Source of the DNA: Oerskovia douganii | GTDB lineage: Bacteria; Actinomycetota; Actinomycetes; Actinomycetales; Cellulomonadaceae | NCBI RefSeq assembly: GCF_015142735.1 | Contig: NZ_JACSPN010000012.1 | Location: 1-64,000, forward strand | Direction: 5' to 3' | Length of the DNA stretch: 64,000 nucleotides | Part shown: positions 1-64,000 of the stretch, in pieces | Layout: every line of letters starts with the position of its first letter | Position numbering within the stretch: position 1 is the stretch's first letter | The notes under the pieces: generated by a model | What the model saw: only the letters and a program-made list of their open reading frames with translations | Databases searched by the model: none | Told to the model about the DNA's origin: nothing | Position numbers and translations under genes: made by a program

Positions 1-208
1 TCAGAGCCGGGTTCCTAGACAGCTCCCACTCGACACGGAGGTCTCTCTTCACGTCAACAACGGTCCTGGTCAGTACATCTAGGCGCGGGAACCACCGTCC
101 TGACGGGCTCACGAGCTCCGTCCGCCCCTTCCACCTGTCCGGACGCGTCGCATCGCCGTCGCGTCCTCATGTCCCGTGCCCGACGGGCAGACCAGAGAGT
201 GATGTCCC

Positions 209-2309
209 ATGAGCACCGACGTGACGAGCCTGCGGCGAGTCGACGAGCCGCCGTCGCAGACGGTCTCGACCGCCGGCACCCAACGCGCGGACATCCAGGG
301 CTTGCGGGCGATCGCCGTCGCGGCCGTCCTGCTCTACCACCTCTGGCCTCACCGGTTGACCGGTGGGTTCGTCGGCGTCGACGTCTTCTTCGTGATCTCG
401 GGCTTCCTCATCACCTCGCACCTGCTGTGTCGCCCTGTGCGGTCCGTCAAGGACCTCCTGGGGTTCTGGGCGCGCCGGGTGCGTCGGCTGATCCCGGCAG
501 CGAGCGTCGTCCTGCTCGCGTCTCTCGTCGCCACGGTCGTCTGGCTTCCCGCGACCGTGCACACGACGGTCGCGCGCGAGGTCCTCGCCTCCACGTTCTA
601 CCTGGAGAACTGGGTGCTCGCGTGGTCGTCGACGGACTATCTCGCCGCGGAGGGAGATGGCCTCACCGGTGCAGCACTACTGGTCCCTGTCCGTGGAGGA
701 GCAGTTCTACATCCTGTGGCCGATCCTGCTGGGGGCCGGCGCCTGGTTCGTCGCCAGGCGCCGGTCCAGCCTCCGGTGGTTCCCGCTGGCGGTCGTCGGG
801 ACCGTGGTGCTGGCGTCGTTCGCCTGGTCGGTCCACCTGACGGGCACGAACCCGCCCGCCGCGTACTTCGTCTCCACGACGCGCTTCTGGGAGCTCGGCA
901 TCGGAGCGGTGCTCGCCGCGTTCGTCGCCTGGCGGCCGCTACGGCTCCACCCCACGGCTCGGGTGGTCCTGGCGTGGTCGGGGCTGGGGATGATCGCCGT
1001 GGCCGTCTGGTCCTTCTCCGCCTCGACGCCCTTCCCCGGTGCTGCCGCCGCCCTCCCGACGCTCGGTACCGCGATGGTCATCGCCGCGGCTCCCGACGAC
1101 CTCCGGTACGGCCCGGGGCGCGGCCTCGCCCACCGCTGGGTGCAGTGGCTCGGTGGGGTCTCCTACTCGCTCTACCTGTGGCACTGGCCGCTGATCGTCG
1201 TCGCGCCGTTCGTGCTGGGACACCCGTCGACCTGGTCGGAGAAGGTGGTCCTCGTGCTGGTGGCTCTGCTGCTGGCAGAGCTGTCGAAGCGGTGGGTCGA
1301 GGACCCGCTGCGCGACGACCCCTGGATCAAGGGGCGCCTGCGCAGGACCTTCGCGCTGCTCGTGGTGTCGGCCCTGGTGGTCGGAGGCGCCGCGGTAGCG
1401 CTCCACGTCAAGACCGTGGCCGACGCACGGTCGGCGGCCGCGGCGGCGCAGGCCGCGGCGGAGCGCGCCCAGCAGTGCCTGGGCGCAGGTGCCGCACGAG
1501 ACAGGACGTGCGAGCTCGAGGGGGAGGAGCTGGTCACCTCGCCCACGTTCGCCAAGACCGACAAGCCGATCGTCTACGCCGACGGGTGCTGGAACAGCCC
1601 GCCCTTCGAGCTGCACAGGACCTGCACCTACGGGAGCTCGGCGCCGTCCGCACGCGTGGCGGTCGTCGGCAACTCGCACGCTGGACACTGGGTCCCGGCG
1701 ATGCTCCCTGCCGTCGAGGAGAACGGGTGGCAGCTCACGACCTACCTGCAGTCAAGCTGCTACACGGTCGACGTACCGGTCGTCTTCGACGACCAGCGGG
1801 CGACCGACGGGTGCCTCGAGACGAACCGGTGGGCGGTCGACGAGGTGTCCGACGGCACGTTCGACCTCGTCGTGATGTCCGACCGGACGTACGCCGAGCT
1901 GGTCGGGGTGCCCGCCGACCAGAAGGGCGACGTCGCTCGCGCCTCGTACGCGACGGTGCTGGGCCGGATCACGGCTTCAGGCACCCCTGTCCTGGTGGTC
2001 CGCGACACCCCGGTGGCCAAGGTGGACGTCCCGACGTGCCTCGAGACGGCCGAGGGCGACACGAGCGCGTGCGGCATGGACCTCGCCGACGGGATCGAAC
2101 GTGACCCGCTGGCCGAGGCAGGTGCCGCCGACGCCTCCGGCCTCGTCAGCGTCCTCGACGTCAACGACCTCGTCTGCCCCGACGGCTACTGCGCGCCGGT
2201 GCTCGGAGGGGTCGTCACCTTCTTCGACCACGGGCACCTGTCGGCGACCTTTGCCGCGACGCTCGAGCCCGAGGTCACGGCCGCCATGGAGCAACGCATC
2301 GCGGGATGA
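209..2309 (+). pseudogene. OafA/YrhL-type acyltransferase with C-terminal SGNH domain, apparent 1-nt frameshift
   Basis: A membrane O-acyltransferase of the acyltransferase-3 plus SGNH type, which acylates cell-envelope sugars. The first part (209 to about 660) has the family start (RADIQGLRAIAV, GGFVGVDVFFVISGF). From about 657 the protein continues one frame over (SPVQHYWSLSVEEQFY) through further membrane segments, a periplasmic domain with GNSHAGHW, and a terminal DHGHLS motif that supplies the Asp/His pair. Dropping one G from the GATGG at 657-660 joins the halves into about 699 residues with no loss, matching a full-length family member. It is therefore either a recent pseudogene or a sequencing error. 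The usual GDSH block I reads GNSH here. The cluster context (TagF-like genes, an acetyltransferase) suggests decoration of a wall glycopolymer. Confidence 0.85.
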
Positions 2310-2325
2310 TCGACGAGGGGCCCGC

Positions 2326-3111
2326 TCAGCGTCCGGTGCCGCCGAGCATCCTCGTCGCCCGCGCGCGCACCCGCCCGGCGAGGGACCTCTTGATGATCCG
2401 CGGCGCGGCGTCCCCCTCGTCCTCCGTGAGGTCCCAGTAGGCAGACTTGGTGACGGTCGACGCGTCGGGCTTGTAGTACGGCTTGACGAACCCGAGGTGG
2501 GGCCGTTCCCAGGCGATGTCGCGTCGCAGGACGCGGGCGGGGGTCCCGGCCGCGATGACGTTGTTGGGGATGCGTCCCTTGACCAGCGAACGGAAGCCGA
2601 TCACCGACCCGCGGCCGATGTCGGCACCGCCCAGCGCCACGGCCTCGCGCCCCATCCAGACGTGGTCGCCGACCGTGATGTCCCGGGCAGGGTTGACGCG
2701 GAGCCCCGTGCGGATGTCGAAGATGGGGTGCCCGTCGTCGCCGCGCAGCTGGTTGCCGCTCGCGAACATCACGTCGTTCCCCACCGCCACCGTGGTCCCC
2801 TCGACCGCGGAGATCAGCACGGTCGTCGTCGTCGTGACCCCGTCGCCGATCCGCACCGTGGAGTCCTCCGCGATCCGGACGTTGTAGTCGGTCCAGCTCT
2901 GCCGGGGGTTGGCCCCCAGGTAGAACGTGCCGTTGTTGGCATCGAAGGTGAGCTGCAGCCTGCTGACCATCGCACCGGGAGCCACGACCACACGGTTGTT
3001 CTTGCCCCGGATGACGATCTTGACTGTTCCGTGCTGGCCGGAACCCGAGGACTCGACACGGTTTCCTGCCTCGTCCTCGTAGGGTTCCAGGGAGGTGAGG
3101 GTGATCGGCAT
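2326..3111 (-). CDS. left-handed beta-helix (hexapeptide repeat) acyltransferase
   Basis: 261 residues. The centre carries hexapeptide-like turns typical of maltose/galactoside-type O-acetyltransferases: VRIGDGVTTTTTVLIS, ITVGDHVWMGREAVALGGA, DIGRGSVIGFRSLVKG, and the family's closing motif IPNNVIAAGTPARVLRRD. It would transfer an acetyl group from acetyl-CoA in the cytoplasm to a sugar or polyol intermediate; the acceptor is unknown. The ATG sits 7 nt after a TAGACT -10-like hexamer and has no Shine-Dalgarno, so the mRNA may be leaderless. It is divergent from the TagF-like genes and its stop lies 16 nt from the convergent acyltransferase, which suggests a role in the same wall polymer. Confidence 0.85.
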   Translation of the reverse strand: MPITLTSLEPYEDEAGNRVESSGSGQHGTVKIVIRGKNNRVVVAPGAMVSRLQLTFDANNGTFYLGANPRQSWTDYNVRIAEDSTVRIGDGVTTTTTVLISAVEGTTVAVGNDVMFASGNQLRGDDGHPIFDIRTGLRVNPARDITVGDHVWMGREAVALGGADIGRGSVIGFRSLVKGRIPNNVIAAGTPARVLRRDIAWERPHLGFVKPYYKPDASTVTKSAYWDLTEDEGDAAPRIIKRSLAGRVRARATRMLGGTGR

Positions 3112-3118
3112 GGGTGGC

Positions 3119-3161
3119 AGTCTAGGGCCTGTCCGGAGGCCGGTCGCCGCGGCCGTAGACT
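3119..3161. promoter_or_regulatory. divergent promoter region with two TAGACT -10-like hexamers
   Basis: The 83-nt gap between the two divergent starts has TAGACT on the minus strand (3119-3124), 7 nt before the ATG of the acetyltransferase, and TAGACT on the plus strand (3156-3161), 33 nt before the ATG of the first TagF-like gene. That gene also has a GGAAG ribosome site. No clear -35 boxes are visible. Assignment as promoters is inference from spacing. Confidence 0.45.
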
Positions 3162-3194
3162 ACCGCGCAGCGCACGACCGCAACGAAGGAAGAC

Positions 3195-5837
3195 ATGGAA
3201 TCGCGAAGAGCTGCCGACCCCGCCCACCTGCTCGTCGGAGTGGTCCTGGGGGCCGACCCCGCGACCGTGGCGACGTTCCTGGCCGGTATCGAGCCGGACC
3301 TCGAGGGGCTGGGGGATCGGGCACGGGTCCTCCTCGTGAGCTCGGACGCGGAGGTCCGGGCTCTGGCCACGCGCTGGGCCGCGGCGCACGCCCCGACCGT
3401 CGAGCTCGTCGACGGGCCTGACGACCTGATCGAGGGGCGGAACGCCGTGCTCACGGCCCCGCTGCCGACGGGATGGCCGGCCGCGCAGACCTGGGTCCAC
3501 GTCCCCGACGTCCGAGACCTGCCTCTTCCCGGGGCATGGAAGCGATACCTGGAAGGAGCGACGGCCTTTCCGGAGGCAGCGGTGCTCCGCGGGGTGTCGG
3601 CCGAAGACGCCGGCTCGGAGGCTCTGCACCTCGTGGACCTGCGCCGGCAGCCCGAGCTCGCCCCGACCCTCCTGCGCGACTCGGCGGTCCGTGCCGACCT
3701 CCTGGGCTCCGCCGGGCCGCGCCTGGACGCGCGCCTCGCCGCGGGATTCGCCGACGCGCGGCTGCTGGCCGGGGCGCTGCGGGCAGCGTCGGCTCCCACC
3801 GTCGCGTGGGTGCCAGGGGCCGCCTACGTGTTCGGGGAGCGGGACGACGAGCTGACGGGCGGACGGTCGTCGTTCGCCGACCCGCGACGGTTCGTCGAGT
3901 CGCTCCGGGACGGGCACCTCGTCGTCCTGGGGGACGACGCCCCGCCGTGGGCGCAGCACATGGTGCTGTCGGACCTGCAGTGGTACTTCCGGGCCGACGA
4001 GGCGCTGAGCGGGCAGATGAACGCTGAGATGCACCATCTCTCGACCGAGTTCCACGCGTTGCTGTCCCAGGTCTGCGCCCGGCTGAGCACCGACGTCCTC
4101 GACGAGGCCCAGGTCCCGCCCGTGCGACGGGCGGCGATCGAGCACGGGCTCCGGGGAAGGACCTGGCACGAGGAGACCGCCCTGCTCGAGGCACGTGACC
4201 GACCGCGGAGACTCGTGCGCCTCGCGTACCTGTTCACGGGCGACCTCCCGGCCGAGGAGGTTCTCGTGGACGGGGCGCCCTCGCGCCCTCGATGGGCCAA
4301 GACGCGGTCCCACGCCTACGCGGGCCGCACCCTCGTCAGTGAGCGCATCCTGTGGGTGCAGCACGGGCAGGACGTGCGGCTGGAGCTCGACGGAGCCACC
4401 GTCCGGGTGGCGCGGACGCGACCGCGCGAACCGCGGCGTCGGTGGACGGCCGCAGCCGTCGCGGCGGCCTTCGCCCCGAGGAAGGAAGCGCCGAGCCTGA
4501 CGCCCGGGCAGCAGGCACGCAAGCTCGCGAGCCCGTCGTGGTGGCGCGAGAAGCTCGTGCTGATGCTGGCCGGGACAGGTGCCGTGCGCCGGCGCTTTGC
4601 CGGGGCCTGGGTCCTGCTGGACCGGGTCGAGAGCGCCAACGACAATGCCGAGCACCTGTTCGCCCACCTGCGCCGGACCAGGCCGGACCATCGGGCGTTC
4701 TTCGCCGTCGAGCGGGGGACCGCGGACTGGAAGCGTCTTCGCGCGGACCACGGCGCGCAGGTCCTCGCCTACGGCTCCCTCCGGTGGAAGCTCGTGTGCC
4801 TCAACGCGACGCACGTCCTGTCCTCGCAGGCCGGCCCGTACGTCTCGAACCCCGAGGCGCTCCGGCCCTTCGGACGGCGGTCGTGGAAGTTCGTCTTTCT
4901 CCAGCACGGGGTCATCGCGACCGACCTGTCGCGCTGGCTCAACCGGCGCACCTTCGATCTCTTCGTCACCTCGACGCCCGCGGAGTTCGCGTCGATCGCG
5001 GGGGACGGAGGGTTGTACAGGTACACGCCCCGCGAGGTGGTCCTGACGGGTCTGCCTCGGCACGACCGGCTCGTCTCGCTCGACCGGTCGGGGTCCGTCC
5101 GCCAGGACCGTCTGCTCCTGGTCCCGTCGTGGCGGGAGTACCTCCTGGTGGGCCAGGCGGACGCGACCGGACGGCGCGCGCTCCGGGAGGACTTCGAGCA
5201 GACGCACTACGCCCGCGCCTGGTGGGGGCTGCTGCGCTCCGAGGAGCTGCGCGCCTTTGCGTCCGACCACGGGCTACGGATCGCCTTCATGCCGCACCCC
5301 AACATCCAGCCCTACCTCGCCAGCCTCGACGTGCCTGACCACGTCGAGGTGCTCACCTACGCCGGCAACGACATCCAGGAGGTGCTCGTCAGCGCGCGCG
5401 TGGTCGTCACGGACTTCTCGTCCATCGTCTTCGACACCGCGCTGATCCGCAGGCCCATGGCGTACTACCAGTTCGACCAGGCCGAGGCGTTCGGGGGGAC
5501 CCACACGGTCCGCCAGGGGTACTTCGGCTATCCGGAGGACGGGTTCGGCCCGGTGGTCGAGACCGAGGAGGCACTTCTCGCCGCTCTGCGCGACATCGCC
5601 CAGGACGGGTTCGAGCTCTCCCCGCTCTACCAGGAGCGGGCCGCAGCGGCGTTCCCCGCCCCGGACGACGGGGCGTGCGAGCGCGTTCTGCACGCCGTCC
5701 ACGAGCTGGATACGCCGACGAGCGATGCCCCTGTCGCGGTCCCCCCGTCGCCGCCCAACCGACCGACCCCACGTGTTCCTGCCGTCCCCGGGACCGGGGG
5801 GCGAGAGGCCGCCGGAAGGGCCTTCGGCAGCCTCTAG
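3195..5837 (+). CDS. CDP-glycerol glycerophosphotransferase family protein (TagF-like) with degenerate N-terminal GT domain
   Basis: 880 residues. The C-terminal half is a CDP-glycerol:poly(glycerophosphate) glycerophosphotransferase domain with the family's marks in order: FVFLQHGV near 565, LVPSWREYL near 640, FMPHPNIQPYL near 698, and VVVTDFSSIVFD near 736. It polymerises teichoic-acid-like polyol phosphate at the cytoplasmic membrane face. The first 230 residues line up with the GT2 domain of the next gene, but the DDG and DPDD nucleotide/metal motifs are absent (VHVPDVRDL replaces the DPDD region), so that domain is probably not catalytic. The middle part is also paralogous to the next gene. 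The ATG has a GGAAG ribosome site. It lies 1 nt from the next start, so the two are surely one operon. Confidence 0.88.
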   Translation: MESRRAADPAHLLVGVVLGADPATVATFLAGIEPDLEGLGDRARVLLVSSDAEVRALATRWAAAHAPTVELVDGPDDLIEGRNAVLTAPLPTGWPAAQTWVHVPDVRDLPLPGAWKRYLEGATAFPEAAVLRGVSAEDAGSEALHLVDLRRQPELAPTLLRDSAVRADLLGSAGPRLDARLAAGFADARLLAGALRAASAPTVAWVPGAAYVFGERDDELTGGRSSFADPRRFVESLRDGHLVVLGDDAPPWAQHMVLSDLQWYFRADEALSGQMNAEMHHLSTEFHALLSQVCARLSTDVLDEAQVPPVRRAAIEHGLRGRTWHEETALLEARDRPRRLVRLAYLFTGDLPAEEVLVDGAPSRPRWAKTRSHAYAGRTLVSERILWVQHGQDVRLELDGATVRVARTRPREPRRRWTAAAVAAAFAPRKEAPSLTPGQQARKLASPSWWREKLVLMLAGTGAVRRRFAGAWVLLDRVESANDNAEHLFAHLRRTRPDHRAFFAVERGTADWKRLRADHGAQVLAYGSLRWKLVCLNATHVLSSQAGPYVSNPEALRPFGRRSWKFVFLQHGVIATDLSRWLNRRTFDLFVTSTPAEFASIAGDGGLYRYTPREVVLTGLPRHDRLVSLDRSGSVRQDRLLLVPSWREYLLVGQADATGRRALREDFEQTHYARAWWGLLRSEELRAFASDHGLRIAFMPHPNIQPYLASLDVPDHVEVLTYAGNDIQEVLVSARVVVTDFSSIVFDTALIRRPMAYYQFDQAEAFGGTHTVRQGYFGYPEDGFGPVVETEEALLAALRDIAQDGFELSPLYQERAAAAFPAPDDGACERVLHAVHELDTPTSDAPVAVPPSPPNRPTPRVPAVPGTGGREAAGRAFGSL

Positions 5838-5838
5838 G

Positions 5839-8565
5839 ATGTCCTCGACGTCCGATGCGAGACGCGAGTACTCGAACATGGGGAAGACCGAAGTGATGCA
5901 AGCAGTGGGGAGCGCGGTCGAGACGGACCCCGCTGGGGAGTCGCACCAGATCGACCCTGACAGATCCCTCCCGTGGCTGACCGTGGTCACGGCGGTGTAC
6001 GGAGCCGAGGACTACCTGGCCGACTTCATCCACTCCCTGGAGCAGCAGGGGGAGGACCTCGCGGGCGTCCGCGTCGTCGCCGTCGACGACGGGTCGCCCG
6101 ACTCGAGCGGCGCACTCCTCGATGCGTGGGCGGAGCGGTCGCCAGGACTCGTCCAGGTGATCCATCAGGAGAACGGGGGAGCGGCGGCGGCGCGCAACGC
6201 GGGTCTGGCCCTGGTCGAGACCCCGTGGGTGACCTTCGCCGACCCGGACGACATCCTGGAGAGCGGCTACTTCCGCTCGGTCCGCGCCTTCCTCGAGGCG
6301 AACGGTGAGGTGTCCATGGCGGTGACCAAGCTGGTCTTCCTCCACGAGGCGACCGGGCAGCTCACCGACTCGCACCCGCTCCGGTTCCGGTTCGAGCGCG
6401 GCAACCAGGTGGTGGACATCTCCCGGTTCCCCGACTACTTCCACCTGTCGGCAGCCACCGGGTTCTTCCGGCGCGAGGTGATGGAAGGCCTCGACCTCCG
6501 TTTCGACGAGCGGATCCGCCCGAACTTCGAGGACGGGCACTTCATCGTGCGCTACCTGCTCGGAGCGCGGTCGTCGGCCGTCGGGTTCGTGGCCGACGCC
6601 CGCTACAGGTACCGCAAGCGAGCCGCCGGCTCGTCCCAGATCGACACCGCGCTCACGCACCCCGAGCGCTTCACGAACGTTCTCCGGTTCGGCTACCTGG
6701 ACGCAGCGAAGCGCGCCGTCGAGGCGACGGGAGAGGTCCCGCGCTGGCTCCAGACGCTGCTCGTCTACGAGCTCCAATGGTTGCTCTCGGCCGACGAGGG
6801 GATGTTCGGGCGCAGCGCAGCCACCGTCGGGGTGGCAGACGAGTACATCGATCTCATGTTCGAGATCCGCAGGTACATCGGCACGGACGCCATCCGCTCG
6901 TACGCGATCACGCCGATGCCCCTGATCCGGCGGCTCGTGCTCGAGCGCGGGCTGGTGGCCGAGGACTGGGTCACGCCGAGGGTGACCCTCCAGACCGTCG
7001 ACACGACGGAACGCTGGGTCCGGCTGACCTATCACTTCGTGGGTCGACGGCCCACCGAGGAGATCCTCGTCTCAGGCCGGGTCGCGACGACGACCAAGGC
7101 GAAGTACCGCAGGATCGAGCACGCCGAGCGACCGATGATGTGGGAGCGCATCATATGGTTGCCCATGCGGGGGACGATCGAGATTCGGCTCGACGGGGTG
7201 GCCATGCCGCTCGTCCGGCAGGGTCAGCACCTCGTGCCGACCGTGATCCGGGCCGGGGACGTCGACAAGCTCTTCGGGAACATCCCGAGGTTCCGCAAGC
7301 CCAAGGCGGGCGTCAAGAACCCCAAGCGTTCGACCGGATGGTGGGAACGCACCTTCGGTGAGAAGGCACGAACGGCTCGCGGAGCCGCCCGGACCCAGCG
7401 GATCGCGGAGTCGAGGCTGGTCCGTCGGTTCTTCGCCGACGCCTGGGTCCTCATGGACCGTGACAGCAATGCGTCCGACAGCGCCGAGCACCTGTTCAAG
7501 CACCTGCGGGCGAAACACCGTGAGATCAACGGGTGGTTCGTGATCCGGAGGGGGACGGCGGACTGGAAGCGTCTTCGTCGCGAGGGCTACAAGCGCGTCG
7601 TGCCGTACGGGTCCTTCGCATGGAAGCTCCTCGCGCTCAACGCCACGTTCATGGTCTCGTCGCACGCCGACGCGTTCGTGTACCGCCCTCCGGAGATGAA
7701 GGACCTCGGGCCGCTCCGCTGGCGCTTCGTGTTCCTCCAGCACGGCGTGACCAAGGACGACATCTCGAGGTGGCTGCGGGGGAAGCCGATCCGTCTCCTG
7801 GTCACCACGACGACGGGCGAGCACGAGTCGTTCGTGGGCGACGGCAGCTCCTACGACCTGACGGCACGCGAGGTCGTGCGGGCCGGACTCCCGCGACACG
7901 ACCGGCTGGTGAAGCTCGGGAAGGAGTGGGACGGTCGTCGCGACACCATCCTCGTCATGCCGACGTGGCGTCACTACCTGGTCGGAGAACGCGACGTGAC
8001 GGGGGCGCGCGCGGCCGACGCCTCCTTCGGGTCGTCGGACTTCGCGACCGCGTGGCGCGCCCTGCTGACGTCGGACACGCTCCGTGAGCTCGCGGTCCGT
8101 ACCAGGACCAAGGTCGTCCTCATGCCTCACCCCAACCTCTCGCCCTATCTCGGGGCCTGGGGCCTGCCCGACTGGGTCACGGTCGGCAGCTACGAGAGCG
8201 TCGACGTCCAGGAGATGATCGCGCGGGCGAAGGTCCTCGTGACGGACTACACGTCGGTCGCTTTCGACGCCGCGGTCATCAGGCGACCGAGCGTCTACTA
8301 CCAGTTCGACAGGGACCGGGTCTTCGGAGGTGGGCACACCATGCGGGTGGGGTACTTCGACTACGCCCGCGACGGGTTCGGACCGGTGCACACGGACGCC
8401 GAGTCGGTCCTCTCCTCCGTGGAGACGATCGTCGGCGACGGCGGCAGGCCCCAGGACGAGTACCTGGCCCGGATGGAGCAGGCCCTTCCCCACCGCGGCG
8501 GCAGCAACAGCGAACGCGTCGTGAAGGCGATCGCGAAGATCGAGAAGGACATGCGCTGGGTCTGA
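5839..8565 (+). CDS. bifunctional GT2 glycosyltransferase / CDP-glycerol glycerophosphotransferase (TagF-like)
   Basis: 908 residues from the ATG at 5839; ATG 5878 is an in-frame alternative and neither has a strong ribosome site. The N-terminus is a GT-A (family 2) domain: LTVVTAVYGAEDYL near 47, VVAVDDGSPDSS near 82, FADPDDILESGYF near 132. The C-terminal glycerophosphotransferase domain has FVFLQHGVTKDD near 631, MPHPNLSPYL near 761 and LVTDYTSVAFD near 800. Fusion of a sugar transferase to a polyol-phosphate polymerase suggests a mixed sugar/polyol-phosphate wall polymer. Paralogous to the preceding gene, which has lost the GT motifs. The pair is followed by a strong terminator palindrome. 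Confidence 0.88.
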   Translation: MSSTSDARREYSNMGKTEVMQAVGSAVETDPAGESHQIDPDRSLPWLTVVTAVYGAEDYLADFIHSLEQQGEDLAGVRVVAVDDGSPDSSGALLDAWAERSPGLVQVIHQENGGAAAARNAGLALVETPWVTFADPDDILESGYFRSVRAFLEANGEVSMAVTKLVFLHEATGQLTDSHPLRFRFERGNQVVDISRFPDYFHLSAATGFFRREVMEGLDLRFDERIRPNFEDGHFIVRYLLGARSSAVGFVADARYRYRKRAAGSSQIDTALTHPERFTNVLRFGYLDAAKRAVEATGEVPRWLQTLLVYELQWLLSADEGMFGRSAATVGVADEYIDLMFEIRRYIGTDAIRSYAITPMPLIRRLVLERGLVAEDWVTPRVTLQTVDTTERWVRLTYHFVGRRPTEEILVSGRVATTTKAKYRRIEHAERPMMWERIIWLPMRGTIEIRLDGVAMPLVRQGQHLVPTVIRAGDVDKLFGNIPRFRKPKAGVKNPKRSTGWWERTFGEKARTARGAARTQRIAESRLVRRFFADAWVLMDRDSNASDSAEHLFKHLRAKHREINGWFVIRRGTADWKRLRREGYKRVVPYGSFAWKLLALNATFMVSSHADAFVYRPPEMKDLGPLRWRFVFLQHGVTKDDISRWLRGKPIRLLVTTTTGEHESFVGDGSSYDLTAREVVRAGLPRHDRLVKLGKEWDGRRDTILVMPTWRHYLVGERDVTGARAADASFGSSDFATAWRALLTSDTLRELAVRTRTKVVLMPHPNLSPYLGAWGLPDWVTVGSYESVDVQEMIARAKVLVTDYTSVAFDAAVIRRPSVYYQFDRDRVFGGGHTMRVGYFDYARDGFGPVHTDAESVLSSVETIVGDGGRPQDEYLARMEQALPHRGGSNSERVVKAIAKIEKDMRWV

Positions 8566-8571
8566 GGCGCG

Positions 8572-8621
8572 GACATGACGACGGGCCCGACTCCTGCAGG
8601 AGTCGGGCCCGTCGTCATGTC
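8572..8621. terminator. 50-bp perfect palindrome, two-way terminator
   Basis: Arms at 8572-8594 and 8599-8621 are exact complements (23 bp), and the TGCA centre is itself palindromic, so all 50 bases form one perfect palindrome. It lies just after the stop of the TagF-like operon and before the oppositely directed Ig-like gene. No T-tract is seen, as is common in high-GC actinobacteria. Confidence 0.85.
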
Positions 8622-8713
8622 GGCAGCGTCACCGGTGCGGCGAGCGGAGTCCCGGCCCGACGTGGGTGCACGTCGGGCAGGGCAGGCTCACCGCAGCGAG
8701 GTGGGCGGGCAGG

Positions 8714-10963
8714 TCAAGACCTTGCCACGTACTGGATCGAGACGTACTCCCAGGACGAGGTGTCCCGAACCCGCCACGTGCCACCTGAGATGTAGGCGCT
8801 CGGCACGACGGCGACTGCCGTGAACTCTGCGCACTCGTCGTATCCGATCGCCGGCGTTTCCCAGATGCTCCCCGGGACGTAGGCGTCGCCGTCGTCGTAG
8901 ACGACGCCGTTCGACCCGACGAACTCCACGTCGAGGTCCAGCCACGGATAGGCGGTGCCCTCGCCCGAGTAGCAGACGGCGGCAGGAGCCGTCAGGAGGT
9001 GGGAGCTGCCTGCGTAGGGGGTGTTGCTCGTGCTCCCGAACACGCCGATCCACGACGTCAGCGGGAACAGGTGCCCGGGACGGTAGGGGTCGGTCCGCGT
9101 CGAGTCGACGAAGAGGAACACCGGCGTCGAGTACCTCGTCCCGGCGACGTTCGAGACCTTGACACGGTACTGCTTGCTCCCGTGGACGGTCTTCGCCGTG
9201 AAGGACAGGGTGGACGTCGTCCTGCCGACCATGTTCGTCCAGGTCGTCCCGTCGTCGCTGACCTGCCACTGGTAGCTCAGGCCACCCCCGGTAGCGGTGA
9301 CGGTGAACTTCGCGTTCTGACCGGTGCTGACCCATGACGCCTGCGGCTGGCCCGTGATCCTCGGGGTCGCGATGCCGACCGGCCAGGCGACCTTGGCGGT
9401 GGGGGTGCTGGTGCGGGTGGCGGTGATGTAGGCGGTGCGCTTGCCGGTGGTGGTGACGGTGATGGTCTTGCCGTGGTGGGCGGTGGTGAGGGTGAGGGTG
9501 TTGCGGGTGGCTCCGGTGATGGGGGTGCCGTTGGCCTTCCACTGGTAGGTCGTGGTGGTGGCGGCGGGGGTCCAGGTGGGTGCGGTGGCTCGGAGGGTGG
9601 AGCCGACGCGTGCGGTGCCGGTGATGGTGGGGGCCTTGGTCGTGGTGAAGGGCTTGACGACGGTGGCGGTGGCGGTGCTGGTGCGGGTGGTGGTGGTGTA
9701 GCCGGTGCGCTTGGCGGTGACGGTGAACGTGATGCGCTTGGCGTGGTCGGCGGTGGTGAGGGTGTAGGTGGAGCGGGTGGCGCCCTTGATGGCGATGCCG
9801 TTGCGCTTCCACTGGTAGGTGTAGGTCGCGGTGGGGGACCAGGTGCCGCGTGAGGCGGTGAGGGTGGAGCCGACGCGTGCGGTGCCGGTGATCTTGGGTG
9901 CGGGGGCGGTGGTGAAGATGCCGGCGGTGACGGCGGTGGTGGCGGTGCTGGTGAGGGTCTTGGTGGTGTAGCCGGGGCGGGTGGCGGTGACGGTGAGGGT
10001 CAGGCGCTTGCCGAGGTCGGTCGCGGTGGGGGTGTAGGTCGCGGTGGTCGCGCCCTTGATCGCGAGGTTGTTGGCCTTCCACTGGTAGCTCAGGGCCGCT
10101 CCGGGGGCCCAGGTCCCGGGCTGGGCGGTGAGGGTGCTGCCCACGCGTGCCGTCCCGGAGACCACCGGGACCGGCGACGCCGAGAACACGGCCAGGGCCA
10201 CCTTGGCGGTCGAGGCGCTCACGACGGACTGCGTCGCGTAGCCGGGGAGGGACCCGGTGACGCTCACGCTGAAGGAGGCTCCGGCGTCGGAGGCGCCCAG
10301 GACGATCGACGGGCCGGTGGCACCGAGGATCGGCTGGCCGTCACGCAGCCACTGGATCGAGAGCGCTGCCGCGGGCGACCAGGAGGGGATCGTGACCGTG
10401 AGGGTCGACCCGACGGCCGCAGAGCCGCTGATGACCGGGACGGTGGTGACGAGCGTCCCGTCGGAGACGGGTGCCGTCGGGGCGCTCGAGACCGTCACGG
10501 GAGCTGCGCCGTCGAGCGTGCCGGTCACGTCGGCGCGGAGCACCACGCCGGCGAGGGTCGCGGGGATCGAGAGGGTGGCCTCGGTCGCACCCTCGATCGC
10601 GATCTCGTCCGCGAACCACTGGTACGTGAGCGCCGTGGCGGCCGGGGTCCAGCCGTCGCTCGTGACCGTGACGGTGGCACCGACCTGCGGTGTCCCCGTG
10701 ACAGCGGGAGCCTGCTCCGGTGCGACGACGGTCGGGGTCTCGTCGACCGCCGGCTCGGTGGGAGCGGCCTCGCCCGGTCCTCCTGCGGCAGGCGGCTCAG
10801 GAGCGGGAGGGGCCTCGACGGCAGTCTCGACCGCCGCGGGCTCGGCGGTCGGCTCTGCCTTCGCGGCGCCGGCAAGGGCGACGGGACCGACGAACAGCGA
10901 CAGGGCCGTGACCGTCGCCGTGAGGATCCGCGCGCGGTGGCGCGCGGAGGAGGTTCGTGACAT
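8714..10963 (-). CDS. secreted Ig-like repeat protein (surface protein 1)
   Basis: 749 residues. A basic N-terminus and hydrophobic stretch (TALSLFVGPVALAG) form a signal peptide ending near AKA at about 35. An Ala/Pro/Glu-rich linker follows, then five Ig-like repeats of about 90 residues with the signature GTARVGSTL...TYQWK..G..I.GAT...Y, then one I-set-like domain (QPQASWVSTGQNAKFTV, near 535-620). A C-terminal domain of about 130 residues (DPYRPGHLFPL to the end) was not recognised; it has two Cys. No sortase motif or membrane anchor is visible. Residues about 292-522 are encoded by DNA identical to part of the next gene. The GGAG ribosome site lies in a conserved leader. Probably an extracellular or wall-associated stalk; the ligand is unknown. 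Confidence 0.82.
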   Translation of the reverse strand: MSRTSSARHRARILTATVTALSLFVGPVALAGAAKAEPTAEPAAVETAVEAPPAPEPPAAGGPGEAAPTEPAVDETPTVVAPEQAPAVTGTPQVGATVTVTSDGWTPAATALTYQWFADEIAIEGATEATLSIPATLAGVVLRADVTGTLDGAAPVTVSSAPTAPVSDGTLVTTVPVISGSAAVGSTLTVTIPSWSPAAALSIQWLRDGQPILGATGPSIVLGASDAGASFSVSVTGSLPGYATQSVVSASTAKVALAVFSASPVPVVSGTARVGSTLTAQPGTWAPGAALSYQWKANNLAIKGATTATYTPTATDLGKRLTLTVTATRPGYTTKTLTSTATTAVTAGIFTTAPAPKITGTARVGSTLTASRGTWSPTATYTYQWKRNGIAIKGATRSTYTLTTADHAKRITFTVTAKRTGYTTTTRTSTATATVVKPFTTTKAPTITGTARVGSTLRATAPTWTPAATTTTYQWKANGTPITGATRNTLTLTTAHHGKTITVTTTGKRTAYITATRTSTPTAKVAWPVGIATPRITGQPQASWVSTGQNAKFTVTATGGGLSYQWQVSDDGTTWTNMVGRTTSTLSFTAKTVHGSKQYRVKVSNVAGTRYSTPVFLFVDSTRTDPYRPGHLFPLTSWIGVFGSTSNTPYAGSSHLLTAPAAVCYSGEGTAYPWLDLDVEFVGSNGVVYDDGDAYVPGSIWETPAIGYDECAEFTAVAVVPSAYISGGTWRVRDTSSWEYVSIQYVARS
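9396..10088 (-). repeat. copy A of a 693-bp perfect direct repeat
   Basis: Identical base for base to 11617-12309 (offset 2221), checked line by line. It spans about 2.6 Ig-like repeat units. Flanks diverge at once on both sides. The strongly ACC-biased Thr codons in this block differ from the mixed ACG/ACC use outside it. Confidence 0.95.
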
Positions 10964-11016
10964 GCGGGCTCCACTTCGAGTAGCCGCCCCACCGTGGGTC
11001 GGCGACCAGAGACTAG
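10964..11016 (-). promoter_or_regulatory. conserved 53-nt leader of Ig-like gene 1
   Basis: Aligns without gaps to 13398-13450 upstream of the second Ig-like gene with only a few substitutions, and similarity stops at CTAGTCTC. In the sense direction it has two adjacent small hairpins (GGTCG/CGACC and CCCAC/GTGGG) and then the GGAG ribosome site before ATG. TAGTCT at its upstream edge fits a -10 box, which would put the transcript start near the first hairpin. It may be a shared promoter plus 5' UTR element; the mechanism is unknown. Confidence 0.5.
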
Positions 11017-11128
11017 TGGTACTGGAGTGCCTGCGGATACCGAAATGTCCCTTCTGGGCGAGCAGGGGCGGGTGAATTATCCGGTGGTCGACACCCGGCC
11101 CGCACAGGGCGGCAGGCCCGCCGGACGA

Positions 11129-11164
11129 AAGAGGGGCCGACTCCCGACGGAGCCGACCCCTCTT
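11129..11164 (-). terminator. terminator of Ig-like gene 2
   Basis: A 16-bp stem (11129-11144 with 11149-11164, two G-T pairs in the minus-strand RNA) and a 4-nt loop, 25 nt after the stop of the second Ig-like gene. It separates that gene from the promoter of the first. Confidence 0.8.
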
Positions 11165-11189
11165 CGAGCCCAGGACGGGCGAGCAAGCG

Positions 11190-13397
11190 CTACCGCTTCG
11201 ACTTGCGGTAGCCCGCCGCGACGGCCTGCGCCTCGGTGTCGAAGCACGCCTCAGGGATGGTCACGGCGTAGAACTGGCCTCCCGGTACGTGGTAGATCCA
11301 CTCGCCCGAGCTGGAGTGGTTCCCCTTGACACGGCAGCTGCTGACCTTCGCGGTCGGAGCGCTCACGCGGCTCGCCGTCGCGTAGGTGGAGCGCGATCCC
11401 GTGACGGTCACGGTGATCCGCTTGCCCACGTCGCTCGCGGTCAGGCGGTAGGACGTGCTGCGCGCGCCGGGGATCGTGACGCCGTCCCGCTTCCAGGTGT
11501 AGGTCAGCGACGCGCTGGGCGACCATGCCGGGGTCCACGCCGAGAGCGTGGTGCCCAACCAGGCGTTGCCGGAGACCACCGGAGCGGACGTGGACGCGAA
11601 CGCACGGGTCACTGCCGCGGTGGGGGTGCTGGTGCGGGTGGCGGTGATGTAGGCGGTGCGCTTGCCGGTGGTGGTGACGGTGATGGTCTTGCCGTGGTGG
11701 GCGGTGGTGAGGGTGAGGGTGTTGCGGGTGGCTCCGGTGATGGGGGTGCCGTTGGCCTTCCACTGGTAGGTCGTGGTGGTGGCGGCGGGGGTCCAGGTGG
11801 GTGCGGTGGCTCGGAGGGTGGAGCCGACGCGTGCGGTGCCGGTGATGGTGGGGGCCTTGGTCGTGGTGAAGGGCTTGACGACGGTGGCGGTGGCGGTGCT
11901 GGTGCGGGTGGTGGTGGTGTAGCCGGTGCGCTTGGCGGTGACGGTGAACGTGATGCGCTTGGCGTGGTCGGCGGTGGTGAGGGTGTAGGTGGAGCGGGTG
12001 GCGCCCTTGATGGCGATGCCGTTGCGCTTCCACTGGTAGGTGTAGGTCGCGGTGGGGGACCAGGTGCCGCGTGAGGCGGTGAGGGTGGAGCCGACGCGTG
12101 CGGTGCCGGTGATCTTGGGTGCGGGGGCGGTGGTGAAGATGCCGGCGGTGACGGCGGTGGTGGCGGTGCTGGTGAGGGTCTTGGTGGTGTAGCCGGGGCG
12201 GGTGGCGGTGACGGTGAGGGTCAGGCGCTTGCCGAGGTCGGTCGCGGTGGGGGTGTAGGTCGCGGTGGTCGCGCCCTTGATCGCGAGGTTGTTGGCCTTC
12301 CACTGGTAGGTGAAGGTGGCTCCGGGGGTCCAGGTCCCGGGCTGGGCGGTGAGCTTGCTCCCGACCCGGACCGCTCCCGCGACGACCGGGACCGGCGACG
12401 CCGAGAACACGCCCGCGGCGACGACCTGCGCGGCGCTCGTCCGGGCCACGGTCTCGTACCCGTACCTGGATGCCCTCAGCGTGACGGCGAGCTTCTTGCC
12501 GTGGTCCGCAGCGACGGGAGTGTAGGTGGAGGCGGTGGCCCCGGGGACGGGCTTGCCGTCGACGAGCCACTGGTAGGTGAAGCTCGCGCCCTCGGTCCAG
12601 CGACCGGTCATGGCGTCCACGCGCGAGCCGACCCGGACTGTCCCGGCGAGCGTGGGATCGGGTGAGGTCGTGAACGCGGCGAGGGTCACGGGTGTCGTGG
12701 GGGTGCTGGCAGCGGTCACGGCCTCGTACCCGGGACGGGACGCCGTGACCCTGACCGAGATGCGGGCGCCGACGTCGGTCAGGAGCGGGCGGTACGTCGG
12801 TTCGCCGTAGGCCGTCGACACACCGTCGCGGAACCACTCGTACCTCAGGTCGACGGGAACGGGCCAGGTGGGGGTGGTGACCGACAGGGTCGAGCCGAAC
12901 GCTGGCTTCCCGACGATCGTCGGGACGAAGTCGCCCAGGACCCTCGCGCTGACCGGGGGCGTCGGGGCGGTCCTCACGGTGACCGGGTCGGCGCCGGTCG
13001 CGGAGCCCGTGACCTCGGCGAGGAGCGTCGCGCCCATCAGGTCGTCGGTCACGAGCAGGTCGGGGCCGGTGGCGCCGGCGACCGGAACGGTGGTGCCCTC
13101 GTGCTCGGCGAACCACTGGTAGGTGAGCGTCACGTCCTCCGGCAACCACGGCAGGGTGTAGACGGTGACCGTCTCGCCCGGGACCGGGATCCCGCCGATC
13201 ACCGGTCGGTCGGTGGGCGGCACCACGACGGGGGCCGGCGGGGGGACCGGGTCCGCAGCGGACGAGACCTGTGCGCTGCCGACAGGTTCGGGGCCGGCAG
13301 GTGCCGCGACGGCCGCGGGGGCCACGAGGATCGACAGTGCCGTGACGGCCGCTGTCAGCAGCCCGGGGAACCGGCGGGAGGACGAGGGACGAGACAT
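11190..13397 (-). CDS. secreted Ig-like repeat protein with C-terminal sunset domain (surface protein 2)
   Basis: 735 residues from the ATG at 13397. The start was chosen because it gives a signal peptide (TALSILVAPAAVAA) matching the paralogue and sits behind the same conserved leader and GGAG. A Pro-rich linker is followed by seven Ig-like repeats of about 90 residues. The last 50 residues (CRVKGNHSSSGEWIYHVPGG, then EACFDTEAEA-like and AAGYRKSKR) match the sunset domain, a small two-Cys module found at the ends of secreted bacterial proteins. Residues about 363-593 are encoded by the DNA shared exactly with gene 1. Likely a cell-surface or secreted stalk carrying the sunset module; no wall-sorting signal is visible. 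Confidence 0.83.
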   Translation of the reverse strand: MSRPSSSRRFPGLLTAAVTALSILVAPAAVAAPAGPEPVGSAQVSSAADPVPPPAPVVVPPTDRPVIGGIPVPGETVTVYTLPWLPEDVTLTYQWFAEHEGTTVPVAGATGPDLLVTDDLMGATLLAEVTGSATGADPVTVRTAPTPPVSARVLGDFVPTIVGKPAFGSTLSVTTPTWPVPVDLRYEWFRDGVSTAYGEPTYRPLLTDVGARISVRVTASRPGYEAVTAASTPTTPVTLAAFTTSPDPTLAGTVRVGSRVDAMTGRWTEGASFTYQWLVDGKPVPGATASTYTPVAADHGKKLAVTLRASRYGYETVARTSAAQVVAAGVFSASPVPVVAGAVRVGSKLTAQPGTWTPGATFTYQWKANNLAIKGATTATYTPTATDLGKRLTLTVTATRPGYTTKTLTSTATTAVTAGIFTTAPAPKITGTARVGSTLTASRGTWSPTATYTYQWKRNGIAIKGATRSTYTLTTADHAKRITFTVTAKRTGYTTTTRTSTATATVVKPFTTTKAPTITGTARVGSTLRATAPTWTPAATTTTYQWKANGTPITGATRNTLTLTTAHHGKTITVTTTGKRTAYITATRTSTPTAAVTRAFASTSAPVVSGNAWLGTTLSAWTPAWSPSASLTYTWKRDGVTIPGARSTSYRLTASDVGKRITVTVTGSRSTYATASRVSAPTAKVSSCRVKGNHSSSGEWIYHVPGGQFYAVTIPEACFDTEAQAVAAGYRKSKR
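11617..12309 (-). repeat. copy B of a 693-bp perfect direct repeat
   Basis: Identical to 9396-10088 in the neighbouring paralogue, in the same orientation. Recombination between the copies would delete 2221 bp and leave a hybrid gene that joins the N-terminus of protein 2 to the C-terminus of protein 1. Confidence 0.95.
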
Positions 13398-13450
13398 GCG
13401 GGCTCCACTTCGTGTGGCCGTCCCACCGTGGGTCGGCGACCCGAGACTAG
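13398..13450 (-). promoter_or_regulatory. conserved 53-nt leader of Ig-like gene 2
   Basis: Second copy of the element at 10964-11016, with the same paired hairpins, the TAGTCT edge, GGAG and spacing to ATG. The leader is better conserved than the signal-peptide coding sequence that follows it, which suggests it is under selection rather than only a duplication remnant. Confidence 0.5.
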
Positions 13451-13520
13451 CCGTCGCCCACCGCCCGTGGGCGCCCGTGGACGGGATCGGCCCGCCTCGA
13501 GCGGGTGAAGTTCTTCCGCG

Positions 13521-13574
13521 GGCCCGACGGCGGAGCCCGGCCCGCGCACGGGAGGTCCCCGCCGCCGTCGGGCC
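13521..13574. repeat. 13-bp perfect inverted repeat in the intergenic region
   Basis: Arms 13521-13533 and 13562-13574 are exact complements with a 28-nt spacer. It lies upstream of the Ig-like gene 2 leader and just beyond the proX terminator hairpin. It could be a second terminator stem or an operator. Nothing else is seen in this gap. Confidence 0.5.
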
Positions 13575-13582
13575 TGGACGCA

Positions 13583-13619
13583 CGACAGGCCGGCACCCCC
13601 GTGGGGTGCCGGCCTGTCG
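13583..13619 (-). terminator. terminator of the proVWX operon
   Basis: A perfect 17-bp stem (13583-13599 with 13603-13619) and a 3-nt loop, 19 nt after the proX stop. Confidence 0.85.
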
Positions 13620-13637
13620 CGAGGCGGGGAGCGGAGG

Positions 13638-14558
13638 TCAGGCCTTCGCGGCGGCCTTGAGGTCGTCGACGAACGTCGGGTTCGCCTCGAGCCACTCACG
13701 CACCGAGGCGTCGTTGTCGGAGCCGCCGTTCTCGTTGAACATGATGTTCTCGAGCGAGAAGAGCTGCTCGTCGGTCAGGGTCAGCGCGGAGATCCAGGAC
13801 GCGACGTCGGGGTGGTCCTCGGTGAAGCCGGTGCGTGCGACCGTGTGGATCTTCTCGGCCTCGCCCATGGCGCCCTTCGGGTCCTCGAGGTCCTTGACGG
13901 GGAACGCGTCGTAGGCCCAGTGGGGACGCCACAGCGTCACGGCGACGTTCTCGCCCGCGTCGGTCTTGCTCTTGAGCTCGGCAAGCATGGCGGGCGTCGA
14001 GGAGATGACGAAGTCCATCTCGTCGAGTCCGTAGCCCGGGATGGCCTCGTCCTGGGTGATGCGGGTCAGGCCCGCGCCGGACTCGATGCCGACGAGACGG
14101 TTGTCGAACTGGTCGGCGTTCGCGGCGAGCTCCTCGAGGCTGTCGACCGGGGCGTCCTCGTTGACCGCGATGGTCAGCTTGGCGTCGTCGTACCAGTAAC
14201 CGAGGTCCTCGAGGTCGTCGCCGTACTGCTTCTTGTAGTCGGCGTGCGTGAGCGGGAGCCACATGTCGAAGTTCAGGTCGAAGTCGCCCCCGGCCATGCC
14301 CGTGTAGACGATCCCGGGGTCGGCGGTCTCGGTGCTGACGTCGTAGCCCTCGTCCTCGAGGATCGCCTTGAACAGGTGGGAGACGGCGATGCCCTCGTCC
14401 CAGCCCGAGTGGATCGCGATGGTGATGTCCTTGTCGGCCTCGCCCGAGCCGCCGGCGTCGGTGCCCGAGGCGCAGGCCGAGAGCCCGAGGCCCAGGGCCA
14501 GCGTGGAGGCGACGACCGCGGTGCGACGACGGGCCTGGTGGTGACGTGCGGGAGACAT
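13638..14558 (-). CDS. proX: glycine betaine/proline ABC transporter substrate-binding lipoprotein
   Basis: 306 residues. The N-terminus is a lipoprotein signal with lipobox LSAC (Cys near residue 29), so the mature protein is anchored outside the membrane. The rest is an OpuAC-type periplasmic-binding domain (ITIAIHSGWDEGIAVSHL, MWLPLTHADY, VGIESGAGLT, NVAVTLWRPHWAYDAFPVK). The Trp-containing segments are in keeping with the aromatic cage that binds quaternary ammonium compounds in this family. Third gene of proV-proW-proX, 105 nt after proW. The usual role is uptake of compatible solutes under osmotic stress; choline or another quaternary amine is an alternative substrate. Confidence 0.9.
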   Translation of the reverse strand: MSPARHHQARRRTAVVASTLALGLGLSACASGTDAGGSGEADKDITIAIHSGWDEGIAVSHLFKAILEDEGYDVSTETADPGIVYTGMAGGDFDLNFDMWLPLTHADYKKQYGDDLEDLGYWYDDAKLTIAVNEDAPVDSLEELAANADQFDNRLVGIESGAGLTRITQDEAIPGYGLDEMDFVISSTPAMLAELKSKTDAGENVAVTLWRPHWAYDAFPVKDLEDPKGAMGEAEKIHTVARTGFTEDHPDVASWISALTLTDEQLFSLENIMFNENGGSDNDASVREWLEANPTFVDDLKAAAKA

Positions 14559-14663
14559 GGTGTCCTTCCTTCGCGGGCAGGCCGCTGGCGCGGCGAGACC
14601 CGTCTGGGTGGTGGTGGTGCAGGGAGTGCGGGGCCGCCCGGGCGGGACCGGGCGGGCGGAGGC

Positions 14664-15535
14664 TCAGACGGCCGTGGCGGCGAGCGCCTTGGCGACGGGC
14701 GAGCGGGTGCTGAGCGCTGCGGTGACACGGTCGAGGAAGACCGCGAGGATCACCACGGACAGGCCCGCCTCGAAGCCGAGCGAGATGTTGATGCGCTGGA
14801 GCGCCGCGACGACGTCGCCTCCGAGGCCGCCCGCGCCGACCAGGCCGGCGAGCACGACCATCGAGAGCGAGAGCATGATGACCTGGTTGACGCCGGCCAT
14901 GATGGTCGGCATGGCGAGGGGGAGCTGGATCTGGCGCAGGATGCGCCCGGGGGTGGAACCGAACGCGTGGCCGGCCTCGACGACCTCGGAGTCCACCTGC
15001 CGGATGCCCAGCTCGGTGAAGCGGACGCCGGGGGCGAGCGCGAACACGACGGTCGCGACGATGCCGGGGACGGCGCCCGTGAGGAAGATCATGACCATGG
15101 GGATGAGGTAGACGAACCCCGGCATGGTCTGCATGAAGTCGAGCACCGGGCGCACGACGCGTGAGACCTTGTCGTTCCGGGCGGCCCAGATGCCCAGCGG
15201 GATGCCGATCGCGAGCGCGATCACGCTGGCCACGAGCACGAGGGCGAGCGTCGCCATCGCGTTGTCCCACTGGTCGACGCTCGCGATGACGACGAACCCG
15301 ACGAGGGTCGTGACGGCGAGCCGCCATCCCTTGGCGAAGAACGCGAGGGCGGCCAGGACGAGCGCGACGACGACGAACGGCGGCCCCTGGAGGACCGACG
15401 CGAGGGCGTCGTAGCAGGTCAGCAGGACGTCCTTGACGACCGCGAAGAAGGGCTTGAACGTCGCGATGAGCCAGGTGACGAACACGTCGACCCAGTCACC
15501 GAGCGGCAGGCGGGGGATGAACGTGTCGGTGGCGC

Positions 15536-15539
<4 letters not shown>
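14664..15539 (-). CDS. proW: glycine betaine/proline ABC transporter permease
   Basis: 291 residues with about seven membrane segments and the BPD permease region containing the EAA-type loop (EAGHAFGSTPGRILRQIQLP, near 205-224). It forms the channel of the betaine importer. It starts with GTG inside a GTGA overlap with the proV stop, which indicates translational coupling. The protein ends SPVAKALAATAV, without an extra domain. Confidence 0.9.
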
Positions 15540-16957
<1,418 letters not shown>

Positions 16958-17270
16958 GCTGGCGGGTCTCGCCACCTTCCAGGTGTCGTGGCGGGTCCGG
17001 AACGCTCCGCGGAGGGCGCCAGGGTGACCTGGCTGCGACCTCCCGGTGCGCTCAGCGCCGTCAGGCGCGTCACGGTCCACCGGATCGAGGCCTGCTGCCG
17101 GGGGCCGCCCGGGTGGGTGGCCACCGCACGTCGCAGCGGGCTCTGACCCGTCGAGGAGCGGCGTGGGGCCGCACCTCGTCGAGTCGATCTGTCTCCAGCA
17201 CCCTGCCCGATCCGAGGTCGAATTGCTACCGAGCAGCAGGCGTGCATGGCGGATTCGAGGGAGATCCTTT

Positions 17271-17346
17271 GCTGACTTATCGTTGCAACCGCGCGGCTTT
17301 GACCAATTCTGGGATCGTTATCGCTTCGTGACCTTGATTTGGTCAA
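17271..17346 (-). promoter_or_regulatory. two candidate promoters for proVWX
   Basis: Read toward proV: TTGACC (17346-17341), 18-nt spacer, GATAAC (17322-17317); then TTGGTC (17306-17301), 19-nt spacer, GATAAG (17281-17276). Both resemble -35/-10 pairs in an AT-rich island, and the two units look like imperfect repeats of each other. A transcript from here would carry a 5' UTR of about 310 nt. Confidence 0.45.
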
Positions 17347-17466
17347 GCAGATCTGCTACCGCGAGCGGGTGGACCGCGTCGTCGGGATGGCCGAGGTCGC
17401 CGCTCTCGAGTCCGGCGCACGGGGCATCCGCGCTGACCGGCGCCGCTCACCGCGCCACCTGCCCGG

Positions 17467-17507
17467 CGGCGCGGTGAGCACCCCCCGACGGCGCGGTGAG
17501 CACCCCC
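17467..17507 (+). repeat. tandem direct repeat upstream of ahcY
   Basis: Two copies of CGGCGCGGTGAGCACCCCC (17467-17485 and 17489-17507), 22-nt period, about 65 nt before the ahcY start. They could be a regulator binding site; no match to a known operator was recognised. Confidence 0.5.
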
Positions 17508-17571
17508 GGCGACGTGCGAGGTGCCCCCGGTAGTCTGGAGCGACACCGTCGGAACCGTCGTTCGGAGCACC

Positions 17572-19095
<1,524 letters not shown>

Positions 19096-19131
19096 GCGGA
19101 CCCGCGCGCCCCTGAGGGGGCCCGACGGCGC

Positions 19132-19161
19132 AGGGCCGGGTTCCAGGAGGAGCCCGGCCCT
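19132..19161 (+). terminator. terminator of ahcY
   Basis: A 12-bp stem with one G-T pair (19132-19143 with 19150-19161) and a 6-nt loop, 37 nt after the ahcY stop. Confidence 0.75.
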
Positions 19162-19299
19162 TCGTGGTGGTCGCCCCGGGTGGGGTCGATGCGTCGCCCG
19201 GGCCCCGGAGCGTCGCCGCCGGCGGTTCACCCTGTCACCCTGAGCGCTTTCAGGGGTCCTGCGCGACGATGGTCCCAGCAGCGCCGACAGGAGAAGACG

Positions 19300-20733
19300 A
19301 TGGCGACGGTCCCGAGCGAGCCCACGATCAGCGACTCCGAGCGAGCAGAGCTCGAGGCCCTGCGTGCCGAGGTCCGGCGTCTGCGCGCCGATCGCGCCGC
19401 GCCGCCGGTCGAGCCCTCCGGTCCGGTCGGTCGGCGTCGGGGCGGGTGGCTGCGGTGGACGTCCGTCGCGGTGCTGCTGGTCCTGGCGGGTGTCCTGATG
19501 CTCGGCTCGGTCCTGGCGCGGTACGTGCGCGCGGAGATCATGGACACCGACCACTACGTGGCGACCGTGACGCCGCTCGGCGCGGACCCTGCGATCCAGG
19601 CCGAGGTCAGCTCCAAGGTCAGCGCGGCGATCCTGGACCGGATCGACCTCGAGACCCTCACGACGCAGGCGCTCACGACGCTCACCCAGAACGCCGAGCG
19701 TCTCCCGCCGCAGGTCATGGGGCTGGCGCCGCTGCTCGCGAGCCAGGGCGAGTCGTTCGTGCGCTCGACCGTGGACCGCCTGGTCACGTCCCCGCGGTTC
19801 GAGGAGCTGTGGATCGTCGCGAACCGTCAGGCCCACAAGAACCTCGTCTCGGTGCTCACGGGGGAGGGGGACACGTCGGTCACGGCCGACGCGAACGGGC
19901 AGGTCACGCTCTCGCTCGGCCCCATGATCGACGAGGTCACGCAGCGGCTCTCGGCGCGCGGCTTCACGTTCGTGGAGAACCTGCCGTCGATCAACCCGCA
20001 GTTCGTGCTGTTCACCTCGGACGACGTCGTCACCGCCCAGCGTGCGGTGGCGTTCCTGAACAAGGCGGCGAACGTGCTGCCGTGGCTCTCGCTGCTCGTC
20101 GCGGCCGGGGCGGTGTGGGCGGCGCCCCGTGGCCGTCGCCGTCGTGCCGTGGTGCTCGCCGGCGTCGCGTACGTCGTCGCGATGGCGCTCCTCGCGATCG
20201 GGGTCACGGTCGGCCGCTCGCTGTACCTGGGCGCGGTGCCCTCGGACACCCTGTCGCCCGCGGCCGCGACGGCGCTCATCGACGCGGTCCTCGTCCCGCT
20301 GCGCACGTCGCTGCGCGCGGTGTTCGCGTTCGGGCTGGTAGTCGCGCTCGCCGCGTACCTCACGGGTCCGAGCCGGTCGGCCGTGGCCGTGCGCGGCGGC
20401 TTCAACCGGCTCGTGCGCGCCGCGAGCCGAGGGCACGCGGGGGACGGCGGCCGGGCCCCGCACCCGTACGAGGTCTGGGTGGCGAGGCTGCGCTGGCCGC
20501 TGATCGGACTGGTCCTGGCCGGTTCGCTGACGGTGCTGGTGTTCTCGCGCTACCCGAGCGGCAGCACGATCCTCGTGATCGCCCTGGTCGCGGCCGTCCT
20601 CGTGGTCGCGATCCAGGTGGTGTCCGCGCCCGCCCGCGGTGCGGCGGCGGTGAGCGGACCGGACGAGCCGGGCGGCGCCGTCGGGCAGGAGGGGCCCGCC
20701 CCGGAGGAGTCCCGGACGCCCGCCGCGCCGTAG
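19300..20733 (+). CDS. actinobacterial integral membrane protein of unknown function
   Basis: 477 residues from ATG 19300, which has an AGGAGA ribosome site. A short coiled-coil-like N-terminus (SERAELEALRAEVRRLRADR) precedes a first membrane segment near residues 52-72. A large extracytoplasmic domain of about 210 residues follows (DTDHYVATVTPLGADPAIQAEV, with conserved-looking FVRSTVDRLV and WIVANRQAHKNL), then four further membrane segments from about 265. The layout resembles a family of actinobacterial membrane proteins without assigned function. It stands just upstream of a two-component system but has its own ribosome site and a 120-nt gap after it, so co-transcription is not certain. 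Confidence 0.7.
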   Translation: MATVPSEPTISDSERAELEALRAEVRRLRADRAAPPVEPSGPVGRRRGGWLRWTSVAVLLVLAGVLMLGSVLARYVRAEIMDTDHYVATVTPLGADPAIQAEVSSKVSAAILDRIDLETLTTQALTTLTQNAERLPPQVMGLAPLLASQGESFVRSTVDRLVTSPRFEELWIVANRQAHKNLVSVLTGEGDTSVTADANGQVTLSLGPMIDEVTQRLSARGFTFVENLPSINPQFVLFTSDDVVTAQRAVAFLNKAANVLPWLSLLVAAGAVWAAPRGRRRRAVVLAGVAYVVAMALLAIGVTVGRSLYLGAVPSDTLSPAAATALIDAVLVPLRTSLRAVFAFGLVVALAAYLTGPSRSAVAVRGGFNRLVRAASRGHAGDGGRAPHPYEVWVARLRWPLIGLVLAGSLTVLVFSRYPSGSTILVIALVAAVLVVAIQVVSAPARGAAAVSGPDEPGGAVGQEGPAPEESRTPAAP

Positions 20734-20748
20734 CGCGGCCCGGGACAT

Positions 20749-20763
20749 GGGGGACAACCCCCC
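20749..20763. promoter_or_regulatory. palindrome GGGGGACAACCCCC upstream of the histidine kinase
   Basis: A near-perfect palindrome 90 nt before the kinase start. A sister site GGGGGACATCCCCC lies at 23100-23113, just after the response regulator gene. AGACTGGTGGG occurs downstream of each palindrome (20810 and 23183). The pair is a candidate binding site for the adjacent NarL-type regulator (inference). Confidence 0.45.
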
Positions 20764-20853
20764 TGCACGACGGCGGCGCGCACCCTGGGCACGTGCGCCC
20801 CGACCGGGAAGACTGGTGGGACCGCTCGAACCACATCCAGGAGTCCTGCCACC

Positions 20854-22335
20854 ATGTCTGCTGTGACATCCCCCCAGCCGCCGTCCGGCGATGCCGCCCC
20901 CGCACGCGAGCCCTCGCCGGGGTACCCGACTCCGCCCACCGGTGCTACCGAGCCGCTGCCCGCCTCGCCGACCAGCGGCTCGTCGCCCCGTCTCGGACGC
21001 GTCGCCGCCGACCTCGACCCCCGCTACGTCGACCTGCGCGAGCCCGTGGGCTTCCTCCAGGCCCCGTTCGCCGGCCAGACCTGGCGAGAGTTCGGCTACC
21101 TGTGGCTGTCGCTGTTCATCACCCCGTTCGCGTTCACGTACGTGGTCTTCACCGTGAGCTTCACCGCGGGCATCCTGGTCACGGTCGTCGGGCTCCTGGT
21201 CTCGGGGGGCCTGGTCCTCGGGGCGCGCGGCTGGGGCGGGATGTACCGCTCGATGGCACGCTCGATGCTCTCGGTCGACGTGCTCGCCCCCGCACCGCAC
21301 GAGCTCCGCAGGGGCTTCTGGCGCTCGCTCTGGTCGAACCTCTCGGACGGCCCCGGGTGGCGCGCCATGACGTTCATGTTCGTGACGTTCCCGCTCGCAC
21401 TCACCGCGTTCGTGGTCACGGTCACGTTCTTCTTCGTGTCGCTCGGGGCCGCGACGCACTGGCTCTGGTCGCAGTACCTGCCCGAGCAGCTCGGCGCCGA
21501 CGGCGAGTGGCACCGCGGTGCCCAGATGGCGCCCGACTGGTACGTCGACACGCCCCTGCGGCAGTCGGCGCTCGCTGCGGTGGGGATCGCGCTGTGGTGG
21601 CTGTGGCCGCAGCTCGTGCGCGGCTTCGCCCAGCTCTTCCGCCTCCTGACGATCAACCTGCTCGGTCCCACGCGCGCGAGCCTGCGCGTGGCGGACCTCG
21701 AGAAGTCCCGCGGCAAGACCGTCGAGGACGCCGACGCCAAGCTGCGCCGCATCGAGCGCGACCTGCACGACGGCACCCAGGCCCGGCTCGTGGCGGTCGC
21801 GATGCAGCTCGGCGAGGCCAAGGAGCAGCTCGCGTCCGGGGGCGACGCGAACGAGGCGCTCGAGCTGGTCGACAACGCGCACGCCTCGACCAAGGAGGCG
21901 CTCGTCGAGCTCCGTGAGCTGGCCCGGGGCATCCACCCGCCCGCGCTCGACAACGGCCTCGCGGTCGCCCTGGAGACGCTCGCAGCCAGGTCGCCGCTGC
22001 CCGTGACGGTCGACGTCGACCCGCGCATCGACCCGTCGCCCGCCGTCGAGACCATCGCGTACTTCTGCGTCGCCGAGCTCGTGACGAACGCCGCGAAGCA
22101 CGCCCGCGCCACGGGCGTCTACGTGCTCGTCGAGGAGCAGGGGTCGCGGCTGCGCCTGCGGGTGCGCGACGACGGCCAGGGCGGTGCACGCGTCTCGACC
22201 CCCGACGCGCGCGGGCACCGGTCCGGGCTCGCGGGGCTCGAGGAACGGGTTCGCTCGGTCGACGGCACGTTGGACCTCGTGAGCCCGATCGGTGGGCCTA
22301 CGGTGGTCACGGTCGTCCTGCCGAGCAGGGTCTGA
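20854..22335 (+). CDS. DesK/NarL-type sensor histidine kinase
   Basis: 493 residues. A Pro-rich N-terminus leads into a membrane sensor domain with four hydrophobic segments in the first 260 residues (FITPFAFTYVVFTVSFTAG and others), like the putative sensor domain of actinobacterial kinases. The HisKA_3 dimerisation helix carries the phospho-acceptor His in RIERDLHDGTQARLVA (about H305). The ATPase domain shows the N-box VTNAAKHA and a DDGQGG / GLAGLEERV G-box. Signal unknown; envelope stress is typical of this group. The cognate regulator starts 78 nt downstream. Confidence 0.9.
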   Translation: MSAVTSPQPPSGDAAPAREPSPGYPTPPTGATEPLPASPTSGSSPRLGRVAADLDPRYVDLREPVGFLQAPFAGQTWREFGYLWLSLFITPFAFTYVVFTVSFTAGILVTVVGLLVSGGLVLGARGWGGMYRSMARSMLSVDVLAPAPHELRRGFWRSLWSNLSDGPGWRAMTFMFVTFPLALTAFVVTVTFFFVSLGAATHWLWSQYLPEQLGADGEWHRGAQMAPDWYVDTPLRQSALAAVGIALWWLWPQLVRGFAQLFRLLTINLLGPTRASLRVADLEKSRGKTVEDADAKLRRIERDLHDGTQARLVAVAMQLGEAKEQLASGGDANEALELVDNAHASTKEALVELRELARGIHPPALDNGLAVALETLAARSPLPVTVDVDPRIDPSPAVETIAYFCVAELVTNAAKHARATGVYVLVEEQGSRLRLRVRDDGQGGARVSTPDARGHRSGLAGLEERVRSVDGTLDLVSPIGGPTVVTVVLPSRV

Positions 22336-22413
22336 CCGCCCCCGTCCGTCGCCGGCCCGGGTGCCTCGACCGAGGCGCTCGGGCCGACCCCTCGACACAG
22401 AAGAGGTACCACC

Positions 22414-23073
22414 GTGCGGCTCGTGATCGCCGAGGACTCCGTCATCCTGCGCGACGGCCTCGTCGCCCTCCTCACCCGTCGTGGCCACGAGGTCGTCGCG
22501 GCCGTGGGCGACGGCGACGCCCTCGTCGCGGAGGTCGCGCGGCTCGCTGCCCTCGGCGAGCTGCCCGACGTCGTCATCATCGACATCCGCATGCCTCCGA
22601 CGTTCACCGACGAAGGGCTGCGCGCGGCGCTCTCCCTGCGCGCCGCGTCGCCAGGGCTGGGTGTGCTGCTGTTCTCGCAGTACGTCGAGACCCGGTTCGT
22701 GAGCGAGCTCCTCACGGGCGGCGCGGAGGGGGTCGGGTACCTCCTCAAGGACCGCGTCGCGGACGTGAGCGAGTTCCTCGACGCCCTGACCCGCATCGCC
22801 GCAGGTCAGACCGTGCTCGACCCCGAGGTCGTGAGCCAGCTCATGGGCGCCTCGCGCTCGGACGACGGCCTGGCCCGCCTCACGCCGCGCGAGCGCGAGG
22901 TCCTCGGGCTCATGGCGCAGGGGCGCTCGAACACCGCGATCGCCGAGAACCTGTTCCTGTCCTACGGGGCGGTCGAGAAGAACGTCACGGCGATCTTCGG
23001 CAAGCTCGGCCTGCCGCAGGACGCGGGGGACCACCGCCGGGTGCTCGCGGTCCTGAGGTACCTGCGGGACTGA
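22414..23073 (+). CDS. NarL/LuxR-family response regulator
   Basis: 219 residues. The receiver domain has acidic residues in VIAEDSVILRDG, the phosphorylation site D57 in VVIIDIRMPP, and the Lys in YLLKDRV. The C-terminal LuxR-type HTH reads LTPREREVLGLMAQGRSNTA. GTG start with an AGAGG ribosome site. Partner of the kinase just upstream; likely targets are the local promoters with the GGGGGACA palindromes. Confidence 0.92.
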   Translation: MRLVIAEDSVILRDGLVALLTRRGHEVVAAVGDGDALVAEVARLAALGELPDVVIIDIRMPPTFTDEGLRAALSLRAASPGLGVLLFSQYVETRFVSELLTGGAEGVGYLLKDRVADVSEFLDALTRIAAGQTVLDPEVVSQLMGASRSDDGLARLTPREREVLGLMAQGRSNTAIAENLFLSYGAVEKNVTAIFGKLGLPQDAGDHRRVLAVLRYLRD

Positions 23074-23096
23074 GCCGCCCGCGGCGCCGCCGGGCA

Positions 23097-23115
23097 CCGG
23101 GGGGACATCCCCCGG
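23097..23115. promoter_or_regulatory. palindrome CCGGGGGGACATCCCCCGG
   Basis: A dyad of 7-8 bp around ACAT, 24 nt after the response regulator stop and about 110 nt before the membrane acyltransferase. Same core as 20749-20763. It could be an operator for the acyltransferase gene or a terminator hairpin of the two-component operon; the recurrence of the core favours the first. Confidence 0.45.
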
Positions 23116-23223
23116 GGCGATGACCGGCGCGCCGCCCGGCCCTCGGGGGAGGGTCCCATTCCGGGACGTACCGGGATTTTCGAGACTGGTGGGGAACCTT
23201 TCCCCCGTTCCCGAGGAGCACCC

Positions 23224-24621
23224 GTGGCCGTCGTCGACGTCCCTCAGACCCCCGTCCGACCCTCGCGGCCGAGCGTCCCGACGCGCGTCTCGCGCGCCCG
23301 CCCGACCGGCCCCGCCGCCCGGGCGAGGAGACCGCACGAGCCGGCGCTGCGCCGTCGGGACCCCGCACCGACCACGGCCCGGCGCGACGTGTTCGTCGAC
23401 GCCGTCCGCGCCCTCGCGACCCTCGCGGTCCTGAGCGTGCACTGGCTCATGCCCGAGGTCACGTGGGACGGCGAACGCCTGGGCATCGGCAACGCCCTGG
23501 CCTACGGCGGCGCGTGGACGCTCACCTGGGTCCTGCAGGTCCTGCCCTTGCTGTTCTTCGCGGCCGGGGCCTCGGCCGCGTACCAGCTCTGGCGCCGGCC
23601 CGACGGCGCCGCCCGCCTCCCCGGAGCCCGCCACCAGGGCGACCGGGCGGGCTCCGACGCACCCGGCCTCGTCGCGGCCGGGTGGGACGTGGTGCGGCGC
23701 CGCATGCCACGCATCTGGAAGCCCGTCGCGGCGTTCGTCGGCGCCTGGGCCGTGGCCGTCGTCGCACTGCCCCTGCTGGGCGTGCCCGAGGGCGCGGTGC
23801 GGCAGGTCGCGCGGATCGCGCCACAGCTCCTGTGGTTCCTCGGGGTCTACCTGCTGCTGCTCGCGATCACCCCGGCCCTGCTGCGCGCCTACCGGGCATG
23901 GGGGTGGCGTGCGGTCGCGGCCGTCGTCGCCGCGCCCCTGGTCGTGGACGTGCTGCGCTTCGCCGCGGGCCTCGAGCAGGTCGCCGTGGCCAACGTGCTG
24001 CTCGGCTGGGCCGTGCCGTACGTCCTGGGCATCGCCTACGTCGACCTGGTCCGGCGCGACGCGCTGCCCGCGCGCCGCACGCTCGCCCTCGTGGCCGGCG
24101 CCGCGCTCGCCGCCATGGTGGCCCTGGTCGTGCTCGGTCCCTACCCCCCGAGCCTCATCGGGATGCCCGGCGACGCGATCTCCAACCTCGGCCCGCCCAC
24201 GGCGCTCGCCGTGGTCCACGCGGTGCTCCAGGTGAGCGTCGCGCTCGCGGTGCGCGACGCCGTCGTGCGCTGGGCGGGCGGGCGCGGGGCCGCGCTCGTG
24301 ACCTGGGTCGCGGCCCGGTCCATGACGCTGTACCTGTGGCACCTGACCGCGATGTTCGTGGTGCTCGGCGTCGTCCTCCTCGGGCTCGGGACACCGCTGC
24401 CCGCCTCGTGGAGCGCCGACTGGTGGGCCGCTCGTCCGCTGTGGTTCGGGGCCGCGGGCCTCGTGCTCGCAGGGCTCGTGCGCGTCTTCGGACGCCTCGA
24501 GACCCCGGCGACGGGACGGGTGACGGTGCCCGTCAGTGCCGAGGGTCGGGCACCGAGTACGGCAGGCGGTGCAGCATCTCGCCCTGCTCGCGAGCCAGCT
24601 CGCGTCCCCGCTGGGCGCTGA
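23224..24621 (+). CDS. acyltransferase-3 family integral membrane protein
   Basis: 465 residues, GTG start with GAGGAG. After a basic, Pro-rich N-terminus, the acyltransferase-3 start is recognisable (RRDVFVDAVRALATLAVLSV then HWLMPE), followed by about ten hydrophobic segments. No SGNH domain. It probably transfers an acyl group to an envelope component; the substrate is unknown. Its last 89 nt overlap the 3' end of the convergent RDD gene, so the C-terminal 29 residues (Ala/Pro/Arg-rich) are encoded opposite that gene. Possible target of the upstream two-component system. Confidence 0.78.
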   Translation: MAVVDVPQTPVRPSRPSVPTRVSRARPTGPAARARRPHEPALRRRDPAPTTARRDVFVDAVRALATLAVLSVHWLMPEVTWDGERLGIGNALAYGGAWTLTWVLQVLPLLFFAAGASAAYQLWRRPDGAARLPGARHQGDRAGSDAPGLVAAGWDVVRRRMPRIWKPVAAFVGAWAVAVVALPLLGVPEGAVRQVARIAPQLLWFLGVYLLLLAITPALLRAYRAWGWRAVAAVVAAPLVVDVLRFAAGLEQVAVANVLLGWAVPYVLGIAYVDLVRRDALPARRTLALVAGAALAAMVALVVLGPYPPSLIGMPGDAISNLGPPTALAVVHAVLQVSVALAVRDAVVRWAGGRGAALVTWVAARSMTLYLWHLTAMFVVLGVVLLGLGTPLPASWSADWWAARPLWFGAAGLVLAGLVRVFGRLETPATGRVTVPVSAEGRAPSTAGGAASRPAREPARVPAGR

Positions 24622-25354
24622 CCCAGTCGCGGCTGCGCCGCTCGGCCAGGACCGCGCACAGGAAGTCCTCGGCAGGAGTCCCGGGCGGCGGGCCCGGGGC
24701 CACGAACCGCTCGATCCGGCCCGCGAGGTCCTGGCCCACCCGCACGCGCGAGGCCGGGTTGAGCCCCGCGGCGCGACCGAGGAACTGGCGGACCGCGAGG
24801 GCCAGCCCGTCGGGGAGCCGGCGCATGTCGGCGTGCGCGGCCCACCCGGCCAGGTAGGGCGGCATCGCGATCGCCGCGTACGTGGGCCTGCCGCCGCGCA
24901 CCCGGATCGCGTACGTCCCGGCCAGCATGTCGCCGACCCGCTTGCCCTTGTCGTTCGACAACGACGCCACGACGGCCACCGAGCCGAACGTCATCCACAG
25001 CTCACCCACCCCCACGAGCGCACGGATGAACGCGTGCCGGAAGCGGACCGGGCCGCCGTCGTCGCGCACGACCCGGATGCCCATGGCCAGCTTGCCGAGC
25101 GAGCGGCCCCGGGACAGGGTCTCGACGGTCGTCGGGATGCCGACCATGACCAGGACCGTGAGGACGATCCACACGGCCGGGGCGAAGTCGATGCTGACGG
25201 CGTTGAGCGCGGCCCCCGCGACCGCGAACACGAGGCTCAGCAGGACCGCACCGATCGCCACCAGGTCGATCACGGCCCCCAGGGCCCGCGTCACGAACGA
25301 CGCGGGTCGTGCGTCGAGGACCACGCCCTCGCCGGTCAGGATGCCGTCTCGCAC
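24533..25354 (-). CDS. RDD family membrane protein
   Basis: 273 residues from the GTG at 25354, chosen for its GGAGGAG ribosome site 5 nt upstream. The RDD domain (ARPASFVTRALGAVIDLVAI, LSRGRSLGKLAMGIRVVRDD, RHAFIRALVG) has the characteristic Arg and Asp positions and about four membrane segments. A cytoplasmic C-terminal tail of about 110 residues follows. Some RDD proteins are Na+/H+ antiporters, but most have no proven role. Divergent from a SpoIIM-like gene, a common actinobacterial pairing near DUF58/MoxR operons. Its 3' end overlaps the convergent acyltransferase. Confidence 0.85.
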   Translation of the reverse strand: MRDGILTGEGVVLDARPASFVTRALGAVIDLVAIGAVLLSLVFAVAGAALNAVSIDFAPAVWIVLTVLVMVGIPTTVETLSRGRSLGKLAMGIRVVRDDGGPVRFRHAFIRALVGVGELWMTFGSVAVVASLSNDKGKRVGDMLAGTYAIRVRGGRPTYAAIAMPPYLAGWAAHADMRRLPDGLALAVRQFLGRAAGLNPASRVRVGQDLAGRIERFVAPGPPPGTPAEDFLCAVLAERRSRDWVSAQRGRELAREQGEMLHRLPYSVPDPRH

Positions 25355-25399
25355 GCGTGCTCCTCCATGGTCGTCGACAGGGTCGAGGGGTCGTCGTGG

Positions 25400-25474
25400 C
25401 CACACCTTGCCCCACAGCGGGCCGGTGCCCGGGGCGCCACGAGGGGGTCCGGCCCACTGTAGGGCAAGGTGTGG
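25400..25474. promoter_or_regulatory. large interrupted palindrome in the RDD/SpoIIM divergent region
   Basis: CCACACCTTGCCCCACAG (25400-25417) and CTGTAGGGCAAGGTGTGG (25457-25474) are inverted copies matching at 17 of 18 positions, 39 nt apart. The right copy ends 12 nt before the SpoIIM GTG; the left copy lies 46 nt before the RDD GTG. The symmetry suggests either two identical divergent promoter elements or a two-site operator that couples the genes. Confidence 0.55.
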
Positions 25475-25486
25475 CAGGGTAGCCGC

Positions 25487-26476
25487 GTGGACCTCGATGC
25501 CTTCAACGCCGTGCACAGCGACGAGTGGTCGCGGCTCGCCGAGCTGACCAGGAAGCGCACGCTCGACGGCGCGGAGGCCGACGAGCTGGTCCGCCTCTAC
25601 CAGTCGGTCGCGACCCACCTGTCGACCATCCGCTCGTCCGCTCCCGACCCGGTCCTCATCACGCGGCTCTCCGACCTGCTCGGGCGCGCGCGGGGACGCA
25701 TCGCGGGCGCCCACGAGCCCGCGTGGCGTGACGTGACGCGCCTCGCGGTCGTCTCGGTGCCCGCGGCCCTGTACCGGATCCGGTGGTGGACCGTGACCGT
25801 CATGGTCCTGTTCCTCCTGGTCGCCGTCGTCTCCGGCTGGTGGGTCGCGACCACCCCGGACGCGCTCGCCTCGATGGGCACGCCCAGCGAGCGCGAGGCC
25901 TACGTCAACGAGGCCTTCGCGAGCTACTACGACCCCGGCGCCGACTTCGCGGCGATGGTCTGGACGAACAACGCCTGGATCGCGGCCCTGTGCATCGCGT
26001 TCGGGATCACCGGGGTCTTCACGGCCTACCTGCTGTTCACGAACGCCGTGGCGATCGGGTCGACGGGCGGCATGATGGCCTCGTACGGCGAGCTCGACAC
26101 GTTCCTCACGCTCATCGCCCCGCACGGGCTGCTCGAGCTCACCGCGATCTTCGTCGCGGGGGCTGCGGGGCTGCGGCTGTTCTGGACCATGGTCGACCCC
26201 GGCCCGCGACCGCGCCTGCGGGCCCTCGCGGAGGAGGGGCGCGCGCTGTTCACCGTCGTGATCGGGCTCGTGGTCGTGCTGGGCGTCTCGGGACTGATCG
26301 AGGGGTTCGTCACCGGGTCGGGCATGGCCTGGTGGCTCAAGATCGTGATCGGGGCCGTCGCGCTCGCCGCCTTCTGGACCTACACGCTCCTGCTCGGTCG
26401 ACGCGCAGTCGAGGCGGGGGAGACGGGCGACCTCTCGGCCGACCTCGCGGGGGACGTCGCGCCGGTCGCGGGCTGA
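25487..26476 (+). CDS. SpoIIM-like (DUF95) membrane protein
   Basis: 329 residues from the GTG at 25487, which gives the usual family start (M)DLDAFNAVHSDEWSRL; an in-frame GTG lies at 25469. A soluble N-terminal helical part (1-100) is followed by six membrane segments with the conserved WTNNAWIAALCIAFGITG, GGMMASYG and LTLIAPHGLLELTAIFVAG motifs of the stage II sporulation protein M superfamily. In non-sporulating actinobacteria the role is unknown; it is regularly found with RDD, DUF58 and MoxR genes, suggesting an envelope quality-control system. Confidence 0.85.
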   Translation: MDLDAFNAVHSDEWSRLAELTRKRTLDGAEADELVRLYQSVATHLSTIRSSAPDPVLITRLSDLLGRARGRIAGAHEPAWRDVTRLAVVSVPAALYRIRWWTVTVMVLFLLVAVVSGWWVATTPDALASMGTPSEREAYVNEAFASYYDPGADFAAMVWTNNAWIAALCIAFGITGVFTAYLLFTNAVAIGSTGGMMASYGELDTFLTLIAPHGLLELTAIFVAGAAGLRLFWTMVDPGPRPRLRALAEEGRALFTVVIGLVVVLGVSGLIEGFVTGSGMAWWLKIVIGAVALAAFWTYTLLLGRRAVEAGETGDLSADLAGDVAPVAG

Positions 26477-26489
26477 GCACGGCCCGCCG

Positions 26490-27707
26490 TCAGCCGGGCG
26501 CCACGACCACCTCGTGCGCCGACGCGTCGGGCGCGACGAACCGCAGCAGCTCGCCGCCGCGCTCGTCGAGCGCGGCCCGCTGCGCGCGGGTGAAGGCGTG
26601 GCCGAGCGGGGTCACGTCGAGGCGCGCGACGGCGTCGGGCGTCGTCGCCGGTCGCAGGCCGGACCGCCGCACCTTCCACGTCGCGGCCACGTAGCCGTCC
26701 ACCAGGACCGTCCCGGGCACCTGGCCGTTGACGGTCGTGATCGCCCTGCGCCGCACGTCGTCCACGACGCGCGTGCGGTTCGCGTGGCCCAGCACGAGGT
26801 TGTCGAACTCGGCGACGAGCACGAGGGGGGCGACGGCGTCCGCGCCGGGCCGCGGGGCGTCCGGCAGGTCCAGGTGCTCCTTGCCGTCAGGGCCGGTGAA
26901 CGTCACGAGCTCGGGCCGCAGCCGCCCGACGACGTCGCGCAGGCCCGTCAGTCCCGACCACCTCTGGGCGTCCATGACCGTGGCCGGGCCGAACGCCGCG
27001 AGGTAGCGGCGGACGAGCCGGGCGAGCGCCTCGGACCGTTCGTCGGGGTCGCGGAGCCCGCGGCTCGGACGCCCGAACCAGGCGTCGGCCGTGGTCCAGG
27101 TCGTCGTGGTGCCGGGGCCGGTCGCGCCCCACAGCCCGCGCGGCGTGACCTGGACGAGGGGGAGGAAGCAGCGTGCGGTGTACGCCAGGTGCTGGGGGTC
27201 GACGTCGGGCCAGCGCTCACCGAGGAGCCGGCCCAGCTCGCCCGAGGTGAGCGGGCCGTCGCCCAGCAGGTCCTCGGCAGCCGCGGCGACGTCGTCGAGG
27301 TCCGTGCCCACCAGGGCCTTCGCGTGCGCGCTGCCCACGCGCACCCCGGACTCGAGCAGCGGGCGGAGCACGCCGGGGAGCTCCAGGGCGTCCTCGGCCG
27401 TGACGAGGTGGACAGTGCCCCGCAGGAGGGCGATGCGGGTCACGGAGCGGTCCAGGAACCGGTCCGCGAGGTCCTCGGTACGGAACCCGTCGAGCCGTGA
27501 CCACAGTCCCGGGTAGGGCGTCGTGGGGACCTGCGACTGGAGCCCGACCAGGTGGTCGACCTCGGCGACGGCCGGGGTCCGGGCTCCGGCGCTGCCGGTA
27601 CGGGGCTCCGGCGCGGAGGCCGGTGCGAGCAGGTGCTGGCGCGCCAGCAGGGCCCGGTTGAGCTCGGCGAGGCTGAGCGAGGGCCCGTGGCGGCCGGCAG
27701 CGGTCAT
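26490..27707 (-). CDS. AlkZ-like winged-helix DNA glycosylase family protein (HTH_42)
   Basis: 405 residues. It matches the winged-helix HTH_42 superfamily: DHLVGLQSQVPTTPYPGLW near 51, LLRGTVHLVTAEDALEL, GLWGATGPGTTTTW, RYLAAFGPATVMDAQRWSGL, and LVAEFDNLVLGH. LQSQ (Q57-S58-Q59) corresponds to the QxQ catalytic motif of AlkZ glycosylases, which excise bulky alkylated bases and unhook interstrand crosslinks; many relatives are uncharacterised. A short Pro/Ala insertion lies at 28-47. Starts with ATG at 27707. A second superfamily member at 40845 has QxD instead. Tail-to-tail with the SpoIIM-like gene, 13 nt apart. Confidence 0.82.
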   Translation of the reverse strand: MTAAGRHGPSLSLAELNRALLARQHLLAPASAPEPRTGSAGARTPAVAEVDHLVGLQSQVPTTPYPGLWSRLDGFRTEDLADRFLDRSVTRIALLRGTVHLVTAEDALELPGVLRPLLESGVRVGSAHAKALVGTDLDDVAAAAEDLLGDGPLTSGELGRLLGERWPDVDPQHLAYTARCFLPLVQVTPRGLWGATGPGTTTTWTTADAWFGRPSRGLRDPDERSEALARLVRRYLAAFGPATVMDAQRWSGLTGLRDVVGRLRPELVTFTGPDGKEHLDLPDAPRPGADAVAPLVLVAEFDNLVLGHANRTRVVDDVRRRAITTVNGQVPGTVLVDGYVAATWKVRRSGLRPATTPDAVARLDVTPLGHAFTRAQRAALDERGGELLRFVAPDASAHEVVVAPG

Positions 27708-27830
27708 GGGGTCATCCTGCCGCGCGGTGCCGACAGCGCGCCCCCCGACGGGTCGGGACCCGGTGGGGGCCAGGCCGGTCGGGTTCCTGCCGGTGCGACC
27801 GGTCGGTGCCCGTCGGTCGGCGCGGGCGCC

Positions 27831-27950
27831 TCAGAAGACCAGGAAGCCGAGCGCCGGGATGACGAACGTCGCGGAGAGCGCGAAGATCACGATGATCGCG
27901 ACGCGCCTGTTGCGGGCTTCGCGGTCGCGCGGGGTGGCCGGTCGGGTCAC
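27831..27950 (-). CDS. 39-residue single-span membrane peptide, unknown
   Basis: GTG at 27950 preceded by GAGGAG at about 8 nt. The peptide begins MTRPATPRDREARNRRVA (basic, cytoplasmic), continues into a hydrophobic helix (IIVIFALSATFVIPALGF) and ends LVF. Good ribosome site, positive-inside N-terminus and a clean stop favour a real small gene. It lies between the AlkZ-like gene and the DUF58 operon; no function can be assigned. Confidence 0.6.
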   Translation of the reverse strand: MTRPATPRDREARNRRVAIIVIFALSATFVIPALGFLVF

Positions 27951-28046
27951 GGTGGGGCTCCTCGGGAGATGGGGGTTTCCACCCACCAGCCTAGGCGGTG
28001 GGGTGGGAGCATCTCGACGGGCCCTGTGACGGAGCGGTGAGGACCA

Positions 28047-28075
28047 GGGCGCGCCCTGTCCGGACGAGCGCGCCC
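28047..28075 (-). terminator. possible terminator of the DUF58-MoxR operon
   Basis: GGGCGCGC (28047-28054) pairs with GCGCGCCC (28068-28075) across a 13-nt loop, 28 nt after the DUF58 stop on the minus strand. Moderate stem only. Confidence 0.4.
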
Positions 28076-28102
28076 CGGGGCGGTCTCGTCCGGACGGAGC
28101 GG

Positions 28103-29395
28103 CTAGAGCCGCCCTGCGGCCTTGAGCGCGAGGTACGTGTCCGCGAGCCGTGGCGCGAGCTCCTCGGGCAGGCCCTCGACCACCTCGACCCCCTTCTGGG
28201 AGAGCACGGTCCGCACCGCGGTGCGCTCGAGCTCGACGCGGGCGGCGGCCGCGGCGTCGTAGACCTCGGCGACGCCGTCCCGTGCTTCCCGCAGCGCCGC
28301 GACCTCGGGGTCCGCGACCGAGGCGACGACCACCTGGTGCTTGGCGGTGAGCTGCCCGACGACGGGCAGCAGGCCCGTCTCCACGGCCGCCGGGTCGAGC
28401 GTCGTGAGCAGCACCACGAGCGCACGCTGCGACAGCCGCTGGTGGACCGAGCCGACCAGCCCGGGCCAGTCGGTCTCGAGCAGCGCGGGCTCGATGGGCG
28501 CGAGCGCGTCGGCGAGGGCCGGCATGAGCCGGGGACCTGCGGCGCCCGCGACCCTGGCCCGCACGCTGCGGTCGTAGGCGAACAGCTCGACACGGTCCCC
28601 GGCTCGCCCTGCGAGGGCGGAGAGCAGCAGCGCGGCCTCGATGCTCGCGTCGAGCCGCGGCTCGTCGCCCACGCGGGCGGCCGAGGTGCGCGACGTGTCC
28701 AGGACGAGCAGGACGCGACGGTCACGCTCGGGCCGCCAGGTGCGCACGACCATGTCGGCGCGCCGGGCCGACGCCCGCCAGTCGATCGAGCGCACGTCGT
28801 CGCCGATCACGTACTCGCGCAGCGAGTCGAACTCGGTCCCCTCGCCGCGGACCTGGACGGCGGAGCGCCCGTCCATCTCGCGCAGCCGCGCGAGCCTGCT
28901 GGGCAGGTGGCGGCGCGACGCGAACTCGGGGAGCACGCGCAGCCGCCCCGGGACGACGAGCGAGACCTGGCGTGCCGCCAGCCCGAGGGGGCCCGCCGAG
29001 CGGATCGTGACCCTGTCCGCGAGCCGGTCGCCCCGGCGCGTGGGCACGAGCACGGTCGTCAGGCGGGCCGACTCCCCGGGAGGGAGGTCGACGGCGTGCC
29101 GGTTGGCCTGCGCGCCCGCGGACGGGGCCCACGCGTCGCGCACCACGGCCCGCAGGCGTCGGCCGGTCAGGTTGGTCACGACGAGCTGCGAGGTGGCGCG
29201 ACCCGTGAGGCGCACCGAGCCGGGGACGCGCCGCTCGACCGCGACCTGGCGCGGGGAGGCCGCGAGCATCACGTCGAGCACGCACAGCGCGACCACGACG
29301 AGCGCCCAGAGCAGCACGGTGCCGTACGAGGGCACCACGAGGACCGCGACCACGCCCAGGGCCGCCAGCGCGACCGCGCGCCACGTCAGAGCCAT
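28103..29395 (-). CDS. DUF58 domain-containing protein
   Basis: 430 residues. Two N-terminal hydrophobic segments (about 1-50) are followed by a soluble domain with the DUF58 hallmark (VRSIDWRASARRADMVVRTW, near 195-215), where a VWA-like fold begins (VLLVLDTSRTSA, a MIDAS-like DTS). DUF58 proteins pair with MoxR AAA ATPases as a chaperone-like module that matures or controls envelope proteins. Last gene of the five-gene coupled operon, 24 nt after MoxR, with an AGGG ribosome site. Confidence 0.9.
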   Translation of the reverse strand: MALTWRAVALAALGVVAVLVVPSYGTVLLWALVVVALCVLDVMLAASPRQVAVERRVPGSVRLTGRATSQLVVTNLTGRRLRAVVRDAWAPSAGAQANRHAVDLPPGESARLTTVLVPTRRGDRLADRVTIRSAGPLGLAARQVSLVVPGRLRVLPEFASRRHLPSRLARLREMDGRSAVQVRGEGTEFDSLREYVIGDDVRSIDWRASARRADMVVRTWRPERDRRVLLVLDTSRTSAARVGDEPRLDASIEAALLLSALAGRAGDRVELFAYDRSVRARVAGAAGPRLMPALADALAPIEPALLETDWPGLVGSVHQRLSQRALVVLLTTLDPAAVETGLLPVVGQLTAKHQVVVASVADPEVAALREARDGVAEVYDAAAAARVELERTAVRTVLSQKGVEVVEGLPEELAPRLADTYLALKAAGRL

Positions 29396-29419
29396 GTCAT
29401 CCCTTCAGGCCGTCGGCGC

Positions 29420-30561
<1,142 letters not shown>

Positions 30562-30565
<4 letters not shown>

Positions 30566-31821
30566 GGGTGGAAGACCTCGCTCTCCAACTGGTCAAGGTG
30601 ACGCGCGAGCTCGAGCAGCGCTGCGTCGTCGGCGGGTGGTGGGCCGTACAGGAGGTGCGCGACCTGCTCGGCCGGGCGGTGCGTGGCACGGACGATCGCG
30701 TCGATCAGGGCCGGGGCCGCCGCGGAGCGGGGCAGACCCAGGCGCGAGGCGATCCGGTCGGCGCTGTGGGCGCGCAGCCCGGCCGCCGCGTGGCCGCGCG
30801 AGCGCGAGCGACGGTAGAGCCGCCCACGGCCGCGGGTGGTCTCCGCCGCGCGGACGACGACCGGGAGGTCCTCGGTCACGAGGGGGCCGAGCCGGCGCCC
30901 GCGCCAGAGCGCGGCGAGCAGCGCGACCACGAGGAGCTGCACGAGCACGACCGCGACCCACGGCGGCAGGACGGCCGCCCCGACCGCGGGGTCGCCGGTG
31001 GACGTCGTGTCGAGGAGGTCGGGCACGAACCACGTGAGGGTCTCGTGGCGGCCGAGGGCACGCAGCGCCAGGGCCGCGTTGCCGTCCTCGTCGATCCGGG
31101 CGTTGCTGAGGAGGCCCGCGTCGTCGAGGGCGACGACACGGCGGTCGCCCTCGTGGACGAGGTAGGCGCCGGTGTCCGGCGGGCTGTCGTCGCCCGGGAA
31201 GCAGACGAGCGAGCCGGGTCCGGTCGTCGTGAACCCGAACCCCGAGCTGCGGATGCTCTCGGCCGCGACGGCGTCGGGGTCGGTGCACTCAGGGGTCCGC
31301 AGGGCGTCGGGTGACGACCAGTCGTCGCCCAGGGTCGCGGACAGGTCGGTCGCGCCCTCGAGCAGGTCGTACCCCGGCTCGAGGAGCACCAGGTCGGCGT
31401 CGGTCGCCAGGAGGGCGTCGACCTGCTCGGGCAGGAGGTTGAGGTCGGACGTCACCAGGAGCGTCGTCCCGGCCCGGGCCCGGGAGACCGCGTCCGCGGT
31501 CGCGGTCACGTACTCGACCGTCACGCCCTGGTCGCCCAGCACCTGGGCCAGGGCGCGGGCGCCGCCCGGGCCGGCGTTGTCCGGGGCGAGCGGGGTGCTC
31601 GAGACGGCCGGACGGGACAGGGCCGCGAGCCCGGCGACGATCGCGACCAGGAGGAGGACGGCCAGGGGCCAGCGGGCGCTGCGCCAGCGTCGCGCGGCGC
31701 GGGAGCCTGCCGTGGTGCCGTCGCCCATCACGCGGACCGGGACGTAGGAGGTCGTGACGGGTGCGCCCGACGAGGCGGACGCGGAGACGGGCGGGGGCGG
31801 GGCGTCGAGGCGGGCGGTCAT
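30562..31821 (-). CDS. DUF4350 domain-containing membrane protein
   Basis: 419 residues. One membrane segment near 48-68 (WPLAVLLLVAIVAGLAAL), an extracytoplasmic DUF4350 domain (APDNAGPGGARALAQVLGDQ, TLLVTSDLNLL, LLEPGYDLL), a second segment near 290-310 (WVAVVLVQLLVVALLAALW) and a basic cytoplasmic tail. The DUF4350 fold resembles a glutamine-amidotransferase-like Rossmann domain, but no catalytic triad is evident. ATG 31821 lies in an ATGA overlap with DUF4129; its stop overlaps MoxR. Part of the MoxR-DUF58 module. Confidence 0.85.
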
Positions 31822-32651
31822 CGGGCGCCTCCGGTCGCGGTCGGCTCCTGGTCGGTGGGGAGCGGGGTCGTCACGGCGACCGGCGTGCCGGGGACCGCGG
31901 TTCCGGGGCCGGCCTGGCCGGGGCCCCCGGAGCCCGTGGGGCCGTCCGGGGGGACCAGAGGCGTCGGCCGCGTCGCGAGGACCGCGGCGTCGAGCTCGCG
32001 CAGGGCCTGGTCGGCGGCGGGGCCCACCGAGACCTTGCCGTACCGGACGTCGTCGAACAGGCGGGCCCCCGCGCCGAGCCGGTCGGTCAGAGCAGGCAGA
32101 CGCAGGGCGGCGGCGGCGGCGGCCTCGTGGGCCGTGCGCCCCGGCCGCGGGTCCAGGAGCACGCGCTCCTCGAGCGAGCGGACGACCGCGCGGTAGCGCT
32201 CGACCACGGCGGTGCCCCAGTCCCCGGCCGCCGCGGCGGAGTCCGCTGCGGCGCGCAGGTCCGCGGCCGAGCGCTCGTCGTCCTCGAACACGGCGACGGA
32301 CGCGCGGGCCCGGCGCGAGACGCGGACGGGACCGGCGACCACGTAGGCGATCGCCGCGACCACCAGGACGAGCCCGACGATCACGGCCGAGGCCACGACG
32401 GGGTTGACGTCCAGGACGCGGACGTCGTCGAACAGCCCGGACAGCCAGTCGAGGAACCGTGCGAGGAGCGAGGGGTCGTCGAGGTAGACGGGGTCGAGCA
32501 GCTCCTCCTTGAGCCAGAGGCGCGCGGTGTCGGCGTCGGGCTCGACCGGGACGTCCGCCAGGACGCCCCACCTGGCTCCCGGGGACGCGCCGAGGCTCAC
32601 CGTGCCGGCAGCGGGCCAGGCGACGAGCGCCGCACCGAGCGTCCCGGTCAC
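31818..32651 (-). CDS. DUF4129 domain-containing membrane protein
   Basis: 277 residues from the GTG at 32651, chosen because it overlaps the upstream stop as GTGA. An N-terminal hydrophobic stretch, an extracytoplasmic part (TARLWLKEELLDPVYLDDP), a membrane segment near 104-126 (VVASAVIVGLVLVVAAIAYV) and a C-terminal cytoplasmic DUF4129 domain (GDWGTAVVERYRAVVRSLEE, GRTAHEAA) then a Pro/Thr-rich tail. Usual partner of transglutaminase-like or MoxR/DUF58 systems; biochemical role unknown. Confidence 0.85.
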   Translation of the reverse strand: MTGTLGAALVAWPAAGTVSLGASPGARWGVLADVPVEPDADTARLWLKEELLDPVYLDDPSLLARFLDWLSGLFDDVRVLDVNPVVASAVIVGLVLVVAAIAYVVAGPVRVSRRARASVAVFEDDERSAADLRAAADSAAAAGDWGTAVVERYRAVVRSLEERVLLDPRPGRTAHEAAAAAALRLPALTDRLGAGARLFDDVRYGKVSVGPAADQALRELDAAVLATRPTPLVPPDGPTGSGGPGQAGPGTAVPGTPVAVTTPLPTDQEPTATGGAR

Positions 32652-33865
32652 GCCGTGCCGTGCTCGTCGCGCTCGTTCGCCGCGGCGGTGAGCTCGACGT
32701 CGAGACCCTCGCGGCGCATGCGTACGTCGATGTAGAGCAGCGAGACGACCCCGGCGAGGAAGACCGCGCTGATGACGCCCGTGAAGACCGAGCCCACGGC
32801 GATGATCGCGTACATCGCGAACATGCTCATGACCGAGACCATGCCCCCGACGAGCCCGAACGGCTGCGCCACGATCGACGTGATGGCCCAGACCGCGAGG
32901 TACGCCAGCAGGTAGATCCCCAGCAGACGCCAGAACGAACCGCGGGAGACCGTCCAGCCGCGCTTGACCCCGCTCGCGAACCCCTGCCCCTCGAGGACCA
33001 TGGCGGGCGGGACCAGGAGCGTGCGGACCACGAACCACGCGAAGAAGACCCCGACGCCCAGCAGGCCCAGGAGCGCGACCGCGACCCCCAGCCCGACGGA
33101 GGCCGTGAAGGCGAGGACCGTCAGGAGCAGGTACACGAACCAGACCGCCCCGACCGCGAGCGACCACAGGATCGAGAAGCCGAGCAGGGCCCAGACCTTG
33201 GACCGCGCCTGGTCCCAGACCTCCCGGGCGCTCGCCTTGCGACCGATCACGGACTGTCCCACCGACGTGATGAGGATGCCGTTGACGACGGGCATGGCCA
33301 GGCCCAGGACGAGCGAGGACACGAGCGTCGCCCCGAACAGCGGGAACATGTCGGTGAGGCCGACGGCCTCCGCACCGAGCTCGGCCTCGAGCTGTGCGAT
33401 CTGGGGCGAGAAGATGCCGCTGACCAGCACGCCCAGTGCCAGCCCGACGACCGTCGCGACGGCGATCACGGTCGCGCTCATGCCGAGCATGACCTTGGGG
33501 TTGGCGCGGATCGCCCCGAACGCGCCGTCGAAGATCTCCCCGAGGGTCAGCGGGCGCAGCGGGATGATCCCGGGCTTGTTCGCGGGCGGCGCGTAGGGCT
33601 TGCCCGCGAACGACGGGGGACCGTACCCGGACTGCTGGGCGCCGCCGCCGTACTGCGAGGTGCCGTACTGGGGCGCGCCGTACTGGCCGTACTGCGGCTG
33701 CCCCCAGGCGTTCGGCGTGGGCTGCCCGTACCCGCCGGGCGCGCCGCCCGCGGGCGGCGTCGGACCAGCAGGGGGCGTCGAGCCCGCCGGGGGCTGCGGT
33801 GCGCGCTGGCCGTAGCGCGGGGTGTCGTCCGGTGCTGGCGTGCCGGCGTCGTCGGGCGTCGTCAT
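32648..33865 (-). CDS. multispan membrane protein with Pro/Gly/Gln/Tyr-rich N-terminus
   Basis: 405 residues. The first 90 residues are low-complexity (repeated PPAG and QYG units). IIPLRPLTLGEIFDGAFGAI then marks the start of a membrane domain with six to seven segments, resembling the glycerophosphoryl diester phosphodiesterase membrane domain family (KVMLGMSATVIAVATVVGLA, MVLEGQGFASGVKRGWTVSR). No catalytic phosphodiesterase domain is present. First gene of the DUF4129-DUF4350-MoxR-DUF58 operon and divergent from mtrA, with 219 nt between the starts. Confidence 0.78.
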   Translation of the reverse strand: MTTPDDAGTPAPDDTPRYGQRAPQPPAGSTPPAGPTPPAGGAPGGYGQPTPNAWGQPQYGQYGAPQYGTSQYGGGAQQSGYGPPSFAGKPYAPPANKPGIIPLRPLTLGEIFDGAFGAIRANPKVMLGMSATVIAVATVVGLALGVLVSGIFSPQIAQLEAELGAEAVGLTDMFPLFGATLVSSLVLGLAMPVVNGILITSVGQSVIGRKASAREVWDQARSKVWALLGFSILWSLAVGAVWFVYLLLTVLAFTASVGLGVAVALLGLLGVGVFFAWFVVRTLLVPPAMVLEGQGFASGVKRGWTVSRGSFWRLLGIYLLAYLAVWAITSIVAQPFGLVGGMVSVMSMFAMYAIIAVGSVFTGVISAVFLAGVVSLLYIDVRMRREGLDVELTAAANERDEHGTA

Positions 33866-34084
33866 CTGCTCTGCTGTCCCCGCTCGGTTCTGTCGGGCCC
33901 GTCGGGCTCGTCTGGGCTCGTGCTGGTGAGGCCGTGCGCGGCGCCTTCGACGGCGTCCGGCCCGGTAGCGGACCACCCTAGTACGGGGGGCTGTCGCCCG
34001 TGGCGGACGTGCGGTCCGGGTGAACCCTGGACGCCGTACGGAGGGTCGGCCCGACGACCCCTCCGTCAATGGCAAAATGGGGCC

Positions 34085-34768
34085 ATGAAGGTACGTGTGC
34101 TTGTGGTCGACGACGACACCGCTCTCGCCGAGATGATCGGCATCGTGCTGCGGTCCGAAGGGTTCGACCCGGTCTTCTGCGCGGACGGGGACCTGGCGCT
34201 GGGGGCGTTCCGCAGCTCCCAGCCGGACCTCGTCCTGCTGGACCTGATGCTCCCCGGCAAGGACGGTACGGAGGTGTGCCGCCTGATCCGTGCGGAGTCG
34301 GGGGTTCCCATCATCATGCTCACGGCCAAGAGCGACACGGTCGACGTCGTCCTGGGCCTCGAGTCGGGGGCGGACGACTACATCTCCAAGCCGTTCAAGC
34401 CCAAGGAGCTCGTGGCGCGCATCCGCGCCCGGCTGCGCCGCTCGGACGAGCCCGCGCCCGAGCACCTCGCGATCGGCGACGTCGAGATCGACGTGACGGG
34501 GCACCGGGTCACGCGCGACGGCCGCCCGATCGCGCTGACGCCCCTCGAGTTCGACCTCCTGGTGGCGCTCGCCCGCAAGCCCTGGCAGGTGTTCACGCGC
34601 GAGGTCCTCCTCGAGAAGGTCTGGGGCTACCGGCACGCGGCGGACACGCGGCTCGTGAACGTCCACGTGCAGCGGCTGCGGTCCAAGGTCGAGCACGACC
34701 CGGAGAACCCGGAGATCGTCCTGACCGTGCGCGGCGTCGGGTACAAGGCGGGCTCGGCGCGCGGGTGA
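34085..34768 (+). CDS. mtrA: DNA-binding response regulator MtrA
   Basis: 227 residues, OmpR/PhoB type. Receiver: DDD at 9-11, phosphorylation site D53 in LLDLMLPGKDGTEVC, Lys in YISKPFKPKEL. C-terminal winged helix: LTPLEFDLLVALARKPWQVF and ADTRLVNVHVQRLRSKVE. In actinobacteria MtrA controls cell-wall hydrolases, division and osmotic response. The GTGA overlap with mtrB and ATGA with lpqB make the classic mtrA-mtrB-lpqB operon. No strong Shine-Dalgarno precedes the ATG. Confidence 0.96.
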   Translation: MKVRVLVVDDDTALAEMIGIVLRSEGFDPVFCADGDLALGAFRSSQPDLVLLDLMLPGKDGTEVCRLIRAESGVPIIMLTAKSDTVDVVLGLESGADDYISKPFKPKELVARIRARLRRSDEPAPEHLAIGDVEIDVTGHRVTRDGRPIALTPLEFDLLVALARKPWQVFTREVLLEKVWGYRHAADTRLVNVHVQRLRSKVEHDPENPEIVLTVRGVGYKAGSARG

Positions 34769-36624
34769 GCGCTCCGTCGCTGCGTGTGCGGGTGGGGCGG
34801 TCCTTCCGTCGCGCCCGACGGCGTGTGCGCGCCGCGGTCGGCCGCCTCACCTGGCAGGCCAGGTCGTCGATGCAGCTGCGGGTCGTCGGGACCGCGCTCG
34901 TGGTCGGGGTCATCACGGTCGCCGCCCTGGGCGCGTACCTGTCGAGCGAGATGCGCGACGGCCTGTTCGAGCAGCGGCTCGAGCAGATCAACGCGGAGAG
35001 CGCCAGCTCGATCCAGCAGGCGCAGAGCCTGTTCACGGCCTCCTTGTCCAAGACCAAGGAGTCCGAGATCCAGACGTTGCTGCTGGACGTCCACAACGCG
35101 CTGCGCACGAGCGGCAGCCCCGACCGCAAGATCTTCCTCATGCGCCCCGAGGGTGCTCTCTCGCGGCTCAACGACGTGAGCACCGACAACCAGCTCGCGA
35201 GCCTCGTCTCGGACGAGCTCCGGGCCGCGGTCATGGCCAGCGACGGTCGCGAGCTCCAGTCGGTCGCGATCCCGCGCGACCCCTCGGACCCGAGCTCGCC
35301 CGTCGACCCTGGCGTCCTCGTGGGGTCGAAGGTCCAGGTGCCGACCGTCGGCGCCTACGAGCTCTACTTCCTGTACTCGCTCGCGCCCGAGCAGGAGACG
35401 CTGTCGTTCCTCCAGCGGACCCTGGTCGTGGGTGCGGCCTTCCTCGTGGGCATCCTGGGGCTCATCACCTGGGTCGTGACCCGTCAGGCGGTGCAGCCTG
35501 TCCGCAACGCGGCCCGGGTCGCCGAACGGCTCGCGGACGGCCACCTGAGCGAGCGCCTCCCCGTGAAGGGGCACGACGAGCTCGCGACGCTCGCGCGCTC
35601 GTTCAACGAGATGGCGGAGAGCCTCCAGCTCCAGATCGGCCGGATGGAGGAGCTGTCGCTCCTGCAGCGTCGCTTCGTGTCGGACGTGTCGCACGAGCTG
35701 CGCACGCCGCTCACGACGATCCGGATGGCGGGTGAGGTCCTGCACGCCTCGCGCGACGACTTCGACCCTGCCTCGAGGCGGTCGGCCGAGCTGCTCCAGA
35801 CGCAGCTCGACCGGTTCGAGGACCTCCTGGCCGACCTGCTGGAGATCAGCCGGTTCGACGCGGGGGCGGCGCAGCTCGACGCCGACCGCCGGGACGTCCG
35901 GGACGTGGTCAACGCGGCCGTCGAGCTCGCGGCGCCGCTCGCCGAGCGCAAGGGCGTGTGGCTGTCGGTGCACCTGCCGGAGGAGGCCGTGACCGCCGAC
36001 GTGGACCCGCGGCGCGTCGAGCGGATCGTCCGCAACCTGGTGGTCAACGCGATCGAGCACGCCGAGGAGAGGCCGGTCGAGATCACGGTCGCCCAGGACC
36101 GCTACGCGGTCGCCGTCGTGGTCCGTGACCACGGCGTCGGGATGACGCAGGAGGAGGCGCTGCACGTGTTCGACCGCTTCTGGCGGGCGGACCCGGCGCG
36201 CGCCCGCACGACCGGGGGGACAGGGCTCGGCCTCGCGATCTCGCTCGAGGACGCGCACCTGCACGGCGGCTGGCTCGAGGTCTGGGGGCGCCCGGGCCTG
36301 GGGGCGGCGTTCCGGCTCACGCTCCCGCTGCGAGCCGGTATCCGGCTCGAGTCCTCCCCGCTGCCGCTGGTGCCCGAGGAACCGACCCGCGGCCGCGGGT
36401 CCCGTCCGCCGACGGGGCAGATCGAACGCGTCGAGGACCCGACCGAGGGGACCACGAGCCCTTCCGCGCTGCCCGTCCTGCACGACGGTCACCTCACGTT
36501 CGCCCGTCAGGGCGCGGTCGCCGAACGTCCGGACCGGTCCGCCGACCAGCCCGCCGACCAGCCCGCCGACCGGACGGACGACCGCGTGGTCGACCGGTCC
36601 GCCCACGAGGAGCAGCCACGATGA
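34765..36624 (+). CDS. mtrB: sensor histidine kinase MtrB
   Basis: 619 residues, GTG start overlapping the mtrA stop. A basic N-terminus, membrane segment near 40-62, an extracytoplasmic sensor domain of about 150 residues, a second segment near 213-235, then HAMP (RNAARVAERLADGHLSERLP), HisKA with the phospho-accepting His about 310 in SDVSHELRTPLTTIR, and HATPase (NLVVNAIEHAEERPVEI, DHGVGMTQEE, GTGLGLAISLEDAH). The C-terminal 90 residues are polar, ending in short DQPA/DRT repeats. Kinase of MtrA. Confidence 0.96.
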   Translation: MSAPSLRVRVGRSFRRARRRVRAAVGRLTWQARSSMQLRVVGTALVVGVITVAALGAYLSSEMRDGLFEQRLEQINAESASSIQQAQSLFTASLSKTKESEIQTLLLDVHNALRTSGSPDRKIFLMRPEGALSRLNDVSTDNQLASLVSDELRAAVMASDGRELQSVAIPRDPSDPSSPVDPGVLVGSKVQVPTVGAYELYFLYSLAPEQETLSFLQRTLVVGAAFLVGILGLITWVVTRQAVQPVRNAARVAERLADGHLSERLPVKGHDELATLARSFNEMAESLQLQIGRMEELSLLQRRFVSDVSHELRTPLTTIRMAGEVLHASRDDFDPASRRSAELLQTQLDRFEDLLADLLEISRFDAGAAQLDADRRDVRDVVNAAVELAAPLAERKGVWLSVHLPEEAVTADVDPRRVERIVRNLVVNAIEHAEERPVEITVAQDRYAVAVVVRDHGVGMTQEEALHVFDRFWRADPARARTTGGTGLGLAISLEDAHLHGGWLEVWGRPGLGAAFRLTLPLRAGIRLESSPLPLVPEEPTRGRGSRPPTGQIERVEDPTEGTTSPSALPVLHDGHLTFARQGAVAERPDRSADQPADQPADRTDDRVVDRSAHEEQPR

Positions 36625-38354
36625 CCGAACCACGGCGCAGGAGGCGGTCGGGCGCCCTCGGGGCGGGCACCGTCGCGGCGGCCCTCGCGCTGTCCGGCTG
36701 TGCGGCGATCCCGACGTCGGGTCCCGTGTTCCAGGGCGACACCGTGGTCCAGGGCTACAACGCCCCGGGGCTGCGAGCGCGGGGACCCGTGGCGGGCGAC
36801 GACCCGCTGAGCATCGTGCAGGGGTTCCTGACGGCGCAGGCGGCGGGCCCGGCCGGCAGCTTCGACGTCGCGCAGGAGTTCCTCACGGGCAAGGCGACGG
36901 CGTGGGACTGGGAGTCGCAGGTGCTGGTCTACGACGGGGACCTCGACCTGATGATGGACGAGGAGGCCGTGAAGACGGGCCGGGTCACGGTCACGGGCAG
37001 CGCGACGGTGGTCGGGGCGCTGGACAAGCGGGGCGTCTACGCCGAGGACGCCCCCGACGGGGAGGGCACCGTCCCCGTGTCGTTCGGCCTGGTGCGCCAG
37101 GGCGACGGGCAGTGGAGGATCGAGACGGTCGAGGACGGGCTGCTGCTCACCGAGAGCGGCTTCCAGGCGGCGTTCCGGCCGACCCGCCTCTACTTCCCGT
37201 CGGCCGACCGTGAGGTCCTCGTCCCGGACGACCGGTGGTTCTCCAACCGGACCTGGCAGACGAGCGCCGTCAAGGAGACGCTGGTCGGTCCCGTGGAGTG
37301 GCTGCGGGGCGCGACGGCCTCCGTCGTCCCCGAGGGGACCGTGCTGAGCCCCGAGGCCGTGCTGAGCGAGGGCGGGGTGGTCGACGTCCGGCTCACGGAC
37401 GCGATCTCGCTCGCGACCCCCGAGGACCGCGCGCTGCTCAAGGCGCAGCTCGAGGCGACGCTCTTCGACGCGCTCCCCCTGACGGTCAACCTCTACCGCG
37501 GTGAGGACCTGCTGAGCACGCCGACCAGCGGCGTGGTGCTCACCAAGGCCGGCGTGGAGGGGAACGAGATCGTCGCGGCGCAGGGCGAGGTCATGGTGCT
37601 CGACGGAGGTGTCGACGACGTCGTCCCGCTCTCCCCGGCGGTCCCGCTCGACGGGATCGCGGCCACGGCCCTGGCGCAGGGCAACGATGCCCGTCCCCTC
37701 GTGGTCCGTGACGGCACGAGCAGCATCGTGCGGCTCGCGACGAGGAACCTGCCCGAGGCGCTCCTGCTCACGGGGGAGGACCTCCTCGCTCCGAGCATCG
37801 ACCGGTTCGGCGGGGTGTGGTCCGGGCCCGGCCGCCAGCTCGGGTCGCTCGAGGTCGTCCGCGCGGACCTGGCGGAGCCGGGCGCCCCGGTCGTGGTGTC
37901 GGCCCCCTGGCTGGCGGGGCGCTCGATCCAGTCGATCCGGGTAGCCCACGACGGTGCCCGGATCGCGGTGGTCAGCTCGGACGGGGTCAGCACCAAGGTC
38001 GACGTCGCGGGGATCCTGCGCGACGACAAGGACGTCCCGACCGGGCTGTCGGAGCCGTTCCGCGTCGGCGCCCCGATCACCTCGGCCTCGCAGGTCGTGT
38101 GGGCCGACGAGACGACGCTCGCGGTCCTGGGGACGGACCGCACGGACACCGCCGTCGCGGTGCACCTCGTCGCGGTGGGCGGCGACACCTCGCGGCTGCC
38201 CCCCGTGGCGGACGCGGTCGCCATCAGCGCGGGCGACGGCGAGCGCTCCGTCCAGGTCCTCACCCAGGACGGCACGCTGTTCGGCAGGAGCCGGTCGGGG
38301 GCCGTGTGGGAGAAGCGGATCGAGGGCGTCGCGCTGCCGACGTACCCGGGCTGA
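36621..38354 (+). CDS. lpqB: lipoprotein LpqB
   Basis: 577 residues with lipobox LSGC (about residues 27-30) followed by AAIPTSGPVFQGD, typical of LpqB. A GerMN-like domain (TVNLYRGEDLL region and LTDAISLATPEDRALLKAQL) and a C-terminal beta-propeller-like domain (IASIR-type strands such as RSIQSIRVAHDGARIAVVSS) follow. LpqB sits outside the membrane, binds MtrB and tunes its signalling in relatives. ATGA overlap with mtrB confirms the operon. Confidence 0.95.
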   Translation: MTEPRRRRRSGALGAGTVAAALALSGCAAIPTSGPVFQGDTVVQGYNAPGLRARGPVAGDDPLSIVQGFLTAQAAGPAGSFDVAQEFLTGKATAWDWESQVLVYDGDLDLMMDEEAVKTGRVTVTGSATVVGALDKRGVYAEDAPDGEGTVPVSFGLVRQGDGQWRIETVEDGLLLTESGFQAAFRPTRLYFPSADREVLVPDDRWFSNRTWQTSAVKETLVGPVEWLRGATASVVPEGTVLSPEAVLSEGGVVDVRLTDAISLATPEDRALLKAQLEATLFDALPLTVNLYRGEDLLSTPTSGVVLTKAGVEGNEIVAAQGEVMVLDGGVDDVVPLSPAVPLDGIAATALAQGNDARPLVVRDGTSSIVRLATRNLPEALLLTGEDLLAPSIDRFGGVWSGPGRQLGSLEVVRADLAEPGAPVVVSAPWLAGRSIQSIRVAHDGARIAVVSSDGVSTKVDVAGILRDDKDVPTGLSEPFRVGAPITSASQVVWADETTLAVLGTDRTDTAVAVHLVAVGGDTSRLPPVADAVAISAGDGERSVQVLTQDGTLFGRSRSGAVWEKRIEGVALPTYPG

Positions 38355-38472
38355 CCCACCGCCCCGGCGGGCGCTCGGTGGGGCCCGTGCACAGGCCTCT
38401 GCCCGTGCCCGGCGTCCACACCCCGCGCGTGACGCGGACCGCGGGGTACGGGCCGTCCGGGACCATCGGTGC

Positions 38473-39342
38473 GTGCCGACCCGCCCGCCCGCCCGCCCGC
38501 AACCACTCCCTCTCCCGCACGCCCGGCTCCGGCCCGCGACCCGCGCGCCCGCCGTCGCGTGGTCGCGCGCGCTGGCCCGCCTGCTCGTGCCGGTCGAGTG
38601 TCCCGGCTGCGGAATGGCCGACGTGTCGCTGTGCTCCGCGTGCGCCCGCACCCTGACGGGGGCTCCGACCCGTTCCGAGGCCGACGCGCCGCGGCTCGAC
38701 CGGATGGACGGGAGCCCGTCGCTGCCCGTGTGGGCGTCGGCCCCGTACGCCGGGCCGCTGCGTGGTCTGGTCGTGGCGTGGAAGGACAAGGGGCGCCTCG
38801 ATCTCGCGACCGACCTCGAGGGAGCCGCGTACCGCGCGGGCCGCGACCTCGCGCCCTGGGTGCGTGCCGCCGTCGGGCCGGTGCGTGGCGCGACGGGTGG
38901 GCGCGCGCGGGTGCTCGTGGTGCCCGCGCCGTCGTCGTCCGCGGCGCGGCGCGCCCGGGGGCGCGAGCCGGTCCGCGGCCTCGCGCGGGCGGTCGCACGC
39001 GGCCTCGTCGACGGCGGGGTCGACGCCGTCCCCGCACCCGTCCTGGCGCAGCGCGGACGGGACCAGGTAGGGCTCGGGTCGAGGCGTCGGGGAGCCCGTC
39101 TCGGGGCCGTCCGCCTCGCCCGCAGCGTCCGGTCCGGGGCCCCGGGCCGGGGCCGGACACGCCGCCCCGGGCCCGGCGTCCCGTGCCTCCTGGTCGACGA
39201 CGTCCTGACGACCGGGGCGACCCTGGCGTCGTGCCGACGGGTCCTGGAGGAGGCCGGCGCGCGGGTCCTGGGGGCGTTCGTGCTCGCCGCGACACCCCCT
39301 CCGCGACGACACGCCGCGGCGCGCCAAGTTCATCTGTCATAG
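38473..39342 (+). CDS. ComF family phosphoribosyltransferase-like protein
   Basis: 289 residues from the GTG at 38473, an uncertain start with no ribosome site. An N-terminal zinc ribbon (CPGCGMADVSLCSAC) and a C-terminal PRPP-binding loop CLLVDDVLTTGATLASC define the ComF/GntX family. PYAGPLRGLVVAWKDKGRLDL is the usual linker. In competent bacteria ComF supports DNA uptake; here a role in nucleotide or DNA metabolism is only inferred. It commonly precedes hpf in actinobacteria, as here. Confidence 0.85.
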   Translation: MPTRPPARPQPLPLPHARLRPATRAPAVAWSRALARLLVPVECPGCGMADVSLCSACARTLTGAPTRSEADAPRLDRMDGSPSLPVWASAPYAGPLRGLVVAWKDKGRLDLATDLEGAAYRAGRDLAPWVRAAVGPVRGATGGRARVLVVPAPSSSAARRARGREPVRGLARAVARGLVDGGVDAVPAPVLAQRGRDQVGLGSRRRGARLGAVRLARSVRSGAPGRGRTRRPGPGVPCLLVDDVLTTGATLASCRRVLEEAGARVLGAFVLAATPPPRRHAAARQVHLS

Positions 39343-39380
39343 ATGCTGCCTTTACCTCCCCGCAGGGTTAACCTGGGGAC

Positions 39381-39545
39381 CAGTCGTCACGGGGAACGGT
39401 TGGTAGGGGACCCGTGCGGCCGCAGAGCGATCGACCCGAGGCTAGGTCCTCGGGCAAGGAGGTGATAGGTACTCCGGATCCCCCTCGGGGGAACCAGACC
39501 CAGGACCACACGGGACGCTCTGGAGAACCGGGAGCGTCCGAGACC
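39381..39545 (+). ncRNA. structured leader RNA upstream of hpf, candidate raiA-motif RNA
   Basis: The 219-nt gap before hpf contains a run of perfect stems: CACGGG/CCCGTG (39388-39416), CCCGAGG/CCTCGGG (39435-39454), CCCCC/GGGGG (39480-39491) and GGACGCTC/GAGCGTCC (39513-39539). A TAACCT -10-like box lies at 39369-39374. Position and size fit the raiA-motif noncoding RNA described upstream of hpf/raiA genes in Firmicutes and Actinobacteria. I did not align it to the consensus, so the class assignment is inference; the dense folding is directly visible. Confidence 0.5.
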
Positions 39546-39561
39546 CTTTGCGGAGGCTCAC

Positions 39562-40209
39562 ATGGAGATCGTTGTCGTCGGCAGGCACACGGAAGTGGCT
39601 GACCGCTTCCGCCGACACGTGGAAGAAAAGCTCGCGAAGTTCGAGCAGCTCGCACCGACCGCCCAGCGGATCGACGTCGAGGTCACCCACGAGAACAACC
39701 CACGACTGTCCGAGGTGCGTGAGAGGGTCGAGCTGACCGTCCGCGCCAAGGGACCCGTCGTCCGCGCCGAAGCGGCAGCCGACGACCGGTTCGGGGCACT
39801 CGACCTGGCCATGAACAAGCTTCAGGAGAGGTTGCGGCGCGTCAGCGACCGTCGCAAGAACCACCGCAACAACAACCCGCAGCCGCCCGTCGACGTCCGG
39901 CCGTTCATCCCGGAGGACAAGCACACCGAGCCTGCGCCGGAGCACCCGGCCGCACCGGGCGACGCGGTCGAGACCCAGCTCGGCGACTCGCCCGTCGTGA
40001 TCCGTCAGAAGCTCCACTCCGCAGAGCCCATGACGATCGACGACGCCCTCTACGAGATGGAGATGGTGGGCCACGACTTCTACCTCTTCGTCGACGTGGA
40101 GACGGCGCGCCCCTCGGTCGCCTACCGGCGCCGCGGCTGGAGCTACGGTGTCATCGCGCTCGACACGTCGTGCGCGGGCGGCATGAAGGCCGCCGCCGAG
40201 GCGAGCTGA
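39562..40209 (+). CDS. hpf: ribosome hibernation-promoting factor, long form
   Basis: 215 residues. N-terminal S30AE/YfiA domain (MEIVVVGRHTEVADRFRRHV, NNPRLSE, VRAEAAADDRFGALDLAMNK), acidic-Pro linker, and the C-terminal dimerisation domain of long HPFs (KLHSAEPMTIDDALYEMEMV, FYLFVD, VAYRRRGWSYGVIAL). It pairs inactive ribosomes into 100S dimers in stationary phase or stress. GGAGG ribosome site. A terminator follows directly. The 3' 67 nt overlap the end of a convergent open frame. Confidence 0.95.
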   Translation: MEIVVVGRHTEVADRFRRHVEEKLAKFEQLAPTAQRIDVEVTHENNPRLSEVRERVELTVRAKGPVVRAEAAADDRFGALDLAMNKLQERLRRVSDRRKNHRNNNPQPPVDVRPFIPEDKHTEPAPEHPAAPGDAVETQLGDSPVVIRQKLHSAEPMTIDDALYEMEMVGHDFYLFVDVETARPSVAYRRRGWSYGVIALDTSCAGGMKAAAEAS

Positions 40210-40754
40210 TCGCCGCAGACAACTGACCCGACGGGGTGGCGTCGCCGACCAGGCGGCGCCACCCCGTCGGCGCGTCCGGAGCCTGCGCCGGGGGCCTCAC
40301 AGTCCGCCCGGCGCCGCTTGGAGAGGCCCGCCGTGGGGCGACGGATGATGTCGTCGTCGCCTGCCTCCCGCGGCACGAGGTGGAAGCCGTCCGGCGTCTG
40401 CGCGTCGTAGAGCACGACCGCGTCGCGCGAGGTCAGGTCCCGGCGCCAGGAGTCGAGGCGCCGGGCGTCCTCCGGGCCGAGCGGGGCCCCGGCGCGGCGC
40501 CGGGCCTCGAAGCGGAGCATCATGAGGGGGTAGGCCCAGCGGTGCGCCACGTCGACGGACCAGGGGATGAGCTGGTCGTCACGGACGATGCGACGGGAGA
40601 GCCCCCGTCGCCGACGGAAGTTCGACCACATGGACAGGGTGGTCTCCACGTCGTACTTCCTGAGGTACTCCTCGACGATCCACGCGTACGTGCGCCCTTC
40701 CTCGATCCATCGGACGGCTTCGGCTTCATCGCGAATCTTGGACACGGCGGGCAC
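40143..40754 (-). CDS. HTH-like protein resembling small actinophage DNA-binding proteins
   Basis: 203 residues, GTG start with GGAG 6 nt upstream. The first 130 residues look like a conserved domain: DEAEAVRWIEEGRTYAWIVE then YLRKYDVETTLSMWSNFRRRRGL (a probable HTH), DDQLIPWSVD and RWAYPLMMLRFEARRRAG. The layout recalls small proteins from actinobacterial phages and prophages, which is recollection and not a search. The last 60 residues run through the hpf terminator hairpin and into the hpf 3' end, so the genuine C-terminus may be earlier or frameshifted. No phage genes adjoin it. Confidence 0.6.
   Translation of the reverse strand: MPAVSKIRDEAEAVRWIEEGRTYAWIVEEYLRKYDVETTLSMWSNFRRRRGLSRRIVRDDQLIPWSVDVAHRWAYPLMMLRFEARRRAGAPLGPEDARRLDSWRRDLTSRDAVVLYDAQTPDGFHLVPREAGDDDIIRRPTAGLSKRRRADCEAPGAGSGRADGVAPPGRRRHPVGSVVCGDQLASAAAFMPPAHDVSSAMTP
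40228..40270 (+). terminator. terminator of hpf
   Basis: A perfect 14-bp stem (40228-40241 with 40257-40270) around a 15-nt loop, 18 nt after the hpf stop. It lies inside the 3' part of the convergent open frame. Confidence 0.85.
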
Positions 40755-40844
40755 AGGAGGCTCCAGAGGCTCGAGGGATCGGGTATTTCATCCCATTTTG
40801 CCCCATCGCCGCGCGTGTCGGAGGCACGGTGCAGGATGGGTCCC

Positions 40845-42110
40845 GTGAAGACCGAGTCGATGTCGCTCGCCCAGGCCCGTCGTGTCGCCCTCGCCGCGCA
40901 GGGCCTGCACACCCCACGGCCCGACGCCGGCGCCTCGCCCCGGCAGGTCACGCTGCGGCACGTGCAGCGCACCGTGGACCGGCTGGGGCTGCTCCAGATC
41001 GACTCGGTCAACGTCCTGGCGCGGGCGCACCTCGTCCCGCTGTACTCACGGCTCGGCCCGTACGACGTGTCGCTGCTCGACCGCGCCGCAGGCCGCTCTC
41101 CCCGCCGCCTGGTCGAGTACTGGGCGCACGTCGCGTCCTACGTCCCACCCGAGACGTACCGGCTCCTCGAGTGGCGCCAGCGCGCGTACCGCACGGAAGC
41201 GTGGGGTGCGATCAGCGGGGTCGAGGCCTCGCACTCGGCCGTGGTGACCCGCGTGCGGGAGATCGTGGCCGAGCGTGGCCCCGTCACGGCCAGCGAGGTC
41301 CACGCGATCCTCGGGGACCAGGGCATGGGGGAGTCGCGCAGCACCACCGAGTGGGGCTGGAACTGGTCCCTCGCCAAGCGCGCCCTCGAGCTCCTCTTCT
41401 TCACGGGCGAGATCACGGCCGCGCGACGCAACGCCGCGTTCGAGCGCTGCTACGACCTGACCGAGCGCGTCCTGCCGCCCGCGGTCCTCGCCGCCCCGGC
41501 CGTGAGCGACGCGGACGCCGTCCGCCGGCTGCTCGAGATCGGGGCGCGGGCGCACGGGATCGGGACCCTGCGCTGCTTCCAGGACTACTTCCGCCTCAAG
41601 GGGCCCGCCCCGCGCCGCGCGCTGGCCGAGCTGGTCGAGGACGGGGTGCTGCGCCCGGTCGAGGTCCGCGGGTGGGGCGAGACCACCTACCTGCACCGGG
41701 ACGCCGCGCTACCGCGTCATGCCCGGGGACGCGCGCTGCTCAGCCCGTTCGACCCCCTCGTGTTCGAGCGCACGCGCCTCGAACGGCTCTTCGGGACGCA
41801 CTACCGCATCGAGATCTACGTGCCCGCCGCCCAGCGCGTCCACGGGTACTACGTCCTGCCGTTCCTCCAGGGGGACCGCATCACCGCGAAGGTGGACCTC
41901 AAGGCGGACCGTCGCGCCGGGCTGCTGCGCGTCCTGTCGGCGCACCGCGAGGAGCACGCCGACGCCGACACCGCGGCGGCGCTCGCGGCCGAGCTCCGCC
42001 TCATGGCGACGTGGCTCGGGATGGCGGACGTCGTCGTCGGGCCCGCGGGGGACCTCGCGCCGGCGCTCGCGGCCGAGGTCGGACGCGTGGACGTCCCGGC
42101 GGTCGGGTAG
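40845..42110 (+). CDS. AlkX/YcaQ-like winged-helix DNA glycosylase family protein
   Basis: 421 residues from the GTG at 40845 (AGGA upstream); ATG 40836 and ATG 40860 are alternatives. HTH_42 superfamily of the YcaQ branch: [34 protein letters not shown] with Q51-I52-D53 as the QxD motif, [30 protein letters not shown] and [20 protein letters not shown]. coli YcaQ (AlkX) is a glycosylase that unhooks interstrand crosslinks. Divergent from the phage-like gene and upstream of secA. Confidence 0.85.
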
Positions 42111-42291
42111 TCGCCCCGCCGGTCGGGTTTCGCCGCAGAGCGAAACCACCGCTACCGGACAGAAGCCCTTCCACCTGCTGGACTCGCCTACGATGGTCTG
42201 TGGTGTGATCCAGCCGACTGCCGAACGGTGGTCGCTGCGCATTCGCCCCGGACCGTCCGGCCCGGGGGCGCGATCGATACGGGAGTACTGC

Positions 42292-45303
<3,012 letters not shown>

Positions 45304-45333
45304 CCATCCCCGGGGGGCACCCGCGAGCGGCGG

Positions 45334-45861
45334 TCAGCCGATCTCGAGGACCACGACGCGCCACACGCCGCGTCGGGCCTCGAGTCGGAGGGCCGCCGCT
45401 CGCACTCTGTCCATGTCCTCCAGGACGACCGTGGCCTCAGCCGTGGTGTCCCCGAGGCGCACGAGGCGGGCCCGGCGGACCGCGACGGGACGCGCGGCGC
45501 CGGTCGGCGCCGTCGTCCCCTGCATGAGCAGCGCGCGTCGCCCCAGAGCGTCGAAAACGTCCGGGGCCAGCCACCGCTGGAGCTGCCCCACCGGCCGTTC
45601 TCCCCGCAGGACCTCGACCGCCGCCCGGACGACCGAGCAGCAGATCGACGTCGGGTCCGGCAGCGGCAGGTCCTCGGCTGCCGACACCGGCCGGCCGTCG
45701 TCGGCGAGGTCCTCCGTGACGGGGAACTGCGGTGCGCGACCGAACGTCAGGACACGCGGAGCACGCGGCACGGCAGGCGGGAGCGTGGCCGGGGTCGCGA
45801 GGAGTGGAGCGGCGCCGGAACGGATCGGTCGGGCGTGGTGGCGGACGGTGGTGGTCGACAT
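45334..45861 (-). CDS. Rv3235 family protein
   Basis: 175 residues, AGGAGA ribosome site. N-terminal basic/Pro segment then a domain with PTSICCSVVRAAVEVLRGER, QLQRWLAPDVFDAL, VRRARLVRLGDTTAEATVVL and RVRAAALRLEARRGVWRVV, which I recognise as the Rv3235 family beside secA in actinobacteria. The fold resembles small NTF2/SnoaL-like modules. Function unknown. Convergent with secA, 30 nt apart, and probably transcribed with the LysM gene upstream. Confidence 0.75.
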   Translation of the reverse strand: MSTTTVRHHARPIRSGAAPLLATPATLPPAVPRAPRVLTFGRAPQFPVTEDLADDGRPVSAAEDLPLPDPTSICCSVVRAAVEVLRGERPVGQLQRWLAPDVFDALGRRALLMQGTTAPTGAARPVAVRRARLVRLGDTTAEATVVLEDMDRVRAAALRLEARRGVWRVVVLEIG

Positions 45862-45968
45862 GACGTCTCCTGGGTTCGGCGAGGGCCGGTGCGTCGCGGG
45901 ACGACCGGTCGGACGGTGTACGGCGTTCTTGGTGCGGCGGAAGGTGCCGCAGGCCGGTGCTGAGGTGG

Positions 45969-47144
45969 TCAGACGGTGCGAGGAGCGACCAGGACCTGAC
46001 CCGGCCTGATGAGGTCCGGGTCCTGCCCGATGACCTCCGCGTTCGCCGCGAACCAGCGCTGCCACTCGACGGCGATCTGCGCGTCGGTCGCCCCCTGCCC
46101 GAGGGACCGCGCGGCGAGCGACCAGAGGGAGTCCCCGCGCAGGACCACGACCGAGACGGTCGACGCTGCGCTCTCCGTGGCCACGGACGCCCCGAGGGTG
46201 GGCGCGGGTCCCGGGCCGGGCCGAGGCGCCGCGGGCTGAGGAGGCAGCGTGCGCTGCTCTGCTCCCAGGAGCCCGTCCAGCGGGACGTGCACCGACTCCG
46301 GGCTCGCCCCCGCACGGGGCTGGCTCGTCGCGGGAGTCTCGACGGCCGGCGGGGCCGGGTTCCCGGCGCGGTCGGCCTGCGCGCCCGCCTCGGGCTCGGT
46401 CGACGCGGCGCGGTCGGCCTGCTCGGTCTGCGCGGTGCGCTGCCCGGAGTGGCCGACGCGCGCCTCGTCTGTGCTCGGCGTCGCTCCCTGCGGCGCCGGT
46501 ACCGGCGCCGGCGCCGGCGTCGGCGTCGGCACCTGCGGCGGGGAGGGATGCCCGGTGTCCTGGACCGCAGGCGGGGCCGCGGGGCTCTCGGGGGCTGCCA
46601 GGCCGGGGGCGACGTCCGACGGGCCGGGGCCGGGAGGTTCGACGCTGGTCCGGTCGGACGGGCCCTGCGCGGTGGTCTGCCAGCCGAGGTCGACGACGGC
46701 CGGGCCCACGCGTGCGGAGTCGGCGGGCGGCTCGACCTCTGCCGCGTGCGCACTCCCCCCTCCGAGAGCCAGCCCGGTCCCGATCGAGACCGCGACGCCT
46801 GCGCTGGCCAGGCGTCGTACGACCGACGGGGCGTGCCGCAGGACGAGCTGCTCGCCGGCCGACCACCGGCGTCCTGCGGCGCGGGCGAGCACGCACGACG
46901 CGGCGAGCATCGAGGTGACCGCCACCCAGGTCGCGAGGAGCGCCCCTGCCCCGACGAGCGGCACCTCCAGGTAGGTCTCGAACCGTGGGCTCGGGAGATC
47001 GGCGAGGAGGTCCAGGGTGCGCAGCGTGAGGACGGCGGCGATGCCGCCGGTGGCTGCTGCCATCCCCAGGAGCGCGGCCAGCCGGGGCAGGCGCCGTCGG
47101 TCCCGGGGTGGTCGGGACGGGGCGGACCGTGGGTGCTGCGCCAT
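45969..47144 (-). CDS. LysM-domain membrane protein
   Basis: 391 residues. Three hydrophobic segments in the first 130 residues (LAALLGMAAATGGIAAVL, GAGALLATWVAVTSMLAASC, VAVSIGTGLALGGG), a long Pro/Ala/Thr-rich extracytoplasmic stalk of about 200 residues, and a C-terminal LysM motif (VVLRGDSLWSLAARSLG then IRPGQVLVAP) that binds peptidoglycan. AGGGGGAAGC before ATG. It is likely a membrane-tethered wall-binding protein. A GTTTGATG repeat region lies upstream of its start. Confidence 0.82.
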   Translation of the reverse strand: MAQHPRSAPSRPPRDRRRLPRLAALLGMAAATGGIAAVLTLRTLDLLADLPSPRFETYLEVPLVGAGALLATWVAVTSMLAASCVLARAAGRRWSAGEQLVLRHAPSVVRRLASAGVAVSIGTGLALGGGSAHAAEVEPPADSARVGPAVVDLGWQTTAQGPSDRTSVEPPGPGPSDVAPGLAAPESPAAPPAVQDTGHPSPPQVPTPTPAPAPVPAPQGATPSTDEARVGHSGQRTAQTEQADRAASTEPEAGAQADRAGNPAPPAVETPATSQPRAGASPESVHVPLDGLLGAEQRTLPPQPAAPRPGPGPAPTLGASVATESAASTVSVVVLRGDSLWSLAARSLGQGATDAQIAVEWQRWFAANAEVIGQDPDLIRPGQVLVAPRTV

Positions 47145-47199
47145 GCTTCCCCCTGAAGATGGTCGACGACGTCTGCTCCGTCCTCGGAACGATCATCGC

Positions 47200-47231
47200 G
47201 TTTGATGCAGTTTGATGGTTCTACATCAAAC
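47200..47231. promoter_or_regulatory. three GTTTGATG elements in the LysM/hypothetical divergent region
   Basis: GTTTGATG at 47200-47207 and 47210-47217 (10-bp period, direct) and CATCAAAC at 47224-47231 (inverted; 8-bp perfect dyad with the second copy, 6-nt spacer). The local AT content is unusual for this genome. Direct repeats at one helical turn are what BldC-type small HTH proteins bind, and such a gene lies at 47945; the link is inference. Confidence 0.5.
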
Positions 47232-47316
47232 TAGATCCTTCTGGTGTTGTCCAGAGGTGGCTCGCGGTGCGGACACCTCTGGACGAAACCCCCGGGCGAG
47301 CCGCTACCGTGTGGGC

Positions 47317-47838
47317 GTGCGCTGGGACCTGCTGTTCGCCGACCTCGTGGCGCAGCTCGATGCCGCGGACCTCCCGGCGGACGCCCACGCGCTCGCAGAC
47401 CTCACGCGCGCCGAGCAGGCCACCGTCCACCTCACGGACCGGCTGCGAGCGAGCCTCGGGCGGCAGGTCGGCCTCGGGCTCGTCGACGGCTCACGCCTGA
47501 CGGGGAGCGTCCGGGACGTCGGCGTCGACTGGCTCCTCGTGGGGGAGGGGGTGCGTCAGCACGCGGTGCCGCTCCAGGCGATCACCACGCTCGACGGGCT
47601 CTCGCAGCACGCGGTCCCGGCGCCCGCCGGGACCCGGGCAGGACGAGGGCTGCCCACCCTCCTGAGGGCTCTCATGCGAGACCGGGTCGTCGTCCAGGTG
47701 CACACCCTCGCGGGGCAGGCCGTCGGGCGTGTCGGCCGCGTCGGCAAGGACCACGTGGACGTCGAGCTCGTCGCGGGAGGGGCGCGTGCGAGCCAGGTGG
47801 TCCCCTTCTCCGCCCTGGTGTGCGTGAGCGAGACCTAG
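47317..47838 (+). CDS. actinobacterial hypothetical protein
   Basis: 173 residues from the GTG at 47317 (47311 is an alternative). A TACCGT hexamer at 47306-47311 fits a -10 box right before the start, suggesting leaderless translation; no Shine-Dalgarno is seen. Sequence: RWDLLFADLVAQLDAADLPA, DRLRASLGRQVGLGLVDGSR, VRDVGVDWLLVGEGVRQHAV, VHTLAGQAVGRVGRVGKDHV. The two beta-rich halves look like repeated Sm/LSM-like barrels (G..V.G.V..VG.D...V pattern). Conserved next to secA/BldC-like genes in relatives as far as I recall; function unknown. Confidence 0.7.
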   Translation: MRWDLLFADLVAQLDAADLPADAHALADLTRAEQATVHLTDRLRASLGRQVGLGLVDGSRLTGSVRDVGVDWLLVGEGVRQHAVPLQAITTLDGLSQHAVPAPAGTRAGRGLPTLLRALMRDRVVVQVHTLAGQAVGRVGRVGKDHVDVELVAGGARASQVVPFSALVCVSET

Positions 47839-47944
47839 GCCGAGGGCGCGGAGGGGGCGAACGGGTGCGGGGGGAATCAGGGAACGTCGCGAGGTCACGC
47901 GCGCCCGGGGCCGGACGCGCCCGCGTGCGGACCGTGCGTCCTGC

Positions 47945-48160
47945 TCAGGACTCGAAGTCTCCTGCGTCGATGCGGGTCCGCGTCTGCTCGTACATGCGCT
48001 GGATGTACTCCTCGAGCTCTCGCGCCTCGACCCGCCACTGGCCTCTGCCGCCCACCTGTATCGCCGGCAGGTCGCCGCTGCGTACGAGTGCGTATGCCTG
48101 CGCCGCGGAGATGTTGAGCTCCTCGGTGACGTCCGCGAGGGTCAGGAAGCGCTGTGCCAT
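47945..48160 (-). CDS. excisionase-type (BldC-like) helix-turn-helix protein
   Basis: 71 residues. Small MerR/excisionase-like HTH: FLTLADVTEELNISAAQAYA, LVRSGDLPAIQVGGRGQWRV, EARELEEYIQRM. It resembles actinobacterial BldC, a DNA-binding protein of about 68 residues that coats direct repeats. Widely conserved next to SAF/CpaE-like genes. Candidate regulator of the GTTTGATG sites. Confidence 0.82.
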   Translation of the reverse strand: MAQRFLTLADVTEELNISAAQAYALVRSGDLPAIQVGGRGQWRVEARELEEYIQRMYEQTRTRIDAGDFES

Positions 48161-48328
48161 GGCCCCAGTCTTTCACGGAGCCGCACACCGACCTGCTTGT
48201 CCACAGGCGCCGGGCCCACGGCCCACGCGTGGTGCTCCGGGTCGGCATGATGGCCTCCGGAACCGCCCGTCGGCGCACCGGCGAACCTCGCGCCCGCCCG
48301 CCCTCCTCCCACGACGAAACGGACACTC

Positions 48329-49018
48329 ATGACGAGCACGACCGACCGGCTACCGACCCCGACTGTGGCGCGCCTGCGACGACCGGGGTGGCGCGACCCG
48401 CGCCTGATCCTCGGGCTCGTGCTCGTCGCGGCCTCGGTCGCGCTGGGGTCCTGGGCGGTGTCGTCGGCCGGCCGGACGGTCGCCGTCTACGCCGCGTCCG
48501 GCCCGCTGACCCCGGGGGAGACGGTCGACGCGAGCAGCCTCAGGACGGTCGAGGTGCGGCTCGGCTCCGGCGGCGGGAAGTACTTCCTCGCGAGCCGGCC
48601 CCTGCCCGACGGCCTGGTCGCGCTCCGCGTGGTGGGGGACGGTGAGCTGGTGGCCCGCAGCGCGGTCGGCACCGCCGCCGAGCTCGACACCCGCGCCGTG
48701 GCGATCCAGGTGGCCGGAGGGTTGTCGGACCGGGTCACGGACGGTGCGCTCGTCGACGTCTGGTTCGTGCCGACGAGCGACGGAGGAACGGTGGTGCGGA
48801 CGGGCAAGGACGCGAAGGGCGGCGCGTCGGCCGACCCGCGCGAGCTCGCGACGCAGGTCGTGGTCGCCCAGGTCTCCGCCGCCGACGGTCCGTTGGTCTC
48901 GGGCGGGGGGACCACGCTCCACGTCCTCGTGCCCACGGACGTGCTCCCGGGCGTCCTCGCCGCCCTGGCCGCCGACGGCGAGATCGCGGTCGTGCCCGTC
49001 GCCGGGGGAGCCGCATGA
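48329..49018 (+). CDS. SAF domain-containing (CpaB/RcpC-like) membrane protein
   Basis: 229 residues. One N-terminal membrane segment (LILGLVLVAASVALGSWAVS, near 30-50) and a SAF/CpaB-like domain (LTPGETVDASSLRTVEVRL, SRPLPDGLVALRVVGDGELV, VAIQVAGGLSDRVTDGALVD). CpaB proteins are periplasmic factors for Flp/tad pilus secretion. No secretin or other pilus genes are in the window, so a pilus role is uncertain. The stop overlaps the next start as ATGA. Confidence 0.75.
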   Translation: MTSTTDRLPTPTVARLRRPGWRDPRLILGLVLVAASVALGSWAVSSAGRTVAVYAASGPLTPGETVDASSLRTVEVRLGSGGGKYFLASRPLPDGLVALRVVGDGELVARSAVGTAAELDTRAVAIQVAGGLSDRVTDGALVDVWFVPTSDGGTVVRTGKDAKGGASADPRELATQVVVAQVSAADGPLVSGGGTTLHVLVPTDVLPGVLAALAADGEIAVVPVAGGAA

Positions 49019-50424
49019 CGGCCGACTCGACGACTCCCCTCGCGTCCGTCCTGTGCGCGGTGCGGGGCAGCGGTGAGACGGCCGTCGTCACGGCCCTGAC
49101 CATGCCGGGTTCAGGGGTCGCGGTGGCACGCCGCTGCGCCGATCTCACGGAGCTCCTGGCAGCGGCGGGTGCGGGCGCCGGGACGGCCGCGGTCATCTCC
49201 GGCGACCTGCCCGGGATCGACCGGGAGTCGGTCGCGCACCTGCACGGGTGCGGGGTGCGGGTCGTCGCGCTCGCCGAGGGGCAGGCCTGGCTCGGCGACA
49301 GGCTCCGCGCGATCGGCGTGGACGTCGTCCTCGACGAGGACACCCCGACCACGGTCCTGGTCGCGACCGTGCGCGACGAGGCGCACGGTCGTGGACGGGG
49401 CGCGGGGGCCGACGAGCCTCCGCCGGGGGACGGCACCGGCAGGGCGAGCGACGCCGACCAGCAGGGGAGCGCACCGCGGTCGGGGAAGGTGCTCGCGGTC
49501 TGGGGGCCGACGGGCGCCCCCGGACGGACGACCCTCGCCGTGAACCTCGCGGCCGAGCTGGCAGGGGTAGGCGACGGTCGCGGACGTCGCGGCGCGCGCC
49601 GTCGTCGACACGGACGGTCCTCGCCGTCGGGCAGGAGCAGCGCGAGCACCGACGAGGTCCTCCTGGTGGACGCCGACACGTACGCGGGCTCGGTGGCGCA
49701 GCACCTCGGTCTGCTCGACGAGTCGCCCGGCCTCGCCGCGGCCACCCGGAGCGCCGGCCAGGGCGCTCTCGACCTCGCCGGCCTGGCGCGTCTCGCCCCG
49801 GTCGTCGCGCCACGGCTTCGTGTGCTGACCGGCATCTCCCGGGCTGCCCGGTGGCCCGAGCTCCCGGCGACGTCCCTCGACGCCGTCTGGGAGGTCGGCC
49901 GTGCGCTCGCGGACTGGACCGTGATCGACTGCGGGTTCGGGCTCGAGCAGGACGAGCTGCTGTCGTACGACACGCGTGCTCCCCAGCGCAACGGGGCGAC
50001 GCTCAGCGCACTCGCCGCGGCCGACGTCGTGCTGGTCGTGGGCGGGGCGGACCCGGTGGGTATCCAGCGTCTCGTCCGTGGTCTGGGAGACCTCGCCGAT
50101 GCGGGTGCGACGACCGGCGCGTCGCGTCTCGTGGTCGCCAACCGCGTCCGGTCGTCCGCAGCCGGGCCGCGTCCCGAGGCCGCGGTCCGCGACGCGCTGG
50201 GACGGTACGGCGGGGTCACCGACGTCCACGTCCTCCCGGAGGACCGGGCAACCCTCGACGGGGCCCTCCTCGCCGGCAGGACGCTCGCCGAGCACGCGCC
50301 GGAGAGCCCGGTCCGGCGTGCCCTCGTCGACCTCGCCGACCGGGTCCGGGCGGCGGTCGGGGACCCCGCGGGCACGGTCGCGCCGGGCGGACCACGCGAA
50401 CGCGTCCCGGAACCGGCACACTGA
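49015..50424 (+). CDS. CpaE/MinD-like P-loop ATPase with noncanonical Walker A
   Basis: 469 residues. An N-terminal receiver-like region (1-125) without a clear phospho-Asp motif, a Gly/Asp linker, then a ParA/MinD-type ATPase: GPTGAPGRTTLAVNLA near 163-178, where the Walker A Lys is Arg; VLLVDADTYAGSVAQHLGLL (Walker A' Asp); WTVIDCGFGLEQDE. An Arg-rich insert ([20 protein letters not shown]) sits at about 185-205, between Walker A and the next strand. CpaE proteins locate tad pilus machinery or act in partitioning. Coupled to the SAF gene. Confidence 0.78.
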   Translation: MTADSTTPLASVLCAVRGSGETAVVTALTMPGSGVAVARRCADLTELLAAAGAGAGTAAVISGDLPGIDRESVAHLHGCGVRVVALAEGQAWLGDRLRAIGVDVVLDEDTPTTVLVATVRDEAHGRGRGAGADEPPPGDGTGRASDADQQGSAPRSGKVLAVWGPTGAPGRTTLAVNLAAELAGVGDGRGRRGARRRRHGRSSPSGRSSASTDEVLLVDADTYAGSVAQHLGLLDESPGLAAATRSAGQGALDLAGLARLAPVVAPRLRVLTGISRAARWPELPATSLDAVWEVGRALADWTVIDCGFGLEQDELLSYDTRAPQRNGATLSALAAADVVLVVGGADPVGIQRLVRGLGDLADAGATTGASRLVVANRVRSSAAGPRPEAAVRDALGRYGGVTDVHVLPEDRATLDGALLAGRTLAEHAPESPVRRALVDLADRVRAAVGDPAGTVAPGGPRERVPEPAH

Positions 50425-50428
50425 TCCC

Positions 50429-50953
50429 ATGCGCATCTACGTTCCCGCCACCGTCGACGAGCTCGACGCCGTCACCGTGACCGGCGACGAGGCCGTCTGG
50501 TCCCTCGCTCCGCGAGCGGCCCACGCCGTCACGTCCGCCCTCTCCCGCGAGCTGCCCGACGAGGACGAGGAGGGGCTGGAGTTCGCCGCAGCGCTCGAGG
50601 CCGCCGACGACTCGCTCGCGCTGCTCGCAGGCCGGGCGGGTGCCCCCCGTCAGCGCCTCGTCGTCACGGTCGAGGTGCCCGACGAGATGGTCGCCCTGAC
50701 CCAGCCCGGCGACGGCGAGTCGCCCGACGACCTCGCGCCCAGCGCGGTCGACGTCACGGCGCCCATCCCCGAGGTGCGCATCGTGTGCGTCCACGTCGAC
50801 GAGCCCGAGGCCGCGACGGACATCGCCGAGGTCTTCGCGGCCGCCGACGAGGACCGCGACGAGGACCTCGACGCCGCGCTCGACCGCGTGAGCGAGCGCG
50901 ACCTGCTCTGGTACGACTGGTCGGAACTCAAGAGCGTCCCCCGAGCGAAGTGA
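50429..50953 (+). CDS. DUF6912 family protein
   Basis: 174 residues. The start MRIYVPATVDELDAV, the HAVTSALSRELPDEDEEGLE segment, and the end DLLWYDWSELKSV fit a conserved actinobacterial family of unknown function. Very acidic throughout, with no signal peptide or membrane segment. Starts 4 nt after the CpaE-like stop, so probably the same operon. A terminator follows. Confidence 0.75.
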   Translation: MRIYVPATVDELDAVTVTGDEAVWSLAPRAAHAVTSALSRELPDEDEEGLEFAAALEAADDSLALLAGRAGAPRQRLVVTVEVPDEMVALTQPGDGESPDDLAPSAVDVTAPIPEVRIVCVHVDEPEAATDIAEVFAAADEDRDEDLDAALDRVSERDLLWYDWSELKSVPRAK

Positions 50954-50974
50954 CCGTCACGAGGTAGCGGGCGC

Positions 50975-51031
50975 CCGAGAACGGGCCTGAGGTCGCCGTC
51001 CGCCGGATGACGACCTCAGGCCCGTTCTCGG
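50975..51031. terminator. two-way terminator between DUF6912 and hisN
   Basis: A perfect 21-bp stem (50975-50995 with 51011-51031) and 15-nt loop, between two convergent genes; serves both. Confidence 0.88.
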
Positions 51032-51059
51032 CCGCCGAGCCTCGCCCCGGCGGGTGGGG

Positions 51060-51839
51060 TCAGCTCAGGCGGCCCAGGATCTCGTCGTGCAGCAGGCCGT
51101 TCGTGGCCACCGCGTTGCCGCCCCACGGTCCCGGCGAGCCGTCGAGGGACGTGAACGTCCCGCCGGCCTCGGTGACGATGGGGACCAGGGCCGCCATGTC
51201 GTAGAGCTCGAGCTCGGGCTCCGCGGCAGCGTCCACTGCGCCCTCGGCCACGAGCATGTAGGACCAGAAGTCGCCGTAGGCCCGCGTGCGCCAGGTCTCA
51301 CGGGTCAGGTCGAGGAACGCGTCGAGCTGCCCGCGCTCCTCCCACCCCGACAGCGACGAGTACGACAGCGACGCGTCCTCGACCTTGGCGACCTTCGAGA
51401 CGTGCAGCCGGTTCGCGGCCGCGAGCGAGCGTCCGCTCCATGCGCCCGTCCCCTTGGCGGCCCACCAGCGGCGGCCCAGCGCGGGGGCCGACACGAGCCC
51501 GACGACGACCTCGTCGCCGTCGGCCAGCGCGATGAGGGTGGCCCACACGGGGACCCCCCGCACGAAGTTCTTGGTGCCGTCGATGGGGTCGATGATCCAG
51601 CGCCGCGCGCCGTGGCCCGACTCGCCGAACTCCTCGCCGACGATCGCGTCACGCCCGCGGGCCCGCGAGAGGTGGCTGCGGATGATCTCCTCGGCGGTGC
51701 GGTCGGCGTCGCTGACCGGGGTGTTGTCCGGCTTGGACTCCACGGTCAGGTCGAGGGCCTTGAAACGGGACATGGTGTGCGAGTCGACCTGGTCGGCGAT
51801 CACGTGAGCCAGGCGCAGGTCGTCGTCGTAGGTCGGCAT
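51060..51839 (-). CDS. hisN: histidinol-phosphatase, inositol monophosphatase type
   Basis: 259 residues. Metal-binding motifs of the IMPase superfamily: [22 protein letters not shown], and [19 protein letters not shown]. The [14 protein letters not shown] variant and the aroA-rsgA-hisN gene order mark it as the actinobacterial HisN that dephosphorylates histidinol phosphate in histidine biosynthesis. A general inositol phosphatase activity cannot be excluded. It begins 3 nt after the rsgA stop. Confidence 0.88.
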
Positions 51840-51842
51840 GGC

Positions 51843-52964
51843 TCACACCGTACCGGTGCGTGCCGCCAGCAGGCGCCGGAACGACTCGACACGCGCCGTG
51901 CGCGCCGCCTTCTCCTCCTCCGGGGACGATTCCAGCCAGTCGTCGAGCGCGCAGTCGGGTGCGCCGTCGAGGTGCGTGCAGCCCCGCGGGCAGTCCTCGG
52001 CGACCACGTCGAGGTCGTCGAACGCCTTGAGGAGGTTCTCGACGTCGACGTGCGCGAGCCCGAACGAGCGGACGCCCGGCGTGTCGATGACCCACCCGGC
52101 GGGGTTGCCGTCGGCGTCGGGCAGGCGCAGCGCGACCGCCGACGTCGACGTGTGCCGGCCGCGGCCCGTCACGTCGTTGACGACGCCCGTGGCCCGGTAC
52201 GCGTCGGGGACCAGGGCGTTGACGAGCGTCGACTTCCCGACGCCCGAGTGCCCCACGAGGACCGACGTGCGGCCCTCGAGCTCGGCGCGCACGGCGTCGA
52301 GCGGTTCGATGCGCCACGAGTCCTCGGAGGTGTCGGAGGAGTTGTGACCGGGCTCGTCGCCGTGCCCGGCCTGCCCGGCCGCGGCCCCGGTGACGTCGTG
52401 GACCCGGCGCGTCACCACGACCTTGACCCCGATGGGCTCGTAGAGCTCTCGCAGGTGCGTCGCGTCGGCGAGGTCCGCCTTGGTGAGGCACAGCAGGACG
52501 TCCATGCCCGCGTCGTACGCGGCCACGACGCAGCGGTCGATCATGCGCGTGCGGGGCTCGGGCTGGGCCAGGGCCGTGACGATCACGAGCTGGTCGGCGT
52601 TCGCGACGATGATGCGCTCGTACGGGTCGGTGTCGTCGGCCGTGCGGCGCAGGACCGAGGTCCGCTCCTGGATGCGGACGATGCGCGCGAGCGTCCCGTC
52701 CTCTCCCGACGTGTCGCCCACGATGTCCACCCGGTCGCCGCACACCACGCGGTTGCGGGTCAGCTCGCGCGCCTTCATCGCGAGGATGGTGCGCTCGGTC
52801 GGCTGGTCCTCGTCGAGCAGGAGCGTGTAGCGCCCGCGGTCGACGCCCGTGACGAGCCCGGTCTCGGCGTCCTCGTGCTCGGGACGCTGCTTGGTCCGCG
52901 GGCGCGAGTTCTTCTTGCTCGGCCGGTCGCGGAAGTCGGACTCGTCGCGGACGCGTCCGGCCAT
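51843..52964 (-). CDS. rsgA: ribosome small subunit-dependent GTPase A
   Basis: 373 residues from the ATG at 52964, which shares one base with the aroA stop (TGATG). A basic N-terminal extension (FRDRPSKKNSRPRTKQRPEH) precedes the OB fold; the permuted GTPase has NADQLVIVTAL, LTKADLAD (G4), P-loop GHSGVGKSTLVNAL near 240, DTPGVRSFGL, and a C-terminal zinc knuckle (CPRGCTHLDGAPDC). It matures the 30S subunit. Middle gene of aroA-rsgA-hisN. Confidence 0.93.
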   Translation of the reverse strand: MAGRVRDESDFRDRPSKKNSRPRTKQRPEHEDAETGLVTGVDRGRYTLLLDEDQPTERTILAMKARELTRNRVVCGDRVDIVGDTSGEDGTLARIVRIQERTSVLRRTADDTDPYERIIVANADQLVIVTALAQPEPRTRMIDRCVVAAYDAGMDVLLCLTKADLADATHLRELYEPIGVKVVVTRRVHDVTGAAAGQAGHGDEPGHNSSDTSEDSWRIEPLDAVRAELEGRTSVLVGHSGVGKSTLVNALVPDAYRATGVVNDVTGRGRHTSTSAVALRLPDADGNPAGWVIDTPGVRSFGLAHVDVENLLKAFDDLDVVAEDCPRGCTHLDGAPDCALDDWLESSPEEEKAARTARVESFRRLLAARTGTV

Positions 52965-54295
52965 CAGCTCGCCGATCCCGTGGCGCTCAGCATGCGGTCC
53001 CACATGGCCGTGAAGCCGGGCAGGGTCTTGGCCGTGGTCTCGACGTCCTCCACGAGCACGCCGGGCACCCGCAGCCCGATGAGCGCGCCCGAGGTCGCCA
53101 TGCGGTGGTCGTGGTACGTGCGGAACGTCGCGCCGTGCAGGGGGCGCGGGGTGATGACGAGGCCGTCCTCGGTCTCCTCGGCCTGCCCGCCGAGGCGCGT
53201 GATCTCGGTGGCGAGCGCGGCCAGGCGGTCGGTCTCGTGCCCGCGCAGGTGCGCGACGCCGCGCAGACGGCTGGGGGAGTCGGCGAGCGCGGCGAGGGCA
53301 GCGATGGTCGGGGTGAGCTCGCCCGCCTCGTGGAGGTCGACGTCGATGCCGCGGATCTCGCCCGTCCCGGTGACCGTCATGACGCCGTCGACGAGCTCGG
53401 CCGTCCCGCCCATCGCGATGAGGAGCTCAGCCATCATGGCGCCCGGCTGGGTCGTGACGGCGGGCCAGCCCGGGACGCGCACCGTGCCGCCGACCACGAG
53501 AGCCGCTGCGAGGAACGGCCCGGCGTTCGAGAGGTCGGGCTCGACGTAGACGTCGCGCGCAGCGACGGGGCCGGGGGAGACGGTCCACGTCAGGGGCACC
53601 GAGTCGTCGACCTGGACGCCCACCTCGCGCAGCACCTCGACCGTCATGTCGATGTGGGGCACGCTCGGCAGCGTGGGGCCCGTGTGGCGCAGCGTGACGC
53701 CCTCGTCGAAGCGTGCGGCCGCGAGCAGCAGACCCGAGACGAACTGGCTCGACCCCGACGCGTCGACGTCGACCTGCCCGCCGCGCACCGCGCCGTGGCC
53801 CGTGATGGTGAACGGCAGCGTGTCCTGGCCCTCGACGGGCACGCCCAGGGAGCGCAGGGCGTCGAGCACGGGACCCATGGGACGCACGCGCGCGCCCTCG
53901 TCGCCGTCGAACCGCACGGTGCCGTCCGCGAGGGCTGCGACCGCGGGCACGAAGCGCATGACCGTCCCGGCGAGGCCGCAGTCGATGTCGGCGGGGCCGC
54001 GCAGCGGCCCGGGCGTCACGTGCAGCTCGCTCGGGACGTCACCCTCGGTGACGCCCACGCCCAGGTCGCGCAGCGCCGCGGCCATGAGGTCGGTGTCGCG
54101 GCTGCGCAGCGCACCGCGCAGGACGCCCGGGCCGTCCGCCAGGGCCGCGAGCACGAGGAGACGGTTGGTGAGCGACTTGGAGCCCGGGACGGCGACGGTC
54201 GCGTCGAGCGGTGCGCCGGTCCGGGTGGGGGCGGGCCACGCGGCGTGGTCGGGGGCGGTCTCGTGGGAGCGGGCGGCGGAGAGGTCGCTGGTCAC
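52964..54295 (-). CDS. aroA: 3-phosphoshikimate 1-carboxyvinyltransferase (EPSP synthase)
   Basis: 443 residues. It transfers enolpyruvate from PEP to shikimate-3-phosphate. Visible motifs: [20 protein letters not shown] near 35, [14 protein letters not shown] (DCG..GT.MR phosphate-binding), [33 protein letters not shown], and the C-terminal [18 protein letters not shown]. Length is normal. First gene of a tightly packed operon with rsgA and hisN. Confidence 0.96.
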
Positions 54296-54424
54296 ATGCC
54301 CCAGGCTATGGCACGGGGCCGGGGGAGGGGGCTCCGGTCCGGTCCTCGGCCGGCCCCGTCCACGGCCCGACGGCGCCGCGCACCCCCGTGGGCGGGCGGC
54401 ACGGAGCGCCGGGCTCGTGCGGGG

Positions 54425-55051
54425 TCAGCGGGGGACGGCACCCTTGACCGTGTCGGCCGCAGCGCTCGCGGCCGAGGAAGCGGCGCGCCGGGCCTTGCGG
54501 GTCGCGCGGCGCGAGGTCTCCGCGACCGAGTCCGTGGCCTTGTGGGCCACGGACCCGACGCGGTGCTTGGCCGCGTCGACCTGGTGCTTGGCGTTCTTGG
54601 CCAGGTCGAGGTCCTTCCGGGCGCGGTCGACACGCCAGCGGACGCCCGGCCGTCCCTCGTAGTCGGCCCCGGCGATGAGGGCTGCACCGATCGCGCCCAG
54701 GTTCCCCACGAACTTGCGGGTGCGCTCGTCGCGCGGGACGTCGCTCGGGGTGAAGGGCTGGTTGACGATCGCGAGGGGCACGCTCAGGGCCGCGAGCGTG
54801 AGCGCCGCGGTGCGGGGGGCCTTGCCGACCGCGAGGAACAGACCGGCCACGGCCGTCGCGGCACCGTGGGCCCGGACGAGGGTCGCGACCTGCTTCTCGC
54901 TGAGCGGCTCCTCGACCCCGAACTGCTGACCGACGAGGCTCACGCCCCGACGGGCCGCGCGGACGTGCTCCGCGGGCTTGAGGGCGGCCTGCACGCCGTC
55001 GTAGATGAACCAGGAGGCCAGCATGGGCCTCGCGACGTGACGCAGCAGCAT
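54425..55051 (-). CDS. DoxX family membrane protein
   Basis: 208 residues from the ATG at 55051 (AAGGAG ribosome site). The first 140 residues carry about four membrane segments of DoxX type (MLLRHVARPMLASWFIYDGV, AAALTLAALSVPLAIVNQPF). The last 60 residues are an Ala/Arg/Lys-rich amphipathic helix with histone-like composition ([20 protein letters not shown]). The role is unknown; DoxX proteins are linked to redox stress in mycobacteria. Confidence 0.8.
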   Translation of the reverse strand: MLLRHVARPMLASWFIYDGVQAALKPAEHVRAARRGVSLVGQQFGVEEPLSEKQVATLVRAHGAATAVAGLFLAVGKAPRTAALTLAALSVPLAIVNQPFTPSDVPRDERTRKFVGNLGAIGAALIAGADYEGRPGVRWRVDRARKDLDLAKNAKHQVDAAKHRVGSVAHKATDSVAETSRRATRKARRAASSAASAAADTVKGAVPR

Positions 55052-55321
55052 CGGTGGGTCTCCTTCGTCGAGCGGTTGCCGGTGAGAGCGGCGGACACCA
55101 GGGCGCTGGTGCGGCCCCGGGTGCGTCCAGCCTGTCCCATCGCTGCTCAGCATGCCACCGGGCGTGCACCGCACGGGTGACGCGCGCCGGTGTCGGATGA
55201 TCAGGACCGTCCGCCGGTCGAGCGCACGGGGCGAGCGGCGCCGTCGGGCGTGCGCGGGCAGAGGCGCGGCGGGGGCGCAGCCGGGACCCGCCCGGCCCCG
55301 CCCCCGCCGGGGGGCCTCAGG

Positions 55322-55867
55322 TCAGAGCGCGCCGCCGGCGGCCTCGGGGGCGTCCGCGGACTCGCCGCCGTCCCCGATGGTCTCCCGTGCCACGTAGTTC
55401 TCGAGGTCGAACAGGTTCTCCCCGGCGCGCCGGGCGACCGTCAGCAGCGTCGTGGCCGAGGCGACCTCCTCGACCTGCTCCTTGAGGAACCACAGCAGGA
55501 ACTGCTCGCCCAGGGCGTCGCCCTCCTCGCGGGCCGCGCGGAAGATGGCCTCGATCTGGTCGGTGACCTGCTTCTCCTGGTCGAGCGCGAGCTGGAGGGG
55601 CTCGAGGACGGAGTCGAAGTCGTTGCGGACGGCACCGGTGCCGGGGATCGAGATCTCGAGGTCCCGGTCCAGGTGGTACTGGACGATCATCATGGCGTGG
55701 TTGCGCTCCTCGACCGACTGGCGGTAGAAGTGCGCGGCGAGCTGGGGCAGGTCGTGGGAGTCGAACCACACGGCGATCGCGATGTACTGCTGGTGGGCGT
55801 CGAGCTCGTGGCCGACCTGCTCGCGCAGGAGCGTGCGGAACCGGGAGTCGGGAGTCGTGGTCGTCAT
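55322..55867 (-). CDS. ferritin
   Basis: 181 residues. Four-helix non-heme ferritin: first helix HELDAHQQYIAIAVWF, ferroxidase-site EERNHAMMIVQYHLDRD, FLLWFLKEQVEEVASA. It stores iron as ferric mineral and protects DNA from Fenton chemistry. The Glu and His ligands are present. A short acidic Ala/Gly tail extends past the usual end. Divergent from sigR, which fits an oxidative stress context. Confidence 0.92.
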   Translation of the reverse strand: MTTTTPDSRFRTLLREQVGHELDAHQQYIAIAVWFDSHDLPQLAAHFYRQSVEERNHAMMIVQYHLDRDLEISIPGTGAVRNDFDSVLEPLQLALDQEKQVTDQIEAIFRAAREEGDALGEQFLLWFLKEQVEEVASATTLLTVARRAGENLFDLENYVARETIGDGGESADAPEAAGGAL

Positions 55868-56044
55868 GCGCCTCACGCTAGCGAGGAACGCGCCCGAGCA
55901 CACCCCATGGTTGCCTGGCCTCACCGAGCCGAGGCTCACCTGACGCCCGCGCCTCCACGCGCCGCGCCGGGCTCGCCCGACGCGCGCACCGACCCGCAGG
56001 ATCTCGCCCGGAGCGCGCCGTGCGTCCGGGGACGGGCCGCTGCG

Positions 56045-56070
56045 GGAATGTCGGACCGCGCCCGGCGGTT
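56045..56070 (+). promoter_or_regulatory. SigR-dependent promoter of sigR-rsrA
   Basis: GGAAT (56045-56049), 18-nt spacer, GTT (56068-56070): an exact match to the SigR consensus GGAAT-N18-GTT known from Streptomyces. It would start transcription near 56077, making sigR autoregulated. The GTG at 56080 opens an in-frame longer SigR. Confidence 0.8.
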
Positions 56071-56217
56071 GTGCTGATCGTGACATGTGTACTGGAAGCA
56101 GAAGCGGACGTGAGCGTCCCCGTCGCACCGAGCCTGGAGACGGTGCCCTTCGGTGCGATCGCTCCGTCTGCGCTCTCGGCGGACGCCCGACCGGCAGGAG
56201 GACTAGGCTCGTTGTCG

Positions 56218-56889
56218 ATGACGGACCAGATCAGCAGCAGCAGCGCAGGCGACCTCTCGGGCGCCGACGACGCCGAGGACACGAACCGGGCCCCCTCCAC
56301 GGAGGACGACGCGGCCCGCTCCGCGCGCTTCGAGCGGGACGCGCTGGTGTACCTCGACCAGCTCTACTCGGCGGCGCTGCGCCTGACGCGCAACCCCACC
56401 GACGCCGAGGACCTGGTCCAGGAGACCTTCACCAAGGCGTTCGCCGCGTTCCACCAGTACCGCCCGGACACCAACCTCAAGGCGTGGCTCTACCGGATCC
56501 TCACCAACACGTTCATCAACAACTACCGCAAGAAGCAGCGTGAGCCGCTGCAGTCCGCGGCAGAGGACGTCGAGGACTGGCAGATCCACCGCGCGGCGTC
56601 GCACACGTCGCAGGGGTTGCGCTCGGCCGAGGCCGAGGCGTTGGACCGGCTTCCGGACTCCGACGTGAAGAAGGCTCTCCAGGAGCTGCCGGAGGACCGT
56701 CGGATGGCCGTGTACTACGCGGACGTCGAGGGCTTCCCGTACAAGGAGATCGCGGAGATCATGGGCACGCCGATCGGGACCGTGATGTCGCGGCTCCACC
56801 GTGGTCGGCACCAGCTGCGTGACCTCCTGAGCGATTACGCGAAGGACCGAGGACTGGTGGGGGCCAAGACCCCCGGAGGTGAGTCGTGA
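56218..56889 (+). CDS. sigR: ECF sigma factor SigR (thiol-oxidative stress)
   Basis: 223 residues from ATG 56218. Region 2 ([60 protein letters not shown]) and region 4 ([40 protein letters not shown]) match SigR. It directs RNA polymerase to thiol-homeostasis genes. An in-frame extension of 46 codons runs up to a GTG at 56080 just after the SigR-type promoter, like the longer unstable SigR' isoform of Streptomyces. The stop overlaps rsrA as GTGA. Confidence 0.95.
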
Positions 56890-57209
56890 GTCAGCAGAAC
56901 GTGGGCACGGAGGCGCAGGACGACGTCATCGTGCCGATCCCTCACTCGACCGAGGGCGAGACCGAGTGCGAGCACGCGCTCAAGCACCTGTACGAGTACC
57001 TCGACTCGGAGATGACCTCCGACGACGAGGTGCGCATGCGTGCGCACGTCGCCCACTGCTCGCCGTGCCTGGCCGAGCTGAGCGCCGAGGAGCTGGTCAA
57101 GCAGCTCGTGCGCCGTTCGTGCCACGAGCAGGCTCCTGCCGAGCTCCGGCTGCGCATCCAGGCGCAGTTCACCGTACTGCGTACGACGACGGTCGTCGAG
57201 GGCGTCTGA
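56886..57209 (+). CDS. rsrA: mycothiol system anti-sigma-R factor RsrA
   Basis: 107 residues, GTG start overlapping sigR. Zinc-binding anti-sigma motif HVAHCSPC (H54, C58, C61) plus C28. The C28-to-H54 spacing of 26 is the same as C11-to-H37 in Streptomyces RsrA, so the redox Cys set is intact. Under thiol oxidation disulphide formation releases SigR. It is an antagonist of SigR in the cytoplasm. Confidence 0.94.
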
Positions 57210-57304
57210 GGCCCTCGCGCCCGGGTGCGTGACGCCGTCGGGCGGTCACGTGCCCGCACGCTGGACCGACGCCCCCGTCCGGGTCGGAGCAGTCGCCGGA
57301 ACCA

Positions 57305-57346
57305 CGAAAGGGCCCGTCCTCACCGAGGTGAGGACGGGCCCTTTCG
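57305..57346. terminator. two-way terminator between rsrA and bL37 gene
   Basis: A perfect 20-bp stem (57305-57324 with 57327-57346) with a minimal loop, between convergent genes. Confidence 0.88.
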
Positions 57347-57394
57347 TCGCACTCGCCCGCTGGGCGCGTGATCGCGGCCCTGGCGGGCTCGTGA

Positions 57395-57469
57395 TCAGGC
57401 GTTGGGGCGCTTGCCGTGGTTCGCTGCGCTGCCCTTGCGGCTGCGACGCTTGCGTCCGCGCTTGCTCAT
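57395..57469 (-). CDS. ribosomal protein bL37 (AURKAIP1/COX24-domain, 24 residues)
   Basis: ATG at 57469 with GAGGAG just upstream. The peptide MSKRGRKRRSRKGSAANHGK ends RPNA and is the very basic, 24-residue AURKAIP1/COX24-domain protein found in actinobacterial 50S subunits (bL37). It is too short for most gene finders. Its neighbourhood next to sigR-rsrA is the usual one in actinobacteria. Confidence 0.9.
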   Translation of the reverse strand: MSKRGRKRRSRKGSAANHGKRPNA

Positions 57470-57535
57470 GATTGCTCCTCACGCCGGATTCTGTCTGCTC
57501 CATGTTCCCACATCTGGGGCTTGTCCTGGTCCAAG

Positions 57536-57575
57536 ACGCGATATATCGTGTGAACAGAAACGCGATACATCGCGT
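57536..57575 (+). promoter_or_regulatory. two PadR-type operator palindromes
   Basis: ACGCGATATATCGTGT (57536-57551) and ACGCGATACATCGCGT (57560-57575) are two similar 16-bp dyads 24 bp apart, before the first DUF4097 gene. The GATATATC/GATACATC core is typical of PadR operators, and a PadR gene is the second gene of the operon, so autoregulation is likely. Confidence 0.7.
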
Positions 57576-57617
57576 TCATGGAACAGGGCGGGACACCGCC
57601 GGAGCGCGAGGAGCGAC

Positions 57618-58589
57618 ATGGCGACCGAGAACTGGACCGTGACCGGCCCGCAGACCATCGACGTCGGGCCCGTGGGCCGCCTCGACGCGAACCTGCTCAA
57701 CGGGCGCATCGACGTCGTCGTCCACGACGAGCCCGGCGTCCGCGTCGAGGTCCACTCGCTCGAGGGGCGCCCGCTCGAGGTCCGCCTCGACGGCGACAGG
57801 CTCACCGTCGGGTACTCGCCCACCGGTGGGTGGCAGGGCTTCCTCGACTCGTTCCGCAACTACCGGGGCAAGGACCGGGCCGACGTCTACGTCGGCGTGC
57901 CCGCCCACGTCCGGGTCAAGCTCGCGACCGTGCAGGGCGACGGGCTCGTCGCCGGCACCCAGGCCAAGGTCTCGGTCGCCACGGTCGGGGGCTCCGTGAT
58001 GACGACGCAGACGGCCGGCGCGGTGCGCGTGGACACCGTCACGGGCGAGGTCACGGTGCGCGACCACGTGGGTACCCTCGTCATGGACTCGATCTCGGGC
58101 GACCTCACCGCGTCCGGTGCGCTGAGCGACGTCAAGCTCAACACCGTCTCCGGCAACGTCACGCTCGACTCGAGCTCCACGCCCGACGCGATGAACGTCA
58201 ACGCCATCTCCGCCGACGTCCTGGTCCGCGTCCCCGAGCCCGACGAGCTCGACTACACCCTGCGCTGCGTCAGCGGGCGCCTCGTGGTCGACGGCGTCGA
58301 GCACCGCGGGACGCCCGGCGGGGCCTACCGTCAGGCCGGCCCGGCCGGGACGACCGGCAAGAAGCTCCAGGTCAACTCCGTGTCCGGGAACGTCACGGTC
58401 CTGCGCGGCGAGCCCGCCGACGCCTGGGGCGGCTCCGCGCCGCACCGGGGCACCCACCCCGTGACGCCGCAGGACGCCTGGTCCTACGACGCCCCGACCG
58501 GCGCCGACCCGGCCGCCCCGTGGGGTTCCGCGGACAGCCGCACGACCTGGACGGGCGAGGGCCCCGCGGACGGACCGGCGGACCGCTGA
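57618..58589 (+). CDS. DUF4097 family beta-strand repeat protein, copy 1
   Basis: 323 residues, GAGGAG ribosome site. Repeating short beta units (VSVATVGGSVMT, VRVDTVTGEVTV, LVMDSISGDLTA, VKLNTVSGNVTL) form a right-handed beta-helix-like DUF4097 domain with S-G-[ND]-V/L turns. No signal peptide or membrane segment, so it is probably cytoplasmic. Polar, Trp/Pro-rich C-terminal tail of 50 residues. Function unknown. TGATG link to padR. Confidence 0.82.
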   Translation: MATENWTVTGPQTIDVGPVGRLDANLLNGRIDVVVHDEPGVRVEVHSLEGRPLEVRLDGDRLTVGYSPTGGWQGFLDSFRNYRGKDRADVYVGVPAHVRVKLATVQGDGLVAGTQAKVSVATVGGSVMTTQTAGAVRVDTVTGEVTVRDHVGTLVMDSISGDLTASGALSDVKLNTVSGNVTLDSSSTPDAMNVNAISADVLVRVPEPDELDYTLRCVSGRLVVDGVEHRGTPGGAYRQAGPAGTTGKKLQVNSVSGNVTVLRGEPADAWGGSAPHRGTHPVTPQDAWSYDAPTGADPAAPWGSADSRTTWTGEGPADGPADR

Positions 58590-59191
58590 TGGCCTCCGTC
58601 TTCGCCCACGGTGAGCTCCGCCTCTACCTCCTCGCCCTGCTCGAGTCCGGACCCAAGCACGGGTACGAGCTCATGACCGAGCTGAGCGACCGCTTCGGCG
58701 GCACCTACCGACCCAGCGCGGGCACCATCTACCCGCGCCTCGCCCGCCTCGAGGGCGAGGGGCTCGTGCGGCGCAGCGACAGCGGACGCAAGTCCACCTA
58801 CGAGCTCACGCCCGCGGGCCGCGCCGAGGTCGCGGCGCGCCGCGCCGACGTCGCAGCCCTCGAGGACGGGATCGCCCAGACCGTGCGCACGCGCGCCCAG
58901 GCGCTGCGCGCCGACATCGAGGGCTCCATGCAGGGGCTGCGCGCCGAGCTCGCGGCCGCAGCCCAGGAGGCCCGCGTCCGACCCCGGCCCGCGGCCACCC
59001 CCGACCCTCGCCGCGGCGAGTCCTACGCCCGCCGTGTCGAGGCGGAGGCCATGGTGCAGCGCTTCCGCGACGACGTGCGCGCCGACCTCCGCCGGGCCGA
59101 CGCGAGCAGCGCGGTCAGCGAGCTGACGCTCGAGACGCTGCGCACCGTGCTCGACTCGGCACGACGGGCGGTCCGGGGGACGCTGCCGTGA
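58589..59191 (+). CDS. PadR family transcriptional regulator
   Basis: 200 residues. PadR winged helix: LRLYLLALLESGPKHGYELM, FGGTYRPSAGTIYPRLARLE, GLVRRSDSGRKSTYELTPAG. A long C-terminal helical domain (about 100 residues) provides dimerisation. Shares the TGATG junction with DUF4097 copy 1 and sits between the two DUF4097 genes; the two palindromes upstream of the operon are its likely binding sites. The effector is not known. Confidence 0.9.
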   Translation: MASVFAHGELRLYLLALLESGPKHGYELMTELSDRFGGTYRPSAGTIYPRLARLEGEGLVRRSDSGRKSTYELTPAGRAEVAARRADVAALEDGIAQTVRTRAQALRADIEGSMQGLRAELAAAAQEARVRPRPAATPDPRRGESYARRVEAEAMVQRFRDDVRADLRRADASSAVSELTLETLRTVLDSARRAVRGTLP

Positions 59192-59283
59192 CGTCCCCGC
59201 CGCACACCGCAGGACCGCACGACCAGCACGACCACATCCAGCACGACGACCGGCACGACACGCACAGCGAGAAGGAGAACGAC

Positions 59284-60081
59284 ATGGGCACCGAGTCCTG
59301 GGTCATCGCAGCACCGCAGCAGATCGAGGTCGCCGACGTGGCGTCGCTCGTCGTGGGCCTCACGAACGGCGCGATCGAGGTCGTGAGCGACCCGGGCCGC
59401 GAGTCCGGCGCGACCGTCGACGTGACCGAGGTGAGCCCTCGGCCGCTGCGGGTCACGACGCACGCCGGCGAGCTCAAGATCGCCTACGACTTCGACGGTG
59501 TCGAGGGCGTCGTGGACCGCGTCCGCGGCCTGAAGGACAAGGACACCGCGACCGTGCGCGTCGTGCTCCCGGCCCACCTGCCCGTCAAGATCGCGACCGC
59601 GCGTGCCGCGGCGACCGTCAGCGGGACCCGTGCCCCCGTGTCCGTGACCACGGCCGACGGCGCGGTCACCGTGACCGACACCGTGGGTCCGCTCTCCGTC
59701 AAGACCGTCGCGGGCCGCGTCGCCGTGACCTCGCACGACGGGGACGTCAAGGTCGGCACGGCCTCCGGCCGCGTCGAGGCCGAGGGCGGGCTCGGGCGGG
59801 TCACGATCAGCACCGTCACGGGGGACGTGGTCGTCGAGGCGCGCGAGACGACGCCGCTCGTGACGGCCAAGACCGTCTCCGGGGACGTCACGTTGCGCCT
59901 GAGCGAGGGCGCGGGCGTCAACCTCAAGGCCCGCGCGGTCACGGGCAAGGTCGTGCTCGACGGCGCCCCCGTCCCCAGCTCGCAGTCCCGCACCACGTCG
60001 GTGGACCACTCCGAGGGCACGAGCGGCGCCTACGTGTCCGTCAGCACGGTCTCGGGGAACCTGACGGTCTCTCGGGGCTGA
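59284..60081 (+). CDS. DUF4097 family beta-strand repeat protein, copy 2
   Basis: 265 residues from ATG 59284, preceded by GAAGGAG, and aligning with copy 1 at MGTESWVIAAPQQIEV (copy 1 MATENWTVTGPQTIDV). Repeating units such as VSVTTADGAVTVTDTVGPLS and VGTASGRVEAEG build the same beta-helix. An open frame from a GTG at 59188 (GTGA overlap with padR) would add 32 His/Asp-rich residues. I favour 59284 from the ribosome site and the alignment. Confidence 0.82.
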   Translation: MGTESWVIAAPQQIEVADVASLVVGLTNGAIEVVSDPGRESGATVDVTEVSPRPLRVTTHAGELKIAYDFDGVEGVVDRVRGLKDKDTATVRVVLPAHLPVKIATARAAATVSGTRAPVSVTTADGAVTVTDTVGPLSVKTVAGRVAVTSHDGDVKVGTASGRVEAEGGLGRVTISTVTGDVVVEARETTPLVTAKTVSGDVTLRLSEGAGVNLKARAVTGKVVLDGAPVPSSQSRTTSVDHSEGTSGAYVSVSTVSGNLTVSRG

Positions 60082-60116
60082 CCCGGCCGGGACGTCCGAC
60101 CTGCAACGGCCCGTGG

Positions 60117-60137
60117 CCCCCCCCCCGGGGGGGGGGG
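60117..60137. repeat. C10-G11 homopolymer tract
   Basis: Ten C (60117-60126) followed directly by eleven G (60127-60137), flanked by GG and CC, between two convergent genes. It can form a strong hairpin and may end transcription. Homopolymers this long are rare and prone to slippage or base-call error. The rest of the 157-nt gap (60082-60238) shows no gene. Confidence 0.85.
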
Positions 60138-60238
60138 CCGGGGCGGTCGTCGTCAGGCAGGCGACCCGCCGGGGCGGCAGGCGTCGGCGCCCGGTCCCGG
60201 CGGCCGGCGCCGCACCCGTGGCGGGCCGGACGCCGGAC

Positions 60239-60886
60239 CTACGTGACGTCGTCGGGCAGGCCGAGCCACGCGTGCCACCCCGTGTGCAGCACGAGCCACG
60301 CCATGAGGCCGTAGCCCGCCTGGCCGGGGTAGCCGCCGCTGCTCGTCGCGAGGTCGGCGAGCCACTGCTCGTGCGTCACCAGGGGCGTGAACGTGTCCAC
60401 ATAGGGGACCCGGCGGCGGTTGGCGACGTCCGCGAAGGCAGCCGACAGCTCGCCCAGCCGGTCGTTGTCCTCGGGTCGGCCCGGGGGCGGACCGACGACG
60501 AACGTGGGCAGCCGACGGTGCTCGGCCACGTCCAGGACGTTCGCCAGGTTGAGTCGTGACCGGGCCACGGAGAGACCGGCGTCCAGGTCGTGGCGGCCCA
60601 GGGCGAGGACGAGGCGGTTGTCGGCCTCGGGGTCGTGGTCGAAGCGCCGGGCGGTCTCGGCCTCCCAACGCTGGCTCATCGCGGTCGTCGTCTCGCCCGG
60701 GATCGCGAGGGGGAAGACCATCGCCGTCCCCGGAAAACGGGTGCGTGCCACCACGCGGCCCGCCCAGCCGAGGCTCTTGGCGTCGCCGACACCCGCGCTC
60801 AGCTCGTCGCCGACCACGCAGATCCGTACTTCAGGTTCTCCCACGGTGATGTGCTCCTCGTTCGCTCGCGCACCATTGTCTGTCAC
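60239..60886 (-). CDS. SGNH/GDSL-like protein with degenerate catalytic motifs
   Basis: 215 residues from the GTG at 60886 (GGGAGG upstream); GTG 60844 with GAGGAG is an alternative. SGNH architecture is recognisable: block I CVVGDELSAGVGDAKSLGWA, block II IPGETTTAMSQRW, block III LALGRHDLDAG. Block I lacks the nucleophilic Ser (GDEL, not GDSL), block III has RHD in place of GxND, and the final DxxH is replaced by a Gly/Tyr-rich segment (GYPGQAGYGLMAWLVLHTGW). Hydrolase activity is therefore doubtful; it may be a binding or structural protein. Confidence 0.78.
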   Translation of the reverse strand: MTDNGARANEEHITVGEPEVRICVVGDELSAGVGDAKSLGWAGRVVARTRFPGTAMVFPLAIPGETTTAMSQRWEAETARRFDHDPEADNRLVLALGRHDLDAGLSVARSRLNLANVLDVAEHRRLPTFVVGPPPGRPEDNDRLGELSAAFADVANRRRVPYVDTFTPLVTHEQWLADLATSSGGYPGQAGYGLMAWLVLHTGWHAWLGLPDDVT

Positions 60887-60923
60887 GACGGGCCTCCCGT
60901 GCGGGATGTCCGTCGTGACAGAC
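60878..60923. promoter_or_regulatory. perfect 14-bp inverted repeat over the SGNH-like start
   Basis: GTCTGTCACGACGG (60878-60891) and its exact complement (60910-60923), 18-nt spacer. The gene's GTG start (60886-60884) lies in one arm and the GGGAGG ribosome site in the loop. It could be an operator for a dimeric repressor or an RNA hairpin that hides the start codon. Confidence 0.6.
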
Positions 60924-61076
60924 AGGATCCGGATCGCGCGCCGACCCGGGAGCACCCGTCGGTGCCCGCCGTGCGCAGCCGTGCCCCAGGGCCCCGTCCC
61001 GGGCTCTCGCGCCCTCTCCCCGGGGGGAGGGGGAAGAACGCCGGGACGGACAGGATGTGGCGAGCGCCACGCCGCG

Positions 61077-61994
61077 TCAGAGGAGGTTCGCGCCCCACGT
61101 GACCTCGTGCGAGGCCCCCGGCGCGAGGCGCACGAGGCGCTCGCCCGTCCGGAACGCGTCCGCGATGCAGGTCATGGGCTCGGCCGCGACGCCGGTGCGC
61201 CGGTACGCGGGCGTGACGTGGTCGCCCGTGCAGACCTGCCACGTGTCCATCGACGAGTCCATCCACACGGCGGCCGTGCGACCGTCGGGGGCGCTCAGGC
61301 GCATCCACGACAGGCCGTCCTCGTCGCGCAGGACGTCCACGTACGCGTCGTCGAGGTCGATCCCCGCGAGCAGCCGGGGCTCGCGCAGGTCGTGGTCGCC
61401 CGCAGCGGGCTCGGTGCCCGTGGGCAGCAGGCGCTCGTCGGTCGTGACGCGCGTGCCGGCGTCCAGCCGCAGGGTGCACTCGTCGAGCGACGCGCCACCG
61501 GGGGAGAGCCACGGGTGGAAGCCGACCCCGTAGGGGGCGTCGACGCCGCCCACGTTGGTCGTGCGGGTCACCACGCGCAGACCCGCGTCGCTCAGCGCGT
61601 ACGACACGCGGGCCACGAGGTCGAACGGGTAGCCCGGGACGGGGACCAGGTGCAGCTCGAGCGTCACGGCCGACGCCGACTGCTCGACGACGGTCCAGCG
61701 CTCCCAGCACGCGAGACCGTGCAGGGCGGTGTTCCGGGGGACCTCGGTGATCGGGAGCTGGTACTCGGTACCGTCGAACGTGTAGCGGCCGTCGCGCAGA
61801 CGGTTGGGCCAGGGGAGCAGCACCGCTCCGTGCGAGGCCGGGGACAGCTCCGACTCGTCGAAGGGCGTGAAGACGTCGCGCCCCCCGACCGAGTACTCGC
61901 GGACGGACGCGCCGACCTCGGTGACGGTGGCACGGTGCTCACCGTGCTCGATGCGGACCTGGATACCGGAAGGTGGTGTGATGTTCACGATCAC
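61077..61994 (-). CDS. aldose 1-epimerase family protein
   Basis: 305 residues from GTG 61994; GTG 61988 would fit leaderless translation after a TAACGT -10-like box. Galactose mutarotase-like fold: SHGAVLLPWPNRLRDGRYTF, NTALHGLACWERWTVVE (His for catalysis), YGVGFHPWLSPGG (second His), and a C-terminal AVWMDSSMDTWQVCTGDH. It interconverts alpha and beta anomers of sugars. The exact sugar is unknown. Confidence 0.86.
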   Translation of the reverse strand: MIVNITPPSGIQVRIEHGEHRATVTEVGASVREYSVGGRDVFTPFDESELSPASHGAVLLPWPNRLRDGRYTFDGTEYQLPITEVPRNTALHGLACWERWTVVEQSASAVTLELHLVPVPGYPFDLVARVSYALSDAGLRVVTRTTNVGGVDAPYGVGFHPWLSPGGASLDECTLRLDAGTRVTTDERLLPTGTEPAAGDHDLREPRLLAGIDLDDAYVDVLRDEDGLSWMRLSAPDGRTAAVWMDSSMDTWQVCTGDHVTPAYRRTGVAAEPMTCIADAFRTGERLVRLAPGASHEVTWGANLL

Positions 61995-62134
61995 ACACGT
62001 TACTGCGTGCGGAACGACGCACGAGCAGGGACAGTAGAACCCGGTCGTGCCGCCCGCCCGGGCCCGCGACGCAGCGACGCACCGCCCCCGGCCACCGGGG
62101 ACGGGAGCACCACCCGCAGGACGAGGAGAAACAC

Positions 62135-63130
62135 ATGGAACGACGAGTGCTCGGACGCACCGGCAGGCTGGTCTCGGTCGTCGGGCTCGGCACGTGGCAG
62201 CTCGGGGCGGACTGGGGCGAGGTCAGCGAGGCCGACGCCCGCGCCGTCCTCGACGCCTCGGCCGAGGCCGGAGTCACGTTCTTCGACACCGCCGACGTCT
62301 ACGGCGACGGCCGCAGCGAGGAGATCATCGGCTCCTACCTCGCCGACAACCCCGGCTCCGGGATCACGGTCGCGACCAAGATGGGACGCCGAGCCCCCCA
62401 GGAGCCCGAGAGCTACACGCTCGCGAACTTCCGCGAGTGGACCGACCGGTCGCGCCGCAACCTGCGCACCGACCGGCTCGACCTCGTCCAGCTCCACTGC
62501 CCGCCGTCCGCGGTCGTCAAGGACGACCAGGTGTACGACGCGCTCGACACCCTCGTGTCCGAGGGCGCGATCGCCGCCTACGGCGTGAGCGTCGAGACCG
62601 TCGACGAGGCGCTCGCGGCCATCGCACGGCCGGGCGTCGCGACGGTGCAGATCATCCTCAACGCGTTCCGCCTCAAGCCGCTCGACGAGGTGCTGCCCGC
62701 GGCCTCCGAGGCCGGCGTGGGGATCATCGCCCGCGTCCCCCTGGCCTCGGGCCTGCTGTCCGGGAAGTACACGCGCGAGACGACGTTCGCCGAGAACGAC
62801 CACCGGTCCTTCAACCGCGACGGGTCCGCGTTCGACGTCGGCGAGACGTTCTCCGGAGTCGACTTCTCGACCGGGCTCACCGCAGCGGGGGAGTTCACCG
62901 CGCTCGTCCACGACGTGCTCGGCCCGGACGTCACGCCCGCGCAGGCCGCGATCGCGTGGATCTGGCAGCAGCCCGGGGTCTCGACCGTGATCCCCGGCGC
63001 CCGCAACGTCGAGCAGGCGCGGGCCAACGCCGAGGCCGGGTCCGCGGAGGTGCTCGGGCCCCTCTTCGCGTCGGGCGTCCGCGAGATCTACGACCGCTAC
63101 CTGCGCGAGCAGGTCCACGGCCGCTGGTAG
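62135..63130 (+). CDS. aldo/keto reductase
   Basis: 331 residues, GAGGAGA ribosome site. TIM-barrel aldo/keto reductase: catalytic Asp and Tyr in TFFDTADVYGDGRSEE, Lys in VATKMGRR, His in LVQLHCPP. C-terminal cofactor region WIWQQPGVSTVIPGARNVEQ binds NADP. Reduces an aldehyde or sugar; substrate unknown. Divergent from the epimerase, with 140 nt between them. Confidence 0.92.
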   Translation: MERRVLGRTGRLVSVVGLGTWQLGADWGEVSEADARAVLDASAEAGVTFFDTADVYGDGRSEEIIGSYLADNPGSGITVATKMGRRAPQEPESYTLANFREWTDRSRRNLRTDRLDLVQLHCPPSAVVKDDQVYDALDTLVSEGAIAAYGVSVETVDEALAAIARPGVATVQIILNAFRLKPLDEVLPAASEAGVGIIARVPLASGLLSGKYTRETTFAENDHRSFNRDGSAFDVGETFSGVDFSTGLTAAGEFTALVHDVLGPDVTPAQAAIAWIWQQPGVSTVIPGARNVEQARANAEAGSAEVLGPLFASGVREIYDRYLREQVHGRW

Positions 63131-63140
63131 GCCCGAGGCC

Positions 63141-63200
63141 GGGCTGGGCCCGGCCCGGCTGGGCCCGGCCCGGCTGGGCCCGGCCCGGCTGGGCCCGGTC
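63141..63200. repeat. four tandem 15-bp GC repeats
   Basis: Units CGGCTGGGCCCGGCC starting at 63141, 63156, 63171, 63186 (first and last have one difference). Between the aldo/keto reductase stop and the terminator. Pure GC and strongly self-complementary (GGGCCCGG). It may vary in copy number. Confidence 0.88.
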
Positions 63201-63209
63201 CGGGCGACC

Positions 63210-63256
63210 GACGACGAAGGCCGCCTCCCCTGCGCGGGGAGGCGGCCTTCGTCGTC
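63210..63256. terminator. two-way terminator between aldo/keto reductase and kgd
   Basis: A perfect 21-bp stem (63210-63230 with 63236-63256) and a 5-nt loop. It serves both convergent genes; the kgd stop lies 25 nt away. Confidence 0.88.
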
Positions 63257-63280
63257 AGTCGGTCAGCGCGACCGTGCTGC

Positions 63281-64000
63281 TCAGCGGGCGAACGCCTGCT
63301 CGATCAGGACGGCCTGCTGGGCCTGGTGCTTCTTGGCGGTGCCGGCAGCCGTCGAGGCCGACGCCGGACGCGAGACGACCCGGACGCGAGGCAGGTCCTC
63401 GGGCAGGTTGACGTGGATGAACGACCACGCCCCCTGGTTCTCCGGCTCGTCCTGGACCCAGACCACGTCAGCGCCCTCGTACCTGGCGAGCTCCGCACGG
63501 ATGCCGTCCACGTCGAGCGGGTAGAGCTGCTCGAGCCGGACGATCGCGGTCTTGTCGTCGCCGCGCTTGGCGCGCTCGGCGATCAGGTCGTAGTAGACGC
63601 GACCCGTGCAGAGCAGGACGCGGTCGACGTTCGCCGGGTTCGTCGTCGTGTCCCCGATGACGGGCTGGAACGTGCCGGTCGTGAAGTCCTCGACGGCCGA
63701 CGCGGCCGCCTTGAGGCGCAGCAGCTGCTTGGGCGTGAAGACCACGAGCGGGCGACGCGGGCGGGCGTACGCCTGCTGACGCAGCAGGTGGAAGTACGAC
63801 GCGGGCGTCGAGGGCTGCGCCACCGTGAGGTTGTTCTCCGCGCAGAGCTGGAGGAACCTCTCGATGCGGGCCGACGAGTGGTCCGGTCCCTGGCCCTCGT
63901 AGCCGTGCGGCAGCAGCATGACGACCGAGGAGTTCTGGCCCCACTTCTGCTCGGCCGACGAGATGAACTCGTCGATGACCGTCTGGGCGCCGTTGACGAA
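63281..64000 (-). CDS. kgd: 2-oxoglutarate dehydrogenase/decarboxylase E1 (Kgd), C-terminal part
   Basis: The window holds the last 239 codons; the rest lies beyond 64000. Motifs: LLPHGYEGQGPDHSSARIER, FLQLCAENNLTVAQPSTPAS, YFHLLRQQAYARPRRPLVVF, TPKQLLRLKAAAS and the end RVVSRPASASTAAG, all typical of OdhA/Kgd-type E1. In actinobacteria the protein usually also carries an N-terminal succinyltransferase domain. It works in the citric acid cycle with thiamine diphosphate. sucA is the alternative name. Confidence 0.93.
   Translation of the reverse strand, partial: FVNGAQTVIDEFISSAEQKWGQNSSVVMLLPHGYEGQGPDHSSARIERFLQLCAENNLTVAQPSTPASYFHLLRQQAYARPRRPLVVFTPKQLLRLKAAASAVEDFTTGTFQPVIGDTTTNPANVDRVLLCTGRVYYDLIAERAKRGDDKTAIVRLEQLYPLDVDGIRAELARYEGADVVWVQDEPENQGAWSFIHVNLPEDLPRVRVVSRPASASTAAGTAKKHQAQQAVLIEQAFAR

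Follow-up and report, generated by a model that had tools for sequence, protein, structure and literature searches.

The window analyzed here comprises 64,000 nucleotides of the Oerskovia douganii genome (contig NZ_JACSPN010000012.1). Two genes for proteins with Ig-like repeats, here called A and B, lie in tandem on its minus strand, and each is immediately preceded by a 53-nucleotide leader (Table 1). The C terminus of gene B encodes an NCBIfam ‘sunset’ domain (NF051437; positions 11196-11330) that scores 52.2 bits against a cut-off of 27, and a search of literature titles for this domain found nothing relevant. Gene B is in turn preceded by a proX-like gene whose product carries an OpuAC domain (201.7 bits). 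Adjoining the Ig-like pair are two genes whose products carry CDP-glycerol glycerophosphotransferase domains (Pfam PF04464; positions 3195-5837 and 5725-8565), for which tblastn found no match in the regions read behind proX in six congeners. Perhaps these genes and the Ig-like pair constitute one variable surface locus.

Table 1. Features of the tandem Ig-like gene locus (window positions).
Feature	Coordinates	Strand	Evidence or remarks
Gene A	8714..10963	-	749-aa product; Ig-like repeats; signal peptide by eye; Pfam Ig_3 30.6 bits (cut-off 30)
693-bp tract in gene A	9396..10088	-	exact copy of 11617-12309
Leader copy 1, before gene A	10964..11016	-	ungapped, 49/53 identical to copy 2
TAGTCT, -10-like box, copy 1 (putative promoter, no -35)	11010..11015	-	sequence
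Strong hairpin 3′ of gene B, likely terminator	11117..11172	-	-39.7 kcal/mol, z -4.63, 0/200 shuffles as stable
Gene B	11190..13397	-	735-aa product; signal peptide by eye; Ig-like repeats; C-terminal sunset domain
693-bp tract in gene B	11617..12309	-	exact copy of 9396-10088
Leader copy 2, before gene B	13398..13450	-	ungapped, 49/53 identical to copy 1
TAGTCT, -10-like box, copy 2 (putative)	13444..13449	-	sequence
Strong hairpin between proX-like gene and gene B, likely terminator	13578..13625	-	-44 kcal/mol, z -7.14, 0/200 shuffles as stable

A sequence-only reading of this DNA had proposed that the two leaders align without gaps and with about five changes. The ungapped alignment holds, and the number of changes is four (leader positions 9, 30, 35 and 38), corresponding to 92% identity. 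Within its own genome the leader matches its partner with a BLASTN E value of 5.8e-19, whereas the best 53-nucleotide match among 20 pairs of base-shuffled upstream regions reached only 30 identities. The likeness of the two leaders is far beyond chance.

The conserved block extends from the TAGTCT box to the start codon, and its upper edge at CTAGTCT is sharp. The 53-nucleotide block just upstream has 18 identities (Fisher p 2.6e-10 for leader versus upstream block), and the next five blocks have 20, 14, 17, 13 and 18, in agreement with the abrupt end of similarity that had been described. Successive 54-nucleotide blocks from the ATG onward retain 35, 32, 24 and 11 matches when compared without gaps, a procedure by which indels lower the later values. 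Likewise, the signal-peptide codons are indeed more diverged than the leader: the first 36 codons share 67 of 108 nucleotides, nine of their 18 fourfold sites differ, and 19 of the 36 signal-peptide residues are alike. The four changes among 53 leader positions are significantly fewer than those at the fourfold sites (p 2.6e-4) or across the codons after the ATG (42/108 changed; p 1.5e-5; both Fisher tests). Both copies carry GGAG followed by five bases and the ATG, as the earlier reading had stated, and both place GGAG 37 nucleotides and the ATG 46 nucleotides after the end of the box. The intervening segment, from box to ribosome-binding site, is conserved as strongly as the box itself.

Constraint on N-terminal coding sequence was considered as a cause of leader conservation and was rejected for gene A. 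The reading frame of this gene is open for ~99 codons upstream of the start (848 versus 749 codons), but no in-frame ATG, GTG or TTG occurs in this upstream extension (before position 10963). Gene B has an in-frame GTG upstream, at position 13583, and translation of its leader from this codon may be possible. By our own codon reading, two of the four leader changes would be synonymous in the frame of the ATG.

Bacterial -10 boxes follow the pattern TAnnnT. TAGTCT fits this pattern in both copies at a plausible distance from the start codon and, since it borders the conserved block, is the obvious candidate for a predicted promoter element. However, a scan of positions 8500-14700 for sigma-70-type promoters called no site, and no -35 box was found 16-18 nucleotides from the -10-like box, nor is any -35 conserved between the copies. 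Stable hairpins precede both transcription units (Table 1), although a terminator scan that requires a run of T nucleotides made no call at either one. Because a strong hairpin lies before each unit, genes A and B probably each have their own promoter. Of the earlier proposal that the leader is a shared promoter plus an RNA element, the first part is thus retained in the form of a promoter and translation start region, which is the best reading given the conservation from box to ATG and the hairpin before each gene, and the RNA element is not. Elsewhere in the window, CTAGCCTCGGGTCG (positions 39432-39445, minus strand) differs at a single base from the beginning of the leader; no frame there exceeds 104 codons, and this site may be a similar promoter or a chance occurrence. 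If up to three mismatches are allowed, the window contains 22 matches to the leader's first 14 nucleotides, fewer than in shuffled sequences (mean 38.9).

We considered whether the leader RNA might be a structured regulatory element, such as a riboswitch, a thermosensor or a protein-bound leader, that controls translation. Both copies can form a hairpin of eight pairs across leader positions 14-34, which is unchanged between them, and a second hairpin of three to four pairs (positions 35-45) reaches the first G of GGAG. In the latter, three pairs are kept, one of them by a change from U-G to C-G, and the closing pair is lost in copy 2. Pairing potential is retained in 23 of 24 cells, as judged with a structure drawn from the same two sequences. 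However, the folding energies are those of shuffled sequences, as evident by z values for the two copies of 0.00 and -0.48 (56 nucleotides), -0.19 and -1.33 (49 nucleotides), and -1.45 and 1.52 (86 nucleotides), and the minimum-energy structures of the copies differ. The two tiny adjacent hairpins reported earlier are thus weakly supported; their pairing potential is preserved, and no common stable fold was seen in the two copies. The small hairpins GGTC/GACC and CCCA/TGGG, read by eye, overlap in bases and are mutually exclusive. No pair is altered on both sides, although covariation could hardly have appeared with two sequences and four changes, which speak neither for nor against an RNA fold.

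Searches with Rfam models were consistent with the earlier statement that the leader could not be matched to a known riboswitch. The whole window gave no match at the gathering score, positions 10900-11150 around copy 1 gave one chance-like match (E 5.9), and 12 loci of relatives gave only 16S rRNA and a tRNA. With energies equal to those of shuffles, different favored folds, no doubly altered pair, no Rfam match and no copy found elsewhere, we judge a structured regulatory RNA to be very unlikely indeed, despite the hairpin that is possible in both copies and the one that touches GGAG. The proposal of an RNA element dedicated to surface proteins is likewise not supported by these results, since only two copies were found, none of them in the relatives searched, and the leaders of the other Ig-like genes read are unrelated.

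Just 3′ of the -10-like box are two overlapping inverted repeats, CCCACSGTGGG and GGTCGCCGACC, both intact in both copies, and these raise the possibility that the leader is a putative operator for a DNA-binding regulator. A further point in favor of an operator comes from a more distant relative, in which one Ig-like gene has CCCACCGTGGG in its leader (locus L211 of genome G010, positions 3342-3352); the palindrome is the same as in the window leaders. This leader is the best of 30 from relatives, but its likeness is reached by three of 200 shuffles, which is approximately what 30 tries give and is not significant alone. Moreover, CCCACSGTGGG is no more common in the genome than its reversed control pattern, with six places each, and the four sites outside the leaders fall within stop-to-stop frames of 209-613 codons, which constitutes weak coding evidence at 73% G+C. 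The longer, 18-nucleotide palindrome pattern has 19 matches with up to two mismatches, of which at least four are the leaders themselves, against ten for the control. Sites of the kind expected for a regulon, lying upstream of genes and exceeding chance in number, were not found in this genome. No regulon is indicated by these counts, and a diverged one may exist. On balance we consider an operator quite improbable.

Within the leader's own genome, three approaches (BLASTN, a sequence-only model, and a 41-nucleotide pattern that tolerates three mismatches) all recover two copies only; the model scores the leaders at 64.9 and 62.8 bits and the next site at 16.4. Among the six congeners the best model score is 17.6 bits, at a site lacking a start codon at the expected place, and the regions behind proX yield at most 10.2 bits when the model is run with filters off. 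Across 150 family genomes, which include our own and the six congeners and were searched with stricter filters and at most 37 candidates scored per genome, no comparable third copy was found, and the best foreign score is 21.6 bits. Thirty-one of these genomes have a match at E ≤0.05. Besides the two leaders there are 36 such matches, for which 29 loci were opened; five of the 27 readable loci have a GTG near the expected place, and none of the five looks signal-peptide-like by eye.

A BLASTN search with the leader of 59 genomes (our own and 58 relatives) gave a match at E ≤1 in at least 49, and those in relatives are short. Among the matches listed, five of 29 relative loci have a start codon within 6 nucleotides of the expected place that opens a frame of at least 60 codons. 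One of these (L030, positions 1501-1535), from a genome of the same order but another family (G058), matches the 3′ half of the leader over 35 nucleotides (83% identity), and an in-register ATG there opens a frame of 71 codons. This is the sole result that leans toward a wider distribution of the leader; the frame is short and by eye not Ig-like, and the match is a probable chance occurrence. The other four (L035, L038, L044 and L045) rest on 16-26 nucleotides. An exact 19-mer of the leader occurs in six stretches of a genome contig collection, all from unrelated organisms. Viral contigs do not match a 21-nucleotide leader pattern, and five plasmid records match the Ig-like part but none matches the leaders. 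Separately, 48 loci in viral contigs carry relatives of the Ig repeats. The earlier reading had held that a lack of further copies in relatives and of covariation would point to a recent duplication only. No further copies were found and no covariation was seen in the two sequences available, but a recent duplication alone is not a valid conclusion, given the strong divergence already present in the flanking codons.

No match to protein B at E 1e-10 was found in the six congeners, and the place behind proX is variable in the genus. Two congeners (G001 and G005, at loci L170 and L169) carry at this place a different secreted repeat protein, as judged by eye, with an unrelated leader and a single C-terminal Ig-like repeat that is 34-42% identical. 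In the other four, 12.6-12.7 kb read behind proX gave no Ig-like match at E 1e-5. More broadly, 37 of 61 family genomes, our own included, have a match at E 1e-6 to the N-terminal 242 residues of protein B.

We compared the leader with 30 others, drawn from 20 regions of nine genomes and from the two congener loci. Start positions in relatives were assigned heuristically; at least two (L204 and L212) are doubtful, and one frame at L211 that received no start was dropped. With starts so assigned, none of the 30 leaders stands out, and they are unrelated to the leader studied here. At eight other loci with two Ig-like genes, the paired leaders match at 10 to 24 of 53 positions. Two such pairs have signal peptides roughly as similar as those of the present pair (21/36 and 15/36 residues alike, versus 19/36) but leaders that agree no better than chance (16/53 and 14/53), which indicates that leader conservation is a property of the present pair. 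As a separate observation, a long inverted repeat (GGGAGTCGACCA/TGGTCGACTCCC) can be seen by eye in the L214 leader and a shorter one in the L206 leader; in each case an ATCGA-AGG-like ribosome-binding site comes next, ahead of a relative's gene for a secreted Ig-like protein.

Tandem duplicated genes can be homogenized in part by gene conversion. Genes A and B share an exact 693-bp tract (Table 1), and outside of it they mostly show ~35-75% identity per 50 columns, with values rising beside the tract. From the sequences, this identity points to recent exchange by gene conversion, or to an assembly artifact in this draft of 69 contigs, and conversion probably acts on this pair. An earlier event of this kind might have copied the leader. 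Under this alternative, gene conversion or a later partial exchange between the two genes would have transferred it, with no special selection. Consistent with this alternative, an exchange within diverged coding sequence has probably occurred, and the absence of a protein B match at E 1e-10 in the six congeners suggests that the pair may be a young acquisition of this lineage. However, one end of a converted tract would have to coincide almost exactly with the -10-like box and the other to lie near the start codon; moreover, the leader has four changes whereas the central tract has none. Conversion as the whole cause thus seems somewhat unlikely, though a good deal less so than an operator or a structured RNA. 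A literature search, by title, on tandem duplication with gene conversion and on promoters found nothing relevant.

Taken together, the data lead us to favor, with moderate confidence, a leader that comprises a core promoter, a short 5′ UTR and a ribosome-binding site, maintained by selection in an old tandem duplicate and perhaps aided by conversion. Each of the two genes for secreted Ig-like proteins would have, within its 53 nucleotides, a -10 box with no recognizable -35, a short 5′ UTR and a ribosome-binding site, with transcription predicted to start ~6-7 nucleotides after TAGTCT. The duplication would be old, as suggested by the large divergence of the sequence outside the block and of synonymous sites at the gene starts. 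We propose that a need of both genes for the same expression has preserved the block, and the 693-bp tract suggests that conversion possibly helped to keep it. What we infer from these features is that the leader acts as a promoter, that the hairpins terminate transcription and that selection caused the conservation.

This promoter reading is consistent with conservation that begins at the -10-like box and falls after the ATG, and with the intact GGAG and its spacing; the two edges of the block appear to favor selection, if not decisively. Against it stand the lack of a called sigma-70-type site and of a conserved -35, a segment between box and ribosome-binding site that is more conserved than a plain promoter needs, the possibility that conversion could have homogenized the leader, the GTG upstream of gene B, from which its leader may be translated, and two Ig-like pairs of relatives with similar signal peptides, which show no such constraint, so that it is not general. 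A more elaborate arrangement seems improbable. In it, the leader would be a cis-regulatory element confined to this lineage, either an operator or an RNA switch masking GGAG, and would co-regulate the recombining pair of Ig-like surface genes, so that chimeras formed by recombination within the identical tract stay under the same control. There is no evidence of a new RNA switch, and an ordinary promoter and ribosome-binding site are most likely.

If selection is responsible, the leader marks a minimal promoter and 5′ UTR in a high-G+C bacterium and lets the extent of constraint on a 5′ UTR be tested cleanly. If conversion is responsible, the pair provides a small system in which to study how surface proteins evolve as mosaics. 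The general picture is unchanged in either case.

The leader resembles the cis-regulatory leaders catalogued in Rfam in its position upstream of a gene, but it matches none of them and gives no sign of a conserved fold. Like tandem duplicates that have been partly homogenized by gene conversion, genes A and B are same-strand neighbors that share one exact 693-bp tract flanked by diverged sequence; they differ from this model in that identity in the leader is 92%, not 100%, and in that functional landmarks mark its two ends. Both leaders share with an ordinary bacterial -10 promoter, followed by a short 5′ UTR and GGAG, the box, the GGAG and the spacing to the start codon. They depart from it in having no detected -35 and in an intervening UTR that is unusually conserved between paralogs.
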